64,000 nt of DNA from Streptomyces sp. 1331.2 (GTDB lineage Bacteria > Actinomycetota > Actinomycetes > Streptomycetales > Streptomycetaceae). The stretch is taken from positions 6,131,001 to 6,195,000 of the forward strand of contig NZ_OBMJ01000001.1 of assembly GCF_900199205.1 (NCBI RefSeq), in the 5' to 3' direction. Of this stretch, positions 1-64,000 are shown in pieces; within the stretch, counting starts at the first letter, position 1; each line of letters starts with the position of its first letter. The notes under the pieces are model-generated. The model made no database searches. It had not been told where the DNA came from and saw nothing but the letters and a program-made list of their open reading frames with translations. Position numbers and translations under genes: made by a program.

Positions 1-1662
1 AAGGCGATGGCCCCGCAGTACCCGGAGCTGGAGACCGACCGCAAGCGCATCGAGACGGTCGTCGTCGGCGAGGAGGCGGCCTTCCTCCAGACCCTGAAGG
101 CCGGCACCAGCCTGCTGGACGCCGCGGTCACCGAGACCAAGCAGGCCGGCGGCGCCGTCCTCTCCGGCGACCAGGCGTTCAAGCTGCACGACACCTACGG
201 CTTCCCGATCGACCTGACCCTGGAGATGGCCGAGGAGCAGGGCCTCCAGGTCGACGAGGCCGGCTTCCGCCGCTTGATGCAGGAGCAGCGGGACCGCGCC
301 AAGGCGGACGCCAAGGCGAAGAAGATGGGCCACGCCGACGTCGCCGCGTACCGCGAGGTCGCCGACAAGTCCGGCGCCAGCGTCTTCACCGGCTACACCC
401 GCACCGAGGGCGAGGCCACCGTGGTCGGCCTGCTGGTGGACGGCGTCCCCTCGCCGGCCGCCACCGAGGGCGACGAGGTCGAGATCATCCTCGACCGCAC
501 CCCGTTCTACGCCGAGGGCGGCGGCCAGCTCGCCGACCACGGCCGGATCCGGCTGGAGTCCGGCGCGGTGGTGGAGATCCGCGACGTGCAGCAGCCCGTC
601 CCGGGCGTCGTCGTGCACTCCGGCGGGGTGCTGTTCGGCGAGGTCGTGCTGGGCGCCTCGGCGTACGCCACGATCGACACCGAGCGCCGCCGGGCGATCG
701 CCCGCGCCCACTCGGCCACCCACCTGACCCACCAGGCGCTGCGCGACGCGCTCGGCCCGACGGCCGCCCAGGCCGGCTCCGAGAACGCCCCCGGCCGCTT
801 CCGCTTCGACTTCGGCTCGCCCGCCGCCGTCCCGGGCAGCGTGCTGGTCGACGTCGAGCAGAAGATCAACGACGTGCTGGGCCGCGAGCTCGACGTCACC
901 GCCGAGGTCATGACGATGGACCAGGCCCGCAAGGCCGGCGCCATCGCGATGTTCGGCGAGAAGTACGGCGACGAGGTCCGGGTCGTCACCATCGGCGACT
1001 TCTCCAAGGAGCTGTGCGGTGGCACCCACGTCGGCAACACCGCCCAGCTGGGCCTGGTGAAGCTGCTCGGCGAGTCCTCGATCGGCTCCGGGGTGCGCCG
1101 CGTGGAGGCGCTGGTCGGCGTCGACGCGTACAAGTTCCTGGCCCGGGAGCACACCGTGGTCTCCCAGCTCACCGAGTTGGTCAAGGGCCGCCCGGAGGAG
1201 CTGCCGGAGAAGATCTCGGGCATGCTCGCCAAGCTCAAGGACGCCGAGAAGGAGATCGAGCGCTTCCGCGCCGAGAAGGTCCTGGCCGCCGCGGCGGGCC
1301 TGGCCGACTCGGCCGAGGACGTGCACGGCATCGCCGTGGTCGCCGCGCAGGTCGCCGACGGCGTGGGCGCGGACGAGCTGCGCAAGCTGGTCCTGGACGT
1401 GCGCGGCCGGCTCGGTTCGCGCCCGGCCGTGGTCGCCGCCTTCACCGTGGCCAACGACCGCCCGCTGACCGTCATCGCCACCAACGAGGACGCCCGCGGC
1501 CGCGGCATCAAGGCCGGCGAGCTGGTCCGGACCGCTGCCAAGACCCTCGGCGGCGGCGGTGGCGGCAAGGACGACGTCGCCCAGGGCGGCGGCTCCAACC
1601 CGGCGGCGGTCGGCGAGGCCATCGCCGCGGTGCACGGCCTGGTCGCGGAGCGCGCCAGCTGA
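1..1662 (+). CDS. alaS: alanyl-tRNA synthetase, C-terminal part (5' end outside window)
   Basis: Charges tRNA-Ala with alanine in the cytoplasm. Only the last ~553 codons are present; the reading frame is open from the first base, so the aminoacylation domain lies mostly upstream. Visible parts are the editing domain with its zinc-site HxxxH (HSATHLTH, near residue 240 of the visible part), the CxxxH half ([10 protein letters not shown], near 340), and a C-Ala domain ending in the Gly-rich GGGGGGKDD stretch. These are diagnostic of AlaRS. ruvX follows after 10 bp, the conserved actinobacterial order. Confidence 0.97.
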
Positions 1663-1672
1663 TGGAGTCCTG

Positions 1673-2152
1673 ATGGAGTTCGAGGAGAAGCCCTTCCGGC
1701 GGGGGCGGCGGATCGCCGTCGACGTCGGGGACGCCCGGATCGGGGTCGCGTCCTGCGACCCCGACGGGGTGCTCGCCACGCCCGTGGAGACCGTGCCGGC
1801 CGGTGTGAAGTCGCAGGCCAGGCTCGCCGCCATCGTCGAGGAGTACGGCGCGATGGAGGTGATCGTCGGGCTGCCGCGCTCGTTGAGCGGCAAGGAGGGC
1901 CCGGCGGCGGAGAAGGTGCGGGCGTACGCGGCGCGGCTGGCGAACCGGCTCTACCCGGTGCCGGTGCGGCTGGTGGACGAGCGGATGACGACCGTCACCG
2001 CGACCCACGGGCTGCGGGCCTCGGGGGTCAAGGCGAAGAAGGGCCGCTCGGTGGTCGACCAGGCCGCCGCGGTGGTGATCCTGCAGACCGCCCTTGAGTC
2101 CGAACGGGTGAGCGGACGCCCGCCCGGTGAGAGCGTCGAGGCGGTCGGCTGA
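1673..2152 (+). CDS. ruvX: RuvX/YqgF-type Holliday junction resolvase-like nuclease
   Basis: 159-residue RNase H-fold protein; the family acts in pre-16S rRNA 5' processing and is also called a putative Holliday junction resolvase. The N-terminal RIAVDVGDARIGVA carries the first acidic residue of the fold, EVIVGLPRSLSG is the second motif, and VRLVDERMTT and SVVDQAAAVVIL complete the family pattern. The ATG at 1673 lies 10 bp after the alaS stop with GGAG just upstream. Longer in-frame starts exist inside alaS but give no family-like sequence. Co-transcription with alaS is likely. Confidence 0.93.
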   Translation: MEFEEKPFRRGRRIAVDVGDARIGVASCDPDGVLATPVETVPAGVKSQARLAAIVEEYGAMEVIVGLPRSLSGKEGPAAEKVRAYAARLANRLYPVPVRLVDERMTTVTATHGLRASGVKAKKGRSVVDQAAAVVILQTALESERVSGRPPGESVEAVG

Positions 2153-2177
2153 GGAGCCTGATCTAACGTCCCGGTTC

Positions 2178-2213
2178 GAGGGGTCCGTGCGGACGCGTCC
2201 GCACGGACCCCTC
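2178..2213. terminator. perfect 36-bp palindrome after ruvX
   Basis: The sequence reads identically on both strands across all 36 bases (centre GGACG/CGTCC), so it can form an 18-bp stem. There is no long U-run, as is usual for high-GC actinobacterial terminators. It separates the alaS-ruvX unit from the mltG genes. Confidence 0.75.
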
Positions 2214-2245
2214 TTCGTTCGCTTTCGAGACCGTTTCGGGTCGAT

Positions 2246-2265
2246 ATCGATCGAAATCGATCGAT
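2246..2265. promoter_or_regulatory. AT-richer inverted repeat upstream of the first mltG
   Basis: Two 9-bp arms (ATCGATCGA / TCGATCGAT) flank a 2-bp AA centre, 36 bp before the mltG start. It stands out against the GC-rich surroundings and is placed like an operator or promoter element. No known regulator site was recognised, so function is inferred from position only. Confidence 0.35.
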
Positions 2266-2301
2266 CCGAGGCGATCTGGGACCGTCGAGGGGACGCGAGC
2301 C

Positions 2302-3582
2302 ATGATCGACCAGGACTACTACCCGGGGCTCACACCCGGGCACCTGGGTGCGCCGGTACTGGAACCGGAGGGCCGTCCGCCGTCCGCGCCCCGTCCGCGC
2401 CCCGATGCACCGGATCCGCACCGACGGCGTAACGGACTGGCCTGCGGGCTCACCGCGTTCGCGCTGATCGCCGTGTTCGGCGGGATCGGGCTCACCGGCT
2501 ACACCTGGTTCCAGGCGCAGCGCAAGCCCCCGGCCGCGGCCGACTTCGGCGGGCAGGGCACCGGCAGCGTCCAGGTCTCGGTGCCGGAGGGCGCCGGCCT
2601 GTCCCAGATCGCGTCCGCGCTGGTCCGCAACGGGGTGGTGGCCAGCTCGCTCGCCTTCACCCGGGCCGCGAAGGGCAGCGCGGCGGCCGCCGGGCGGATC
2701 CAGCCCGGGACGTACACGCTGAAGCAGAAGATGTCGGCCGCGGCGGCGCTGGCCATCCTGATCGACCCGGCCAACGCCAACGGCCTGACCATCCCCGAGG
2801 GCTGGCGCGGCTACCAGATCTACGCGGCCATCGACAAGAAGCTCGGCCTGCCCGAGGGCACCGCCCAGCGCACCGCCCAGGAACAGGGCGCCGAACTCGG
2901 CCTGCCGGACTTCACCAACGGCAGCCCCGAGGGCTACCTCTTCCCGGCGACGTACAGCGTCACCGACGGCACCACCGCGCTCGACCTGCTGAAGCAGATG
3001 GTGGAGCGGGCCGGCAAGGAGTTCAGCCGGGACGATGCCGGGGTCGTCGCCCAGAACCTCGGGCAGACCATGTACGGGCTGGTCACCGTGGCCAGCATGG
3101 TCCAGGGCGAGGCCGACAACACCGCGGACATGGGCAAGGTGGCCCGGGTCATCTACAACCGGCTGGCCAAGGGCATGCCGCTGCAGCTGGACTCCACGAT
3201 CAACTACGCGCTCGGCCGCTCCACCCTGAACACGACGGTGACCGAGACCAGGCTGGACTCCCCGTACAACACCTACCTGCACCCCGGGCTGCCGCCGACC
3301 CCGATCTCCAACCCGGGGCGGCAGGCGATCATGGCGGCGCTGGACCCGACGCCGGGGGACTGGCTCTACTTCGTCACCGTGAAGCCCGGGGACACCCGGT
3401 TCACCGACAGCTTCGACGTGCAGCAGCGCAACGTGGCGGAGTTCAACGCCAACCGCGCGGCGGCGAAGCCGAGCGCCTCGGGCTCGGGCTCGGCTTCCGC
3501 CTCGGGCGCGGCGTCGGGGCCGGCTTCCGGCGGGTCGGCGGGCTCCGGTGCGGCGGGCGGCTCCGGTGCGGCGACTCCGTGA
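2302..3582 (+). CDS. mltG: MltG/YceG-type endolytic murein transglycosylase, copy 1
   Basis: Predicted inner-membrane lytic transglycosylase that cuts nascent glycan strands and releases them from the synthesis complex. 426 residues: a short Pro-rich cytoplasmic N-terminus, one membrane segment (about residues 47-70), then a YceG domain. Family signatures are IPEGWRGYQIY, EGYLFPATYSV and the active-site region VASMVQGEADNTADMGKVA, followed by IYNRLAKGMPLQLDST and PTPISNPG. In the usual ASIVEKE stretch the first Glu is Gln, while the second, taken here as the catalytic Glu, is kept. The tail is a Ser/Gly/Ala-rich linker. The ATG at 2302 follows a GAGGGGACGCGAGCC leader. A second mltG-like gene lies 188 bp downstream. 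Confidence 0.9.
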   Translation: MIDQDYYPGLTPGHLGAPVLEPEGRPPSAPRPRPDAPDPHRRRNGLACGLTAFALIAVFGGIGLTGYTWFQAQRKPPAAADFGGQGTGSVQVSVPEGAGLSQIASALVRNGVVASSLAFTRAAKGSAAAAGRIQPGTYTLKQKMSAAAALAILIDPANANGLTIPEGWRGYQIYAAIDKKLGLPEGTAQRTAQEQGAELGLPDFTNGSPEGYLFPATYSVTDGTTALDLLKQMVERAGKEFSRDDAGVVAQNLGQTMYGLVTVASMVQGEADNTADMGKVARVIYNRLAKGMPLQLDSTINYALGRSTLNTTVTETRLDSPYNTYLHPGLPPTPISNPGRQAIMAALDPTPGDWLYFVTVKPGDTRFTDSFDVQQRNVAEFNANRAAAKPSASGSGSASASGAASGPASGGSAGSGAAGGSGAATP

Positions 3583-3770
3583 CGGCGGTGTGTGCCGTCG
3601 GTGAGGTCGCCCACTGACGGTGCGTCCACCCGGGCGGGGGTAAGGCTGCGGTACGGTAACGTCTCCCTCCAGGCGCTGCGCTAGCACGCCGGTTCGAGAA
3701 TCAGCCGGGACCGTGTCGTCCCGGACGGCCGGTCCGATCCTCCGGCCGTCACCGTCGGTTAAGGGGATCA

Positions 3771-5624
3771 ATGACCGATCTGGGCGGGGGCTACAACCCC
3801 CAGGGCGAGCCGTGGCACCCCGGTGATCCCGGGTACGACGGCCGACAGCCGGTCCCCGGCCAGCAGGACGGCCAGTGGCAGCAGCAGTACCCGCAGCAGG
3901 GCCAGCAGGGCCAGCAGCAGTACGGCGACGTGCAGCAGGGGTATCCGCAGCAGCAGCAGATGCCGCAGCAGGGCTACCCCCAGCAGCAGATGCAGCACGG
4001 GTACCAGCAGCAGGGGTACCCGCAGCAGCAGATGACGCCGCAGGGGTACCAGCAGCAGATGCCCCAGCAACAGATGCCGCAGCAGGGGTATCCGCAGCAG
4101 CAGATGCCCCAGCAGCCGATGCAGCAGCAGGGCTACCCGCAGCAGCAGATGCAGCAGGGGTACCAGCAGCAGGGGTACCCGGGCGCTCAGCAGCAGCCGG
4201 GGATGCCGCAGCAGCCCGGCGCCCAGCAGCAGGCGGTTCCGCCGCAGCACCAGACGGCGCAGCAGCAGGCCCGGCCGCAGGCGGCTCCGGCACCCGCTCC
4301 CGCCTCGGGCCCCGGGCCGGACGGCATCGACTGGGAGGCCGAGGCCGCCGCCCTGGAGGCCGGGGCCGACCCGGTCGGCGGTGTGCGCGAGGACGGGACG
4401 GACGGGTGGGACGGCCACGACGACGGTCACCACGAGGACGGCACGCACCCGGGCGAGGACGTCGAGCCGCATGAGACCGGCGGCTTCCTCGGCGAGCAGG
4501 ACGACTCCCGCGAGGCGAAGAAGAAGCGCAAGGAGAAGGGCAAGAAGTCGGGCCGCCGCAACGGCGGCGCCTGTCTGCTGGTCGCGCTGGTGCTGCTCGG
4601 CGCCGTGGGCGGGGCCGGCTGGTGGGGCTACGGCTTCTACCAGGACCACTTCGGCCCGCCGCCGGACTTCACGGGCGAGGGCACCGGGTCCGTCCAGGTC
4701 GAGGTCAAGCAGAACGCGGTCGGCGGACAGATCGGCCTCGCGCTGAAGAACGCGGGCGTGGTCAAGAGCGTCGACGCCTTCAGCAAGGCCTGCGACGCCG
4801 AGCCCAAGTGCAAGACCATCCAGCCCGGCTTCTACACCATGAAGAAGGAGCTGCCGGCGGCGACCGCGCTCAACGACCTGCTCGCCGGGGCCGGCGGCGC
4901 CGGTCTGGTGATCCCCGAGGGCAAGAACTCCACCGAGATCTACGCCCTGATCGACACCAAGCTGAAGCTGGCGCCGGGCACCACGGCGGGCGTCGCCAAG
5001 GCGCAGCTGCCGAGCCTCGGCCTGCCCTCGTACGCGAACAACAACATCGAGGGCTTCCTCTGGCCGACCCGCTACAACATCTCCGACGGCATGAAGCCCG
5101 AGGAGCTGCTGAAGCAGATGATCAAGAACGCCATCGACAAGTACGCGAACCTGGACGGGCAGGCCGCCTCGGTGGGCCTCAAGAACGGCTACGAGGTCGT
5201 GATCGAGGCGAGCATCCTGCAGCGCGAGGGCAACAACCCGGGCGACTTCGCCAAGATGGCGCGGACGATCCAGAACCGGCTGGCCGCCGACGGCGTGATC
5301 AAGCACCGCCTGGGGATGGACACCACCCTGCAGTACTCGCTGGGCAAGAAGGAGCTGACGTCGAAGGAGATCAACGACGGCTCCAACAAGTACAACACCT
5401 ACATCAACCCGGGCCTGCCGCCGACGCCGATCGCCAACCCCGGCGACGAGGCGCTCAGCGCGGTGCTGCACCCGGCGGACGGCAAGTGGCTGTACTTCAT
5501 CGCGATGTCCCCGACCAGCACGCTCTTCGCCGAGACCGACGAGGAGCACAAGAAGAACGTCGCGGACTACTGCGCGCAGCAGGGCCTGAAGTTCGACAAG
5601 GAAGCCGTGCACTGCAGCAAGTAG
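3771..5624 (+). CDS. mltG: MltG/YceG-type endolytic transglycosylase, copy 2, with long Gln-rich cytoplasmic tail
   Basis: 617 residues. About residues 1-170 are a low-complexity Gln/Pro/Gly/Tyr/Met tail with repeated GYPQQQM units. Then come an acidic/His segment and a Lys/Arg-rich patch (KKKRKEKGKK), one membrane segment (about 263-285) and a YceG domain. Domain signatures are IPEGKNSTEIYALID, EGFLWPTRYNI, IEASILQREGNNPGDFAKMA, DTTLQYSLG and PTPIANPG. As in copy 1 the first Glu of the ASIVEKE motif is Gln and the second Glu is kept. The ATG at 3771 follows AAGGGG. From memory of model Streptomyces genomes this long Q-rich form is the usual single mltG at this locus, so copy 1 would be the extra one. 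Confidence 0.9.
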   Translation: MTDLGGGYNPQGEPWHPGDPGYDGRQPVPGQQDGQWQQQYPQQGQQGQQQYGDVQQGYPQQQQMPQQGYPQQQMQHGYQQQGYPQQQMTPQGYQQQMPQQQMPQQGYPQQQMPQQPMQQQGYPQQQMQQGYQQQGYPGAQQQPGMPQQPGAQQQAVPPQHQTAQQQARPQAAPAPAPASGPGPDGIDWEAEAAALEAGADPVGGVREDGTDGWDGHDDGHHEDGTHPGEDVEPHETGGFLGEQDDSREAKKKRKEKGKKSGRRNGGACLLVALVLLGAVGGAGWWGYGFYQDHFGPPPDFTGEGTGSVQVEVKQNAVGGQIGLALKNAGVVKSVDAFSKACDAEPKCKTIQPGFYTMKKELPAATALNDLLAGAGGAGLVIPEGKNSTEIYALIDTKLKLAPGTTAGVAKAQLPSLGLPSYANNNIEGFLWPTRYNISDGMKPEELLKQMIKNAIDKYANLDGQAASVGLKNGYEVVIEASILQREGNNPGDFAKMARTIQNRLAADGVIKHRLGMDTTLQYSLGKKELTSKEINDGSNKYNTYINPGLPPTPIANPGDEALSAVLHPADGKWLYFIAMSPTSTLFAETDEEHKKNVADYCAQQGLKFDKEAVHCSK

Positions 5625-5640
5625 CCCGGGCCGGAAGGCA

Positions 5641-5712
5641 GTTCACGGAGAGCTTCAAGAAGAGGTTCACGGAGACGTTCACGGGGACGTTCACCGAGAC
5701 GTTCACGGAGAG
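5641..5712. repeat. six 12-bp tandem units between mltG copy 2 and aroE
   Basis: Six contiguous 12-bp units (GTTCACGGAGAC and variants; unit 2 is the most diverged, CTTCAAGAAGAG) fill almost the whole spacer and end 6 bp before the aroE TTG. The last unit supplies the GGAGAG ribosome-binding site. The period is a multiple of 3, so copy number could vary without changing frame. Confidence 0.85.
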
Positions 5713-5718
5713 GCAGCG

Positions 5719-6549
5719 TTGACCACCAGACACCGGGCGGCCGTCCTCGGCTCGCCGATCGCCCACTCGCTCTCGCCCGACCTGCACCGGGCCGCCTTCG
5801 CGGCGCTCGGGCTGGACGGCTGGCGCTACGACCGCTTCGAGGTCGACGAGGCCGGCCTGCCCGGCTTCGTCGCCGGACTGGACGAGGCCGAGTGGGCCGG
5901 GTTGTCGCTGACCATGCCGCTGAAGCGGGCGATCGTGCCGCTGCTGGACGAGGTCAGCGAGACGGCGCGCTCGGTGGACGCGGTGAACACCGTGGTGTTC
6001 ACCGCCGACGGCCGGCGCACCGGGGACAACACCGACATCCCCGGGCTGGTCAACGCGCTGCGTGAGCGGGGGATCACCGAGGTGCCCGAGGCGGCCGTGC
6101 TGGGCGCCGGGGCCACCGCCTCCTCGGCGCTGGCGGCGCTCGCCCGGATCTGCACCGGCGAGGTGACGGTCTACGTGCGCAGCGCCGAGCGGGCCCGGGA
6201 GATGGCCGAGCTGGGTGAGCGGCTGGGCGTGGCCGTCCGCACCGCCGACTGGGAGCGCGGCGCCGAGGCGCTGGCCCGGCCGCTGACCGTCTCCACCACG
6301 CCGGTCGGCGCGACCGACGCCTTCGCCTCCTCGCTGACCGCCGCGCCGGGGGCGCTGTTCGACGTGCTGTACCACCCGTGGCCGACGGCGCTGGCCGCCG
6401 CCTGCGCCGAGCGCGGGGCGACCGTCCTGGGCGGGCTGGACCTGCTGGTGCACCAGGCGGTGCTGCAGAGCGAGGCCTTCACCGGGCGGGCGCCCGGGCC
6501 GCTGGCGGCGATGCGCGAGGCGGGGGAGAAGGCGCTCGCCGGGCGCTGA
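5719..6549 (+). CDS. aroE: shikimate dehydrogenase
   Basis: Reduces 3-dehydroshikimate to shikimate with NADPH. 276 residues, normal for AroE. The substrate-binding N-terminus shows AVLGSPIAHSLSPDLHRAAF, followed by LTMPLKRAI (catalytic Lys region), VNTVVFTADGRRTGDNTD and a Rossmann AVLGAGATASSALAAL. The TTG start at 5719 is chosen because GGAGAG lies just upstream and the conserved AVLGSPIAHS motif follows within 8 residues. It belongs to the same pathway as the aroC-K-B-Q cluster downstream but is separated from it by a hairpin and a 222-bp spacer. Confidence 0.94.
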   Translation: MTTRHRAAVLGSPIAHSLSPDLHRAAFAALGLDGWRYDRFEVDEAGLPGFVAGLDEAEWAGLSLTMPLKRAIVPLLDEVSETARSVDAVNTVVFTADGRRTGDNTDIPGLVNALRERGITEVPEAAVLGAGATASSALAALARICTGEVTVYVRSAERAREMAELGERLGVAVRTADWERGAEALARPLTVSTTPVGATDAFASSLTAAPGALFDVLYHPWPTALAAACAERGATVLGGLDLLVHQAVLQSEAFTGRAPGPLAAMREAGEKALAGR

Positions 6550-6555
6550 GGCTGA

Positions 6556-6579
6556 CCCGGACCCCGGCCCGGGTCCGGG
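6556..6579. terminator. hairpin downstream of aroE
   Basis: CCCGGACCC pairs with GGGTCCGGG across a 6-nt loop, starting 7 bp after the aroE stop. No U-tract. It probably ends the mltG-aroE transcript and insulates aroC. Confidence 0.5.
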
Positions 6580-6771
6580 CCTTCGGCGGGGGCTGCGGCC
6601 CGCCCTTCGGACGGTTCCGGGAGGGGATCCCGGCCGGATCGTGGCCGGTTGCCGTCCGTCACGCGGACTGTGCCCCCGGGCGCTGCCGGGTCATGAAAGG
6701 ATTCAGGGACAAGGCACGCCCGGGCGGGCCGCGGCGGTGCCGTGGGCCGGTCCGCTGATGAAGGAGCTCCG

Positions 6772-7952
6772 TTGGGTACGTTGCGCTGGCTGACGGCGGG
6801 GGAGTCGCACGGCCCCGCACTCGTCGCGACGCTGGAAGGCCTGCCCGCCGGTGTACCGGTCACCACCGACGTGGTGGCCGACGCGCTGGCGCGCCGCCGG
6901 CTCGGTTACGGCCGCGGGGCGCGGATGAAGTTCGAGCAGGACGAGGTGACCTTCCTCGGCGGCGTCCGGCACGGTCTGACCATGGGCAGCCCGGTCGCGA
7001 TCATGGTCGGCAACACCGAGTGGCCGAAGTGGGAGCAGGTCATGTCGGCCGACCCGGTCGACCCCGAGGTGCTGGCGGGCCTGGCCCGCAACGAGGCGCT
7101 GACCCGCCCCCGGCCCGGCCACGCCGACCTGGCCGGCATGCAGAAGTACTCGATCGAGGAGGCCCGGCCGATCCTGGAGCGCGCCAGCGCCCGGGAGACG
7201 GCCGCCCGGGTCGCGCTGGGCGCCGTCGCCCGTGCGTACCTGCGCGAGGTGGCCGGGATCGAGATCGTCAGCCACGTGGTCGAGCTGGCCGCCGCGAAGG
7301 CGCCCGCCGGTGTGGTCCCGCTGCCCTCGGACGAGGCCCGGCTGGACGCCGACCCGGTGCGCTGCCTGGACGCGGACGCCTCGAAGGCGATGGTCGCCGA
7401 GATCGACCAGGCCCACAAGGACGGCGACACCCTCGGCGGCGTGGTCGAGGTCCTGGCGTACGGCGTGCCGGTGGGCCTCGGCTCGCACGTGCACTGGGAC
7501 CGTCGCCTGGACGCGCGGCTGGCCGCCGCGCTGATGGGCATCCAGGCGATCAAGGGCGTCGAGGTCGGCGACGGCTTCGAACTGGCCCGGGTGCCGGGCT
7601 CCCAGGCGCACGACGAGATCGTCCCGACCCCCGAGGGCGTCAGGCGCACCTCCGGCCGTTCCGGCGGCACCGAGGGCGGCCTGTCCACCGGCGAGGTGCT
7701 GCGGGTGCGCGCCGCGATGAAGCCGATCGCCACCGTGCCGCGGGCGCTGCAGACGCTGGACGTGCGCACCGGCGAGCCGGCCAAGGCGCACCACCAGCGC
7801 TCGGACGTCTGCGCGGTGCCGGCGGCGGGCATCGTCGCCGAGGCGATGGTGGCGCTGGTGCTGGCCGACGCGGTGATCGAGAAGTTCGGCGGCGACCACG
7901 TCTCCGAGACGCGCCGCAACGTGCAGGGCTACCTCGACAACCTGATCGTCCG

Positions 7953-7956
<4 letters not shown>
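6772..7956 (+). CDS. aroC: chorismate synthase
   Basis: Converts EPSP to chorismate using reduced FMN. 394 residues. Begins [20 protein letters not shown], the family N-terminus. Other signatures are [13 protein letters not shown], the arginine-rich [32 protein letters not shown], and the C-terminal [24 protein letters not shown]. The TTG at 6772 is taken as start because AAGGAG sits 5 bp upstream; an in-frame GTG at 6742 would only add non-conserved residues. The stop overlaps the aroK ATG (ATGA), indicating translational coupling. Confidence 0.96.
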
Positions 7957-9995
<2,039 letters not shown>

Positions 9996-10007
9996 GGCAC
10001 GGGCCCA

Positions 10008-10042
10008 CGGCCCGGCGGCGGACTGTGCCCGCCGCCGGGCCG
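10008..10042. terminator. 14-bp stem hairpin after aroQ
   Basis: CGGCCCGGCGGCGG at 10008-10021 pairs perfectly with CCGCCGCCGGGCCG at 10029-10042 across a 7-nt loop, 13 bp after the aroQ stop. Probable terminator of the aro operon. Confidence 0.75.
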
Positions 10043-10081
10043 ACGTGTAGTGTCCCCGCTGAGAGGTGTCGGGAGGGTGCC

Positions 10082-10987
10082 GTGACGCAGTACGCCGGAG
10101 GCGGGCAGGTCCCGCCGCGTCCCGCCGCTCCGCCGGTGCCGCCGGGCGGTGCGGGGGCGAGCCCGTCGGGGGCGGCCGTGTCGGGGGCGAGCCTGTCGGC
10201 GAATCCGTCGGGCGCGCCGGTTCCGCCGCCGCCTCCTCCGCCGTCGGTGCGGCCGGTGCCGAATTCTGCGCCTGCGCCTGCTCCTGCTCCTGTTCCTGTG
10301 GCGCCTGCGCCTGTGGCACCCGCTCCGGCGCCCAGCGCGCCCGTCCCGGCCGGAGGCACCGGGCACTTCGTGCTGCCCTCCGGGACGCCCGTGCAACTGC
10401 CCGCGCACCCGCCGCGCCAGCACGCGCCCACCGGGCCGATCGCCGTCCTGCTGATCGGGCCCGCCGGGGCCGGCAAGACCACCGTCGCCCGGTACTGGGC
10501 CGAACGCCGGCCCACCCCGACCGCGCACATCAGCCTGGACGACGTCCGCGAATGGGTGCAGTCCGGCTTCGCCAACCCGCAGTCCGGCTGGAACAACGCC
10601 TCCGAGGCGCAGTACCGGCTGGCCCGCCGCACCTGCGGCTTCGCCTGCCGCAACTACCTGGCCAACGGCATCTCCTGCATCATCGACGACGCCGTCTTCC
10701 CCGACCGCCCGGCCATCGGCCTCGGCGGCTGGAAGCGGCACATCGGCCCCGGCATGATCCCCGTCGTGCTGTTGCCGAGCTTGGACTCGGTGCTGCGCCG
10801 CAACGCCCGGCGCGGCGGCAACCGGCGCCTCGGCGACGAAGAGGTGGCACGCATCCACGGGCGGATGGCCGGCTGGTACAACTCCGGGCTGCCGATCATC
10901 GACAACTCCTCCCTGGACGTCGCCGGGACGGCCGCCGAGCTGGACCGCGTCATCCTCGCCCGGCTGATGGGCATGCCGGTCCGCTGA
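10082..10987 (+). CDS. P-loop ATPase / kinase-like protein with Pro/Ala-rich N-terminus
   Basis: 301 residues. About residues 1-100 are a disordered Pro/Ala/Gly/Ser tract. The C-terminal part is an AAA_33-type (zeta-toxin or polynucleotide-kinase-like) P-loop domain: Walker A GPAGAGKTTVARYWAE, then SLDDVREWVQSGF and CIIDDAVFPD, and an Arg-rich lid (RRNARRGGNRRL). The substrate is unknown; the fold suggests phosphorylation or ATP-driven switching. The GTG at 10082 has GGGAGG 5 bp upstream. It lies between the aro operon and a DNA glycosylase gene. Confidence 0.7.
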   Translation: MTQYAGGGQVPPRPAAPPVPPGGAGASPSGAAVSGASLSANPSGAPVPPPPPPPSVRPVPNSAPAPAPAPVPVAPAPVAPAPAPSAPVPAGGTGHFVLPSGTPVQLPAHPPRQHAPTGPIAVLLIGPAGAGKTTVARYWAERRPTPTAHISLDDVREWVQSGFANPQSGWNNASEAQYRLARRTCGFACRNYLANGISCIIDDAVFPDRPAIGLGGWKRHIGPGMIPVVLLPSLDSVLRRNARRGGNRRLGDEEVARIHGRMAGWYNSGLPIIDNSSLDVAGTAAELDRVILARLMGMPVR

Positions 10988-11090
10988 CCAGGGCGTTCGT
11001 GGTGCTGTCGGAGCCGGCTGCGATGATGGACGAGTCCTTGGGCCCGCCCGTCGGCCCGTCCTGTCGAACCACCCGGGGGAGCTGACGCCC

Positions 11091-11900
11091 GTGCCGGAAG
11101 GCCACATCATCCACCGCCTCGCCGCCGAGAACCGGAAGGCCTTCGGCGGCCGCCCCGTCCGGGCCTCCAGCCCGCAGGGCCGGTTCGCCGACGAGGCCAA
11201 GGTGATCGACGGGCAGCTGCTCACCGGCGCCGAGGCCACCGGCAAGCACCTCTTCCTCGGCTTCGAGGAGGGCGCCTGGGTGCACGTCCACCTCGGGCTC
11301 TACGGCGGCTTCACCTTCGGCGCCGGCCCCGCACCCGAGCCGGTCGGCCTGGTCCGGCTGCGGCTGGAGAACGAGGACGGCTACGCCGACCTGCGCGGCC
11401 CCAACACCTGCGCCCTCGTCACCGACGCCGAGAAGGCCGCCGTCGCCGACCGCCTCGGCCCGGACCCGCTGCGCGCCGACGCCGACCCGGAAGCCGCCTG
11501 GCGCCGGATATCCGGCAGCCGGACCACCGTCGCCGCGCTGCTGATGGACCAGAAGGTGCTGGCCGGGGTCGGCAACGTCTACCGGGCCGAGGTGCTGTTC
11601 CGCCACGGCATCGCCCCGCACCGGGCCGGGCGCGACCTCACCCGCCGAGAATGGGACGTGATCTGGGCCGACCTGGCCGCCCTGATGCGCGAGGGCGTCA
11701 CGGCCGGCCGCATCGACACCGTCCGCCCCGAGCACACCCCCGAGGCGATGGGCCGCCCGCCCCGCGTGGACGACCACGGCGGCGAGGTCTACGTCTACCG
11801 CCGCGCGGCCATGCCCTGCCTGGTCTGCGGCACGGACGTGCGCACGGAGGAGCACGCCGCGCGCAACCTCTTCTGGTGCCCGACCTGCCAGGCGGCCTGA
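11091..11900 (+). CDS. Fpg/Nei-family DNA glycosylase/AP lyase
   Basis: Base-excision repair of oxidised bases. 269 residues. After the initiator comes PEGHIIHRLA, so the catalytic Pro and Glu are at positions 2-3 as in Nei-type enzymes. The middle has the H2TH region (LLMDQKVLAGVGNVYRAEVLFRHGIAPHR) and the C-terminus a zinc finger, CLVCGTDV...FWCPTCQAA (CxxC-CxxC) with an Arg nearby. Starts with GTG. The PEGH start fits the actinobacterial Nei subgroup better than MutM (PELPE). Confidence 0.88.
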   Translation: MPEGHIIHRLAAENRKAFGGRPVRASSPQGRFADEAKVIDGQLLTGAEATGKHLFLGFEEGAWVHVHLGLYGGFTFGAGPAPEPVGLVRLRLENEDGYADLRGPNTCALVTDAEKAAVADRLGPDPLRADADPEAAWRRISGSRTTVAALLMDQKVLAGVGNVYRAEVLFRHGIAPHRAGRDLTRREWDVIWADLAALMREGVTAGRIDTVRPEHTPEAMGRPPRVDDHGGEVYVYRRAAMPCLVCGTDVRTEEHAARNLFWCPTCQAA

Positions 11901-11969
11901 GGCGGGCTCAGGTCCGGCACGGCCGGTAGCCCGTAGGCTGGGCCCGGGCCGGCCGGAGGGAGCGTACGG

Positions 11970-13961
11970 GTGGACGACTACGAGGTGTCCAACGAGGTGT
12001 CGGGCACGGTGTACGGGAACGTGATCCAGGGCGGGAGCATCACGGTCCAGCAGCAGCCCAGGGTGCCGATCCCGCACCAGGTGCGGCCGCCGCGCGAGAG
12101 CTTCGTCAATCGTGAACCCGAACTCGCTGCACTGGTGGGCGCCTTGGAGCGGGCCGCGGCGGGCCGGCCCGGGATCGTGGTGTTCACCGGGCTCGGCGGG
12201 GTCGGGAAGACGGAGCTGATCGCCAGGTTCGCCCGGGACTACCGGTCGCGGTTCCCGGACGGAGACCTCTACGCCGACTTCCAGGCCTACCGGCACCAGG
12301 GCGGAGTGGACCTCTCCGAGATCGTGGCGGGCTTCCTGCGGGCCCTCGGGACGGAGGCTCCGCCGGTCGAGGCGGAGCGGTTCACGAAGTTCCGTACGGT
12401 CACCGCCGAGCGTCGGTGCCTGTTCTTCCTGGACAACGTCGAGCACGCCGCGGAGGTCCGGGCCCTGCTCCCCTCCAGCGGCCTGGTGGTGGTCGCGAGC
12501 CGCCGACGGCTGCCCGCGCTGCGGACGGACGGCGCCGAGGTGCGACAGCTCGGGCCGCTGAGCCTGACGGCGGGCTCCGACCTGGTGCGGGCATGGCTGG
12601 GCGCCGAACGGGGTACCGACCGCGAGTTGGCGGAGCTGGTCGAGATGTGCGGCGGGCTGCCCCTGGCGCTGAACGCGATCGGGAGCCGGCTGCTGGACCG
12701 CGATCGGCTGGCAGTCGGCCGGGTGGTGGCCGAACTGCACGACCGGGAGGGGAAGTCGGTCATCCTGGACAGCGAAGAGGGGAACCTCCGTCCGACCTAC
12801 GACCTGGTCTACGAGCGGCTTCCGCCGGAGGGCCGGGCCCTCTACCACCTGATCGGGGTCCACCCGGGCCCCTTCGTGTCGGCCGAACTCGCCCGTGCGG
12901 TGGGCGTGGAGCGGGCCGTGGCGGCGCTGGACGAGCTGCGCGCCGTGCACCTGCTGGACGATGTGGTGGACGACGATCCGGAGGAGCGGTTCCGGGCGCA
13001 CGACGTCGTGCGGTTGCACGCCCACGACCGGGCGCGCGAACTCCCCGACCGGGCCCGGCTCCTGGCCCGCGTGGTGGCGTACTTCCGGGGGCGGGCGTCG
13101 CTGGCCGACCGCGCGATGGGGACGCGGGTGCGGCTGCAGGAGCCGAGCGGTGAGGACCTGCCGGGCTTCGCCTCGTACCCGGAGGCGCTGGAGTGGCTGC
13201 AGGCGGAGCGGGCCAATCTGCGCGCCGTGGTGGAGGCGGCGGCCGAGGAGCAGTGGCACGGCGAGGTGTGGCGGCTCTGCGAGTCGCTCTGGCCGCTCTA
13301 CCACAACCGCAAGCACTACCAGGACCTGATCGCCACCCATCGGCTCGGGGTCGAGTCGGCCCAGTGGGACAACCAGCCGAATGCGGTGGTCCGGTTGCGC
13401 AACCAGCTCGCCCGTGCCCACTACGAGCGCAAGGAGTACGGGCTCGCCGCCGAGCAGTTGGCGCGGGCCACCGAGTTGGTTCCGCTGGTGACCAACCGGA
13501 TCGTCGTGGGGGTGCTGTACGAGACGGACGGCCTGCTCTGCCTGGCGGACGGGCGGACCGGCCAGGCGGTGGAGCGGTTCACGCTGGCCCTGGAGGAGAA
13601 CCGGGGCGACGACCACGGCGAGATCGTGCAGCGCTACCACCTCGCCCAGGCGCTGACCGCCGACGGGCGTCCGGAGCAGGCGCTGCTCGTCCTGGCCGAG
13701 GCGGCTGCGCGGGCCGAGGCCACGGAGGACCACGACATGGTGATGAAGCTGCCGCTGGTGCGGGCCCGCGCGCACCGGGCGCTCGGGCGGCTCGATCTCG
13801 CGGTCGAGGACGCCGGTGCCTGCGTCCGGAAGGCCGAGGAGCTGAAGCAGTACGCCAAGGAGGGCCAGGCGCACACCCTGCTGGTCGCCCTCGCCGAGGA
13901 GCTGGGCGACGAGGACTTGGCGGAGCGCAGTCGTGCGCGACTGCGGGAGCTGGGGCTCTAG
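11970..13961 (+). CDS. NLR-like NB-ARC/TPR protein with N-terminal amyloid-type motif
   Basis: 663 residues. Residues 8-27 contain GTVYGNVIQGGSITVQ, a short Gly/Asn/Gln/hydrophobic motif like the bacterial amyloid signalling sequences described at the ends of NLR-type proteins. An NB-ARC STAND ATPase module follows: Walker A GLGGVGKTEL (about residue 73), Walker B CLFFLDNVE (about 150), VVVASRRR and the GLPLAL-type CGGLPLALNAIG (about 228). From about residue 370 to the end are helical TPR-like repeats (LARAHYERKEYGLAAEQL, RYHLAQALTADGRPEQALL). The family switches on ligand binding and oligomerisation; the ligand and effector are not visible. The GTG at 11970 has GGAGGGA upstream. The TAG stop lies inside the CTAG target of the adjacent IS. 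Confidence 0.82.
   Translation: MDDYEVSNEVSGTVYGNVIQGGSITVQQQPRVPIPHQVRPPRESFVNREPELAALVGALERAAAGRPGIVVFTGLGGVGKTELIARFARDYRSRFPDGDLYADFQAYRHQGGVDLSEIVAGFLRALGTEAPPVEAERFTKFRTVTAERRCLFFLDNVEHAAEVRALLPSSGLVVVASRRRLPALRTDGAEVRQLGPLSLTAGSDLVRAWLGAERGTDRELAELVEMCGGLPLALNAIGSRLLDRDRLAVGRVVAELHDREGKSVILDSEEGNLRPTYDLVYERLPPEGRALYHLIGVHPGPFVSAELARAVGVERAVAALDELRAVHLLDDVVDDDPEERFRAHDVVRLHAHDRARELPDRARLLARVVAYFRGRASLADRAMGTRVRLQEPSGEDLPGFASYPEALEWLQAERANLRAVVEAAAEEQWHGEVWRLCESLWPLYHNRKHYQDLIATHRLGVESAQWDNQPNAVVRLRNQLARAHYERKEYGLAAEQLARATELVPLVTNRIVVGVLYETDGLLCLADGRTGQAVERFTLALEENRGDDHGEIVQRYHLAQALTADGRPEQALLVLAEAAARAEATEDHDMVMKLPLVRARAHRALGRLDLAVEDAGACVRKAEELKQYAKEGQAHTLLVALAEELGDEDLAERSRARLRELGL
13958..13961. 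repeat. left target-site duplication CTAG of the IS
   Basis: CTAG directly precedes the left inverted repeat and is repeated after the right one. It includes the TAG stop of the NLR gene. Confidence 0.85.
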
Positions 13962-15403
13962 TAGGGCTTGGTCAGGTCTGTTTTCGTGTGGGTATGTCGC
14001 GGTGGCAGGTGGGGCAGGCGCCGGCCCAGGTCGCCAGAAGGATCTGGAGCTCGCGGACGACTTGGTAGAGGCTCAGGCCGGCCCCGCGTCTTTTGGGGCG
14101 GTGGCCAGTCTGCGCAGGGTGCAGAACGCGTGGGCGAGAGAGACGAGCGTGACGTGGTGATGCCAGCCGGTGAACGTGCGGCCCTCGAAGTGGGCCAGGC
14201 CGAGGGCCTGTTTCATCTCCCGGTAGTCGTGCTCGATCCGCCAGCGGAGCTTGGCCATTCGCACCAGAGTGGTCAGCGGGGTGTCGGCGGGCAGGTTCGA
14301 GAGCCAGAACTGGACCGGCTCGGCTTCCTTGGCGGGCCATTCGGCCAGCAGCCAGCACTCGGCCAGCTCCACGCCCTCGGTGGCGTCGCGGATCTCGCGT
14401 CCGGCCGGGCGGATCCGCAGCGCCACGAAGCGCGAATACATCCGCTTGAAGCCGCTCTTCGCCTTGCCTGGGCGCGACCCCTCCCGCCACGACACCGGCC
14501 TGGCCGCTTTCGGCCCGGCAGCGATGGCCAGGTCCTTCACACTGCGGGCCTTGTCCGGGTACTTCGCCACCGGCGGCCGGCCGGTGCCGCTGTAGGCGGG
14601 CGTGACGGGCCGGGCTTCGGCAGGGTGCGCGGTCGGCGTGGTGGAGATCCCCAGCACGTAGTGCAGGCCGCGTTGCTGGAGGCCGAGGCGGAAGGCCGCG
14701 GCGTCGCCGTATCCGGCGTCGGCGATGGCGAGCGGGACGTGGACACCCCAGCACCGGGTCTCGTCGATCATGTCCAGGGCCAGCTGCCACTTCTCCACGT
14801 GGCCCAGGCCTGCGGGGATGCCGCACCGGTCTCGCCGGGCGACCTTGTCCGGGTCGGCCTTCGTCGATTCGGGGTCCCAGGACGCGGGGAGGAACAGCCG
14901 CCAGTTGACCGGCGCCGAGGCGTGGTCACGGGCCAAGTGGAGCGAGACGCCCACTTGGCAGTTGGTGACCTTGCCCGCGGTTCCGGTGTACTGCCGCGAC
15001 ACACACGCCGACGCGTCGCCGTCCTTGAGGAACCCCGTGTCGTCGATGATCAGCGCGGTCGGATCGATGGCGTCCTGCATCCTCCAGGACAAACGGGCCC
15101 GGACATGTGCCGGATCCCAGGGGCTTGTCGTGACGAAGTGCGCGAGAGCCTGCCGGTTTCCGTCCTCCCCGAGCCGCGCGGCCATCGGCTCCACCGACTT
15201 CCGCTTGCCGTCCAGGAGCAGCCCACGCACGTACGCCTGCCCCCAACGCCGCTGGTCAGCGCGCGTGAACGCTTCGAACAACCCCGCCGTGAACGCCTCC
15301 AGGTCCTCCCGGACCTCGGCCATCTCCCCAGGTGTCACACACCAACAACGCGCCACCTACTCCCCAGGACACGCCACCACGGCACCGACCTGACCAAGCC
15401 CTA
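13962..15403. mobile_element. IS701-family insertion sequence, 1442 bp, apparently intact
   Basis: The ends are 17-bp perfect inverted repeats (TAGGGCTTGGTCAGGTC at 13962-13978, its complement at 15387-15403), flanked by a 4-bp CTAG direct repeat as expected for IS701-type elements. One transposase gene on the minus strand fills the element and its frame is intact. Perfect ends and duplication suggest a recent insertion. It sits between the 3' ends of two convergent genes. Confidence 0.9.
14073..15338 (-). CDS. IS701-family DDE transposase
   Basis: About 421 residues. The DDE core is visible: first Asp in LIIDDTGFLKDGD, second Asp in LAIADAGYGDAAAF, and Glu in RIEHDYREMKQALGLAHFEGR. Near the N-terminus is RRWGQAYVRGLLLDGKRKS, also typical of this family. 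The GTG at 15338 (VTPGEMAEVRED) is chosen to match usual family N-termini; a GTG at 15356 and an ATG at 15323 are alternatives. The frame is complete, so the element may be active. Confidence 0.9.
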   Translation of the reverse strand: MTPGEMAEVREDLEAFTAGLFEAFTRADQRRWGQAYVRGLLLDGKRKSVEPMAARLGEDGNRQALAHFVTTSPWDPAHVRARLSWRMQDAIDPTALIIDDTGFLKDGDASACVSRQYTGTAGKVTNCQVGVSLHLARDHASAPVNWRLFLPASWDPESTKADPDKVARRDRCGIPAGLGHVEKWQLALDMIDETRCWGVHVPLAIADAGYGDAAAFRLGLQQRGLHYVLGISTTPTAHPAEARPVTPAYSGTGRPPVAKYPDKARSVKDLAIAAGPKAARPVSWREGSRPGKAKSGFKRMYSRFVALRIRPAGREIRDATEGVELAECWLLAEWPAKEAEPVQFWLSNLPADTPLTTLVRMAKLRWRIEHDYREMKQALGLAHFEGRTFTGWHHHVTLVSLAHAFCTLRRLATAPKDAGPA

Positions 15404-15407
15404 CTAG
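15404..15407. repeat. right target-site duplication CTAG of the IS
   Basis: The second copy of the CTAG duplication. On the minus strand it provides the TAG stop of the gene at 15404-17080. Confidence 0.85.
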
Positions 15408-17080
15408 GGCCCGGTGGTGAAGGAGACCCGGGTGCGGTGCTCGCCGGTGCGGATGGTGAGGCCGTGCTCGGGGAGGCCGGCCGGGTCGCCGCCGTCGGCG
15501 AGCCAGCAGGCCACGGCGGAGCCGAGCAGCAGCGGGTCGAGGCGGGGTTCGGGGCTGCTCCAGTCGCGTTCGGCGCAGGCCTCCAGCAGCAGGCCGGTGT
15601 GCAGCCGGAGCAGGTGGCGGGCCGGGCCGAGGGCGGCCACCGCGACGGCGAGGCCGGGGAGTTCGGCGGCGGCGTCGGCGAGCCAGCGGGTGGCGGGGCG
15701 TTCGGCGTGGACCTCGGTGCGGGCCAGGACCTCGGCGGTGTAGCGCAGTTCGTCGCCGGGGTGGTCGTCGCTGAGCGCGTGGAAGCCGCGCGGGGTGTGG
15801 TCACGGGGGTCGAAGGGGTAGCGGCGCAGGGTGACTTCGGTGCCCTCGCTCTCGCCCTCGACGTCGTACGCCGTGGGAGCGTCGGTGGTGTCGGGGCGCG
15901 GGACGGGCTTGGGGTAGGGCGGCAGGAGCGGTGCGTGCTCGGGTTCGTCCAGGTGCTCCAGGAAGGAGTAGAGCAGCGGGCGCAGCAGTTCGGCGGAGTG
16001 GCCGCGCCGGCTCAGTGAGCGGTCGGTGACGGTGCGCAGTGCGGCCGGGTCCTGCTTCTGCAGGGCCAGTTCGATCTGGGCGGCGAGGTCGCCGTCGGGG
16101 TCGAGCGGGGGTGCGGCCTGGCCGAAGGCGTAGCTGGGGGAGCCCGGGTCGAGTTCCGCGGCGCCGGTGGCGGCGAGCAGGGTGGGCCGTTCCAGGGCGG
16201 CGCCGTAGACGGAGACCGAGCCGTGGTCGCCGATCAGGCAGTCGGCGGCGACCAGGGCGGCCTGCCAGCCCTGGTGGGGCGGGATCAGGCGCAGACCCAT
16301 CCGGCAGGCGGTGTCGAGCAGGGCCTCGGGGTCGTGCCGGCTCCAGATGTTGGGGTGCAGGACGACGGCCACCGTGTACTCGTCGGCGGGCAGTCGGCGG
16401 ACCAGGTGCCGGGGCAGATCGGGGTGCCGGCCGAATAACGAGTGCTCGCTCCAGGTGGAGTCGACGACGACGAGGCGGCGGCCGTCGACGGCGCCGAGTG
16501 CGGCGCGGTAGGCGTCGCGGGAGCGCAGGCTGGCGAGCATCCGGTCGAAGCACGGGTCGCCGACCACTCGGGCGACGTCCAGTGCCTCGGGGCAGGAGGT
16601 CCGGAGGCGGTCCAGCTGTTCGGGGTGGGACAGGCCGAGGACGTCGACGAACACCCGCCCGTGGTGGGTGAGTTCGTGCCGGGAGAGGCCGGCGGAGCTG
16701 ACCGTGTCGCGGGTGGACTCGGTCACCAGGCGGTTGTAGCCGGCGCCGTGCGGGAGGACGACGAGGCCGGCGTCCAGGCGGTGCATGGAGGAGTGGACGG
16801 CGCAGGCGACGGCGAGGTCGAAGCGGCGCCGGACGGCGTCCTCCCAGTCCAGCACGGTGAAGCCGGGCAGGGCGTGCAGGTAGTCGTCCAGGGCGCGGTC
16901 GGCGAAGACGGAGCCGGGGTTGACGGTGAAGTACCGTTCGACGCCGTCCGGGTCGAGCAGGGCGAGGACGTCCAGGACCCGGGTGGCCGAGGTGAGGGTG
17001 CGGGCGACCGCCAGCACGCGGGCCTTGACCGGTCGGGTGTTCCACCGGTCGGCGGGCCAGACGTGGGGGTGGGACGGCAC
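15404..17080 (-). CDS. CDP-glycerol glycerophosphotransferase / GT-B-like protein, function unknown
   Basis: 558 residues. The centre resembles the C-terminal lobe of teichoic-acid glycerophosphotransferases: VVVDSTWSEHSLFG, VVLHPNIWSRHD, and ADCLIGDHGSVSVYGAALERPTLL, where the His/Asp-Ser-x-Ser cluster is expected in a nucleotide-sugar site. The N-terminal part (VKARVLAVARTLTSATRVLDVL, LVVLPHGAGYNRL) fits a GT-B first domain. The last ~130 residues are not recognised. No membrane segments or signal peptide. GTG start at 17080 without a strong ribosome-binding site. An ArsR gene lies 54 bp upstream on the same strand. Real gene with high confidence; the catalytic role is inferred. Confidence 0.6.
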   Translation of the reverse strand: MPSHPHVWPADRWNTRPVKARVLAVARTLTSATRVLDVLALLDPDGVERYFTVNPGSVFADRALDDYLHALPGFTVLDWEDAVRRRFDLAVACAVHSSMHRLDAGLVVLPHGAGYNRLVTESTRDTVSSAGLSRHELTHHGRVFVDVLGLSHPEQLDRLRTSCPEALDVARVVGDPCFDRMLASLRSRDAYRAALGAVDGRRLVVVDSTWSEHSLFGRHPDLPRHLVRRLPADEYTVAVVLHPNIWSRHDPEALLDTACRMGLRLIPPHQGWQAALVAADCLIGDHGSVSVYGAALERPTLLAATGAAELDPGSPSYAFGQAAPPLDPDGDLAAQIELALQKQDPAALRTVTDRSLSRRGHSAELLRPLLYSFLEHLDEPEHAPLLPPYPKPVPRPDTTDAPTAYDVEGESEGTEVTLRRYPFDPRDHTPRGFHALSDDHPGDELRYTAEVLARTEVHAERPATRWLADAAAELPGLAVAVAALGPARHLLRLHTGLLLEACAERDWSSPEPRLDPLLLGSAVACWLADGGDPAGLPEHGLTIRTGEHRTRVSFTTGP

Positions 17081-17134
17081 GCCATGATCGTACTCATCCG
17101 GGCTGCCGCCCGGGTGCTGTTCCCCGAGTGTCGG

Positions 17135-17524
17135 TCAGCCGGCGGCTGCGGTGGGCTCGTGGTGTTCGGCGGCGGCGCACTCGTCGAGGAGGGGGCGCAT
17201 GCTCTCGTCCACGAGCCGGTAGCGCACCACGCGTCCGTCCTTGTCGCCGGTGACCACGCCGGCCGTGCGGAGCAGGCGCAGGGCCTGGGAGACGGCGGGG
17301 TCGCGCATGCCGGTGGCGACGGCGAGGTCGCTGACGGCGAGCGGGCCGGCGCGGTGCAGGGCGAGCAGCAGGGCGAGCCGCCCGGGGTCGGCGAGCAGGG
17401 AGAACCGCTCGGACCAGGACCGGACGTGCGCGGTGTCGCCGATGGCGGCGATGGCCTCGCAGACCCGGTGTCCGTCGATGGTGCGGTGGCCCGCGCGGTC
17501 GGCCGGTACGAGATGCATGCGCAC
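17135..17524 (-). CDS. ArsR/SmtB-family winged-helix regulator
   Basis: 129 residues. The winged helix is visible in FSLLADPGRLALLLALHRAGPLAVSDLAVATGMRDPAVSQALRLLRTAGVVTGDKDGRVVRYRLVD, typical of metal-sensing ArsR/SmtB repressors. His residues at both ends (MHLV, HRTIDGH, and EHHEP near the C-terminus) could bind a metal. Start is GTG 17524 or ATG 17518. It is transcribed away from the cobalt/nickel transporter and towards the glycosyltransferase-like gene, so nickel or cobalt sensing is a plausible inference. Confidence 0.85.
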   Translation of the reverse strand: MRMHLVPADRAGHRTIDGHRVCEAIAAIGDTAHVRSWSERFSLLADPGRLALLLALHRAGPLAVSDLAVATGMRDPAVSQALRLLRTAGVVTGDKDGRVVRYRLVDESMRPLLDECAAAEHHEPTAAAG

Positions 17525-17555
17525 ATTCTTGCAGGCGAGGGCCTGTGATCCTGGA

Positions 17556-17569
17556 CACCTGCGCAGGTG
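17556..17569. promoter_or_regulatory. 14-bp perfect palindrome upstream of the ArsR gene
   Basis: CACCTGCGCAGGTG is fully self-complementary and lies 32 bp upstream of the ArsR start, ahead of the riboswitch. Candidate ArsR operator controlling one or both divergent transcripts; assigned by position only. Confidence 0.4.
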
Positions 17570-17602
17570 CGCAGCCTTGCATGGGTCGGGGCGCGACCCC
17601 TA

Positions 17603-17805
17603 CGGTGTTCCCCGCCGTGGTGCTCGGGAAGACCGGTGACGGACCCTCAGGGGTCCGGATTCCGGAGCGGCCCTCGCCACTGTGATCGGGTCATTCCTTC
17701 GTCCGCGACGGAATGCCGTTCGGGTCCATGACGCCACTGGGTGCCTCGCGCGCCTGGGAAGGCGGGCCCGGACGTCCCGTAAGCCAGGAGACCGGCCACG
17801 GCGCT
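17603..17805 (+). ncRNA. cobalamin (B12) riboswitch
   Basis: The 5' UTR of the transporter has the order of conserved B12-element blocks: GGTGCTCGGGAAGACCGGTGA, then GCCACTGTGATC, CCACTGGGTGCC, TGGGAAGGCGG, and the B12 box AAGCCAGGAGACCGGCC at 17781-17797. Adenosylcobalamin binding normally shuts down the downstream gene. Exact ends are approximate. Its presence argues that the transporter imports cobalt for cobalamin synthesis. Confidence 0.92.
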
Positions 17806-17846
17806 TCACGAAGTCTTTCCACGAGGTGTTGGAGCGTGATCCTGAG

Positions 17847-18962
17847 ATGACCCTGCCCGAAACCATTGCCGACGGGGCGAAGACGGCCCCGTCCGTGCTG
17901 CCGACGTTCAGATGGAGGCGCGAGGACACCGTCCGTACGGCCGGGCTGATGGGGGTGATCCTGGCCATGCACGTGGTGGCCTTCGGGACGCTCATCTTCC
18001 TGGTCGCACCCGAGCGGTACGCGGTCGGTACCCAGGTCTTCGGGGTGGGCCTGGGTATCACCGCGTACACGCTCGGGATGCGGCACGCCTTCGACGCCGA
18101 CCACATCGCGGTGATCGACAACACCACCCGCAAGCTGATGGCGGACGGCAAGCGGCCGGTCTCGGTGGGTTTCTGGTTCGCGCTCGGGCACTCCTCGATG
18201 GTGGTCATCATGGCCGCCCTGGTCGCGGGCGGTGCGCAGCTGGCGAACACGCTGATGGACGACGAGTCGGCCACCCACAAGTGGCTCGGCGTGATCGGGA
18301 CCACCACCTCCGGCGTGTTCCTCTACCTGATCGGCGCGCTCAACCTGGCGGCGCTGCTCGGCATCCTCAAGGTGTTCCGGTCGATGCGGGCGGGGCAGTT
18401 CGACGAGGCGGAGCTGGAGGCGCACCTGGACTCGCGCGGCTTCATGGCCCGGGTGCTGAACCGGGCGACCCGCTCGATCACCCGGCCCGGGCAGATGTTC
18501 CCGGTCGGCATGGTGCTGGGTCTGGGCTTCGACACCGCGACCGAGGTCACCCTGATGGTGATGGCCGGCTCGGGGGCGGCCGCCGGGCTGCCCTGGTACG
18601 CCATCGTCTGCCTGCCGCTGCTGTTCGCGGCCGGGATGAGCCTGTTCGACACGCTGGACGGGACCTTCATGAACTTCGCGTACCAGTGGGCGTTCTCCAA
18701 CCCGGTGCGGAAGGTGTACTACAACCTGACCATCACTGGGCTGTCGATCGCGGTGGCCTTCATCATCGGCACCATCGAGCTGGTCGGGGTGCTGCACGAG
18801 AAGCTCGACCTGACCGACCCGGTGACCGGCTGGATCGCGGACATCTCGCTGGACAACGTCGGCTACGCGATCGCCGGGCTGTTCGTGGTGGTCTGGGCGT
18901 TGGCGATCGGGTACTGGAAGCTGGCCCGGGTCGAGAAGCGCTGGACCCCCCAGGGGGAGTGA
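17847..18962 (+). CDS. NiCoT-family (HoxN/NixA-type) cobalt/nickel permease
   Basis: 371-residue multi-pass membrane protein. The NiCoT metal signature HxxxxDH is in RHAFDADHIAVIDNTTRKLM (about residue 78), and the second motif FALGHSSMVV and the third LGFDTATEV/GMSLFDTLDG are present, giving about eight membrane segments. It imports Ni2+ or Co2+; the B12 riboswitch upstream favours cobalt. The ATG at 17847 follows the riboswitch; longer in-frame reading would translate the riboswitch itself and is rejected. Confidence 0.92.
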   Translation: MTLPETIADGAKTAPSVLPTFRWRREDTVRTAGLMGVILAMHVVAFGTLIFLVAPERYAVGTQVFGVGLGITAYTLGMRHAFDADHIAVIDNTTRKLMADGKRPVSVGFWFALGHSSMVVIMAALVAGGAQLANTLMDDESATHKWLGVIGTTTSGVFLYLIGALNLAALLGILKVFRSMRAGQFDEAELEAHLDSRGFMARVLNRATRSITRPGQMFPVGMVLGLGFDTATEVTLMVMAGSGAAAGLPWYAIVCLPLLFAAGMSLFDTLDGTFMNFAYQWAFSNPVRKVYYNLTITGLSIAVAFIIGTIELVGVLHEKLDLTDPVTGWIADISLDNVGYAIAGLFVVVWALAIGYWKLARVEKRWTPQGE

Positions 18963-19007
18963 GCCGGGAGGGCATGAGCGGGGCTCATGGGGTGGGGGCA
19001 TGAGGTT

Positions 19008-19033
19008 CGCTCATGGGGGCGCCCCCATGAGCG
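19008..19033. terminator. 26-bp perfect palindrome between convergent genes
   Basis: A perfect 26-bp palindrome (core CATGGGGGC/GCCCCCATG) sits between the ends of the NiCoT gene and the EamA gene and serves both strands. Similar CATGAG...CTCATG arms occur immediately upstream, so several alternative hairpins are possible. Confidence 0.65.
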
Positions 19034-19037
19034 TTGC

Positions 19038-19898
19038 TCATGCGGCCGCGAGCAGCAGGGTGCCCGCGACGGCCAGCCCGGCGCCGAGCACCTGGACCGG
19101 GCGCAGCCGTTCCTTGAACACCCCGCGGGCCATCAGTGCGGTGACCACCGGGTAGAGCGAGGACAGGACGGCGGCAACGGTGGCCGAGCCGCGGTGCGAG
19201 GCCATCGCGAAGAGCGCGTTGGCGGCGACGTCGGCGAGCCCGATCGCGGTGAGCGCGGGCAGCCGGGCCCGCAGCCCGGGCAGTAGCCGGCCGGTGCCGC
19301 TCCCGCCGGCGCCGCGCGGGCCGGTGAGCAGGGCGGCGCCGCCGACGGCGACGTTGCAGACCCGCTGGACGCAGAGCGCCAGCAGCAGCCCGCCGCCGGT
19401 CGAGGCGTGGGCGATCAGGGCCATCACGGTGCCGAAGCCGACGGCGGCGCCCAGGGTGAGCAGCAGGGCGCTGCGGGCGGCGGCCGGGCCGCCGCGCTCC
19501 GGACCGGCGGCCAGCACCACGCCGGCCACGGCCACCGCGATCCCGGCGACCTGGCCGGGCCCGGGGCGGTCGCCGAGCGCGAGGCCGACGCCGACCGGTA
19601 CCACCACGGAGACGGTGGTCAGCGGGGAGACCACGCCCATCGGGCCGAGCGCGAGCGCGCGGTAGAAGGCGAGCATCGCGAACGGGCCGATCACCCCGGC
19701 CGCGACGGCGTACCAGAGCACGGGGGAGGCGGCGGCCCAGCCGCCGGTGGCGATGACGGCGGCCAGCAGGACGGCGGCTGCCGCCACCTGGGAGGCGACG
19801 ACCACGGCGAGCGCGGGCAGCCGCCGGGCGAGTGCGCCGCCGCCGAAGTCGGCGAGCCCCCAGAGCAGGCTGGCGGAGAGGGCGAGCAGCACGGTCAC
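19038..19898 (-). CDS. EamA/DMT-superfamily exporter
   Basis: 286 residues with about ten hydrophobic helices in two EamA repeats. It opens VTVLLALSASLLWGLADFGGG; the first repeat ends AFYRALALGPMGVVSPLTTVSVVVPVGVGL and the second AVLSSLYPVVTALMARGVFKERLRPVQVLGAGL. Likely exports a small metabolite. The GTG at 19898 is chosen because GGGAGG lies 6 bp upstream; longer in-frame reading upstream is Arg/Pro-rich and unlike the family. Divergent from an XRE-cupin regulator. Confidence 0.88.
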   Translation of the reverse strand: MTVLLALSASLLWGLADFGGGALARRLPALAVVVASQVAAAAVLLAAVIATGGWAAASPVLWYAVAAGVIGPFAMLAFYRALALGPMGVVSPLTTVSVVVPVGVGLALGDRPGPGQVAGIAVAVAGVVLAAGPERGGPAAARSALLLTLGAAVGFGTVMALIAHASTGGGLLLALCVQRVCNVAVGGAALLTGPRGAGGSGTGRLLPGLRARLPALTAIGLADVAANALFAMASHRGSATVAAVLSSLYPVVTALMARGVFKERLRPVQVLGAGLAVAGTLLLAAA

Positions 19899-20088
19899 GG
19901 CCGGCCTCCCGAGGGGTCGGCGGGCGCGGCGGGGAGGACGGGTGATGAGGGCAGCACAATGCACTCCGAAGTACAGTCGGATGGACTCGTTGCCGAGACC
20001 GGCAGCGTAGTGCAGTGAACTGAACTTTCCGAACAATATTCCGTACCGTTTCGACCAGTGGACGGAAAGACACCGGAGGACTGACCGC

Positions 20089-20661
20089 GTGCCGGACCCC
20101 GACCTCGTCGCCCGGGCCCTCGCCCGGAACCTCAAGCGGCTGCGTGCCGAGCGAGGCCACACCCTGGACGCTCTCGCCGCCCGCTCCGGCGTGAGCCGCG
20201 GCATGATCGTCCAGATCGAGCAGGGCCGCACCAACCCGAGCGTGGCCACCGTCGTGCGGTTGGGCGACGCGCTCGGCGTCTCGATCGCCACGCTGCTCGA
20301 CTACGAGAAGGGGCCGGACGTCCGGATCGTGCCGGGCGACCAGGCCGTGCCGCTCTGGTCGGGCCCGTCCGGCGGCACCGGCACGCTGCTGCACGGGATC
20401 GAGGCGCCCGGGCCGCTGGAGCTGTGGGAGTGGCGGATCGAGCCGGGTGAGGAGTACTCCTCGGAGCCGCACCCGGCGGGGACGGTGGAGATCATCCGGG
20501 TCGAGGAGGGGGAGCTGACCCTGGAGCACGACGAGCGCGAGCACCGGGTGCCGGCCGGCAGCACCGTCTCCTTCGACGCCTCCTATCAGCACGTCTACCG
20601 CAACGCGGGGGAGCGGGCGGTGCGGCTGGCCATGGTGGTCTCCGTCCCGCCGCCGCGCTGA
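20089..20661 (+). CDS. XRE-cupin transcriptional regulator
   Basis: 190 residues. An N-terminal helix-turn-helix (LKRLRAERGHTLDALAARSGVSRGMIVQIEQGRTNPSVATVVRLGDALGV) is joined to a C-terminal cupin barrel (ELWEWRIEPGEEYSSEPHPAGTVEIIRVEEGELTLEHDEREHRVPAGSTVSFDA), a ligand-sensing layout. It is divergent from the EamA exporter gene with a 190-bp shared promoter region, so it probably controls that exporter in response to its substrate. GTG start at 20089 with GGAGGA upstream. Confidence 0.9.
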   Translation: MPDPDLVARALARNLKRLRAERGHTLDALAARSGVSRGMIVQIEQGRTNPSVATVVRLGDALGVSIATLLDYEKGPDVRIVPGDQAVPLWSGPSGGTGTLLHGIEAPGPLELWEWRIEPGEEYSSEPHPAGTVEIIRVEEGELTLEHDEREHRVPAGSTVSFDASYQHVYRNAGERAVRLAMVVSVPPPR

Positions 20662-20677
20662 CCTCCGTCCGTACGTG

Positions 20678-20716
20678 CCGAACGGCGCCTCCCCATCCCG
20701 GGGAGGCGCCGTTCGG
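20678..20716. terminator. 17-bp stem bidirectional terminator
   Basis: CCGAACGGCGCCTCCCC (20678-20694) pairs perfectly with 20700-20716 across a 5-nt loop and is followed by GCTTTTC on the plus strand. It lies between the end of the XRE-cupin gene and the end of the L31 gene on the other strand. Confidence 0.88.
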
Positions 20717-20721
20717 GCTTT

Positions 20722-20970
20722 TCAGTGCCGGTCGCCGTAGCGCTGGCGGAAGCGCTCGACCCGGCCCGCGGTGTCGAGCACGCGGGACTGGCCGGTGTAG
20801 AAGGGGTGGCTCGCCGAGGAGATCTCGACGTCGATCACCGGGTAGGTGTGGCCGTCCTCCCAGTCGACGGTGCGGTCGCTGGTGACCGTCGACCTGGTGA
20901 GGAAGGCGAGGCCGCCGACCTTGTCGCGGAAGACGACCGGGCGGTAGGCGGGGTGGATGCCGGGCTTCAT
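20722..20970 (-). CDS. rpmE2: type B (Cys-free) ribosomal protein L31
   Basis: 82 residues, [17 protein letters not shown]...[22 protein letters not shown]...[10 protein letters not shown]. This is the type B L31, which lacks the zinc-binding cysteines of type A; no Cys is present. Such paralogues replace the zinc form in zinc-starved cells. ATG at 20970; the L33 stop lies 24 bp upstream, so the two are co-transcribed from the Zur-box region. Confidence 0.95.
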
Positions 20971-20994
20971 GGGAGGGCTCCTCTCTGGGGGCGG

Positions 20995-21159
20995 TCAGCG
21001 CTCTTCGCGGAAGTCGACGTGCCGGCCCGCGACCGGGTCGTACTTGCGCAGGACCATCCGGTCCGGGTCGTTGCGGCGGTTCTTGCGGGTCACGTACGTG
21101 AATCCGGTGCCGGCGGTGGAGCGGAGCTTGATGACGGGGCGCAGTTCGCTGCGGGCCAT
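20995..21159 (-). CDS. rpmG: Cys-free ribosomal protein L33
   Basis: 54 residues, [20 protein letters not shown], then [20 protein letters not shown] and [14 protein letters not shown]. No CxxC pairs, so it is the zinc-independent form. AGGAGG lies just upstream of the ATG at 21159. First gene of the leftward L33-L31 unit; its start is about 60 bp from the Zur-like palindrome. Confidence 0.95.
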
Positions 21160-21218
21160 GGGGCGTCCTCCTGGCGGTCTGGCGGTGCTGGGTGGGTGCT
21201 GGATGGAACCGTACACCG

Positions 21219-21239
21219 AAATGGATGTCATTTTCATTT
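21219..21239. promoter_or_regulatory. candidate Zur box in the divergent promoter region
   Basis: AAATGGATGTCATTTTCATTT is an AT-rich imperfect palindrome (outer arms AAATG/CATTT exact) in very GC-rich DNA. One strand reads ATGAAAATGACATCCAT, close to the actinobacterial Zur consensus recalled as TGAAAATGATTTTCA. It lies between the divergent L33-L31 and L28-S14 units, all zinc-independent paralogues, so zinc-responsive repression of both is a strong inference. Confidence 0.82.
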
Positions 21240-21289
21240 GGTGTAACGTGAGCCCGGTCCTGCCCATTCCCGGACGCCAGGGAGCACCC

Positions 21290-21526
21290 ATGTCCGCGCA
21301 CTGCCAGCTCACCGGCCGTCGGCCCGGCTTCGGCAACGCGATCTCGCACTCGCACCGCCGCACCCGCCGCCGCTTCGACCCCAACATCCAGCGCAAGCGC
21401 TACTGGCTGCCCAGCGAAGGCCGGTACGTCCGGCTCGTGCTGAGCGCCAAGGGCATCCGTACCGTCGACACGATCGGCATCGAGGCCGCCGTCGCCCGCA
21501 TCCGGGCCCGGGGGGAGAAGGTCTGA
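21290..21526 (+). CDS. rpmB: zinc-independent ribosomal protein L28 paralogue
   Basis: 78 residues starting [20 protein letters not shown], then [20 protein letters not shown]. In the zinc form the N-terminus has CxxC; here the second Cys is lost (CQLT), so zinc cannot be held in the usual way. ATG at 21290 with GGGAG upstream. First gene of the rightward unit, overlapping rpsN by 1 bp. Confidence 0.95.
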
Positions 21527-21831
21527 TGGCCAAGCAGAGCAAGATCGCCAAGAACGAGCAGCGGCGCGCCGTCGTCGCCCGCTACGCCGAGCGCCGGGCC
21601 GAACTCAAGCGGCTCATCGCCCACCCCGGCACCGACCCCGTCGAGCGCGCCGCCGCGCAGGCCGAACTCGCCCGCCAGCCGCGCGACGCCAGTGCCACCC
21701 GGATCCGCAACCGCGACGCGGTGGACGGCCGACCCCGCGGCTACCTGCGCGCCTTCGGCCTCTCCCGGGTCAACCTGCGCGCCCACGCCCACGCCGGCCA
21801 CCTGCCGGGCGTCCGCAAGGCGAGCTGGTGA
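21526..21831 (+). CDS. rpsN: Cys-free ribosomal protein S14 paralogue
   Basis: 101 residues ([20 protein letters not shown] ... [20 protein letters not shown] ... LPGVRKASW). This is the longer zinc-free S14, without the CxxC-CxxC of the 61-residue zinc form. It overlaps the L28 stop by 1 bp and the next gene by 4 bp (GTGA), so the three are translationally coupled. Confidence 0.96.
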
Positions 21832-23015
21832 GCGGGGTGGACGGCCACCCGGAGCGGATCAAGCTGCCGGTGGTCGTCGTCGCCGGCCTGCACGCCGACG
21901 AACGCCGCGCCGCCGTCGAGGAACTGGCCGCCGCCGCGGTGGACGCGGTGGTGCTGCGGCACGACCTCCGGGACGCCTCGCTCGGCCTCGTCCACCGCGA
22001 ACTGCGGGACGCCGAAGGGGCGTTCGACACCGACGACGTGCCGCTGACCAACGACTGCCCGTGCTGCGCGCTGCGCGAGGACCTGCTGCCCCGGCTGCTG
22101 GAGATCGCCGACGAGGGCCGGTACGGGCTCGCCGTCGTCGAGTTGTGGGGCGGCAGCGACCCGCACCCGGCCGTCGAGGTGATCGCCGCAGGGGAGTCGG
22201 ACGGCCGGGACCTGGCCGACGTCGTCGAGCTCGCGGGCGTGGTCACGGCGGTCGACCCGGACCGGCTGATCGCCGAACTCTCCGTCCCCGACGACCTGGT
22301 GGAGCACGGCGAGCACACCGCCGCCCAGGACGAGCGGACCCGCGCGGAAGCCCTCGCCCACCAGATCGAGTACGCCACCACCCTCGCCGTCCCGCGCGCC
22401 ACGGCGCACACGCCGGGGCTCGCGCTGCTGCGGCAGCTCCACGCCACCGCCCGGGTGGTCCGGCTCGGCACCGGTACCCTCACCCGGGCCGCGCTCGGCG
22501 GCTTCGACGTCGCCGCCGCCCGCGACCGGGTCAACCCGGCGATCGCACTGCTGCCGCAGGACCGCGACGAGGCGGGCGTCGCCACCCTGGTCTGGGAACG
22601 CCGCCGCCCGCTGCACCCGCAGCGGCTGCACGAGGCGCTGGAACTGCTCGTCCCGGCGGCGCAGCGCAGCCGGGGCCGGTTCTGGCTGGCCAACCGGCCG
22701 GACCTGATGCTCGCCTGGGACGCCGCCGGGGCCAACCTCGCGGTCGAGGAGTGCGGGCCCTGGCTCACCTCCCTGCCCGACGCGGCCTGGGAGCTCTACC
22801 CGCCCGCGCGGCGGGCGGCCGCCGCCCTCGACTGGCACCCCCTGCACGGCGACCGGGTGCAGCAGCTCAGCTTCACCGCGGAGGGGCTGGACGTCGACGG
22901 CATCACCGGCCTGCTCGACTCCTGCCTGCTCACCGACGCCGAACTCGCCGCCGGCGAACCCGGCTGGAAGGCCCTGCCGGACGCCTTCCAGGACCTGCTC
23001 GACCCCGTCCACTGA
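21828..23015 (+). CDS. CobW/COG0523-like protein with degenerate nucleotide-binding loop
   Basis: 395 residues. The overall layout is that of CobW/ZNG-type metallochaperone GTPases: N-terminal [20 protein letters not shown] in the place of GFLGAGKTT, the metal motif CPCC in [20 protein letters not shown] (usual CxCC), and a C-terminal CobW_C domain ([44 protein letters not shown]). The Walker A lysine is absent and no NKxD motif is seen, so GTP hydrolysis is doubtful. Its place among zinc-free ribosomal genes implies a zinc-starvation role, perhaps metal handling or binding to a partner. The GTG at 21828 overlaps the S14 stop. Confidence 0.85.
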
Positions 23016-23038
23016 AGAACGAGGAAGTGCCCACCCGC

Positions 23039-23275
23039 ATGCGCAAAACGACCGCCCCGCCGAAGCACCGGCCCAACCCGCTGCTCGCGGCGGGCATCGA
23101 GTACATCGACTACAAGGACACCGACCTGCTGCGCCGCTTCGTCTCGGACCGGGGGAAGATCCGCAGCCGCCGCGTCACCCGCCTCACCGTCCGGCAGCAG
23201 CGGGCTATGGCCCGGGCGATCAGGAACGCCCGCGAGATGGCCCTCCTCCCGTACACCTCCGGTCCCACCCGATAG
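23039..23275 (+). CDS. rpsR: ribosomal protein S18 paralogue
   Basis: 78 residues: [60 protein letters not shown], then [18 protein letters not shown]. Clear S18 with no Cys. Start is the ATG at 23039; an in-frame GTG at 23027 would add four residues and cannot be excluded. It follows the CobW-like gene by 23 bp and precedes L32 by 10 bp. Confidence 0.94.
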
Positions 23276-23285
23276 GAGCCCACCC

Positions 23286-23459
23286 ATGGCCGTACCCAAG
23301 CGCAAGACCTCCCGCAGCAACACCCGGCACCGCCGGGCCCAGTGGAAGGCGACGCCGCCGAGGCTCGTCCCGATCACGGTCGACGGCCGCGAGCTGCTCG
23401 TCCCGCAGAACCTCGTCCCGGCCTACCGGCGCGGGCTGATCGGACCGGGGGAGGTGTAG
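23286..23459 (+). CDS. rpmF: Cys-free ribosomal protein L32 paralogue (57 aa)
   Basis: 57-residue protein [20 protein letters not shown]..., the unmistakable L32 N-terminus, ending [15 protein letters not shown]. The usual L32 cysteines are missing, matching the other members of this cluster. The ATG at 23286 has AGGAG upstream. It is short enough to fall below common ORF cut-offs. Last gene of the rightward zinc-starvation unit; its 3' end is partly duplicated downstream. Confidence 0.95.
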
Positions 23460-23581
23460 GGGCGGTTCGCCGTGTGGGGGTGGGTGGGCGTGCCGCCGGG
23501 GGGTGTGGGGCTTCCCGGCGGTGGGTCGTGTGGCGGACGGGGGAGGAGGAGGTGGGGCGCGGGCTGATCGGACCGGGGGAG
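23428..23581. repeat. 26-bp exact direct repeat: end of L32 gene and a copy 128 bp downstream
   Basis: GGCGCGGGCTGATCGGACCG plus GGGGAG occurs at 23428-23453 (coding the end of L32) and again at 23556-23581, where it is non-coding. The stretch 23460-23706 between L32 and the M24 peptidase holds otherwise only low-complexity G/T-rich sequence; no gene is supported there. Confidence 0.8.
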
Positions 23582-23706
23582 AGGTAGGGAACGGAGCTCC
23601 CTCGGCGGTGGTGCGGGGGCGCGGGCGGGTGCGGGCGGGAGCACCCGGGGGTTCTGTCGGGGGTGCTCGGCGGGCGCTTTGGGGTGGGGGTTCGTAGGCT
23701 CGACGC

Positions 23707-24813
23707 ATGGCGGATGCGTACGCGGGGCGGCGGGAGCGGGTGAGGGAGCACTGCAGCGCGGCCGGGGCCGATGCGGCGCTGATCACCCGGGCGGCGAACG
23801 TGCGGTATCTGACGGGCTGCGCCCCCTGCGGGGCGACCCTGCTGCTGACCAGGGAACGCGCGCTGCTCGCGGTCCCGGACGACCTGCCGCCGGACGACTC
23901 CGGGGAGCACCTGATCGCCCCGGACGTGACGCAGCTGCCGGTCTCGGCGGGGGCGGACACCGCGCTGGCCGCGGCGGCCGCCGCCGCGGGCTTCGGGGTG
24001 ACGGGCCTCGCCGTGGAGGAGCACGACCTGACCGTCAGCCGGCACCGGGCGGTGGCGGGCCTGGCCGGGCGGGCCCGGCTGGCCGACCTGGGGCAGGTGG
24101 TCGAGCGGCTGCGGGTGGTCAAGGACGAGCACGAGATCGCCGACCTGCGGATCGCGGCCGAGATCGCCGACCAGGCGCTCGGCGAGCTGCTGGAGTCGAT
24201 CCTGGTCGGCCGCACCGAGCGGCACCTGGCGATGGAGCTGGAGCGCCGGATGATCGACCACGGCGCCGACCGGGCTTCCTTCCCGGTCTCGGTCGGCACC
24301 GGCAGCCACTCCGGCCAGGCCGCCCACCAGCCGACCGACCGCCGGGTGGAGGAGGGCGACTTCCTGACCGTGGTGATGGGCGCCCAGTACCGCGGCTACG
24401 GCGTCTCCACCGCCCGGACCTTCGTGATCGGGGCCGCCCCCGCACCCTGGCAGGTGGAGCTGCACCGGCTGGTCTTCCGCGCCCAGCGGGCCGGCCGGGA
24501 GGCGCTCGGACCGGGCGTGGAGCAGTGCGTACCCGACCGGGCCGCCCGCCAGGTCCTGGAGGCGGCGGGGCACACCGAGGCCTCGCCGCACCCGGTGGGG
24601 CACGGCATCGGGCTGGAGATCCGGGAGGCGCCGCGCCTCGGTCCGTCGGACATGGGTAAACTGGACAGCCGCGTGCCGGTCACCGTCGGCCCAGGGGTCC
24701 ACCTCCCGGGCAAGGGCGGGGTCCGGATCGAGGACACGCTCGTCGTGCGCCCCCTCGAAGAGGGCGGGCCCGAGCTGCTCACCATCACCACCAAGGAGCT
24801 CCTCGCCCTGTGA
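23707..24813 (+). CDS. M24-family aminopeptidase P / Xaa-Pro dipeptidase
   Basis: 368-residue cytoplasmic metallopeptidase. The N-terminal creatinase-like domain ([26 protein letters not shown]) is followed by the pita-bread fold. Likely metal region: [49 protein letters not shown], then [25 protein letters not shown] (metal His) and [10 protein letters not shown] (last Glu). The first metal Asp of the usual DxGxxxxGY block is replaced ([10 protein letters not shown]), so metal binding may be atypical. ATG at 23707. It precedes efp, the usual streptomycete order. Confidence 0.9.
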
Positions 24814-24889
24814 CGGCGGCCCCGTGGGCCGTCGGTGGCAGGACGCAAACCCTTGGTTCCTTGACAGCTATACAGGAGTTAGTGCGCCC

Positions 24890-25453
24890 GTGGCTTCCAC
24901 GAACGATCTCAAGAACGGCATGGTCCTCAAGCTGGAGGGCGGCAAGCTCTGGTCCGTCGTCGAGTTCCAGCACGTCAAGCCCGGCAAGGGCCCGGCCTTC
25001 GTGCGTACGAAGCTCAAGGAGGTCCTGACGGGCAAGGTCGTCGACAAGACCTTCAACGCCGGGACCAAGGTCGAGACCGCCAACGTCGACAAGCGCGGCA
25101 TGCAGTTCTCGTACAAGGACGGCGAGAACTTCGTGTTCATGGACATGGACACCTACGACCAGATCACGGTCGAGCCGGCCGTCGTCGGCGACGCCGCCAA
25201 GTACCTGCTGGAGGGCTTCGAGGCCCTGGTCGCCACCAACGAGGGCGCCGTCCTGTACATCGAGCTCCCGGCCGCGGTCGAGCTGACCATCGCCGAGACC
25301 GAGCCGGGCGTCCAGGGCGACCGCTCCACCGGTGGCACCAAGCCGGCCACCCTGGAGACCGGTGCCGAGATCCAGGTCCCGCTCTTCGTCACCACCGGCG
25401 AGAAGGTCAAGGTCGACACCCGCGACGGCAGCTACCTCGGCCGGGTGAAGTAA
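24890..25453 (+). CDS. efp: translation elongation factor P
   Basis: 187 residues, three-domain EF-P that rescues ribosomes stalled on polyproline. The tip loop is [10 protein letters not shown] with Lys33. This PGKGP loop is the actinobacterial type reported to work without lysine modification, and no modification gene is seen nearby. C-terminal signature [35 protein letters not shown] start at 24890 with AGGAG upstream; nusB follows after 4 bp. Confidence 0.97.
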
Positions 25454-25457
25454 GTCC

Positions 25458-25895
25458 GTGTCGGCCGCACGCAGCAAGGCCCGTACCCGGGCCTTCCAGA
25501 TCCTCTTCGAGGCCGACCACCGCGGGGTCGACCCGCAGCAGGTCCTCGCCGACTGGGTGGCCCGCGCCCGCGAGCCCAAGCCCGACGAGGGCACCCCCCA
25601 GGTGGCCGAGTACACCATGGAGCTGATCGAGGGGTACGTCCAGCACGCCCGTCGCATCGACGACCTGATCTCGCAGTACGCCGTGGGCTGGACCCTCGAC
25701 CGGATGCCGATCGTGGACCGCAACGTCCTGCGGCTCGGCGCGTACGAGCTGATCTGGGAGGACGGCGTCCCGGACGCGGTCGTCCTGGACGAGGCCGTCG
25801 AGATCGCCAAGGAGTTCTCCACGGACGACTCCCCGGCCTTCGTGAACGGCATGCTCGCCCGCTTCCAGGAGCTGAAGCCGAGCATCCGCCGGTAG
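25458..25895 (+). CDS. nusB: transcription antitermination factor NusB
   Basis: 145 residues, all-helical RNA-binding factor that with NusE binds boxA in rRNA leaders. Signatures: ARTRAFQILFEADHRG, WTLDRMPIVDRNVLRLGAYEL, VVLDEAVEIAKEFSTDDSPAFVNGMLARF. GTG start at 25458, 4 bp after the efp stop, so the two are co-transcribed. Confidence 0.97.
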   Translation: MSAARSKARTRAFQILFEADHRGVDPQQVLADWVARAREPKPDEGTPQVAEYTMELIEGYVQHARRIDDLISQYAVGWTLDRMPIVDRNVLRLGAYELIWEDGVPDAVVLDEAVEIAKEFSTDDSPAFVNGMLARFQELKPSIRR

Positions 25896-25912
25896 CCGGA
25901 CATGCTGCCCTT

Positions 25913-25955
25913 CGGACGGCCGTCGGACCCGAGTCCCGGGACCGGCGGCCGTCCG
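25913..25955. terminator. hairpin after nusB
   Basis: CGGACGGCCG at 25913-25922 pairs with CGGCCGTCCG at 25946-25955, with further GC pairing inside. Just downstream are three imperfect repeats of GTGTTCCCGGCGGT-type sequence up to about 26005. Confidence 0.6.
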
Positions 25956-26091
25956 GCGTTCCCGGCGGTGGGTGTTCCCGGCGGTCCGGTGTTCCCGGTC
26001 GTCGCGCGTTTCACCCGGTCGGCGTAGGGTGGGGCCTACTCGTCAGTAACTTGACGTCCCGGAACCAGGCGCGAAGGGCAGGTCCCCCCAC

Positions 26092-26913
26092 ATGACCACC
26101 GCGATCCGCAGCGAGTTCGACCAGGGCATCGCCCTGACCAGACATCCCGAGGAGCCCGGCCGCTACGAGGCCGAGCTCGGCGCCGGCTGGCAGATCGGCG
26201 GCGGGGTCAACGGCGGGCTGCTGCTCGCCGTGGCCGGACACGCGCTGTCGCTGGAACACGGCACCCACCCCGACCCGGTGTCGATCAGTGGTTACTACCT
26301 GTCCGCCTCCACCCCCGGCCCGGCCACCGTCCGCACCGAGGTGCTGCGCAGCGGCCGGGGCCTGTCCACCGGCACCGCCTCGCTCAGCCAGGACGGCGTC
26401 GAGCGGTTGCGCGTGGTGGCCAGCCACGGCGACCTCTCCACCACCGACGGCGAGGTGCGCACCAGCGCCGTGCCGCCGCAGCTGCCGCCGCCGGAGCAGT
26501 GCATCGGCGTGGAGCACGCGCCCAAGGAGCTGATCGCCCAGGCCGCCCTGCTGGAGCGCTTCGACCTGCGGCTGGACCCGGCCACCGTCGGCTGGGCGCT
26601 CGGACAGCCCTCCGGCAAGGGGCGGATCCAGGGCTGGTTCCGGCTCGCCGACGGCCGCGACCCCGACCCGCTGCTGCTCCTGCTGGTCGCCGACGCGCTG
26701 CCCCCGGTCACCTTCGACCTGGGCATGCCGGGCTGGGCCCCGACCGTCGAGCTGACCGTCCACCTGCGCGCCAGGCCGGTCCCGGGCTGGCTGCGGGTCA
26801 CCCACGCCACCCGCAACCTGGCCGGCGGGTACTTCGAGGAGGACGCCGAGGTCTGGGACGAGTCCGGTCGCCTGGTCGCGCAGTCCCGCCAGCTGGCCCG
26901 GGTGCCGCGGTAG
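26092..26913 (+). CDS. acyl-CoA thioesterase-like double hot-dog protein
   Basis: 273 residues. The N-terminal half resembles the TesB/thioesterase hot-dog: GAGWQIGGGVNGGLLLAVAGHAL, DPVSISGYYLSASTPGPATVRTEVLRSGRGLSTGTASLSQDG. The C-terminal half ends WLRVTHATRNLAGGYFEEDAEVWDESGRLVAQSRQLARV, a typical hot-dog ending. Likely hydrolyses acyl-CoA or another thioester; substrate unknown. ATG at 26092. Single gene between nusB and an unknown conserved gene. Confidence 0.8.
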   Translation: MTTAIRSEFDQGIALTRHPEEPGRYEAELGAGWQIGGGVNGGLLLAVAGHALSLEHGTHPDPVSISGYYLSASTPGPATVRTEVLRSGRGLSTGTASLSQDGVERLRVVASHGDLSTTDGEVRTSAVPPQLPPPEQCIGVEHAPKELIAQAALLERFDLRLDPATVGWALGQPSGKGRIQGWFRLADGRDPDPLLLLLVADALPPVTFDLGMPGWAPTVELTVHLRARPVPGWLRVTHATRNLAGGYFEEDAEVWDESGRLVAQSRQLARVPR

Positions 26914-27085
26914 CACTCGCCCCGAGGGGTCGGCCCGAGGCCCGTCCCGGCTCCGCCATCGGTCCTATTACCGGTGGTTACATTCCTGTGACACGCCGTA
27001 CGTGTGCGGCGCGCGCGGTTGGGGAGGAAGACGGTCAGCGGCGAGCCCGCCGCAGACCGTCACCCGCCGATGCCAGGAGCCACCG

Positions 27086-28003
27086 ATGACTCGAAATGGC
27101 CGCTCCCGCCGTAACTCCGACTGCACCGCCGGCGGCTCGCGGCCCGCAGTCCGGGCGTCGCACCGGCCGCAGGGGGCCGAGGGCGCCGAGCAGGCGTTCG
27201 TCATCGGGGTGCTGACCAATCCGGCGGACTTCGCGCGGGCCCGCGCCTGGGGGGTCACCGACGCCCCCGACCACGAGCGCTACCTGGCCGACACCGCCGA
27301 CCTGCTGGCCGACGCGCTGGAGCGGTTCGACACCGTCCGGGCCCGGATGTTCCACCCGCAGGACTTCGAGGAGTTCTGCCTGCTGCACGGGCTGGACCCG
27401 GCCGCGCCCGGCGCCCGCGACCGCTACCTGGTCAACCCGCCGCTGCAGTCCCAGCTGCTCGCCTACCAGGGCGAGGAGCTGGCCGGGGACTTCCTGCCCC
27501 GCCTGGTCCGGGCCCGGGAGAACGGGCTGACGCTCTGCCACGTCGACCTGCTGCTGGACGGCGGCCTGTACGGGGGCGCGGACGAGCCGGACGTCGAGCA
27601 CACCCGCTGGGTGCGCGCCGCCTACCAGCGCGGGGGAGAGGTGTTCCGCCGGATGCTGGTCGGCGCGGGCGCCGGCGTGTACGAGTTGCGCCTGCGGGTG
27701 GACGCCCCCGGCGGGCGGCTGACCGCGGCGGCCCGGGTGCTCCAGTGGGAGGACGGCGTGGTGCGGATCAACGACGAGGACCTGGAGCTGCTCTGCGCGG
27801 TGCTGTGCACGGGGCTGGCGCTGGAGCTGCCGGGCGTGGCGGTGCTGCACGGTTCGCAGGGCTCGGCCGCCTCCTGCGGGGAGTACCTGCCGGCCTCCTG
27901 GGCCTGGTCGAGCGGCGGTCAGGACTGGGCGCCGGCGGCCCGGCCGGTCCGGCTGGACGGGGTGGCGGCCCAGCCCGGCTACAGCCTGGGAACGGTCTGC
28001 TGA
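27086..28003 (+). CDS. conserved hypothetical protein next to bldD
   Basis: 305 residues, no membrane segment, no domain recognised. An Arg/Ser-rich N-terminus (about 30 residues) is followed by an apparently globular acidic protein (FVIGVLTNPADFARARAWGVTDAPDHERYL, ARMFHPQDFEEFCLLHGLDP, YLVNPPLQSQLLAYQGEELAGDF). Codon use is normal for the region. The ATG at 27086 has CCAGGAG upstream. Convergent with bldD across a hairpin. No function is proposed. Confidence 0.75.
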   Translation: MTRNGRSRRNSDCTAGGSRPAVRASHRPQGAEGAEQAFVIGVLTNPADFARARAWGVTDAPDHERYLADTADLLADALERFDTVRARMFHPQDFEEFCLLHGLDPAAPGARDRYLVNPPLQSQLLAYQGEELAGDFLPRLVRARENGLTLCHVDLLLDGGLYGGADEPDVEHTRWVRAAYQRGGEVFRRMLVGAGAGVYELRLRVDAPGGRLTAAARVLQWEDGVVRINDEDLELLCAVLCTGLALELPGVAVLHGSQGSAASCGEYLPASWAWSSGGQDWAPAARPVRLDGVAAQPGYSLGTVC

Positions 28004-28043
28004 CGAGCGTTCGGAGGCGGGGTGGCAGTACCCGCACACGCCG

Positions 28044-28073
28044 CGGCGCGGCCCCCATCGGGGTGCCGCGCCG
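28044..28073. terminator. hairpin between convergent genes
   Basis: CGGCGCGGC-CCCC pairs with GGGG-T-GCCGCGCCG with one bulged T and a tight loop. It can end transcripts from the unknown gene (+) and from bldD (-). Confidence 0.6.
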
Positions 28074-28154
28074 TGACGTTTCTGCTTGCCGACACAGGTG
28101 GAGCGAGTGTCGGGAACTGCAAGGACCCGCCGGTGGAAGCCGGTGCGGTGAGCC

Positions 28155-28658
28155 TCAGCTCGCGTCCTCCTCGCGCACCGCACGGCGCGCGTCGGGGTTC
28201 AGCACGCCCCAGGAGATCAGCTGCTCGGTGAGGATCGACGGGGACTGGTCGTAGATGACGGCCAGGGTGCGCAGGTCGTCCTGGCGGATCGACAGCACCT
28301 TGCCGTTGTAGTCGCCGCGCTGGCTCTGGATGGTCGCCGCGTAGCGCTGCAGCGGGCCGGCCTTCTCGGACGGGACCTGGGTCAGTCTCTCCAGGTCGAG
28401 GACCAGGCGCGGCGGCGGCTCGGCCGCGCCGCCGGGGGTGCCGCCGGGCAGCAGCTCCTGTACCGGGACGCCGTAGAACTCGGCCAGCTCGGCCAGCCGC
28501 TGCACGGTGACCGCACGGTCGCCGCGCTCGTACGAGCCGACGACGACTGCCTTCCAGCGCCCCTGGGACTTCTCCTCGACACCGTGCAGGGAGAGACCCT
28601 GCTGAGTGCGGATCGCTCGGAGCTTGCCTCCGAGTTGCTTCGCGTAGTCGCTGGACAT
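28155..28658 (-). CDS. bldD: developmental master regulator BldD
   Basis: 167 residues. N-terminal XRE helix-turn-helix (AIRTQQGLSLHGVEEKSQGRWKAVVVGSYERGDRAVTVQRLAELAEFYGV) and a C-terminal c-di-GMP-binding domain. The bipartite c-di-GMP motif is intact: RGD at 114-116, eight residues, RQDD at 125-128. With tetrameric c-di-GMP the family dimer represses sporulation genes during vegetative growth. ATG at 28658, oriented away from the pyr operon with a 329-bp shared intergenic region. Confidence 0.98.
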   Translation of the reverse strand: MSSDYAKQLGGKLRAIRTQQGLSLHGVEEKSQGRWKAVVVGSYERGDRAVTVQRLAELAEFYGVPVQELLPGGTPGGAAEPPPRLVLDLERLTQVPSEKAGPLQRYAATIQSQRGDYNGKVLSIRQDDLRTLAVIYDQSPSILTEQLISWGVLNPDARRAVREEDAS

Positions 28659-28745
28659 TGATCTCCCCGGACGAGATTGCTTCGCGTTCAGTGGTGGGTC
28701 ACGGGCGATTGCCGACGCCGTTACCGGTGGGTTCGACGTCCGTCT

Positions 28746-28767
28746 CGTAACTCACTGTGAGGTTACG
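28746..28767. promoter_or_regulatory. inverted repeat in the bldD-pyrR intergenic region
   Basis: CGTAACTCACTGTGAGGTTACG has CGTAAC/GTTACG arms and TCAC/GTGA inner arms offset by one base. It lies near a TTGACG hexamer read towards bldD. BldD autoregulates in Streptomyces, so this is a candidate autoregulatory site; match to the published consensus is partial. Confidence 0.4.
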
Positions 28768-28950
28768 TAGAGTAAGGTAGTTGCGTCAAGCCGAATGGGG
28801 CAGTCGTGCGAATGGCCCGCATCGTCGGCGCGTCCGGGGTGTTAACCGGCGGAAGCGGAATGGTGGACTTCGGTTTGTCGGCCGGGGCACTGCTAGGATG
28901 ACCCGAAGCCCGCGCCGAGTCGGCGGGGGCCATCCCGACATCCTTTAAGG

Positions 28951-28968
28951 CCCGTCCAGTGAGGCGGG
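28951..28968 (+). promoter_or_regulatory. PyrR-binding RNA loop in the pyr leader
   Basis: CCCG-TCCAGTGAGG-CGGG forms a 4-bp stem with a 10-nt loop that fits the PyrR-binding consensus UCCNGNGAGG. It ends 4 bp before the pyrR ribosome-binding site GGAGG (28972-28976). UMP-bound PyrR clamped here would probably block initiation on pyrR. Upstream, GCCGA...TCGGC pairing around 28915-28926 could be a competing fold. Confidence 0.8.
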
Positions 28969-28987
28969 GAAGGAGGTCCGCTTCGGC

Positions 28988-29611
28988 ATGACCGCACACA
29001 ACGAACCGACGCCGCGGCCGCCGCACCAGGTGCTGGACGGCACGGACATCGCCCGGGTGATCACCCGGATAGCGCACGAGATCGTCGAGCGCGCCAAGGG
29101 CGCGGAGGACGTCGTGCTGCTCGGCATCCACACCAGGGGCGTCCACCTCGCCCGCCGCCTGCACGCCAGGCTGGCCCAGATCACCGGGCGCGACATCCCA
29201 CTGGGCACCCTGGACATCACCATGTACCGGGACGACCTGCGGCTGAAGCCCGCCCGCGCCCTGGAGCACACCGAGATCCCGCCCGGCGGCATCGACGGCA
29301 AGCTCGTCGTCCTGGTCGACGACGTGCTCTTCTCCGGCCGCACCATCCGCGCCGCGCTCGACGCGCTCAACGACATCGGCCGGCCGCGCGCCGTCCAGCT
29401 CGCCGTCCTGGTCGACCGCGGCCACCGCGAGCTGCCGATCCGCGCCGACTACGTGGGCAAGAACCTCCCCACCTCGCTGCGCGAGGCCGTCCAGGTGCGC
29501 CTGTCCGACAGCGACGGCGTGGACGCCGTGCTGGTCGGCGACCGCGACTTCACCGCACGGTCCTCGCAGGCCATGGCCGCCAAGCCCACCGAACCGCACC
29601 TCCCGGAGTAA
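28988..29611 (+). CDS. pyrR: bifunctional pyr operon regulator / uracil phosphoribosyltransferase
   Basis: 207 residues. PRT fold with [22 protein letters not shown] (PRPP loop), [15 protein letters not shown] and DITMYRDDL. It binds pyr mRNA leaders when UMP is high; a matching RNA loop precedes the gene. ATG at 28988 with GGAGG upstream. First gene of pyrR-B-C-X-carA-carB-pyrD-pyrF; pyrB follows after 5 bp. Confidence 0.97.
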
Positions 29612-29616
29612 CCCGC

Positions 29617-30606
29617 GTGAAGCGCCACCTCGTCTCCGCCGCCGATCTCAGCCGCGACGACGCGCTGCTGATCCTGGACACCGCCGAGGAGCTGGCCCAG
29701 CTCTCCGGCCGGGCCGTCAAGAAGCTGCCCACGCTGCGCGGCCGCACCGTCGTCAACCTCTTCTTCGAGGACTCCACCCGGACCAAGACCTCCTTCGAGG
29801 TCGCCGAGAAGCGCCTCTCGGCCGACGTCATCAACTTCTCCGCCAAGGGCTCCTCGGTCTCCAAGGGCGAGAGCCTGAAGGACACCGCGCTGACCCTGCA
29901 GGCCATGGGCGCCGACGCGGTGGTCATCCGCCACCACGCCTCCGGCGCGCCGGCCCGCCTCGCCCAGTCCGACTGGCTGCACGGCAGCGTGATCAACGCC
30001 GGTGACGGCACCCACGAGCACCCCACCCAGGCGCTGCTCGACGCCTTCACCATGCGTCGCCACCTCAACCCCGGCGCCGGCCACGACCTCGCGGGCCGCC
30101 GGGTCACGATCGTCGGCGACGTCCTGCACAGCCGGGTCGCCCGCTCCAACGTGCACCTGCTGGCCACCCTCGGTGCGCAGGTCACCTTCGTCGCCCCGCC
30201 GACGCTGCTGCCGATCGGCATCGAGAACTGGCCCTGCGAGATCAGCTACGACCTGGACCGCGTGCTGCCCAAGACCGACGCGCTGATGATGCTCCGGGTG
30301 CAGCGCGAGCGGATGAACGCCGCGTTCTTCCCGACCGAGCGCGAGTACAGCCGCCGCTACGGCATGAACGGCCTCCGGCTGGCCCAGCTGCCCGAGCACG
30401 CCATCGTGATGCACCCCGGTCCGATGGTCCGCGGCATGGAGATCACCGCCGAGGTCGCCGACTCGCCGCGCTGCACCGCGGTCGAGCAGGTCGCCAACGG
30501 CGTCTCCGTGCGGATGGCCGTGCTGTACCTGCTGCTCGGCGGAGCCACCCCCGCCGACACCCCCGCCGACGCCCCCCGCACCGACTCCGTGGAGACCGCT
30601 CAGTGA
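29617..30606 (+). CDS. pyrB: aspartate carbamoyltransferase, catalytic chain
   Basis: Joins carbamoyl phosphate to aspartate. 329 residues. Carbamoyl-phosphate motif STRTKTSFE (about residues 52-60), [24 protein letters not shown], and the aspartate-side [14 protein letters not shown] start at 29617; the end overlaps pyrC by 4 bp. No pyrI regulatory-chain gene is present, as usual in actinobacteria. Confidence 0.97.
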
Positions 30607-31907
30607 CCAGCTACCTGATCCGCAACGCTCAGATCCTGGGCGGCGCCCCGCAGGACCTCCTCCTCGCCGACGGTGTGATCAAGGAGATCGGCACCGGCCT
30701 GGCGGCCGCGGCGGACATCGAGATCGACGCCACCGGGCTGCTCGTGCTGCCCGGCCTGGTCGACCTGCACACCCACCTGCGCGAGCCCGGCCGCGAGGAC
30801 GCCGAGACCGTGCTCACCGGCACCCGGGCCGCCGCGATGGGCGGCTTCACCGCCGTGCACGCGATGGCCAACACCACCCCGGTGGCCGACACCGCCGGCG
30901 TCGTCGAGCAGGTCTGGCGGCTCGGCCAGGAGGCCGGCTACTGCGACGTGCAGCCGGTCGGCGCCGTCACCGTCGGCCTGGAGGGCAAGAAGCTCGCCGA
31001 GCTCGGCGCGATGCACGAGTCCGCCGCGAACGTCCGGGTCTTCTCCGACGACGGCAAGTGCGTGGACGACGCGGTGCTGATGCGCCGCGCCCTGGAGTAC
31101 GTCAAGGCCTTCGACGGCGTCGTCGCCCAGCACGCGCAGGAGCCGCGGCTGACCGAGGGCGCCCAGATGAACGAGGGCCAGGTCTCCGGCGAGCTCGGGC
31201 TCGGCGGCTGGCCGGCCGTCGCCGAGGAGTCGATCATCGCCCGCGACGTGCTGCTCGCCGCGCACGTCGGCTCCCGGCTGCACGTCTGCCACGTCTCCAC
31301 GGCCGGCTCGGTCGAGATCATCCGCTGGGCCAAGGCCAAGGGCTGGGACGTGACCGCCGAGGTCACCCCGCACCACCTGCTGCTCACCGACGAGCTGGTC
31401 CGCTCCTACGACCCGGTGTACAAGGTGAACCCGCCGCTGCGCACCGCCGAGGACGTCCAGGCGCTGCGCGCCGCGCTCGCCGACGGCACCATCGACGCCG
31501 TCGCCACCGACCACGCGCCGCACCCGGCCGAGGACAAGGACTGCGAGTGGGCCGTGGCCGCCATGGGCATGGTCGGCCTGGAGACCGCGCTGTCCGTCGT
31601 GCAGCAGACCATGGTCGAGACCGGCCTGCTGAACTGGGAGGGCGTCGCCGACCGGATGTCGCACCGCCCGGCCCGGATCGGCCGTCTCACCGGGCACGGC
31701 CGGCCGGTCTCGGTGGGTGAGCCCGCCAACCTGGTGCTGTTCGATCCCGCGTACCGTGGTGCCGTGAACCCGGACAGCTTCGCCACCCGCAGCCGCAACA
31801 CCCCCTACAAGGGCCTTGACCTGCCCGGACGGGTGCACGCCACCTTCCTGCGCGGGCGCGCCACCGTGCTGGCCGGCGAGCCGGTCGAGCAGGACGGCAC
31901 CGCGTGA
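30603..31907 (+). CDS. pyrC: dihydroorotase
   Basis: Cyclises carbamoyl aspartate to dihydroorotate. 434 residues, class I amidohydrolase. Metal His pair in [10 protein letters not shown] (about residues 58-66), [26 protein letters not shown], and DHAPH for the last metal Asp; VNPPLR lies in the substrate loop. GTG start at 30603 overlapping the pyrB stop; the end overlaps the next start. Confidence 0.97.
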
Positions 31908-32499
31908 TGGATTACGCCACGCTCGCCAAGGAGCAGGCGAAGGTCACCAACTGGCCCGGGTACATCGGGTGGTCCGTCGGCCTGCTGATCATCATCGGCC
32001 TCGTCTACTGGCTGATGCGCCAGGGCTGGAACTGGCGGCGCACCCTCCAGTCCGGCATCCCGCCGCTGCCCGCCGTGCCGGAGCGCGCCGGGCGGACCAT
32101 CCTGGAGACCAGCGGCCGGTACCACGGCACGACCACCGCCGGGAACTGGCTCGACCGGGTCGTCGCGCACGGCCTGGGCACCCGCAGCAGGGCCGACCTC
32201 ACCCTCGGCGAGGACGGCCTGCTGGTCCGGCGCCCCGGCGACGTCGACTTCTGGATCCCGGCGGCGCACCTGACCGGTGCCCGTACGGACTCCGGGATCG
32301 CCGGCAAGGTCGTCCCGTCCGGGCTGCTCGTCGTCACCTGGACGCTCCCCCAGCCTTCGGCCGGGGGACCCCCATCGGCACCGAGCTGGACTCCGGCTTC
32401 CGGGCCGACCACCCCGACGAGCACGCCGCCTGGGTCGAGGCGATCGCTCACCTTGCCACACGTACGAAGACGAAGATGACGGAAGAGGCCGCGCAATGA
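31907..32499 (+). pseudogene. single-pass membrane protein between pyrC and carA, frameshifted by a palindromic element
   Basis: The start (ATG 31907, or GTG 31904) reads [20 protein letters not shown], one membrane helix GWSVGLLIIIGLVYWLM, then a soluble PH-like segment up to VVTWTL. At 32343-32374 the frame meets a palindromic element. The original frame then runs on to 32479 as Pro/Ser/Arg-rich junk, while the +2 frame gives [20 protein letters not shown] and a TGA at 32497-32499 that overlaps the carA ATG in the usual ATGA fashion. So the last ~40 codons appear shifted out of frame. The protein may still be made with a replaced tail. Function is not known; it is a customary member of streptomycete pyr operons. 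Confidence 0.75.
32343..32374. repeat. small palindromic (MITE-like) element inside the pyr operon
   Basis: TCCCCC-A-GCC-TTC-GGC-C-GGGGGA forms a hairpin with one mismatch, and GGGGGACCCCC forms an overlapping dyad. Short palindromes of this kind are recalled as dispersed repeats in Streptomyces genomes. Here it marks the point where the reading frame changes. Confidence 0.65.
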
Positions 32500-33645
32500 C
32501 CGCACCTGCCCCCACCACGCAGCGCCAACGGCGGGAGCGTGTGCCCGCCGTGCTCGTCCTGGAGGACGGCCGGACCTTCCGCGGCCAGGCCTACGGCGCG
32601 ATCGGCGAGACCTTCGGCGAGGCCGTCTTCAACACCGGCATGTCCGGTTACCAGGAGACCCTGACCGACCCGTCGTACCACCGCCAGGTGGTCGCGATGA
32701 CCGCGCCGCAGATCGGCAACACCGGCTGGAACGACGAGGACGACGAGTCCCAGCAGATCTGGGTCGCCGGCTACGTCGTGCGCGACCCCGCCCGGGTCGC
32801 CTCCAACTGGCGCTCCCGCCGCTCGCTCGACGAGGAACTGGTCCGCCAGGGCGTCGTCGGCATCAGCGGCATCGACACCCGCGCGCTGACCCGCCACCTG
32901 CGCGAGCGCGGCGCGATGCGCTGCGGCATCTTCTCCGGCGAGGCGCTGGCCGACCAGGCCGAGCTGCTCGCCCGGGTGCAGCAGGCGCCCGAGATGAAGG
33001 GCGCCGACCTGTGCGCCGAGGTCGCCACCACCGAGCCGTACGTGGTGCCCGCGATCGGTGAGAAGCGCTTCACCGTCGCCGCGCTGGACCTCGGCATCAA
33101 GGCGATGACCCCGCAGCGGATGGCCGAGCGCGGCATCGAGGTGCACGTGCTCCCCGCCAACTCCACCCTGGAGGACGTCTACGCCGTCAACCCGGACGGC
33201 GTCTTCTTCTCCAACGGCCCGGGCGACCCGGCCACCGCCGACCACCAGGTCGCCGTGGCGCAGGGCGTGCTGGAGCGCAAGACCCCGTTCTTCGGGATCT
33301 GCTTCGGCAACCAGATCCTCGGCCGCGCCCTGGGCTTCGGCACCTACAAGCTCAAGTACGGCCACCGCGGCATCAACCAGCCGGTGCAGGACCGCACCAC
33401 CGGCAAGGTCGAGGTGACCGCGCACAACCACGGCTTCGCCGTGAACGCCCCGCTGGACAAGGTGAGCGACACCCCGTACGGGCGGGTCCAGGTCTCCCAC
33501 GTCTGCCTGAACGACGACGTGGTCGAGGGCCTGCAGGCGCTCGACGTCCCCGCCTTCAGCGTCCAGTACCACCCCGAAGCCGCTGCCGGCCCGCACGACG
33601 CCGCCTACCTCTTCGACCGTTTCGTGAGCCTCATGGAGGGCCAGC

Positions 33646-33653
<8 letters not shown>
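32496..33653 (+). CDS. carA: carbamoyl-phosphate synthase small (glutaminase) subunit
   Basis: Hydrolyses glutamine and channels ammonia to CarB. 385 residues. N-terminal CPSase_sm domain ([44 protein letters not shown]) and class I amidotransferase with nucleophile Cys in [16 protein letters not shown] and His/Glu in [10 protein letters not shown] at 32496. Overlaps carB by 8 bp. Confidence 0.97.
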
Positions 33654-36954
<3,301 letters not shown>

Positions 36955-36963
36955 CACCACCGC

Positions 36964-36999
36964 AGTGGGGGGCACCGGAACCGTTGGGTGCCCCCCACT
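36964..36999. terminator. 13-bp stem hairpin between carB and pyrD
   Basis: AGTGGGGGGCACC (36964-36976) pairs perfectly with GGTGCCCCCCACT (36987-36999) across a 10-nt loop, 10 bp after carB. It has no U-run. It may end or attenuate the operon before pyrD. Confidence 0.75.
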
Positions 37000-37043
37000 C
37001 GTGTGCCCGAATCCGTTTCTCCGCTCCGGGAGTTGAACCGCCC

Positions 37044-38147
37044 TTGTACAAGCTTCTGTTCGACCTGGTCTTCAAGAAGATGGACCCCGAGAAGGCCCAC
37101 CACCTGGCCTTCTTCTGGATCCGGCTCGCCTCCTCGGTGCCCGGCCTGCGCACCCTGGTGCGGCTGGTGCTCGCCCCGCGCGACCGCGCCCTGCGCACCG
37201 GCGCCCTCGGCCTGGACCTGCCCGGCCCGTTCGGCCTGGCGGCCGGCTTCGACAAGAACGGCGTCGGCATCGACGGCCTGGCCATGCTCGGCTTCGACTA
37301 CGTCGAGATCGGCACCATCACCGGCGAGCCCCAGCCCGGCAACCCGACGCCCCGGCTGTTCCGCCTGGTCGAGGACCGCGCGCTGATCAACCGGATGGGC
37401 TTCAACAACCAGGGCTCGGCCCGGGTCGCCGCCCGGCTCGCCGCCCGCCCGCACACCAGCTCCACCCCGGTGATCGGCGTCAACATCGGCAAGACCAAGG
37501 TGGTCGAGGAGGCCGACGCCGTCGCCGACTACGTCAAGTCCACCGAGCGGCTGGCGAAGTACGCCGACTACCTGGTGGTCAACGTCAGCTCGCCGAACAC
37601 CCCGGGGCTGCGCAACCTGCAGGCCGTGGACCACCTGCGCCCGCTGCTCGCCGCCGTGCGCGAGGCCGCCGACCGCACCACCGCGCACCACGTGCCGCTG
37701 CTGGTCAAGATCGCCCCCGACCTGGCCGACGAGGACGTCGACGCCGTCGCCGACCTCGCGCTGGAGCTGGGCCTGGACGGCATCATCGCCACCAACACCA
37801 CGATCGGCCGCGAGGGCCTGCGCACCGACGCCGCCCGGGTCGAGGAGATCGGCATGGGCGGCCTGTCCGGCGCCCCGCTCAAGGCCCGCGCGCTGGAGGT
37901 CATGCAGCGGCTGCGCGCCCGTACCGAGGGCCGGCTCACCCTGGTCTCGGTCGGCGGCATCGAGACCGCCGAGGACGCCTGGCAGCGGATCGTGCACGGC
38001 GCCGACCTGGTCCAGGGCTACAGCGCCTTCATCTACGAGGGCCCGTTCTGGTGCCGGAAGATCCACAAGGGCCTTTCCGCCCGGCTCCGGGCCGCGGGCT
38101 TCCGCGACCTGGCCTCCGCCGTCGGCAGCGCCGTGCGCAGCTCGTGA
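37044..38147 (+). CDS. pyrD: dihydroorotate dehydrogenase (quinone), class 2
   Basis: Oxidises dihydroorotate to orotate and feeds electrons to quinone at the membrane. 367 residues. The N-terminal amphipathic helix region ([22 protein letters not shown]) marks class 2. FMN barrel motifs: [72 protein letters not shown] start at 37044 with GGGAG upstream. Confidence 0.95.
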
Positions 38148-38191
38148 CCACCCCCATCGGCTCCGGAAACCCCGGTTCTGGAAAGGACGAC

Positions 38192-39025
38192 ATGACTCTC
38201 GCCCCGTTCGGCGCCCGGCTGCGCCAGGCCCTCGACACCCGCGGCCAGCTCTGCGTCGGCATCGACCCGCACGCCTCCCTGCTCGCCGCCTGGGGGCTCG
38301 GCGACGACCTCGCCGGGCTGGAGACCTTCAGCCGCACCGTGGTCGAGGCGCTGGCCGACCGGGTGGCCGTGCTCAAGCCGCAGGCCGCCTTCTTCGAGCG
38401 CTTCGGCAGCAAGGGCGTCGCGGTGCTGGAGAAGTCCGTCGAGGAGGCCCGGGCGGCCGGCGCGCTGGTCCTGATGGACGCCAAGCGCGGCGACATCGGC
38501 TCCACCATGGCCGCCTACGCCGAGGCCTTCCTGTCGCCCGGCAGCCCGCTGTTCTCGGACGCCGTGACGGTCAGCCCCTACCTGGGCTTCGGCTCGCTGC
38601 GCCCGGCCCTGGACCTGGCCCGTGAGCAGGGCTGCGGTGTCTTCGCGCTGGCGCTCACCTCCAACCCGGAGGGCGCCGAGGTGCAGCGCGCGGTGGGCGC
38701 GGACGGCGAGCCGGTCGCGGCCTCGGTGCTGCGGCAGCTGGCGGCCGAGAACGCGGACGCCGCGCCGCTGGGCTCCTTCGGCGCGGTGGTCGGCGCGACG
38801 CTGGCCGACGCGGGCGTGGACCTGGCCATCAACGGCCCGCTGCTGGCCCCCGGGATCGGCGCCCAGGGCGCGACCATGGCGGACCTGCCGCGGGTGTTCG
38901 GCGCCTCGGTGCTGAACGTGGTGCCGAGCGTGAGCCGGGACGTCCTCAAGCACGGCCCCTCGGTGGCGGCCCTGCGGGAGGCGGCGGACCGCTTCGTCGG
39001 GGAGTTCGCGGACGCCGTCAAGTGA
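38192..39025 (+). CDS. pyrF: orotidine 5'-phosphate decarboxylase
   Basis: Decarboxylates OMP to UMP. 277 residues, the longer actinobacterial/archaeal-type Pyr[18 protein letters not shown] and the catalytic [22 protein letters not shown] (DxKRGDI) are diagnostic; [12 protein letters not shown] follows. The ATG at 38192 has AAGGA upstream; an in-frame GTG at 38144, overlapping the pyrD stop, is an alternative. Last pyr gene here; pyrE is not in the window. Confidence 0.95.
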
Positions 39026-39036
39026 CGGTCGTCCTC

Positions 39037-39084
39037 GCGTGACGGATCGCGTGACGGATCGCGTGGCGGATCGGGTGGCGGACG
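39037..39084. repeat. 12-bp tandem repeat after pyrF
   Basis: Four units of GCGTGACGGATC and variants lie directly after pyrF. The following GCGGACGCCGTC...GTGACGG (about 39079-39099) also copies the last codons of pyrF (39009-39028), so the repeat seems to have grown out of the gene end. The rest of the 39026-39466 spacer holds one terminator-like hairpin and the mihF leader; no other gene was seen. Confidence 0.75.
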
Positions 39085-39251
39085 CCGTCGGGTGACGGGA
39101 GGTGTCCGCCCGGTTGCGGAAGGCGCGGTTCTGGTAGCGGCGCGGTGACCCTGTGGAGTGTCCGCAGGACGGCGGCGCCGTCGCGGAGTCGACGTGAGCG
39201 CCGTCACATCGACCGTGTCAAAGTCTCGCAATCGCGGTCAATTTGCCCGGG

Positions 39252-39286
39252 AAAGTCCTGGTCGGCCTTGGCTGACCAGGACTTTT
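39252..39286 (+). terminator. hairpin with U-tract upstream of mihF
   Basis: AAAGTCCTGGTC (39252-39263) pairs perfectly with GACCAGGACTTT (39274-39285) across 10 nt and runs into TTTTCGTGTTCTTTTCC. This is the most classical intrinsic terminator in the window. It could end pyr transcripts or act as an attenuator before mihF. Confidence 0.85.
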
Positions 39287-39466
39287 CGTGTTCTTTTCCT
39301 GACGTGGCGCCGCAATCCGGGTAGTGTCCGGCGATAGGTCATCGGCGAGCCGCGATTCACGCGTCTCCCGCAGGTCAGGGCCTTGTGGTTCCCCCTTGCG
39401 GACGGTGTCCTCGGTACCGAACCAGTCCTAGCTCAATCCCTTCCATCCACACCTGAGGTGAACGGC

Positions 39467-39793
39467 GTGGCTCTTCCGCCCCTTACCCCTGAACAGCGCA
39501 CCGCCGCGCTCGCCAAGGCCGCCGAGGCTCGCCGGGAGCGCGCCGAGGTCAAGAACCGGCTCAAGCACTCCGGCGCCTCCCTGCACGAGGTGATCAAGGC
39601 CGGCAAGGCCGACAACGACGTGATCGGCAAGATGAAGGTCTCGGCCCTGCTCGAATCCCTTCCGGGTGTCGGCAAGGTCCGCGCCAAGCAGATCATGGAG
39701 CGCCTCGGCATCAGCGAGAGCCGGCGCGTCCGGGGCCTCGGCACCAACCAGATCGCCTCCCTGGAGCGGGAGTTCGGCGGGGGTGCCGCCTGA
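39467..39793 (+). CDS. mihF: actinobacterial integration host factor (sIHF/mIHF)
   Basis: 108-residue nucleoid-associated DNA-binding protein. [40 protein letters not shown], then the H2TH-type DNA-binding part [20 protein letters not shown] and [23 protein letters not shown] at 39467 with GAGGTG upstream; further upstream in-frame codons (from 39383) are not conserved-looking. It influences chromosome compaction and antibiotic genes in Streptomyces (family knowledge). Confidence 0.95.
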
Positions 39794-39842
39794 CCGTGAC
39801 CCGGTGGTCCCGGGAAGCTCCGCGATCCGGGATAATCGGTGC

Positions 39843-40400
39843 ATGAGTGAGCGTCCGCGGCTGACCGTGCTCTCCGGCCCCTCGGGGGTCGGCAAGAGCA
39901 CGGTCGTCGCTCATATGAGGAAGATGCACCCCGAGGTCTGGCTCTCGGTGTCGGCGACGACCCGCCACCCCAGGCCCGGCGAGAAGAACGGGGTCCAGTA
40001 CCACTTCGTCGACAACGACGAGTTCGACAAGCTGGTCGCCAACGGCGAACTGCTGGAGTGGGCCGAGTTCGCCGGGAACCGCTACGGCACCCCGCGTGCG
40101 GCCGTGCTGGAGAAGCTGGAGCGCGGCGAGCCCGTGCTGCTGGAGATCGACCTCCAGGGCGCCCGGCAGGTGCGCGAGTCGATGTCCGACGCCCAGCTGG
40201 TCTTCCTGGCCCCGCCGAGCTGGGACGAGCTGGTCCGCCGGCTGACCGGCCGGGGCACCGAGCCGCAGGACGTGATCGAGAAGCGGCTCGCCGCCGCCAA
40301 GATCGAGCTCGCTGCCGAGCCCGAGTTCGACACGACCCTGGTCAACACCTCCGTCGAGCAGGTAGCGGCCGAACTGCTAGCCTTGCTCGGTGTAGCCTGA
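39843..40400 (+). CDS. gmk: guanylate kinase
   Basis: Phosphorylates GMP/dGMP. 185 residues. P-loop [10 protein letters not shown] at 11-20, GMP-binding [34 protein letters not shown] and [15 protein letters not shown] at 39843. Follows mihF by 49 bp and precedes rpoZ, the usual order. Confidence 0.97.
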
Positions 40401-40437
40401 CCTGTCTGTCTTTTCCACCCTTTCGGAAGGTTTTCGC

Positions 40438-40704
40438 GTGTCCTCTTCCATGACCGCGCCCGAGGGCATCATCAACCCGCCGATCGACGAGCTGCTTGAG
40501 GCCACCGACTCCAAGTACAGCCTCGTGATCTACGCCGCCAAGCGCGCGCGCCAGATCAACGCGTACTACTCCCAGCTCGGTGAGGGTCTGCTGGAGTACG
40601 TCGGCCCGCTGGTCGACACCCACGTGCACGAGAAGCCGCTGTCGATCGCGCTGCGCGAGATCAACGCGGGCATGCTGACCGCCGAGGCGGTCGAGGCCGC
40701 CTGA
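40438..40704 (+). CDS. rpoZ: RNA polymerase omega subunit
   Basis: 88 residues; helps assemble beta' into RNA polymerase. Contains [40 protein letters not shown] and [20 protein letters not shown], the actinobacterial omega pattern. GTG at 40438 with GGAAGG upstream. A strong hairpin follows. Confidence 0.97.
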
Positions 40705-40730
40705 GGCGGTCGGTAGCTTCGTGGTTTCCG

Positions 40731-40766
40731 GGAGGGCCCGGCGGAATCGTTTCCGCCGGGCCCTCC
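40731..40766. terminator. 16-bp perfect stem terminator after rpoZ
   Basis: GGAGGGCCCGGCGGAA (40731-40746) pairs perfectly with TTCCGCCGGGCCCTCC (40751-40766) across a TCGT tetraloop, 26 bp after rpoZ. Confidence 0.85.
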
Positions 40767-40876
40767 GGCGTTTCCGCTCGCTGTCGGTGGCCGCCGGTAG
40801 GGGGTGGGGCACCGCGCAGGCGGCGGCTGAGGGGCCGTAGGGTGGGCGGGTTCCCGATGCGGAGAAAGGTCGGTAC

Positions 40877-42106
40877 ATGAGCGCTCCAGCGGACGCCCCC
40901 CGCGTGGTCCTCGGTGTGAGCGGCGGGATCGCCGCCTACAAGGCGTGCGAACTGCTGCGCCGGTTCACCGAGTCCGGCCACCAGGTCACCGTGGTGCCCA
41001 CCGAGGCCGCGCTGCACTTCGTCGGCGAGGCGACCTGGGCCGCGCTGTCCGGCCGCCCGGCCGCCACCGAGACCTGGGAGCGCGTCCACGAGGTGCCGCA
41101 CGTGCGGATCGGGCAGCAGGCCGACCTGGTCGTGGTCGCCCCGGCCACCGCCGACCTGATCGCCAAGGCCGCCCACGGCCTGGCCGACGACCTGCTGACC
41201 AACACCCTGCTCACCGCCCGCTGCCCGGTCGTGGTGGCGCCCGCCATGCACACCGAGATGTGGGAGCACCCCGCCACCCGGGACAACGTCGCCACGCTGC
41301 GCCGCCGGGGCGTGATCGTGCTGGAGCCGGCCGTCGGGCGGCTCACCGGCAAGGACACCGGCAAGGGGCGGCTGCCCGAGCCGGCCGCGATCTTCGACGC
41401 CTGCCGGGCCGTGCTGCGCCGCGGCGGGGCGGTCGCGACCGACCTGGCGGGCCGGCACGTGGTGGTCTCGGCCGGCGGCACCCGGGAGCCGCTGGACCCG
41501 GTGCGCTTCCTCGGCAACCGCTCCTCCGGCAAGCAGGGCTATGCGCTCGCGGTGACGGCCGCGGCCCGCGGGGCCCGGGTGACCCTGCTCTCGGCCAACG
41601 CCGAGCTGCCGGAGCCGGCCGGGGTGGACGTGGTGCACGTCTCGACCGCGCTGGAGCTGCGCGAGGCGGCGCTCAAGGCCGCCGCGGACGCGGACGCGGT
41701 GGTGATGGCCGCCGCCGTGGCCGACTTCCGACCCGCCGAGTACGCGACCGGCAAGATCAAGAAGGTCGAGGGGATCGAGCCGGCGCCCGTCGCACTGGTG
41801 CGCAATCCCGACATCCTGGCCGAGCTGTCGGCCCACCGGCCCCGTTCGGGTCAACTGGTCGTGGGTTTCGCTGCGGAGACCGACGACGTGCTCGCCAACG
41901 GCCGCGCCAAGCTCGCCCGCAAGGGGTGTGACCTGCTCGTCGTCAACGAGGTGGGCAACGGCAAGGCCTTCGGCACGGACGTCAACGAGGCCGTCGTCCT
42001 GGGCTCGGACGGCAGTGAGACGGCCGTTCCGGTCGGCCCGAAGGAGGTCCTTGCGGACGTGGTCTGGGACCTCGTCGCAAAGCGGCTGGAAACGGGCGGC
42101 AACTGA
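40877..42106 (+). CDS. coaBC: bifunctional phosphopantothenoylcysteine synthetase/decarboxylase
   Basis: Makes phosphopantetheine for CoA. 409 residues. N-terminal FMN decarboxylase (CoaC): [37 protein letters not shown], and [17 protein letters not shown]-terminal synthetase (CoaB) from about residue 190: [39 protein letters not shown] and KIKK. ATG at 40877. Confidence 0.96.
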
Positions 42107-42257
42107 TCGAAATCGATCTCAGAACGTTCGAGAATTCCAGAAGCGGGTGACGTTCGACGGAACCAGACCGTTAGAATCCAGGAATCAAGTCTTTCCGGAG
42201 TCTCCCGGTCCACCCGGGGAACTTCAGTCAGCAGCCGCTGCAACCCCAGGGAGCGCT

Positions 42258-43466
42258 GTGTCTCGCCGCCTGTTCACCTCGGAGTCCGTCACCGAGGGAC
42301 ACCCCGACAAGATCGCTGACCAGATCAGCGACACCATCCTTGACGCTCTCCTGCGTGAGGACCCGACTTCCCGGGTCGCCGTGGAGACGCTCATCACCAC
42401 CGGCCAGGTGCACGTGGCCGGCGAGGTGACCACCAAGGCGTACGCGCCGATCGCCCAGCTCGTCCGGGACAAGATCCTGGAGATCGGCTACGACAGCTCC
42501 AAGAAGGGCTTCGACGGCGCCTCCTGCGGCGTCTCGGTGTCCATCGGTGCCCAGTCGCCCGACATCGCGCAGGGCGTCGACACCGCGTACGAGGCCCGGG
42601 TCGAGGGTGACGACGACGACCTGGACAAGCAGGGCGCCGGTGACCAGGGCCTGATGTTCGGCTACGCGTCCGACGAGACGCCCGAGCTCATGCCGCTGCC
42701 GATCACGCTGGCCCACCGCCTCTCGCGCCGGCTGACCGAGGTTCGCAAGAACGGGACCATCCCCTACCTGCGCCCCGACGGCAAGACCCAGGTCACCATC
42801 GAGTACGACGGCGACAAGGCCGTCCGCCTCGACACCGTGGTCGTCTCCACCCAGCACGCCAGTGACATCGACCTGGAGTCGCTGCTCACCCCGGACATCC
42901 GGGAGTTCGTGGTGGAGCCCGAGCTCAAGGCGCTCGCCGAGCAGGGCATCAAGCTGACCACCGACGGCTACCGCCTGCTGGTCAACCCGACCGGCCGCTT
43001 CGAGATCGGCGGCCCGATGGGCGACGCCGGCCTCACCGGCCGCAAGATCATCATCGACACCTACGGCGGCATGGCCCGCCACGGTGGCGGCGCCTTCTCG
43101 GGCAAGGACCCGTCCAAGGTGGACCGCTCGGCCGCGTACGCGATGCGCTGGGTGGCGAAGAACATCGTCGCCGCCGGCCTCGCCCGCCGCGCCGAGGTGC
43201 AGGTCGCGTACGCGATCGGCAAGGCCGAGCCGGTCGGCCTCTTCGTGGAGACCTTCGGCACCGAGACCGTGCCGGTCCTCAGCATCCAGAAGGCCGTCTC
43301 CGAGGTCTTCGACCTGCGCCCGGCCGCGATCATCCGCGACCTGGACCTGCTGCGGCCGATCTATTCCCAGACCGCCGCGTACGGCCACTTCGGCCGTGAG
43401 CTGCCGGACTTCACCTGGGAGCGCACCGACCGGGTGGAGCAGCTGAAGGCTGCCGTGCAGGACTGA
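42258..43466 (+). CDS. metK: S-adenosylmethionine synthetase
   Basis: Makes SAM from Met and ATP. 402 residues. [20 protein letters not shown] at the N-terminus, [69 protein letters not shown] start at 42258 with GGGAG upstream. The leader 42107-42257 has a TAGAAT hexamer at 42172 as a possible -10, but no SAM riboswitch was recognised. Confidence 0.97.
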
Positions 43467-43481
43467 CGTCCGGACGTCGTG

Positions 43482-43516
43482 AGGCGGCGCCCGTCCCTTC
43501 GGGGCGGGCGCCGCTT
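43482..43516. terminator. UUCG-capped hairpin after metK
   Basis: AGGCGGCGCCCG-T-CCC pairs with GGG-CGGGCGCCGCTT with one bulged T, closed by a stable TTCG loop, 16 bp after metK. Confidence 0.8.
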
Positions 43517-43593
43517 CCGTGTGCGGGCGGGTCGGCCGTGTGGGTCGTCGGTGTGTGTGCGTTGTCGGTGTGACCTGGTAGTACTTGGGAGCG

Positions 43594-45678
43594 ATGAGCA
43601 GCACAGGGGAGAACGGGGCCGCGGAGCCGGAGCAGCTGGCCTTCATCCGGGAGACGGTCAAGCGCGCCAAGCCGCGCAGCTGGCGCGGGGCGAAGCGGGC
43701 CGAGCACCTGCCGGTGGCCCGGGTCGTGGTGGACAAGGGCGTGCTCACCATCGACAAGTTCTTCGACTACGAGGTGCCGGCCGCCATGGCCGAGGAGGCC
43801 CGCCCCGGGGTGCGGGTGCGGGTGCGGTTCGGCGCGCGCGTGGTGAAGGGCCAGCGCGAGGGCGGCGAGCTGCACGACGGGTTCATCGTCGCCCGGCTGG
43901 AGAAGAGCGACTTCCCCGGGCCGCTCGCCCCGCTGGCGCAGGTGCTCTCTCCCGAGCCGGTGCTCACCCCGCAGCTGCTGCGGCTCTGCCGAACCGTCGC
44001 CGACCGCTACGCCGGGACGCTCGCCGACGTGCTCCAGCTGGCCGTCCCGCCCCGGCACGCCAAGGCCGAGGCCGAGCCCTCCCCGCCGCCGCAGCCGCGC
44101 CCGGCCGCCCCGGCCCCCGGCGGCTGGCAGCGCTACCCGGCCGGGCCGGACTTCCTCGCCGCACTGGCCGGGGGCGGCTCGCCGCGCGCGGTGTGGACGG
44201 CGCTGCCCGGGCCCGGCTGGCCGTACGAGATCGCGCGGGCGGTGGCGGCGACGCTGGCAGGCGGGCGCGGGGCGCTGGTCGTCGTGCCGGACGGGCGCTC
44301 GCTCGCCCAGGTCGACCAGGCGCTCACCGAACTGCTCGGCCCCGGGACGCACGTGGCGCTGGAGGCCGAGCTCGGCCCGCGCGAGCGCTACAAGCGCTGG
44401 CTCGCGGTGAGCCGGGGCTCGGTGCACGCCGCGATCGGCACCCGCGCCACCATGTTCGCCCCGGTGCGCGACCTCGGGCTGGTCGTCGTCTGGTCCGACG
44501 GGGACAGCAGCCACAGCGACCCGCGCGCCCCGCACCCGCACGTGCGGGAGGTGGCGCTGCTGCGCGCCGCCGAGGAGGGCGCGGCGGTGCTGCTGGGCGG
44601 GCACGCGGTGACGGTGGAGGGCGCGCAGCTGGTCAGCACCGGTTGGGCCCGCCCGCTCGTCGCGGACCGGGAGACGGTGCGGCAGGTCGCGCCCAGGGTG
44701 CGGACCGTCACCGACCAGGACCAGCACCGGGACGCGGCGGCGCAGGCCGCCCGGCTGCCCTCCGTCGCCTGGGAGGCCGCCCGGGAGGCGTTGGCGGCCG
44801 GACACCCGGTGCTGATCCAGGTGCCCCGGCGCGGCTACGTACCCCGGCTGGCCTGCGGGCGCTGCCGGACCCCGGCGCGGTGCCGGCGCTGCGAGGGGCC
44901 GCTGGAGGCGCCCTCGGCGGACGCCCTGCTGACCTGCGGGTGGTGCGGGCAGACGGAGGACGACTGGCACTGCCCCGAGTGCGGGTCGTTCCGGCTGCGG
45001 GCCCAGGTGGTCGGCGCCCGGCGGACGGCGGAGGAACTGGGCAAGGCGTTCCCGCGGATCCCGGTGCGGACCTCGGGCCGGGACGCGGTGCTGGCCACCG
45101 TGCCGGACGAGCCCTCGCTGGTGATCTCCACACCGGGTGCGGAGCCCCTGGTGGAGGGCGGCTCCGGGTACGGGGCCGCGCTGCTGCTGGACGGGTGGGC
45201 GCTGCTGAGCCGGCCCGACCTGCGGGCCGGGGAGGAGGCGCTGCGGCTCTGGCTGGCGGCCGCCGCGCTGGTGCGGCCCTCGACCGAGGGCGGCACGGTG
45301 GTCGTGGTCGCCGAGCCCTCCGCCCGACCGGTGCAGGCGCTGGTGCGGTGGGACCCGCTGGGGCACGCCGGGCTGGAGCGGGACGAGCGGGCGCAGCTGC
45401 ACTTCCCGCCGGTGTCGCGGATGGCGTCGGTCAGCGGCAGCCCGGCGGCCGTCGCCGACCTGCTGGGGCTGATCCGGCTGCCGGAGGGGGCGGACGTGCT
45501 CGGGCCGGTGCCGGTGCCGGCGCTGCGGGGGGAGGAGCAGGAGCGGGCGCTGCTGCGGGTGTCGCCCGGGCAGGGGGCGGCGCTGGCGGCGGCGCTCAAG
45601 GCGGCGCAGATCGCGCGGATCGCGCTGCGGACGGCGGAACCGGTGCGGGTGCGGGTGGATCCGACGGACATCGGCTGA
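43594..45678 (+). CDS. priA: PriA-like primosomal protein N', lacking helicase motifs
   Basis: 694 residues. N-terminal 3' DNA-binding domain (ARVVVDKGVLTIDKFFDYEVPAAM), then a degenerate helicase core: the Walker A site reads ALPGPGWPYEIARA instead of GxTGSGKT. The zinc-binding module is intact with four CxxC pairs (CGRCRTPARCRRCEG ... CGWCGQTEDDWHCPECGS, about residues 417-465), and the C-terminal domain is present. Actinobacterial PriA proteins share this loss, so it is probably a structural or loading factor for replication restart. ATG at 43594; TTG at 43585 is possible. Confidence 0.92.
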   Translation: MSSTGENGAAEPEQLAFIRETVKRAKPRSWRGAKRAEHLPVARVVVDKGVLTIDKFFDYEVPAAMAEEARPGVRVRVRFGARVVKGQREGGELHDGFIVARLEKSDFPGPLAPLAQVLSPEPVLTPQLLRLCRTVADRYAGTLADVLQLAVPPRHAKAEAEPSPPPQPRPAAPAPGGWQRYPAGPDFLAALAGGGSPRAVWTALPGPGWPYEIARAVAATLAGGRGALVVVPDGRSLAQVDQALTELLGPGTHVALEAELGPRERYKRWLAVSRGSVHAAIGTRATMFAPVRDLGLVVVWSDGDSSHSDPRAPHPHVREVALLRAAEEGAAVLLGGHAVTVEGAQLVSTGWARPLVADRETVRQVAPRVRTVTDQDQHRDAAAQAARLPSVAWEAAREALAAGHPVLIQVPRRGYVPRLACGRCRTPARCRRCEGPLEAPSADALLTCGWCGQTEDDWHCPECGSFRLRAQVVGARRTAEELGKAFPRIPVRTSGRDAVLATVPDEPSLVISTPGAEPLVEGGSGYGAALLLDGWALLSRPDLRAGEEALRLWLAAAALVRPSTEGGTVVVVAEPSARPVQALVRWDPLGHAGLERDERAQLHFPPVSRMASVSGSPAAVADLLGLIRLPEGADVLGPVPVPALRGEEQERALLRVSPGQGAALAAALKAAQIARIALRTAEPVRVRVDPTDIG

Positions 45679-45741
45679 GGTCGGGCCGGGGAGCGGCGCG
45701 GGCGGGGTCTCGGGAGGGCTTCGGGGAGGGGCGTGCTTCGG

Positions 45742-45819
45742 GGAGGGGCGCGTGCGGCGCCGGGCGCCGGTGGGGGCGTGGAGGGCGTGCGGCGCCGGGA
45801 GGGGCGCGTGCGGCGCCGG
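45742..45819. repeat. 22-bp direct repeat in the priA-hypothetical spacer
   Basis: GGAGGGGCGCGTGCGGCGCC plus GG occurs at 45742-45763 and 45798-45819, with related partial copies around 45725 and 45780. Lies in the 202-bp spacer between convergent genes; no gene supported. Confidence 0.7.
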
Positions 45820-45880
45820 TGGGGCGGGGTGAGTGGGCCACCCCGCCCCGGACGGCCGGTGGTGCGTGCGGTGGTGCCCG

Positions 45881-46510
45881 TCAGCCGCGCAGGGGGATGC
45901 CGGTGCGGTCGACGGGGGTGGTGCGGTCGGGCTGGGGGCGGTCGACGGGGGTGCGGTCGAGCGCGGGGCGGTCCAAGGTGCTGCGGTCCAGGCTGCTGCG
46001 CTCCATGGGGGTGCGGTCCAGGCTGCTGCGGTCCAGGCCGCCCTGGCGGGCGGCGGGGACGGTGGGGGTCAGGCCGCCGGCCGGAGTGGTGGGGAGGTCC
46101 TCGGAGCGATCCGGGCGGCTCGGGCCCGGGACGGCGCCGCTGGCGGCGAGGAGTTCGCTGGTCGGGCGGCGCATGCCGTAGCGGCGGTGCACGGCCTGCT
46201 TGGTGACCCCGAGGGCGGAGCCCACCGAGTCCCAGGAGAAGCCCAGCGCGCGGTCGAACTCGACCGCCGCCGCCACCAGGGTCTCCACGCTCTCCCGCAA
46301 CTCCTGCGCCAGTCGCACGGTCGGCGCCGGAGCCCGCCCGTACACCACGAAGCCGGCCGAGGTGCTGGGGCGCCGCGGTCGGTAGACGTTGCCCAGCTGG
46401 GCGGTGAGCGTCCGCAGCGCGTCGACCTGGCGCCTCACCCGCTCGATGTCCCGCACCAGCAGGTGCAGGCTCGCCCGCGCCCGGGCGTCGTGGTTGATCT
46501 GCTCGGCCAT
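45881..46510 (-). CDS. helix-turn-helix protein with C-terminal (S/T/x)-DR pentapeptide repeats
   Basis: 209 residues. N-terminal half: helical ([27 protein letters not shown]) and a helix-turn-helix-like [22 protein letters not shown]. The last ~50 residues are a run of five-residue units ([35 protein letters not shown]) coded by 15-bp tandem repeats. Likely DNA-binding; the repeat tail could be a flexible or charged tether. ATG at 46510. Upstream 46511-46821 (to def) holds GGGGCATG-type repeats near 46682-46730 and otherwise the def promoter. Confidence 0.75.
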
Positions 46511-46821
46511 GGCCTACGTGCCACCTTCCGTACGGTTCAGCTCGGCCGGGGCGCGGTGTCCCGTGCGCCCGGCCCCGGTCAATCTCTCTTGACCAACGCC
46601 GAATCGGGGGCCGGGGTAACGCGGCTCGCCGGACTCGGGATATGCCAGCGGGTGTTCGGTCGGTCCGAGGGCAGGCTCCGGGGCATGCTCCGGGGTGTGG
46701 CCGGGGCATGGTCCGAGGGCATGGGGGGCGGGGTCGGCGCGTTGCATAGACTTGGCCGAACAGCCGTTGCCCGCAGCCCCCGAGCGACTCCCGACACCTC
46801 GACGGACAGGACCCGTACCCC

Positions 46822-47367
46822 GTGGCGATCCAGCCGATCCGTCTCTTCGGAGACCCCGTCCTGCGGGCCACCGCCCAGCCGGTGACCGTGTTCGACAAGG
46901 AACTGCGCAACCTGGTCCGCGACCTGACCGACACCATGACGGCCGCCCCCGGCGCCGGCCTCGCCGCGCCCCAACTCGGTGTCTCGCTGCGGGTGTTCAC
47001 GTACCACGTGGACGGCGTCACCGGGCACCTGATCAACCCGGACCTGTCGCTGAGCGAGGACGAGCAGGAGGGCCCCGAGGGCTGCCTCTCGCTGCCCGGC
47101 CTGCGCTACGACACCAGGCGCGCGTACGGCGTGGTCGCCAAGGGCTTCAACATGTACGGCGATCCGGTGACGTTGGAGGGCACCCAGCTGCTCGCCCGGT
47201 GCATCCAGCACGAGACCGACCACCTGGACGGCATCATCTTCATCGACCGCCTCGACGGCGAGCAGCGCAAGGCCGCGCTGAAGGCGATCCGGGAGGCGGA
47301 CTGGGGCGGCGGGCCGGCTCCGGTCGTCAAGGTCTCGCCGCACAGCACCTTCGGCGCTGCGCGCTGA
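46822..47367 (+). CDS. def: peptide deformylase
   Basis: Removes the formyl group from nascent proteins. 181 residues. All three metal/active-site motifs are intact: GAGLAAPQ (44-51), EGCLS (86-90) and HETDH (130-134). GTG at 46822. Followed by fmt after 33 bp, pairing the formylation and deformylation enzymes. Confidence 0.97.
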   Translation: MAIQPIRLFGDPVLRATAQPVTVFDKELRNLVRDLTDTMTAAPGAGLAAPQLGVSLRVFTYHVDGVTGHLINPDLSLSEDEQEGPEGCLSLPGLRYDTRRAYGVVAKGFNMYGDPVTLEGTQLLARCIQHETDHLDGIIFIDRLDGEQRKAALKAIREADWGGGPAPVVKVSPHSTFGAAR

Positions 47368-47400
47368 TTTCCTGAATTCCCTTTTACAGAAAGGCACTTG

Positions 47401-48345
47401 ATGCGCCTCGTGTTCGCCGGCACCCCCGAGGTCGCCGTTCCCGCCCTGGACGCTCTGCTCGCCTCCGACCGGCACGAGGTCGTCGCGGTGGTCACCCGCC
47501 CCGACGCCCCCGCCGGGCGCGGCCGCAAGCTGGTCGCCAGCCCCGTCGCGCAGCGCGCCGAGGAGGCCGGGATCGAGGTCCTCAAGCCGGCGAAGCCCAG
47601 CGACCCGGAGTTCGTCGCGCGGCTCACCGAACTCGCCCCCGACTGCTGCCCGGTGGTCGCCTACGGTGCGCTGCTGCGCCCCGGCACCCTGGAGATCCCC
47701 AAGCACGGCTGGGTCAACCTGCACTTCTCGCTGCTGCCCGCCTGGCGCGGCGCGGCCCCCGTCCAGCACGCGGTGCTGGCCGGCGACGAGGTCACCGGCG
47801 CGTCCACCTTCCTGATCGAGCAGGGCCTGGACTCCGGCCCGGTCTACGGCGTCATCACCGAGGAGGTCCGCCCGACCGACACCAGCGGCGAACTGCTCAC
47901 CCGGCTCTCCGTCTCCGGCGCCCGGCTGCTCGCGGCCACCATGGACGGCATCGCGGACGGCTCCCTGCACGCCGTGCCGCAGCCCGCCGAAGGCATCACG
48001 CTCGCTCCGAAGATCACCGTCGAGGACGCCCGGATCGAGTGGAACCACCCCGCGCTGCGGATCGACCGCGTGGTGCGCGGCTGCGCGCCGGCGCCCGGGG
48101 CGTGGACGGAGTTCCGGGGCGAGCGGCTGAAGGTCACCGGGCCGGTGAAGCTGCTGGCGGAGTCGGCCGAGCTGGCGCCCGGCGAGGTTGCGATGGTCGG
48201 CAAGAACAGCGTGCGGGTCGGGACCGGCAGCCACGACATCGAGCTGGGGGAGGTCCGCCCACAGGGCAAGAAGGAGATGCGGGCCGCGGACTGGGCCCGG
48301 GGCGCCCGGCTGGCGGCGGGGGAGCGGTTCGGGGCGGCGAGCTGA
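47401..48345 (+). CDS. fmt: methionyl-tRNA formyltransferase
   Basis: Formylates initiator Met-tRNA. 314 residues. N-terminal [34 protein letters not shown] (flexible loop), folate-site [20 protein letters not shown] and [14 protein letters not shown], and a C-terminal OB-like domain. ATG at 47401; a TTG directly upstream is an alternative. AAAGG precedes. Confidence 0.97.
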
Positions 48346-48472
48346 GGGCCCACCCGTGGGCTGAGGGCTCGGGGGCGGTTCGTCCGGGGCGCTGAGATTC
48401 GCCGCGCGGGGTGGTGCGGGCGGGCCTACCTTGGTCCGAGTGGGGGGTTCCTCACCAGGAAGGCTGATCCCC

Positions 48473-48829
48473 ATGGCCCGACTCACCTGGACGAGCCCGC
48501 GCACCTGGACCGCCGTGGCCGGTGCACTGCTGGTGACCGCGACCTACGGGCTGGCGACCGCTCCACCGGCCGGTGCCGTGACCACCACGGTGGTCGCCGG
48601 CGACCCGGCCGCCACGGGCACGCTCTCCTCCGCCACCTGCCCGGCGGACCACCACCTGATCTCGGGCGGCTACGACCTGGGGACCGTCCAGGTCGATTCC
48701 TCCAGCGGTTCGCCGCCGGCCCTGGTGGTGGAGCGGAACGCACCGTCGGTCGACAAGAACAACACCTGGGAGGTCATCGCGGTGGGCATCGACGGAGCCC
48801 GGGCGCTCGCCCTCTGCGAGGCGGACTGA
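48473..48829 (+). CDS. small secreted protein, unknown
   Basis: 118 residues. Signal peptide: Arg-containing start, hydrophobic TAVAGALLVTATYGLAT, likely cleavage after APPAGA. The mature part (~83 residues) has two Cys (ATCPADHH and ALCEAD) that could form one disulfide. No domain recognised. ATG at 48473 with AGGAAGG upstream. Lies between fmt and rsmB, which are normally adjacent, so it may be an insertion into that unit. Confidence 0.7.
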   Translation: MARLTWTSPRTWTAVAGALLVTATYGLATAPPAGAVTTTVVAGDPAATGTLSSATCPADHHLISGGYDLGTVQVDSSSGSPPALVVERNAPSVDKNNTWEVIAVGIDGARALALCEAD

Positions 48830-48870
48830 CGAGCCGTCCGGGACGGGAGGCCGGCCCCTTCGGGGAGAAT

Positions 48871-48960
48871 GGGCCGGACCTCTCAGGCGAGAGGGGGTCG
48901 GACCTGTCGGGCGAGAGGGGGCCGGACGTCTCACAGTCGGGCATCGCGCAGTCGGGCATC
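48871..48960. repeat. 24-bp and 14-bp tandem repeats upstream of rsmB
   Basis: Two and a half units of GGGCCGGACCTCTCAGGCGA+GAGG (48871-48894, 48895-48918, 48919-48933) are followed by two CAGTCGGGCATC(G/T)CG units. Unit 1 contains the hairpin CCTCTC-AGGC-GAGAGG. They lie 60-150 bp before rsmB. Confidence 0.75.
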
Positions 48961-49021
48961 TCGCAGGGGATATCGTTGACCCCGATAACCACCGCAGCAC
49001 TTTGAAGCAGTCGAGGCACCA

Positions 49022-50461
49022 GTGAGCACCCCCACCCCCGGCGCCAAGCGCGCCCCCCGTCCGCACCGCCGTCCGAAGAAGGACCCGGCCCGGATCGTCG
49101 CGTTCCGCGCGCTGCGCGCCGTCGACGAGCGCGACGCGTACGCCAACCTGATCCTGCCCTCGCTCCTGCGCGAAGCCGAGCAGAAGGGCATGGACCGGCG
49201 CGACGCCGCCCTCGCCACCGAACTCGTCTACGGCACCCTGCGCCTGCAGGGCACCTATGACGCGATCATCGCGGCCTGCATCGACCGGCCGCTCAGCAAG
49301 GTCGACCCGCCGGTCCTGGACGTGCTCTCGCTCGGCGCCCACCAGCTGCTCACCACCCGCATCCCCAGCCACGCCGCCGTCTCGGCGACCGTCGAACTCG
49401 CCCGGGTGGTGCTCGGCGACGGCAAGGCCAAGTTCGTCAACGCCGTGCTGCGCCGGATCAGCGCCCACGACCTGGACGCCTGGATCGAGCAGGTCGCCCC
49501 GCCGTACGACCAGGACGCCGAGGACCACCTGGCGGTCGTCCACTCGCACCCGCGCTGGGTGGTCGCCGCGCTGTGGGACTCGCTCGGCCGCTGGCAGCCG
49601 GACGCCTCCGGGCGCAGCGCCGTCGAGGAACTGCTGCGGGCCGACAACGAGCGGCCCGAGGTCACCCTGGTCGCCCGCCCCGGCCGGTCCACCGTCGGCG
49701 AACTGGCCGACGCGCTGCCCGAGGCCCAGCCCGGGCGCTGGTCCCCGTTCGCGCTGCGGCTCGCCGAAGGCGGCGACCCGGCCTCGATCGACGCGGTCCG
49801 GGAGAACCGGGCCGGCGTGCAGGACGAGGGCAGCCAGCTGGTCGCGCTGGCGCTGGCCACGGCGCCGGTGGACGGCCCGGACCGGCTCTGGCTGGACGGC
49901 TGCGCCGGCCCCGGCGGCAAGGCCGCACTGCTCGGCGCGCTGGCCGCCGAGCGCGGGGCGGCGCTCGTCGCGAGCGAGAAGCAGCCGCACCGGGCCCGGC
50001 TCGTGGCGCGGGCGCTGGAGGGCAACCCCGGCCCGTACACGGTGATCGCGGCGGACGGAACGCGCCCGGCCTGGCAGGCCGGCGGCTTCGACCGGGTGCT
50101 GGTCGACGTGCCATGCTCCGGACTCGGCGCGCTGCGCCGCCGCCCGGAGGCGCGCTGGCGGCGGCGCCCGGCGGACGTCGCGGCCTTCGGGCCGCTCCAG
50201 CGGGACCTGCTGCGCTCGGCGATCGAGGCCACCCGGGTCGGCGGCGTGGTCGGCTACGCGACCTGCTCGCCGCACCTGGCGGAGACCCGGGCGGTCGTGG
50301 ACGACGTGCTGCGGGAGGAGGGCGGCCGGGTCGAGTGGATCGACGCGCGCCCGCTGCTGCCCGGCGTCCCGGCGCTCGGGGACGGGCCGGACGTGCAGCT
50401 GTGGCCGCACCTGCACGGGACGGACGCGATGTACCTGGCGCTGCTGCGGCGGACGGCCTGA
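49022..50461 (+). CDS. rsmB: 16S rRNA m5C967 methyltransferase
   Basis: 479 residues. N-terminal NusB-like RNA-binding domain (IVAFRALRAVDERDAYANLILPSLL, ELVYGTLRLQGTYDAIIA) and a C-terminal SAM methyltransferase: LDGCAGPGGKAALLGALAAERGA, DVPCSGLGALRRRPEARWRR with the PC motif Cys, and VVGYATCSPHLAETRAVV with the second catalytic Cys (TCS). GTG at 49022. End of the conserved core segment. Confidence 0.96.
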   Translation: MSTPTPGAKRAPRPHRRPKKDPARIVAFRALRAVDERDAYANLILPSLLREAEQKGMDRRDAALATELVYGTLRLQGTYDAIIAACIDRPLSKVDPPVLDVLSLGAHQLLTTRIPSHAAVSATVELARVVLGDGKAKFVNAVLRRISAHDLDAWIEQVAPPYDQDAEDHLAVVHSHPRWVVAALWDSLGRWQPDASGRSAVEELLRADNERPEVTLVARPGRSTVGELADALPEAQPGRWSPFALRLAEGGDPASIDAVRENRAGVQDEGSQLVALALATAPVDGPDRLWLDGCAGPGGKAALLGALAAERGAALVASEKQPHRARLVARALEGNPGPYTVIAADGTRPAWQAGGFDRVLVDVPCSGLGALRRRPEARWRRRPADVAAFGPLQRDLLRSAIEATRVGGVVGYATCSPHLAETRAVVDDVLREEGGRVEWIDARPLLPGVPALGDGPDVQLWPHLHGTDAMYLALLRRTA

Positions 50462-50475
50462 TCGGTAGCGGGTGG

Positions 50476-50506
50476 TTGCATCTCCCGTAGGGGGAGGCGG
50501 CAGGGT
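50476..50506 (+). promoter_or_regulatory. MerR-type promoter with 19-bp spacer and operator dyad
   Basis: TTGCAT (-35) and CAGGGT (-10-like) are separated by 19 bp, the over-long spacing of MerR-activated promoters. The spacer begins with the dyad CTCCCGTAGGGGGAG (50482-50496). It lies just before the MerR gene, so autoregulation is likely and the transcript would be nearly leaderless. Confidence 0.75.
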
Positions 50507-50513
50507 GGTGGCC

Positions 50514-51518
50514 ATGAACGGCGACGCGACGTACACCATCGGTGAGCTGGCCCGGCGGGCGGGGGTGACGGTCAAGACCGTCCGCTTCTACTCGGACCAG
50601 GGGATCGTGTCGCCGGCCGACCGCAACCCGGCCGGCCATCGGCGGTACGGCGCGGACGCCGTCGCACGCCTGGAACTCGTCCGCACCCTGCGGGAACTCG
50701 GGCTCGGACTGCCCGCGATCCGGGGAGTGCTGGAGCGCCAACTCGCGCTGCCCGCCGTGGCGGCGGCGCATGCCGAGGCGCTGGACATGCAGATTCGGGT
50801 GCTGCGGCTGCGACGGGCTGTGCTGGGGGCGGTGGCCAGGCGCGGGTCTTCACCCGAGGAGTTGACGTTCGTGCATCGGTTGGCCCGGCTGTCGGAGGAC
50901 GAACGGGGGCGCCTGATCGGGGAGTTCCTGGCGGGGGTGTTCGGTGGTGGTGGGCCTGGGGGTGGTGGGCCCGGTGGCCGGTTCGCGGCCGCGGCGCGCT
51001 CGTTGACGCCGGAGTTGCCGGAAGACCCGTCGGCCGAACAGGTCGAGGCGTGGGTGGAGTTGGCGCAGCTGGCGGGGGACGTGGAGTTCCGGGCGCTGCT
51101 GCGCGGGCTCGTCGAGGCGGAAGCGGCGGAGGCAAGCGGGGGGCTGCCGGGGCCTGGACTGGCGGTGATGGTACGGGAGTTGGCGAGGCCTGCGGTCGCC
51201 GTGGCGGCGGAGCCCGGGTCGGAGACGGCGGCGCGGGTCGTCGCGGAGCTGCTGGAGCGGTACGGGGAGATGGTTCCGGGCTCTGCCGGGGTGCTGCGGG
51301 GCCGGCTGGGAGAGCGGCTGCGGGCCATGGCGGATCCGCGGCGGGAGCGGTACCTGGAGCTGCTGGCGGTGGTCAACGGGTGGGCTGCGCCGGAGAGTTG
51401 GGCTGCGGAGGTGGAGTGGGCGGTGCGCGCCGTGGGCGGTGGTGGTGGCGGCTCGGTTGCGGCTACGGCTTCGGCTTCTGCTTCGGCTGTGTCGGGGGTG
51501 GGCAGGGGAGGTTGGTGA
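50514..51518 (+). CDS. MerR-family transcriptional regulator
   Basis: 334 residues. N-terminal winged helix YTIGELARRAGVTVKTVRFYSDQGIVSPADRNPAGHRRYGADAVARLELVRTLRELGLGL, then a dimerisation helix and a large C-terminal domain of unknown ligand. No Cys cluster, so a small molecule rather than metal is likely. The extreme C-terminus is Gly/Ser/Ala low complexity. ATG at 50514; the 3' end overlaps the convergent gene by 56 bp. Confidence 0.9.
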   Translation: MNGDATYTIGELARRAGVTVKTVRFYSDQGIVSPADRNPAGHRRYGADAVARLELVRTLRELGLGLPAIRGVLERQLALPAVAAAHAEALDMQIRVLRLRRAVLGAVARRGSSPEELTFVHRLARLSEDERGRLIGEFLAGVFGGGGPGGGGPGGRFAAAARSLTPELPEDPSAEQVEAWVELAQLAGDVEFRALLRGLVEAEAAEASGGLPGPGLAVMVRELARPAVAVAAEPGSETAARVVAELLERYGEMVPGSAGVLRGRLGERLRAMADPRRERYLELLAVVNGWAAPESWAAEVEWAVRAVGGGGGGSVAATASASASAVSGVGRGGW

Positions 51519-51933
51519 GGAAGGCGTGGGCCTGGGCGCGGAGTTCGTCGACCGGCGGGTCCTCGCAGACCGCCTCCAGGTCGAGTGCGGTCGCCTGGCC
51601 CGTGTGGGTGTAGGACTGGTAGGCGAGGTACGGCCGGTGGTCGTCGGTGGGGTCGAGCCCGACGGCGAAGGTCGCGAAGCGGGTGCGCTCGCGCTCCGTC
51701 CGGGCGCTCTCGGTTCGGGAGAGTTCCCATTCGAACTCGTAGGGCTCGGGCTCGGCGGGCAGGTCCAGCAGGGCCTGGGCGAGCTGGCGGACCTCGTCCG
51801 GGTCGGCGAACGGTAGGGACTCGGACCCGAAGGGTGTGGCGGCGAACAGCTCCCAGTCGTGACCGTTGTGGCTGACGGTCAGCGCCCACTGACCGTTCTT
51901 GTCGTGCCAGTGGCAGTGGAGGGTCGGGTCCAT
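51463..51933 (-). CDS. hypothetical protein
   Basis: 156 residues, soluble, acidic, Trp/His-rich at the N-terminus (MDPTLHCHWHDKNGQWALTV). Other readable segments: FADPDEVRQLAQALLDLPAE, EFEWELSRTE, PYLAYQSYTHTGQATALDLEAV. No family recognised. The ATG at 51933 is chosen because GGGAGG lies 9 bp upstream; further in-frame starts up to 51978 exist. The tail PPPTQPKQKPKP lies within the 56-bp overlap with the MerR gene. Confidence 0.65.
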   Translation of the reverse strand: MDPTLHCHWHDKNGQWALTVSHNGHDWELFAATPFGSESLPFADPDEVRQLAQALLDLPAEPEPYEFEWELSRTESARTERERTRFATFAVGLDPTDDHRPYLAYQSYTHTGQATALDLEAVCEDPPVDELRAQAHAFLTNLPCPPPTQPKQKPKP

Positions 51934-52199
51934 GGTGGTCAACCTCCCTGTGGGCATGGGCCGTTCGTGTTCCCTCATCGTGGCACACCGGGCGGCCGAC
52001 GGAAGTCGGGACTGAGCCGTTCTCGGGCCCGTTGCCAGACGTTCCGCAGCGGACGGTAGTCAGGACGGTGACGCCGTGCTCGGCGATCACCCGGTGGGCC
52101 GGCGGCGGGCATGGCGGACGTCTGCACCGGCGGTCGGGGTGGGTGCGCGGGGATTTTTCCGTCGGGGAGGTGGGGCTGGGGAGCTGGGGTGTGGGGGCG

Positions 52200-52511
52200 T
52201 CAGGGGGTGGTGGGGGTGGGGGTGGGGTGCCAGGGGCGGGTGGGGTGCGTGGGAGTGGGGGTGGAGGTGAGGCGGAGGGCGTAGATCTCATGGCCGGGGG
52301 CCTCGTGGGGGACCTGGCCGAGGTAGTCGTGGCCGGTGAGGTGGCACCAGGCGGGCAGGTCGAGTGGGGCGGCGGGGTCGGTGGTGAGGATGTGGACCAC
52401 CGCGCCGGCCGGGAGGTGGGCGATGTGGGCGCGCAGTCGGAGCAGGAGCTGGACGCAGAGCAGGCCGGTGCCGTCGACGGTGAGGTCGGGGGTGGTAATG
52501 GGGCGGGTCAT
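52200..52511 (-). CDS. TusA-like sulfur-carrier fold protein
   Basis: 103 residues. LTVDGTGLLCVQLLLRLRAH, then GAVVHILTTDPAAPLDLPAWCHLTGHDYLG. The layout follows TusA/SirA (VDxxGLxCPxP, DPxA...DIPxWC), but the CPxP is CVQL, so Cys is kept and the prolines are lost. Could carry sulfur on Cys; partner unknown. The C-terminal 20 residues are Thr/Pro repeats. The 51934-52199 spacer upstream on the map is G/T-rich with no supported gene. Confidence 0.75.
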   Translation of the reverse strand: MTRPITTPDLTVDGTGLLCVQLLLRLRAHIAHLPAGAVVHILTTDPAAPLDLPAWCHLTGHDYLGQVPHEAPGHEIYALRLTSTPTPTHPTRPWHPTPTPTTP

Positions 52512-52581
52512 GGGGGTTCAGCCTAGGCGGCGTGGCGGGTGAGGGGCGGCGTCGGGTGGGGGTGGCGTCGGAGGGTGGTGG

Positions 52582-53082
52582 TCAGGTGAGGCGTTGGCCG
52601 GGGGCGGTGCCGCCGAGGCGGGTGAGCAGGGCGGACAGGCGGGTGAGGTCGTCGGGGCTCCACTGGGCGGCGGCGAAGTGGTCGGCGGCGACCTGGCGGG
52701 CGGTGTGCAGCATCTCGGCGAGCCGGTCGCGGCCGGTGGGGGTGAGGGCGGCGTACGCCACGCGGGCGTCGCGGGCGGCGGCCTCGCGGGTGACCAGGCC
52801 GATCCGTTCCAGTGGGGCGAGGCCGCGGGTCACACCGGAGGCGGTGAGGCCGAGTGCTTCGGCGAGGTCGACCCGGCGCATTCTGCCGCCGGGGGCCTGG
52901 GCGAGGTGGAGCAGCATGGTGAAGTCGGACAGGCTCACGCCGTGCAGGCCGCTGAGGCTCGCGTCGAATCGTTTGACCAGGGCGGTCTGGGCGCGGACCA
53001 GCCGCAGGGCGGTGTCCAGCGGGTCGGGGCTCGGGTCGGTTTCGGTGTGCTCGGTCGTACGGTCGGTTGTGCGCTCTGTCAT
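52582..53082 (-). CDS. MarR-family regulator
   Basis: 166 residues. Winged helix LSDFTMLLHLAQAPGGRMRRVDLAEALGLTASGVTRGLAPLERIGLVTREAAARDARVAYAALTPTGRDRLAEM, with the wing Asp-x-Arg (RDARVAY) typical of MarR. ATG at 53082 with AAGGAGG at ideal spacing. A palindrome in its promoter suggests autorepression. Confidence 0.92.
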   Translation of the reverse strand: MTERTTDRTTEHTETDPSPDPLDTALRLVRAQTALVKRFDASLSGLHGVSLSDFTMLLHLAQAPGGRMRRVDLAEALGLTASGVTRGLAPLERIGLVTREAAARDARVAYAALTPTGRDRLAEMLHTARQVAADHFAAAQWSPDDLTRLSALLTRLGGTAPGQRLT

Positions 53083-53091
53083 TGCCACCTC

Positions 53092-53109
53092 CTTGACTGC
53101 TCAAGTATA
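53092..53109 (-). promoter_or_regulatory. MarR-type operator and -10 box
   Basis: CTTGA-CTGC-TCAAG (53092-53105) is a perfect 5-bp-arm dyad. It abuts TATACT read on the minus strand (53104-53109), a good -10 hexamer for the MarR gene. A repressor bound here would block its own promoter. Confidence 0.65.
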
Positions 53110-53158
53110 TCCCCGGAGGGAGCCGCCAAGGAGGTGGCGGAGGGGGAGGGGGGTCGGA

Positions 53159-53515
53159 TCAGCGGATGGTGGAGGCGGCGCGGCGCTGTCGCTTGCCGAG
53201 CGGCGCCTGGGAGAGGTCCTCCGCCTGGGAACGCAGGTTCTTGTAGCCGTAGCCGCGTTCGGTCAGCCAGTTCTCTGCGGACTGCTCGGCCCGTTCGGTG
53301 GCCTCCAGGATGTCCTCCTCGGCCTCGCCCTCGTCCAGGAAGCGGAACGTGAAGGCGGTGCGGGCGGAGAGGTCGTAGCTGAGGTGGCCCTCACGGGTGA
53401 AGGCGGCGCGCAGGACGTCGTGCTCGGGCGCGGCGGCGACGAGTTCGGCGCGCTGCTCCTCGGTGAGGCCGTCGAAGACGCCGCGCACCATGATGCGGAA
53501 GGTTCGGGTGGTCAT
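53159..53515 (-). CDS. conserved hypothetical protein (DUF6204-like)
   Basis: 118 residues, MTTRTFRIMVRGVFDGLTEE, FTREGHLSYDLSARTAFTFRFL, EATERAEQSAENWLTERGYGYKNL. It matches a small streptomycete family recalled as DUF6204. No catalytic motif. ATG at 53515. It lies upstream of the MarR gene on the same strand, but the MarR gene has its own promoter. Confidence 0.75.
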   Translation of the reverse strand: MTTRTFRIMVRGVFDGLTEEQRAELVAAAPEHDVLRAAFTREGHLSYDLSARTAFTFRFLDEGEAEEDILEATERAEQSAENWLTERGYGYKNLRSQAEDLSQAPLGKRQRRAASTIR

Positions 53516-53619
53516 CTCCCGACGATAGGCAGGAGGGGCCGCCGACCGCCAATGCGATTTCGCCGGTGTGGCGGTGTGGCGGTGCGTCGGTCGGCGGCCG
53601 CTCGTCGGGGAGGCGGGCG

Positions 53620-54315
53620 TCAGCCGGTGACGCCCAGTTGGGACAGCAGGGCCGTGTTGTCCTCGATGTGCCAGTCCTCCACGATCCGGTCGGTGCCGAC
53701 GTGCTGGATGTCGATGGCGTTGAACTCGATGCGCTGGCCGCTGCCCCGGACACCGTCGAAGGTGCCGGTGAAGTGACCGCGGAAGACCAGCCGGGCGGTG
53801 ATCCGGTCCCCGGTGACCAGGGCCTCGGACAGCTCGCAGGTCAGGTCCGGCACGGCGGCCCGGAAGGTCCGGGAGGCCAGGACCGGGCCGGTGGGGCCCT
53901 GCGGGCGGCCGGGCGGGAGCGTGTTGTCCCGGAAGGCCGGGCTGATCGCCGCGTCCAGGTACCGCTGCTGCCCGGTGTTCCAGAAGGTGTACAACTGCTG
54001 GGCCAGGTGCACCTCCTGGGCTGCGCGCCGGGCGCCGAGGGAGCGGTCCACGGTGAGCGCCTTCGGCTGGACCAGGTCGGGCGAGCGGTCGACCAGGCGC
54101 TGGGGCCAGGGCTGTGGGTCGGGGTGATGGGTGGGCGAGTGGGTGGGCGAGTGGGCCGGGGCAGCGGCGGCGGTGGTGCCCAGCAGGACGGTCAAGGCAG
54201 CGGCCACGGCGGCGGTGCGCGGCGCGAGGCGCCGGCGGGTGGCGGAGCTGGCGGTGGCGGAGCTGGCGGTGGTGGTGGCGGCGGTGCCGGGCCGGGGCTC
54301 AGACAAGGCGGCCAC
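53620..54315 (-). CDS. secreted SnoaL-like (NTF2-fold) protein
   Basis: 231 residues. Signal-like N-terminus with hydrophobic TAAVAAALTVLLGTTAAAAPAHS, a His/Pro linker, then a SnoaL-like domain (QRYLDAAISPAFRDN, FRAAVPDLTCELSEALVTGDRITARLVFRGHFTGTFDG, EFNAIDIQHVGTDRIVEDWHIEDN). The domain binds or isomerises small hydrophobic molecules. GTG start at 54315 overlaps the end of the SDR gene by 17 bp; a TTG at 54306 is an alternative. Coupled to the SDR gene. Confidence 0.78.
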   Translation of the reverse strand: MAALSEPRPGTAATTTASSATASSATRRRLAPRTAAVAAALTVLLGTTAAAAPAHSPTHSPTHHPDPQPWPQRLVDRSPDLVQPKALTVDRSLGARRAAQEVHLAQQLYTFWNTGQQRYLDAAISPAFRDNTLPPGRPQGPTGPVLASRTFRAAVPDLTCELSEALVTGDRITARLVFRGHFTGTFDGVRGSGQRIEFNAIDIQHVGTDRIVEDWHIEDNTALLSQLGVTG

Positions 54316-55051
54316 CCCCGTCGACGTGCAGCACGGTGCCGGTGACGTACGGGTTGTCGATCGCGTAGAACACGGCCTTGAGCAGGTCCTCCGGGCTGCC
54401 CACGCGGCGGGCCGGATTGCGAGTCGCGACGCCGCGCAGGAACGCCTCCTTGTCGGAGCCCAGGCCGTCCCAGGAACCGGTGTCGACGATGCCGGGGGAG
54501 ACCGCGTTGACCCGCACCGGCGCGAGCTCCACCGCCAACGCCTGGACCAGGAAGGCCAGGGCGCCGTTGGTGGTGGCCATCACGGTGCGGCCGGGGGACG
54601 GGCGCCAGGCGGCCACACCGGAGAAGAAGGTGAACGAGCCGTCCTCGGACACCTGCCCGGCCAGGTGCTTGGCCAGCAGCAGTGGGCCGATCACCTTGGC
54701 CGAGAACGCCCGCTGCACGTCGGCCACTTCGAGCTCCTGCAGCGGGCCGTTGGCCGGTATCGCGGCGGTGGACACCAGGTGGTCGAACCGGCCGGCCCGG
54801 GCGGCGAATTCGGCGATCGACCGCTCCTCCGCGAGGTCGAGGGCGAGCACCTCGGACGGGCCGGACAGCTCACCGGCCGTCCACTCCAGCTTGCGCGGAT
54901 CCGGACCGGCCAGCACGAGCTCGGCACCGGCGGCGGACGCGGCCCTGGCGAGAGCACGGCCGGTGCGGGAGCCGGCGCCGACGACGATGAGGCGCCGGCC
55001 CGTGAGGGCGGTGGGGGTGCTGGGGTTGGGGAGGTCGGGGAGCTCGGACAC
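54299..55051 (-). CDS. short-chain dehydrogenase/reductase
   Basis: 250 residues. Rossmann opening RRLIVVGAGSRTGRALARAAS, then LALDLAEERS, STAAIPANGPLQEL, FFSGVAAWRPSPGRTVMATTNGALAFLVQAL and VNAVSPGIVDTGSWD. The normal YxxxK pair is replaced: at the Tyr/Lys position stand Thr/Asn (GRTVMATTNGAL), so the classical catalytic residues appear missing. GTG at 55051 with AAAGGA upstream. Divergent from a LysR gene that probably controls it. Confidence 0.85.
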   Translation of the reverse strand: MSELPDLPNPSTPTALTGRRLIVVGAGSRTGRALARAASAAGAELVLAGPDPRKLEWTAGELSGPSEVLALDLAEERSIAEFAARAGRFDHLVSTAAIPANGPLQELEVADVQRAFSAKVIGPLLLAKHLAGQVSEDGSFTFFSGVAAWRPSPGRTVMATTNGALAFLVQALAVELAPVRVNAVSPGIVDTGSWDGLGSDKEAFLRGVATRNPARRVGSPEDLLKAVFYAIDNPYVTGTVLHVDGGGRLV

Positions 55052-55187
55052 GGGAGTGTTCCTTTCGGTTCGGGTCAGGAGCCGCCGCTTTGCTGTTCTG
55101 CGGGCGGCGGCGGTACCCCATGAGCCTCGCCTGAGCTGCGGTGATGAGTCCAAGGATTGTTTTCTACGCCGACGATAAAATGTGTTC

Positions 55188-56165
55188 ATGGCAACGCTCA
55201 GGCAGCTCGAATACCTGGTCACGGTGGTCGACACCGGCTCCTTCACACGCGCGGCCGAGCAGCTGCACGTCACCCAGCCCGCGCTCTCCCACCAGATCCG
55301 GGCCCTGGAGAAGGCCGTCGGTGGCCCGTTGCTGGAACGCCTGCCGCGCACGGTACGGCTCACCCCGATGGGGCGGGCGGTGCTGCCGCACGCCCGTGCC
55401 GCGCTCGCCGAAGCGGAACGCCTGCGCACCGTGGCCCGGCGTACGGCGGGGCTGGAGGAGGGCGAGCTGGAGGTCGCGGCCGTCTACTCCGTCAGCCTCG
55501 GCATCCTGCCGCCCGTGCTGCGGGCCTGGCGGCGCCGGCACCCCGGCGTGCGGATCCGACTGCGCGAGTACCCGCACGCCGATCGCCTCCAGGCCGCGAT
55601 GAGCGCGGGCCGCGCCGACGTCGCCATCGGCCCTGCCCCGACCGGCTGGGAGGGGCCGATCCGCGAACTCGGGGTCGAGGAGTTCGTGATCGTCCTGCCC
55701 GCGGACGACCCGCTGGCCGACAGCCCCGGCGGCACGGTGGATCCGGCCCGGCTCGCGGACCGGGACTGGGTCCACTACGCCCCCGACAACGGCCTCGCAG
55801 ACCTGCTCGACCGCGTCGGTGCCCGGGCCGGATTCCAGCCCCGCGCGGCCGTCCGCGCCGAACAGACCTCCGCCGCACCGCTGTTGGCCGCGGCAGGGTT
55901 GGGCCCCGCCCTGGTGCCCGCCAACATCGTGCCGCCGCACTTCGACGGCGCCCTGCTCCGCCCGGACCCGCCGATCCGTCGCACCCTCACCGCCTACACC
56001 CGCACCCGGCCCGACCCGCTCACGGTCGCCTTCGCGGACCTCCTCGCGGAGCAGGCGAAGGTGAACCCGCCCGCGCCTCCGGCGGCGTTGGGGCCGGTGG
56101 GTGGAGAGGGGGAGGGGTGGAGAGTGGTGGGTGGCGGCCGCGACGGGGGTGCTGGGGTGGGGTGA
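55188..56165 (+). CDS. LysR-family transcriptional regulator
   Basis: 325 residues. N-terminal winged helix TLRQLEYLVTVVDTGSFTRAAEQLHVTQPALSHQIRALEKAVGGPLLERLPRTVRLTPMGRAVLPHA and a periplasmic-binding-type effector domain. The last ~30 residues are Gly-rich. Divergent from SDR-SnoaL; the 136-bp spacer contains an ATTGTTTTC...CGATAAAAT dyad (about 55156-55180), a possible LysR box. ATG at 55188. Confidence 0.92.
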   Translation: MATLRQLEYLVTVVDTGSFTRAAEQLHVTQPALSHQIRALEKAVGGPLLERLPRTVRLTPMGRAVLPHARAALAEAERLRTVARRTAGLEEGELEVAAVYSVSLGILPPVLRAWRRRHPGVRIRLREYPHADRLQAAMSAGRADVAIGPAPTGWEGPIRELGVEEFVIVLPADDPLADSPGGTVDPARLADRDWVHYAPDNGLADLLDRVGARAGFQPRAAVRAEQTSAAPLLAAAGLGPALVPANIVPPHFDGALLRPDPPIRRTLTAYTRTRPDPLTVAFADLLAEQAKVNPPAPPAALGPVGGEGEGWRVVGGGRDGGAGVG

Positions 56166-56344
56166 TGGCTGGCTGGAGGAGGTGATGCGTCGGCCGGTGG
56201 TGGTGGGCTGAGAGGCGGGGAGTGGGGGTGGGGGTAGGGCGCATGATGGGGGCTCCTTGACTGGGCTTGGTGGTGTCAAGGGTGGGGGTTCGGGGGGGCG
56301 GTTGCGTATGTGCCGATCGGCAGGAATCCGGCGGGAAATGCGGC

Positions 56345-56376
56345 GGGCCTCCCCTGCCGATCGGCAGGGGAGGCCC
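56345..56376. terminator. 32-bp perfect palindrome after the hydrolase gene
   Basis: GGGCCTCCCCTGCCGA/TCGGCAGGGGAGGCCC is perfectly self-complementary and lies 15 bp after the minus-strand hydrolase stop. The core TGCCGATCGGCA also occurs alone at about 56310-56321. The rest of 56166-56391 is G/T-rich with no gene. Confidence 0.75.
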
Positions 56377-56391
56377 GGGAGTCGGGGTGGG

Positions 56392-57081
56392 TCAGACCCG
56401 GACGGGGAGGCGAGTGCAGACGCTGCCCGTCGCGAGCGGGGCGGGTTCGGCGCCGAGGGCGGCGAGGGTGAAGGCGGTGGTGAGCGCGCTGATGTCGCGG
56501 GCCTCGCGGAGCAGGTAGTGGTTGGCGCCCGGGGCCTCGTAGCGGGCGAGGTCCGGGACGACCTCGCGGGCGCGCAGCCCGTACTCCAGGGACTGGGTGG
56601 CGTTGGCCGCGCTGTGGTCGCCGGTGCCGTGGACGATCAGGACCCGCCGCCCGGCCAGCTGGTCGACCGCGTCGCCGCTGGGCAGCCAGGGGGCGATCCC
56701 GGCGACGCCGACGACGGACGGGTGCCCGGCGCACCAGAACGCGGCGCGCCCGCCGAGCGAGTTGCCGATCAGGACCACCGGTACGTCGCCGTACCGGCGG
56801 GCGAGTTCGTCGAGCGCCCACCGGGTGTCGACGGCGGTGTCGGCGTCCGCGCCGTTCCAGCCGCTGTACCGGTAGCGCAGCAGGTGGACGGCGGTGCCGT
56901 GCGGTCGGCCGCGGTCGGTGAGTTCGACGGCGAGGTCGCGCAGGCCGCGTTCGGCGACCTTCAGCGGTCCGCTGTGGCTCCGGATGAACCCGCCCGGTAG
57001 CAGCAGGGCGACGCCGTTGACGGGCCCGTCCCCCTGCCGGGGGGTCAACTCTGCGGTGCGCGGACGCTGCGCTCGGAACAC
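56392..57081 (-). CDS. alpha/beta-fold hydrolase
   Basis: 229 residues, no signal peptide. Oxyanion region GVALLLPGGFIRSHSG, nucleophile elbow LIGNSLGGRAAFW (GxSxG), acid Asp in VLIVHGTGDHSAAN and His in GANHYLL. Resembles dienelactone hydrolase-like or KANL3/Tex30-type small hydrolases; substrate unknown. GTG at 57081 is chosen because GGGAGG lies 7 bp upstream; longer reading gives Pro/Arg-rich sequence. Confidence 0.82.
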   Translation of the reverse strand: MFRAQRPRTAELTPRQGDGPVNGVALLLPGGFIRSHSGPLKVAERGLRDLAVELTDRGRPHGTAVHLLRYRYSGWNGADADTAVDTRWALDELARRYGDVPVVLIGNSLGGRAAFWCAGHPSVVGVAGIAPWLPSGDAVDQLAGRRVLIVHGTGDHSAANATQSLEYGLRAREVVPDLARYEAPGANHYLLREARDISALTTAFTLAALGAEPAPLATGSVCTRLPVRV

Positions 57082-57512
57082 GCGAAATCCTCCCTGATGT
57101 GTACAGGCGGATTCTACGGTTCCGGCGACGGGGCGCGGTGCGCCGGCCGGGGCCAGGGGACCCGGTCGGTGACCAGGGGATCCAGCGGGTTCCCCGGGTG
57201 CGCGCGGTCGGGTCAGGCGGCGGGCAGGGTCGCTGATGGCGGACTCTCCTCGGCTGCGGAGCGCGGCAGTCCAGCGGGTTGGGCGGCCCAGGCTGAGGGG
57301 CCAAGATTGGCCCGTTTTCGTTGGTAGGAGCGCCGGCGGAGCTGCGCGGGCGGAGTGGGGATTCGTGCGGATCACCCCACCTTGGGCCTTTCATGTGCAG
57401 GTGATGGCTGGGGTTTTCCCTGCTCTTTGTTTCGGATCATGGCGGGCTCTGCGACGATCCGAAGATCGTCGCCTCGTTGCGGTGGGCGACGCGTCGCAGG
57501 GGAGAGACGGGC
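57082..57512. other. 431-bp intergenic region with a leader hairpin
   Basis: Between divergent genes. No protein gene is supported. Near the right end GCGACGATC-CGAA-GATCGTCGC (57451-57472) forms a perfect 9-bp stem with a 4-nt loop, 41 bp before the beta-propeller gene, and could act as an operator or as structure in its 5' UTR. The sequence GGGGATTCGTGCGGATCACC to TTCGGATCATGG (57357-57441) is less GC-rich and may hold promoters. Confidence 0.5.
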
Positions 57513-59033
57513 ATGGCCGGTGGGCCCGAGGACAGTGTCGTCCGGGCGGGGTGGAGGGCCAGGTTCGCCTGGGGCAACAGGTTCGCCTGGGACAAGGAGA
57601 CCTGGATGGTGGTCTCCGGCGGGGTGCTGGGGGCCATGTTCGTCAGCATGGGGCTGGCGGTGCTGTTCGGGCCGGCGAACGGGTTCGGCGGCGACAGCCT
57701 CGCGTTCATGGGCATCATCAGCATCCTCGGGCTGATGCCCTGCGGTGCGGGCTTCGTCTGGGCTTTGATTCACCCCCGGGTCGGGTTTCCGTCGGCCGCC
57801 GTGGGAGCACTGCTCGGGCTGGGGATCTTCCTCTGCTTCGCCGGGGACGGCGTCAACGACACCTGGACGGCACCGCTGGACCGGCCGTCCACGACCCGCG
57901 CGCTGGGCAGCTGGACGGCCGGGGACCTGGTGGTGCGGGTCCGGCCCGACCTGGTGGTGGCGTACCGGAGCGCCACCGGCGCCGTGGTGTGGCGGTGGAC
58001 CCCGCCCGGGCAGGACTCGGTGTGCGCGATGAGCCGGGGGACGGGGCAGGGCGAGGCCGGCGGGATCGGGCTGATCGGCCACTCGCCGCACGACAAGCCG
58101 TGCGCGGCGGTGACCGCACTCGGCCTCACCGACGGCAAGGAGGGCTGGACCGCCGCCGTGGACACGCCCGCCCGGGACGGGGACTCGGCGGCGCCGGACG
58201 TGGTCGCCGTCGCCGGGCCGCAGGCCGTCCTGCAGGAGAAGGACGGCTGGCGGGCGGTCCGCCTGGCGGACGGCGCGGACCTGTGGCGCGGTACGGCCGA
58301 CCCCGGCTGCGCCCCGCTGCAGGTCGCGGGCGGGGCGCAGGACGTGGTGACGGTCGCGCAGTGCGGCGCCGCGCCGCCCGTGCTGCGGTCGCTGGCGGCC
58401 GTCGACGGGCAGGAGCGGTCGCGGATCGCCCTGCCGGCGGACGGCGGCCTGAAGAACCTCGCCGTGGTGTCGGTCGACCCGCTCGCGGTCTGGGTCGACG
58501 CCCAGGGCGAGCGCGGGACGCACGCGGTGCTCGGCTACGACCGGGACGGGCGGCAGCGGGCGTCGATCCCGGTCTCCGGCGAGGAGTACGACCTGGACGT
58601 GATGCTGGGCGGGCTGCACGCCTTCGACGAGTTCGACGCCCGGCCGCTGTTCGGCGGAGTGGTCGTCGGCGACCTGTTCATCGTGCCGGGCGAGAAGCCC
58701 GGCGACGTCACCATCAGCGGCGGCAAGCACCCGAGCCGCAGCGCCACCGGCCGCCTCGTGGCGTACTCGCTCGCCGACGGCGGGCAGCGGTGGACGGCGG
58801 GGCTGGACGACCAGGTGACCGGCCTGGTGGTGGACGGGAGCTCGGTGTGGGCGATGACGCGCGGCCGGATCGTCCGGGTCGACGCGGCGACCGGACGGCG
58901 CAGCGCCGAGCTGGACGTGAACGGCACGTCCTCGCTCTACCCGGTGGACCTGTCGGTCGCGGGGCCGGACCGGTTCGCGGTGGTGGCGGAGGACGGGACG
59001 CGGGACGAGCCGCCGGTGCGCGGGATGGGCTGA
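57513..59033 (+). CDS. membrane-anchored PQQ-type beta-propeller protein
   Basis: 506 residues. After a short charged N-terminus come three hydrophobic helices (TWMVVSGGVLGAMFVSMGLAVLF, LAFMGIISILGLMPCGAGFVWALI, AAVGALLGLGIFLCFA), then an outside domain of about 370 residues. It has PQQ-propeller repeats: YRSATGAVVWRWTPPGQ, LTDGKEGWTAAV, LADGADLWRGTADPG, LADGGQRWTAGLDDQV, VDAATGRRSAELDV. No PQQ-enzyme active site is seen, so it is more likely a scaffold or sensor. ATG at 57513 with AGGGGAG upstream. Confidence 0.78.
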   Translation: MAGGPEDSVVRAGWRARFAWGNRFAWDKETWMVVSGGVLGAMFVSMGLAVLFGPANGFGGDSLAFMGIISILGLMPCGAGFVWALIHPRVGFPSAAVGALLGLGIFLCFAGDGVNDTWTAPLDRPSTTRALGSWTAGDLVVRVRPDLVVAYRSATGAVVWRWTPPGQDSVCAMSRGTGQGEAGGIGLIGHSPHDKPCAAVTALGLTDGKEGWTAAVDTPARDGDSAAPDVVAVAGPQAVLQEKDGWRAVRLADGADLWRGTADPGCAPLQVAGGAQDVVTVAQCGAAPPVLRSLAAVDGQERSRIALPADGGLKNLAVVSVDPLAVWVDAQGERGTHAVLGYDRDGRQRASIPVSGEEYDLDVMLGGLHAFDEFDARPLFGGVVVGDLFIVPGEKPGDVTISGGKHPSRSATGRLVAYSLADGGQRWTAGLDDQVTGLVVDGSSVWAMTRGRIVRVDAATGRRSAELDVNGTSSLYPVDLSVAGPDRFAVVAEDGTRDEPPVRGMG

Positions 59034-59081
59034 GGGCCCGTTGCGGGTGGTGCCGGGTGACGCGGTGGTGCCGGGGGACCA

Positions 59082-59127
59082 GGTGACGCCGGGTGACGCG
59101 GGTGACCTGGTGACGCCGGGTGACGCG
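59082..59127. repeat. 19-bp direct repeat in spacer
   Basis: GGTGACGCCGGGTGACGCG occurs at 59082-59100 and 59109-59127, with shorter related copies from 59051. It fills the 102-bp spacer between convergent genes. Confidence 0.7.
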
Positions 59128-59135
59128 AGGACGGG

Positions 59136-59657
59136 TCAGGACCGGAAGTCCGGGTAGCCCAGGATGAAGACCCGCTCGGCCGGGTTCCGCACGTAAGGAA
59201 TCACCTTGCCGGTGTCCTCGAAGCCCAGCCGCCGGTAGAAGGCCAGCGCCCGCCCGTTGCTCTCGTTGACCCCGAGGGTCAGCCACCGTGCGTCCGTGTG
59301 GTCCCGCGCGTGGCGGATCGTCGCGTGCACGAGGTCGACGGCGGGGCCGGCGGCGCCGCGGTGGGCCGGGGCGACGTAGACGGAGCGGACGCACACGGTG
59401 TCGGGGACGTCGGGGACGGGTTCGACCCCCGCGATTCCCACCCAGCTCCCGGCCTCGTCACGGACCGTGAGGGTGGCGGAGCCGTTTTCGGCCGTGGCCT
59501 CGGCGGCGGCCTGCCGCTGCCAGTGGCCGTCGGGCCGGGCGGCGGCGTCGGCATAGGAGAGGTGGAAGGCGCCGGGGGAGTCCTGCAGCGCCTCCAGCGT
59601 GATCTCGCGGAGTTCCCGCCACTCCTCGGCGGCGATCCGGCGTACGACGTAGGGCAT
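59136..59657 (-). CDS. GNAT-family N-acetyltransferase
   Basis: 173 residues. Acetyl-CoA motif A in VCVRSVYVAPAHRGAAGPAVDLVHATIRHA (R/Q-x-x-G-x-A type) and motif B in LTLGVNESNGRALAFYRRLGFEDTGKV. N-terminal YVVRRIAAEEWRELREITLEAL. Substrate unknown. ATG at 59657. Confidence 0.9.
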   Translation of the reverse strand: MPYVVRRIAAEEWRELREITLEALQDSPGAFHLSYADAAARPDGHWQRQAAAEATAENGSATLTVRDEAGSWVGIAGVEPVPDVPDTVCVRSVYVAPAHRGAAGPAVDLVHATIRHARDHTDARWLTLGVNESNGRALAFYRRLGFEDTGKVIPYVRNPAERVFILGYPDFRS

Positions 59658-59823
59658 GCACCGAGCCTGGCACGGCCGTGACGCAGCGGGATCACACGTG
59701 AGGATGATCTTCGTCCCGGTCCTCCCCGGTACGCGGGAGCAGGCCTCCCACCGGCGGGACCTGAGCCTTCCGGGCGGTTGTGTCAGGCTGGTGGGGGAGC
59801 ACCGCCGAGATCGGGAGGCTCTG

Positions 59824-60633
59824 ATGGCCGAGATCAGCGTGAACGGGGTGACGCTGCACTACGAGGCCCGCGGGCAGGGCCCCGGTGTCGTCCTGGTGCA
59901 CGGTTCGTGGAGCGACGGGGACTCCTGGGCGCGGGTGATGCCGGGCCTGTCCGAGTCCACCACCGTCGTCGCCTACGACCGCCGGGGACACAGCCGCAGC
60001 GAGGACTCCCTCACCCAGGGCTCGGTCCACGAGGACGCGGCCGACCTGGCCGGGCTGATCCACGAGCTCGGCCTCGGGCCCGCCTTCGTCTACGGGGACT
60101 CCTACGGCGCGCTGGTCACGCTCCGGCTCGCCGCCGCCCGCCCCGACCTGCTCCGCGGCATCGCCGGGCACGAGCCGCCGGGCACCGGCATCCTGCTCGC
60201 CGACCCGGACCTGCGCCCGATCGGCACCGCCTTCGCCGACCGGATCGCCGCCGTCCGCGAGCTGCTGGAACAGGCCGAATCGGCCGCGGCCGCCGAACTG
60301 TACGTGGACAGCCTCGCCTTCGGGCCCGGCGCCTGGGAGCAGCTGCCCGCGCCGATCCGGCACACCTACATCCGCAACGCGCCGACCTACCTCGACGAGC
60401 TGCGCGACCCGGACGCGCTCGACCTCGACCTCACCGGGCTGGCCCGCTACCCCGACCCGGCCCTGCTGACGCAGAGCGACGACAGCGCCCCGATGTTCGG
60501 GGAGGTGCTGGACCTCATCGACCTCGCCCTGCCGAAGGCGGAGCGGCACCTGTACGTCGGCGCCGGGCACGCCCCGCACCTGTCGCAGCCGGAGGAGTGG
60601 GTGCGGGTGGTCCTGCCGCGGGCGCTGGCCTGA
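59824..60633 (+). CDS. alpha/beta hydrolase
   Basis: 269 residues. VLVHGSWSDGDSW oxyanion loop, VVAYDRRGHSRSEDS, nucleophile elbow VYGDSYGALVTLRLA, and a C-terminal His in VGAGHAPHLSQPEEW. Resembles non-haem haloperoxidase/esterase-type hydrolases. ATG at 59824 with GGGAGG upstream. Single gene convergent with the ArsR-like gene. Confidence 0.88.
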   Translation: MAEISVNGVTLHYEARGQGPGVVLVHGSWSDGDSWARVMPGLSESTTVVAYDRRGHSRSEDSLTQGSVHEDAADLAGLIHELGLGPAFVYGDSYGALVTLRLAAARPDLLRGIAGHEPPGTGILLADPDLRPIGTAFADRIAAVRELLEQAESAAAAELYVDSLAFGPGAWEQLPAPIRHTYIRNAPTYLDELRDPDALDLDLTGLARYPDPALLTQSDDSAPMFGEVLDLIDLALPKAERHLYVGAGHAPHLSQPEEWVRVVLPRALA

Positions 60634-60688
60634 AGCCGCGGGCGGGCGCCGGCCTGACGCGACGGAACGCCCGGGACCGGTTGCGGCG

Positions 60689-61678
60689 TCAGCGGGTCGC
60701 CAGCAGCTCCTCGCCGCGCGGCGTCCGCCGGTACAGCACCTCCCGGCCGCTGCGCATCCGGCTGACCAGACCCGAGCGGTGCAGCACGCCCAGGTGGTAC
60801 GAGACGGTGCCCGCGCTCAGGAAGTGCCGGGCTGCCAGGTCGACGGTGGTCGTCGGGTCGACCAGGGCGGCGAGCAGGTCCGCCCGTGTCGGCCCGAGCA
60901 GTTGGGCCAGCGCCGGAGTGGGGGTACGCGGGACGGCCGGCGGCTTGGCGACCGGGTACATCAGGGTCGGCGCCCGGTGGCAGCCGTCGACCGGGTCCAG
61001 GATGACGTGGATCTGCCGGCTCACCAGCGTCGGCATCAGCAGCACCATCCGGGCCGGCATCGTCACCTCGAAGCGGCTCTCCAACCGGATCAGCCCGTCC
61101 GCCCAGGAGAGCTCCGGGGAGAGCGAGTTGAACAGCGAACCGGTCCCGTACCGGGCCAGGAAGCGGCCCCGCTCGTCGACCTCGGCGTCCAGCACCGCCC
61201 GGGCGTCCGGCCAGTACGGTGCGAGCGCCGCCTCCCAGTACCGGCCCAGCTCGTCGGCGACCCGCTCGGCGAAGTAGCGCGGGCCGCGCTGCACGGCGCG
61301 CAGCACCACGTCCGGCACCTGACGGCCGACCAGGTTGGCGGCGGGCAGGCCGTGCCGGACGGTCTCCAGCTCCGCCCGCACCCGCTCCGGGTCGGCCCGG
61401 CGGACGGCCTCCAGCTGCTCCGCCACCGTCGGCTCCGGCCCGGCCGGGTGCGGGGAGAGGAAGTCCGGGATGTAGCCGCCCGGCTGGTCCAGGGCCAGCC
61501 CCGACAGCAGCTCCAGCTTCTCCCGGCGCAGCACCCGGCGGGTGCGGCCGACCCAGGCGTACGGGCCGGTACGGGAGTTGAGCGAGAAGGCCATCAGGGT
61601 GTTGACGGCCTCGTGCAGCGGTGAGACCACGAAGCGGGTGCGGGCGAGCCCGGCCGAGTCGATGGTGAGTCGGATCAT
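60689..61678 (-). CDS. ArsR-like winged-helix regulator with DUF5937-type N-terminus
   Basis: 329 residues. The large N-terminal domain (MIRLTIDSAGLARTRFVVSP, LHEAVNTLMAFSLNSRTGPY) is of the type found in a streptomycete regulator family. The last ~90 residues are an ArsR winged helix (ADLLAALVDPTTTVDLAARHFLSAGTVSYHLGVLHRSGLVSRMRSGREVLYRRTPRGEELL). ATG at 61678. Divergent from a secreted S33 peptidase gene. Confidence 0.85.
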   Translation of the reverse strand: MIRLTIDSAGLARTRFVVSPLHEAVNTLMAFSLNSRTGPYAWVGRTRRVLRREKLELLSGLALDQPGGYIPDFLSPHPAGPEPTVAEQLEAVRRADPERVRAELETVRHGLPAANLVGRQVPDVVLRAVQRGPRYFAERVADELGRYWEAALAPYWPDARAVLDAEVDERGRFLARYGTGSLFNSLSPELSWADGLIRLESRFEVTMPARMVLLMPTLVSRQIHVILDPVDGCHRAPTLMYPVAKPPAVPRTPTPALAQLLGPTRADLLAALVDPTTTVDLAARHFLSAGTVSYHLGVLHRSGLVSRMRSGREVLYRRTPRGEELLATR

Positions 61679-61753
61679 GCCGTCCTGTCCGTGGGAGATC
61701 GCCTGGGGACCGCCGGATTCGACTGCCGTGCGGCGCCCTTTCGGCTCCGACCT

Positions 61754-61769
61754 TTCGACTCTGGTCGAA
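61754..61769. promoter_or_regulatory. TTCGAC-4-GTCGAA operator candidate
   Basis: TTCGAC-TCTG-GTCGAA is a perfect 6-bp dyad lying midway between the ArsR-like and S33 peptidase genes. It is a likely binding site for the ArsR-like protein, controlling one or both promoters. Confidence 0.55.
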
Positions 61770-61863
61770 TCCTGACACGAATGCTCGCGTTCGGGACCGC
61801 CCCGGCTCAAGCTGTTTTCCGTGACCGCGTCAGCACGGACGCGGTGCGAACGGAAGGACGAAC

Positions 61864-63276
61864 ATGACGAGCACGCGCGGCCGTGTCGCCGCCCTGCTGG
61901 GCGCTGCCGCGGTGGTCGCCGGCACCACCCTGGCCGCCCCCGCCGTCGCGGCGCCGGCCGCAGGAGCGGCCCGGCCCGGCGGCGGGATCACCGGGCAGTC
62001 CGGCGGGATCACCGGGCAGGCGCCCTGCCAGGGGGCGCCCGAGTTCACCTGCGGGACCATCACCGTGCCGCTCGACCACAGCGGCGCCACCCCCGGCTCC
62101 CTCCAGCTCGACGTGGCGATGACCGGCAACGCCGACGCCCCCAAGGGCGACCTGCTGTTCCTCACCGGCGGACCCGGCCAGCCCGGCGTACCGCTGATCC
62201 GGCGGGTCGCGAGCAAGCTGACGCCCGTCCTCAAGGACTACCGCCTGGTCATGTTCGACCAGCGCGGCACCGGTGAACGCGCGTTGCAGTGCCCCGGGCT
62301 GCAGGAGGACATGGGCTCCTCCGACCTCGCCGTGCCCCGCAAGCAGTCCATCGCCGACTGCGCCGCCGCCCTCGGCCCGAACGCCCGCCACTACGGCACC
62401 GCGGACACCGTCGGCGACATGGACCTCCTGCGCCAGGCCCTCGGCGACCGCCGCCTCACCATCGACGGCGTCTCCTACGGCACCTTCGTCGCCGAGCGGT
62501 ACGCCCTCGCCCACCCGGCCCACGTGGCCCGCCTGGTGCTCGACTCGGTGGTGCCGCAACGCGGCTTCGACCCGCTCGACCTGGGCGCGCTGCCCGCCAC
62601 CGCCCGCGTCCTGCACACCGCCTGCCAGGCCACCGGCTGCACCACCGACCCGGCCGCCGACCTCGCCGCCACCGTCCGCAGGTACGGCAACGGGGCGCAG
62701 ATCCTCGACGCGCTCACCAGCTACGAGTTCGCCGACCCCGACTACGGCGGGGTGCCGGAAGCCCTGCACGAGGCCGCCGCCGGGCAGCCGGCCAAGCTCC
62801 AGGCCTTCATCGACGAGGTGCACAAGAACGACGCCGCGCCCGCCGAATTCCTCAGCCAGGGCCTGCACGCCGCCACCCTGTGCGCCGACTCGCACTTCCC
62901 GTGGGGCACCACCGACACCCCGGTCGCCGGCCGGGCGGCCGCACTGGAACGCACCCGGCAGCGGCTGACCACCGAACAGACCTGGCCGTACGACGCGGCG
63001 ACCGCCACCGGGCTCGGCAGCCTGCTGGTCTGCCTGGACTGGCCGCGCGAACCGGTGCCGCCGACGCCGCCCGCGCACCGCAAGCTGCCCAACGTGCCGG
63101 TGCTGCTGATCGGCGGTGACCGGGACCTCTCCACGCCGTACGAGTGGCTGTACGAGGAGGCCGCGCAGGCGCACGACCCGCAGATCGTGATCGTTCCCGG
63201 GGCGGCGCACTCGGTGCAGTCCCGGGCGGCGAACCCGGCCGGGCGACAGGCGGTGTACGACTTCCTCCTGAAGTAG
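61864..63276 (+). CDS. secreted S33-family alpha/beta hydrolase (tripeptidyl aminopeptidase-like)
   Basis: 470 residues. Signal peptide (RVAALLGAAAVVAGTTLAAPAVAAPAAG), a GGGITGQSGGITGQ direct repeat, then the peptidase: CGTITVPLDHS, FLTGGPGQPG, VMFDQRGTGER, nucleophile GVSYGTFVAERYALAHP, Asp in IGGDRDLSTP and His in VPGAAHSVQ. The pattern matches Streptomyces tripeptidyl aminopeptidases (SlpD/E, Tap). Exported; trims peptides outside the cell. ATG at 61864. Confidence 0.92.
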   Translation: MTSTRGRVAALLGAAAVVAGTTLAAPAVAAPAAGAARPGGGITGQSGGITGQAPCQGAPEFTCGTITVPLDHSGATPGSLQLDVAMTGNADAPKGDLLFLTGGPGQPGVPLIRRVASKLTPVLKDYRLVMFDQRGTGERALQCPGLQEDMGSSDLAVPRKQSIADCAAALGPNARHYGTADTVGDMDLLRQALGDRRLTIDGVSYGTFVAERYALAHPAHVARLVLDSVVPQRGFDPLDLGALPATARVLHTACQATGCTTDPAADLAATVRRYGNGAQILDALTSYEFADPDYGGVPEALHEAAAGQPAKLQAFIDEVHKNDAAPAEFLSQGLHAATLCADSHFPWGTTDTPVAGRAAALERTRQRLTTEQTWPYDAATATGLGSLLVCLDWPREPVPPTPPAHRKLPNVPVLLIGGDRDLSTPYEWLYEEAAQAHDPQIVIVPGAAHSVQSRAANPAGRQAVYDFLLK

Positions 63277-63296
63277 GGCCCCCGTACCGGGCCAGG

Positions 63297-63335
63297 CGGC
63301 GGGCCGTTCCTCACGGGGGTGGGAACGGCCCGCCG
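63297..63335. terminator. 14-bp stem hairpin between convergent genes
   Basis: CGGCGGGCCGTTCC (63297-63310) pairs perfectly with GGAACGGCCCGCCG (63322-63335). Serves the S33 peptidase gene on plus and the hypothetical gene on minus. Confidence 0.8.
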
Positions 63336-63340
63336 TCGGC

Positions 63341-63898
63341 TCAGGATTCGGCCGCGCCCCAGCCGTCGTCAGGCAGCGTACGGTCCGGCTCGGGGCAGTC
63401 GGGGTGGTCGTAACCCCAGAGGCCGGTCTTGTGCAACAGCCAGTCGCCCAGGGGCGGTTCGTCGTGGCCGATCCGGTCCACGAGGACGAAGGCGACCCGC
63501 AGCTGCTCGGCCGGGGCCACCTCCAGGGTGCGCTGGCCGGGGATGTTCTCGTAGGTCACCGTCTCCCAGGTGCAGCCGGCGGCGGTGAGCGCGGCGACCA
63601 GGGCGGACTCGGTGACACGGGTGTCCAGCGTGCCGAACCCGCCGTCGCCCTCCGGGAGTTCGAGTTCTCCGTGCCAGGTGGGCAGGGAGAGACTGCGGAG
63701 CCGGCGGCAGCGGCAGAACACCGTCTGGGCGTCTCCCCAGCCGAAGGCGTGCGGCCAGCGCGACTCCTTGTGGACCCGCCCGCCGTCCCACGGATCGCCG
63801 TAGCGGGCGGCGAGTTCGGGCAGCGAGGCGTCGTAGCGCAGATCGCCGAGGCCGCCGGTGAGGGCGAGCGCGGTCAGCCGGCCGAGGAAGTCCGTCAC
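63341..63898 (-). CDS. hypothetical protein coupled to a serine hydrolase gene
   Basis: 185 residues, acidic, soluble. Segments VTDFLGRLTALALTGGLGDL, YGDPWDGGRVHKESRWPHAF, FCRCRRLRSLSLPTWHGELE and ENIPGQRTLEVAPAEQLRVA are readable but not a known family. Size and composition recall small immunity-type proteins, though this is only a resemblance. The GTG at 63898 overlaps the stop of the upstream gene by 4 bp, so they are translationally coupled. Confidence 0.7.
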   Translation of the reverse strand: MTDFLGRLTALALTGGLGDLRYDASLPELAARYGDPWDGGRVHKESRWPHAFGWGDAQTVFCRCRRLRSLSLPTWHGELELPEGDGGFGTLDTRVTESALVAALTAAGCTWETVTYENIPGQRTLEVAPAEQLRVAFVLVDRIGHDEPPLGDWLLHKTGLWGYDHPDCPEPDRTLPDDGWGAAES

Positions 63899-64000
63899 CC
63901 CAGGCACTCGCGCACCGCCTCGATCAGCCGGTTCGCCCGGGCGTCGCCGTGGCCGATCATCCGGTTGGCGACGTAGGCGAAGCCGACGCCGAACTCGTCG
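63895..64000 (-). CDS. C-terminal end of a serine hydrolase / beta-lactamase-like protein (5' part outside window)
   Basis: The last 34 codons read DEFGVGFAYVANRMIGHGDA RANRLIEAVRECLG then TGA (63897-63895). The FGYVxNRM-like segment followed by DARANRLIEAV is typical of the end of class C beta-lactamase-like esterases. Too little remains to be sure. Confidence 0.6.
   Translation of the reverse strand, partial: DEFGVGFAYVANRMIGHGDARANRLIEAVRECLG

What the first reader, a model, noticed from the sequence alone, without database searches (positions are those of the whole stretch)
21828..23015. CobW-like protein that has lost its GTPase P-loop but kept the CxCC metal motif
The Walker A position reads GLHADERRA rather than GxxGxGKTT and no NKxD is present, while CPCC and the CobW_C domain remain. 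It is coupled by GTGA to S14. A nucleotide-independent zinc sensor or adaptor in the zinc-starvation response is possible and little described.
Basis: partly seen in the sequence, partly recalled or inferred. Interest (0 to 1): 0.6.

Follow-up and report, generated by a model that had tools for sequence, protein, structure and literature searches.

The report
Zinc-starvation pseudo-GTPase beside ribosomal genes
A soil bacterium carries, among genes for zinc-free spare ribosome parts, a metal-binding protein that has lost its energy-using site; it looks like a distant relative of a mycobacterial protein that helps put ribosomes to sleep when zinc runs out.

Summary
Window 21828-23015 (+) encodes a 395-aa COG0523/CobW-type protein. 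The Walker A position reads GLHADERRA, NKxD is PRAT, no other P-loop was found; CPCC and CobW_C remain. It lies among zinc-free ribosomal protein genes (L28-S14-this-S18-L32), with a Zur-box-like site upstream.

The loss is not peculiar to this gene. Of 83 COG0523-like proteins read in the class, 71 (12 family codes) lack the P-loop; the 53 put in a tree form one 100/100 branch that includes mycobacterial MRF. MRF is published as the zinc-gated recruiter of hibernation factor Mpy, and its lack of GTPase motifs was reported in 2009. NCBIfam's MRF model is the best hit, but far below cut-off (205 vs 375 bits).

Seen here: the lineage reaches well beyond mycobacteria; the branch of the window's order keeps all three cysteines (31 of 32 versus 0 of 39 elsewhere) and a conserved GxHxxxR; His45 replaces Asn in 51 of 54 rows; the gene co-occurs with zinc-free S14 (37 of 38 genomes versus 0 of 22).

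Most likely it works like MRF: a nucleotide-independent zinc switch acting on ribosome hibernation. Inferred, not shown.

The parts
21828..23015 (+). MRF-like COG0523 pseudo-GTPase, 395 aa, GTG start overlapping the S14 stop
   Evidence: Pfam cobW (partial) and CobW_C; best NCBIfam hit NF047431 MRF, 205 bits, cut-off 375; AlphaFold2 pLDDT 94.9, pTM 0.92, closest solved fold YjiA
21885..21911 (+). degenerate Walker A, residues 20-28 GLHADERRA (GFLGAGKTT in P-loop paralogues)
   Evidence: alignment; G20, H22 and R26 in 38 of 38 rows of the window's order and of family code f19
21960..21962 (+). His45, conserved His in place of the Asn of P-loop paralogues; candidate metal ligand (inference)
   Evidence: H in 51 of 54 P-loop-less rows, N in 8 of 8 P-loop rows
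22056..22067 (+). CPCC metal motif, residues 77-80
   Evidence: C77 and C80 invariant in all 62 rows of alignment A1; C79 in 25 of 25 rows of the order and 0 of 29 other P-loop-less rows
22392..22403 (+). degenerate NKxD position, residues 189-192 PRAT
   Evidence: alignment
22581..22928 (+). CobW_C domain, residues 252-367
   Evidence: 52.2 bits, cut-off 22
21222..21236 (.). Zur-box-like palindrome TGGATGTCATTTTCA between the divergent L33 and L28 genes
   Evidence: 2 mismatches to the Zur-box published for S. coelicolor (passage); a like site at the same place in most relatives
21290..21526 (+). zinc-free L28 (rpmB), first gene of the putative operon
   Evidence: Pfam L28; only one Cys in the protein
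21526..21831 (+). zinc-free long-type S14 (rpsN), no Cys
   Evidence: the genome also has a type-Z-length S14 with four Cys
23027..23275 (+). zinc-free S18 (rpsR), no Cys
   Evidence: sequence
23286..23459 (+). zinc-free L32 (rpmF), no Cys
   Evidence: sequence
20995..21159 (-). zinc-free L33 (rpmG), divergent, no Cys
   Evidence: sequence
20722..20970 (-). type B L31 (rpmE2), divergent, no Cys
   Evidence: sequence

Best explanation
It is a pseudo-GTPase of the COG0523 fold, on the same branch as mycobacterial MRF, and it most likely works like MRF. Shown here: the GTPase motifs are gone, the metal cysteines are kept, and the gene lies in a row of zinc-free ribosomal protein genes behind a Zur-box-like site. 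Inferred: under zinc sufficiency Zur keeps the operon off, and any protein made binds zinc through C77/C79/C80 (with His45 as a possible extra ligand) and is inactive or destroyed. When zinc falls, the operon is induced, the protein stays metal-free, and it helps the cell's single long HPF settle on ribosomes rebuilt with the zinc-free proteins. No nucleotide cycle is needed: zinc occupancy is the switch.
For: Best NCBIfam match is MRF, over the whole protein, 205.1 bits against 181.1 for ZigA; the genome's own P-loop paralogue scores the other way, ZigA 523 against MRF 127. With the Walker A and NKxD columns removed, the 53 P-loop-less rows, window and mycobacterial MRFs included, are one side of a 100/100 branch among 65 of the 83 proteins, and 47 are one branch, 100/100, in a 73-row tree rooted on other COG0523 proteins (L096 and 11 other rows of the first tree left out). 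Zinc-free ribosomal genes within 1.4 kb: 64 of 70 P-loop-less against 2 of 12 P-loop proteins (2 of 11; the twelfth placed). Zinc-free S14 (E < 1e-30) is in 38 of 60 genomes of the order; an MRF-like gene (over 225 bits) is in 37 of these 38 and in 0 of the other 22; the exception G011 keeps a shortened remnant between S14 and S18, and G014 has decayed remnants of both. One HPF was found in the genome, of the long type. In mycobacteria MRF sits in the same kind of operon, is zinc- and Zur-regulated, recruits Mpy, and its zinc-bound form is degraded by Clp (passages). In CobW it is the guanine nucleotide that creates the metal site (passage), so a COG0523 protein without a nucleotide site must hold metal differently.
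Against: The window protein misses NCBIfam's MRF cut-off by 170 bits and beats ZigA by only 24 bits; it is 30-32% identical to the mycobacterial rows of A1. It keeps CPCC where the 12 mycobacterial-type MRFs have CxxC with another middle residue. Nothing here shows binding to HPF, ribosome or zinc, nor Clp turnover. Nearness to ribosomal genes is partly shared by P-loop COG0523 proteins: within 2.3 kb 24 of 30 P-loop-less against 3 of 11 P-loop proteins (4 of 12 with the one placed); 7 of 27 named Kitasatospora-type loci carry a ZigA-like P-loop gene inside the row, and some P-loop proteins of other classes also have such neighbours. The Zur-box match alone is not telling in the window: 10 other sites score as well or better.
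Confidence: 0.6

Rival explanations
1. A zinc handler or adaptor of another kind: it binds zinc without nucleotide and either hands it to a client or signals through a partner other than HPF, for example in assembling zinc-free ribosomes.
For: The COG0523 relatives are described as metal chaperones (passage); CxCC is complete in the branch of the window's order; the neighbouring genes are ribosomal proteins and not HPF, so an assembly role would fit the neighbourhood equally well.
Against: In characterised CobW the tight metal site needs Mg-GTP (passage), so a chaperone cycle without GTP lacks its driver; the one protein on the same branch whose role I found described, MRF, is a hibernation recruiter (passage).
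Confidence: 0.22
2. It still binds a nucleotide in an unorthodox way (non-hydrolysing pseudo-GTPase, possibly through the conserved H22/R26 loop).
For: The loop keeps its length and gains GxHxxxR in 38 of 38 rows of the order and f19, with Arg at the Lys position; ExxG survives in the window protein itself; two sister proteins, L132 and L133, keep a P-loop.
Against: NKxD is gone in all 53 P-loop-less rows aligned; in other families of the branch the loop is shortened or of unrelated sequence; the Gly of ExxG is Asp in 24 of 25 rows of the order.
Confidence: 0.1
3. A decaying gene without function.
For: Catalytic motifs are lost; remnants exist in G011 and G014 and a split frame in L174.
Against: Full-length open frame and strong codon bias; 30-59% identity to the other P-loop-less rows of A1 and invariant C77, C80, P261, R266, E372; near-perfect co-occurrence with zinc-free S14.
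Confidence: 0.03

Closest known systems
MRF, Mpy recruitment factor of mycobacteria (MSMEG_6069, Rv0106; NCBIfam NF047431)
   Same: COG0523 fold without GTPase motifs; gene beside zinc-free ribosomal protein genes; Zur-type control (published for MRF, a site only for the window); CxxC cysteines; same 100/100 branch
   Different: Window protein is below the MRF cut-off (205 vs 375), keeps the middle Cys (CPCC), has GLHxxxR where many MRFs have a shortened loop, and sits between S14 and S18 instead of divergent to L28
ZigA/ZagA-type zinc metallochaperone GTPases (NCBIfam NF038288)
   Same: Same two-domain fold, CxCC, zinc-starvation context
   Different: The 12 P-loop proteins read in the class have GFLGxGKT, and [NT]KxD in 11 of 12; they fall on the other side of the main branch; the window genome has one such paralogue at G000:C1:6770126, 523 bits against the ZigA cut-off of 600
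E. coli YjiA (PDB 1nij, 4ixm, 4ixn)
   Same: Best structural match, Foldseek E 1.8e-13 to 4.4e-13, VIA-align Z 12.2-13.4 over 266-273 residues; CxCC aligned
   Different: YjiA has verified GTPase activity (passage); 14-16% identity; overall rmsd is high (8.4-10.1 A), so the domains are probably placed differently (inference)
CobW, cobalt chaperone
   Same: CobW_C domain and nucleotide-domain fold
   Different: CobW metal binding depends on Mg and guanine nucleotide (passage); TIGR02475 scores only 18 bits against a 332 cut-off

Membership tests
MRF (NCBIfam NF047431 equivalog) | Score over the curated cut-off of 375 bits | tested here: not met
   205.1 bits; only 12 of 246 class genomes hold a protein over the cut-off, all in family code f6
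MRF (NCBIfam NF047431 equivalog) | Same branch as known MRFs, apart from P-loop COG0523 proteins | tested here: met
   100/100 branch with the motif columns removed
MRF (NCBIfam NF047431 equivalog) | No Walker A and no NKxD (despite 'GTPase' in the family name) | tested here: met
   Window; 12 of 12 over-cut-off proteins also lack both
MRF (NCBIfam NF047431 equivalog) | Gene in or beside the zinc-free ribosomal protein genes | tested here: met
MRF (NCBIfam NF047431 equivalog) | Zur control | tested here: inconclusive
   Zur-box-like site at the expected place, conserved in position; no expression data
MRF (NCBIfam NF047431 equivalog) | Recruits the hibernation factor; zinc-bound form degraded by Clp | not testable with these tools
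   One long HPF is present in the genome; binding and turnover need experiments
COG0523 / G3E P-loop GTPases | GxxGxGK[ST] Walker A | tested here: not met
   GLHADERRA at the aligned place, none elsewhere
COG0523 / G3E P-loop GTPases | [NTS]KxD | tested here: not met
   PRAT at the aligned place, none elsewhere
COG0523 / G3E P-loop GTPases | hhhExxG | tested here: inconclusive
   VVELWG in the window, but the Gly is Asp in 24 of 25 rows of the order
COG0523 / G3E P-loop GTPases | CxCC metal motif | tested here: met
   C77-P-C79-C80
COG0523 / G3E P-loop GTPases | YjiA-like two-domain fold with CobW_C | tested here: met

The most novel reading that the evidence does not exclude
Across Actinomycetota a whole lineage of former GTPases has become nucleotide-free zinc switches of the ribosome: the metal site, which in CobW is made by Mg-GTP, was rebuilt with a fixed His45 beside the cysteines, so that zinc alone decides whether zinc-free ribosomes are put into hibernation. 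The window's order keeps a three-cysteine version, and some Kitasatospora add a further copy that has lost the cysteines too and could be a zinc-blind partner.
Probability: 0.25. Interest if true: 0.6.

Novelty: new variant of a known kind. Interest (0 to 1): 0.42.

Why it matters
MRF is described, in the papers that I could see, as a mycobacterial factor. If this family works alike, zinc-gated ribosome hibernation is an old actinobacterial trait that can be studied in harmless, genetically tractable Streptomyces and Kitasatospora, and it matters for how antibiotic producers survive zinc shortage. The case also shows how a nucleotide-dependent metal chaperone can turn into a nucleotide-free sensor, with P-loop paralogues and a P-loop-keeping sister pair for comparison. 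Practically, NCBIfam calls MRF a 'GTPase', yet none of the 12 over-cut-off proteins that I read has a P-loop, so that name should be looked at again.

Tried and rejected
Considered and rejected: an alternative P-loop elsewhere in the protein (none by pattern); ordinary ZigA/CobW (motifs absent, lower score, other side of the tree); a locus-specific pseudogene (family-wide conservation).

Failures and repairs of my own: the first extraction of relatives ignored strand and gave nonsense for minus-strand loci; it was replaced. In one search the L28 and S18 queries were out of frame, so its context lists for those two are worthless; they were redone with correct frames. My first P-loop pattern (GxxGxGK[ST]) missed L133, whose loop is GFLRAGKS; it was widened. 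In one search one P-loop protein (L067b) could not be placed and one P-loop-less protein had too little flank; L067b was placed (no ribosomal gene within 1.4 kb by my rule, L28 within 2.3 kb). For trees I left out 18 of the 83 proteins, all near-relatives in the order, and 12 rows of the first tree, L096 among them, in the second.

Results that weaken the neat picture: in the window 11 sites match the Zur-box at up to 2 mismatches against 1.5 expected from shuffles, 10 of them elsewhere, so the score alone proves nothing. The shuffled control uses single-base shuffles at whole-locus composition, while the intergenic gap may be richer in A+T. Some loci (L005; L032 has no L28 hit) have no such site upstream of L28. 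One protein of another class (L143) has also lost its P-loop, is on a long branch and cannot be placed; the data do not reject it as kin of the P-loop-keeping L132/L133 (AU p 0.58), so the loss may have happened more than once. The sister position of L132/L133 (100/99) involves long branches, and L133 scores higher with ZigA (221) than with MRF (159). Six of 70 P-loop-less proteins had no ribosomal gene within 1.4 kb. G038 has a frame-broken zinc-free S14 and no MRF-like gene. In a phylum-wide search 35 of 296 genomes matched; of the proteins that I read from other classes most have a P-loop, and full-length P-loop-less ones were only L134 and L135 (both f54), so the lineage is common in the class but sparse outside it. 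The VIA-align table is a second look and its silence about other folds excludes nothing; after YjiA it lists other G3E and SRP GTPases over the N-terminal domain. No atomic coordinates were available to me, so the geometry of His45 and the cysteines was not tested.

Papers: the primary MRF papers (PMC6094098, PMC7431043), a review (PMC8131030) and the two S. coelicolor Zur/ribosomal papers (PMC1913420, PMC1913400) are not held; I used only passages of PMC13418864, PMC7174638, PMC2770081, PMC5912738, PMC5472717, PMC7895991 and PMC9164220, and search listings for the rest. I therefore do not claim that the Streptomyces or Kitasatospora protein is unmentioned in print; in the listings I saw no paper on it.

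Full report
What is there. The window is part of an unnamed 8.43-Mb genome (G000, contig C1, 6131001-6195000). Its closest named relatives by this protein are Kitasatospora strains and records titled Streptomyces, up to 91% identity (27 loci), so the window's order is taken to be Streptomycetales (inference). Window 21828-23015 (+) encodes 395 aa from a GTG that overlaps the S14 stop codon. Downstream come S18 (23027) and L32 (23286), upstream L28 (21290) and S14 (21526); divergent from them are L33 and type B L31 (Pfam/NCBIfam). These copies lack the zinc cysteines (only L28 keeps a single Cys), and the genome has a second, 61-aa S14 with four cysteines. This is the zinc-free (C-) ribosomal protein set known from zinc-starvation operons.

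The observation. Pfam sees cobW only from profile position 55 on, i.e. without the P-loop part, plus CobW_C. Aligned with P-loop paralogues, GFLGAGKTT is [13 protein letters not shown] is PRAT, ESSG is ELWG, NGCICC is NDCPCC. No other P-loop or NKxD pattern occurs anywhere in the protein. AlphaFold2 on an alignment of 62 rows gives pLDDT 94.9 and pTM 0.92; the only solved chains with Foldseek E up to 0.001 are the three YjiA entries (E 1.8e-13 to 4.4e-13, next hit 1.7e-3). VIA-align gives them Z 12.2-13.4 over 266-273 residues at a high rmsd of 8.4-8.8 A, probably because two domains are superposed together (inference); other G3E GTPases follow at Z about 10 over the N-terminal domain. So the fold is that of a COG0523 GTPase and the motifs of one are missing.

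How general it is. A search of 60 genomes of the order found a match in 38. All 30 loci first fetched have GxHxxxR at the loop, with Arg at the Lys place, and keep CxCC (recounted). A class-wide search with the NCBIfam MRF model matched 74 of 246 genomes at E <= 1e-15, 12 over the cut-off, all in one family code (f6, presumably Mycobacteriaceae: inference); it also rang, below the cut-off, in 6 of 14 control genomes. From the loci that I fetched out of these two searches I read 83 proteins: 71 without P-loop in 12 family codes and 12 with it. All 12 over-cut-off MRFs lack the P-loop, in line with the printed remark that Rv0106 lacks the GTPase motifs and has CXSC (PMC2770081, passages). Outside the class the type is sparse: a phylum-wide search matched 35 of 296 genomes, most of the proteins that I read from other classes have a P-loop, and full-length P-loop-less ones were L134 and L135 only.

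Descent. In a tree of 65 of these 83 proteins, with Walker A and NKxD columns taken out, P-loop-less (53) and P-loop (12) proteins are separated by one branch with 100/100 support. In a 73-row tree rooted on other COG0523 proteins the 47 P-loop-less rows are again one branch, 100/100; their sister is a pair from another class, L132 and L133, which keep a P-loop (GVPGAGKS, GFLRAGKS) but have lost NKxD, and L132 lies beside L28, L31 and L33. This suggests that NKxD went first and the P-loop later, in a gene already tied to the zinc-free set; but the branches are long, L133 scores higher with ZigA than with MRF, and a third protein of that order, L143, has a ruined P-loop of its own, so more than one loss is possible.

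Ties to the zinc-free ribosome. Within 1.4 kb, 64 of 70 P-loop-less proteins have a zinc-free ribosomal gene, against 2 of 12 P-loop proteins (with one placed later); within 2.3 kb, where fewer loci have flank enough, 24 of 30 against 4 of 12. Zinc-free S14 at E < 1e-30 is in 38 of 60 genomes of the order, and an MRF-like gene (over 225 bits, four of them matched in two pieces of one open frame) in 37 of these 38 and in 0 of the 22 others. The one exception, G011, has a shortened remnant between S14 and S18; G014 has broken remnants of both genes; G038 has a frame-broken S14 without the MRF-like gene. Phylogeny and linkage inflate such a count, but presence and absence clearly go together. Against exclusiveness: 7 of 27 named loci have a ZigA-like P-loop gene between S18 and L32, and a few P-loop proteins of other classes also neighbour these ribosomal genes. 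Gene order also differs between genera: in most loci of the family (g2) the gene follows L33-L31 on the strand opposite to L28-S14.

Control. Between L33 and L28 lies TGGATGTCATTTTCA (21222-21236), 2 mismatches from the Zur-box tGaNNatSatNNtCa found by ChIP in S. coelicolor, where rpmG/B is a Zur target (PMC5472717, passages). In 31 loci of the order a site of at least 9 of 11 fixed letters lies within 250 bp upstream of the L28 match in 23 (one, in L019, may be inside a gene), against 1 of 155 shuffled 250-bp stretches; in the window itself sites of this score are not rare. Position, more than score, is the evidence.

The metal site. C77 and C80 are invariant in all 62 rows of A1. The middle Cys is kept in 31 of 32 P-loop-less proteins of the order (the exception, L096, has no CxxC at all) and in 0 of 39 elsewhere, where it is mostly Ser or Thr. 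His45 stands in 51 of 54 P-loop-less rows where all 8 P-loop rows have Asn. YjiA's zinc site was probed by the mutant E37A/C66A/C67A (title of 4ixn), and window C79/C80 align with C66/C67 in a weak match (E 0.054). In CobW, Mg and guanine nucleotide preassemble the metal site (PMC7895991, passages). I infer that the lineage rebuilt its site without nucleotide, with His45 as a candidate ligand. Five named loci carry a further COG0523-like gene that lacks both P-loop and CxxC, and it lacks His45 too, as does L096: the His and the Cys go together, though this is probably only one or two events.

How it most likely works. In mycobacteria MRF is induced with the zinc-free operon, recruits the hibernation factor Mpy to zinc-free ribosomes, and its zinc-bound form is degraded through Clp (PMC13418864, PMC7174638, passages). 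The window protein shares branch, losses, metal cysteines and neighbourhood, and one HPF was found in its genome, of the long two-domain kind. So it most likely works like MRF (0.6). It should not be filed as an MRF under NCBIfam's definition: 205 bits against a cut-off of 375. A zinc adaptor with another client (0.22), a nucleotide-binding pseudo-GTPase (0.1) or a dying gene (0.03) are the rivals.

Novelty. The loss of GTPase motifs in this kind of protein is known, and so is the role of MRF. What I did not see in the passages and listings of the papers that I could search (key papers not held) is the breadth of the lineage, the CxCC-keeping variant with GxHxxxR, the His45 change, the P-loop-keeping sister proteins and the doubly degenerate copies. 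I rate it a new variant of a known kind, interest 0.42.

Noticed in passing
L165, L168, L170, L171, L173 (minus strand, beside L31); also L096: A further COG0523-like protein with neither P-loop (GGLATGVRD-type loop) nor CxxC nor His45, in the same zinc-starvation cluster of several Kitasatospora; 33-36% identical to the window protein. A doubly degenerate, possibly zinc-blind copy; not found in the window genome.
   Followed up: partly
L164, L165, L167, L168, L169, L171, L173: A ZigA-like P-loop COG0523 gene lies between S18 and L32, so GTPase and pseudo-GTPase share one row of genes.
   Followed up: partly
L132 (G402), L133 (G499): P-loop-keeping sisters of the pseudo-GTPase branch in another class, with NKxD already lost; L132 is beside L28/L31/L33.
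   Followed up: partly
L148 (G011), L149 (G014), L150 (G038): Natural decay: a shortened MRF-like remnant between zinc-free S14 and S18 in G011, broken remnants of S14 and MRF-like gene in G014, a frame-broken S14 in G038.
   Followed up: partly
window 17135-17524 (-) and 17682-18962 (+): An ArsR/SmtB-type metalloregulator divergent from a NicT-type nickel transporter, the latter ending about 1.8 kb before L31: a second metal locus close by.
   Followed up: no
NCBIfam NF047431: The family is named 'GTPase MRF', but 12 of 12 over-cut-off proteins read here have no P-loop.
   Followed up: yes
L174 (Streptacidiphilus sp. 4-A2): The MRF-like gene is split over two frames (frameshift or sequencing error).
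   Followed up: no
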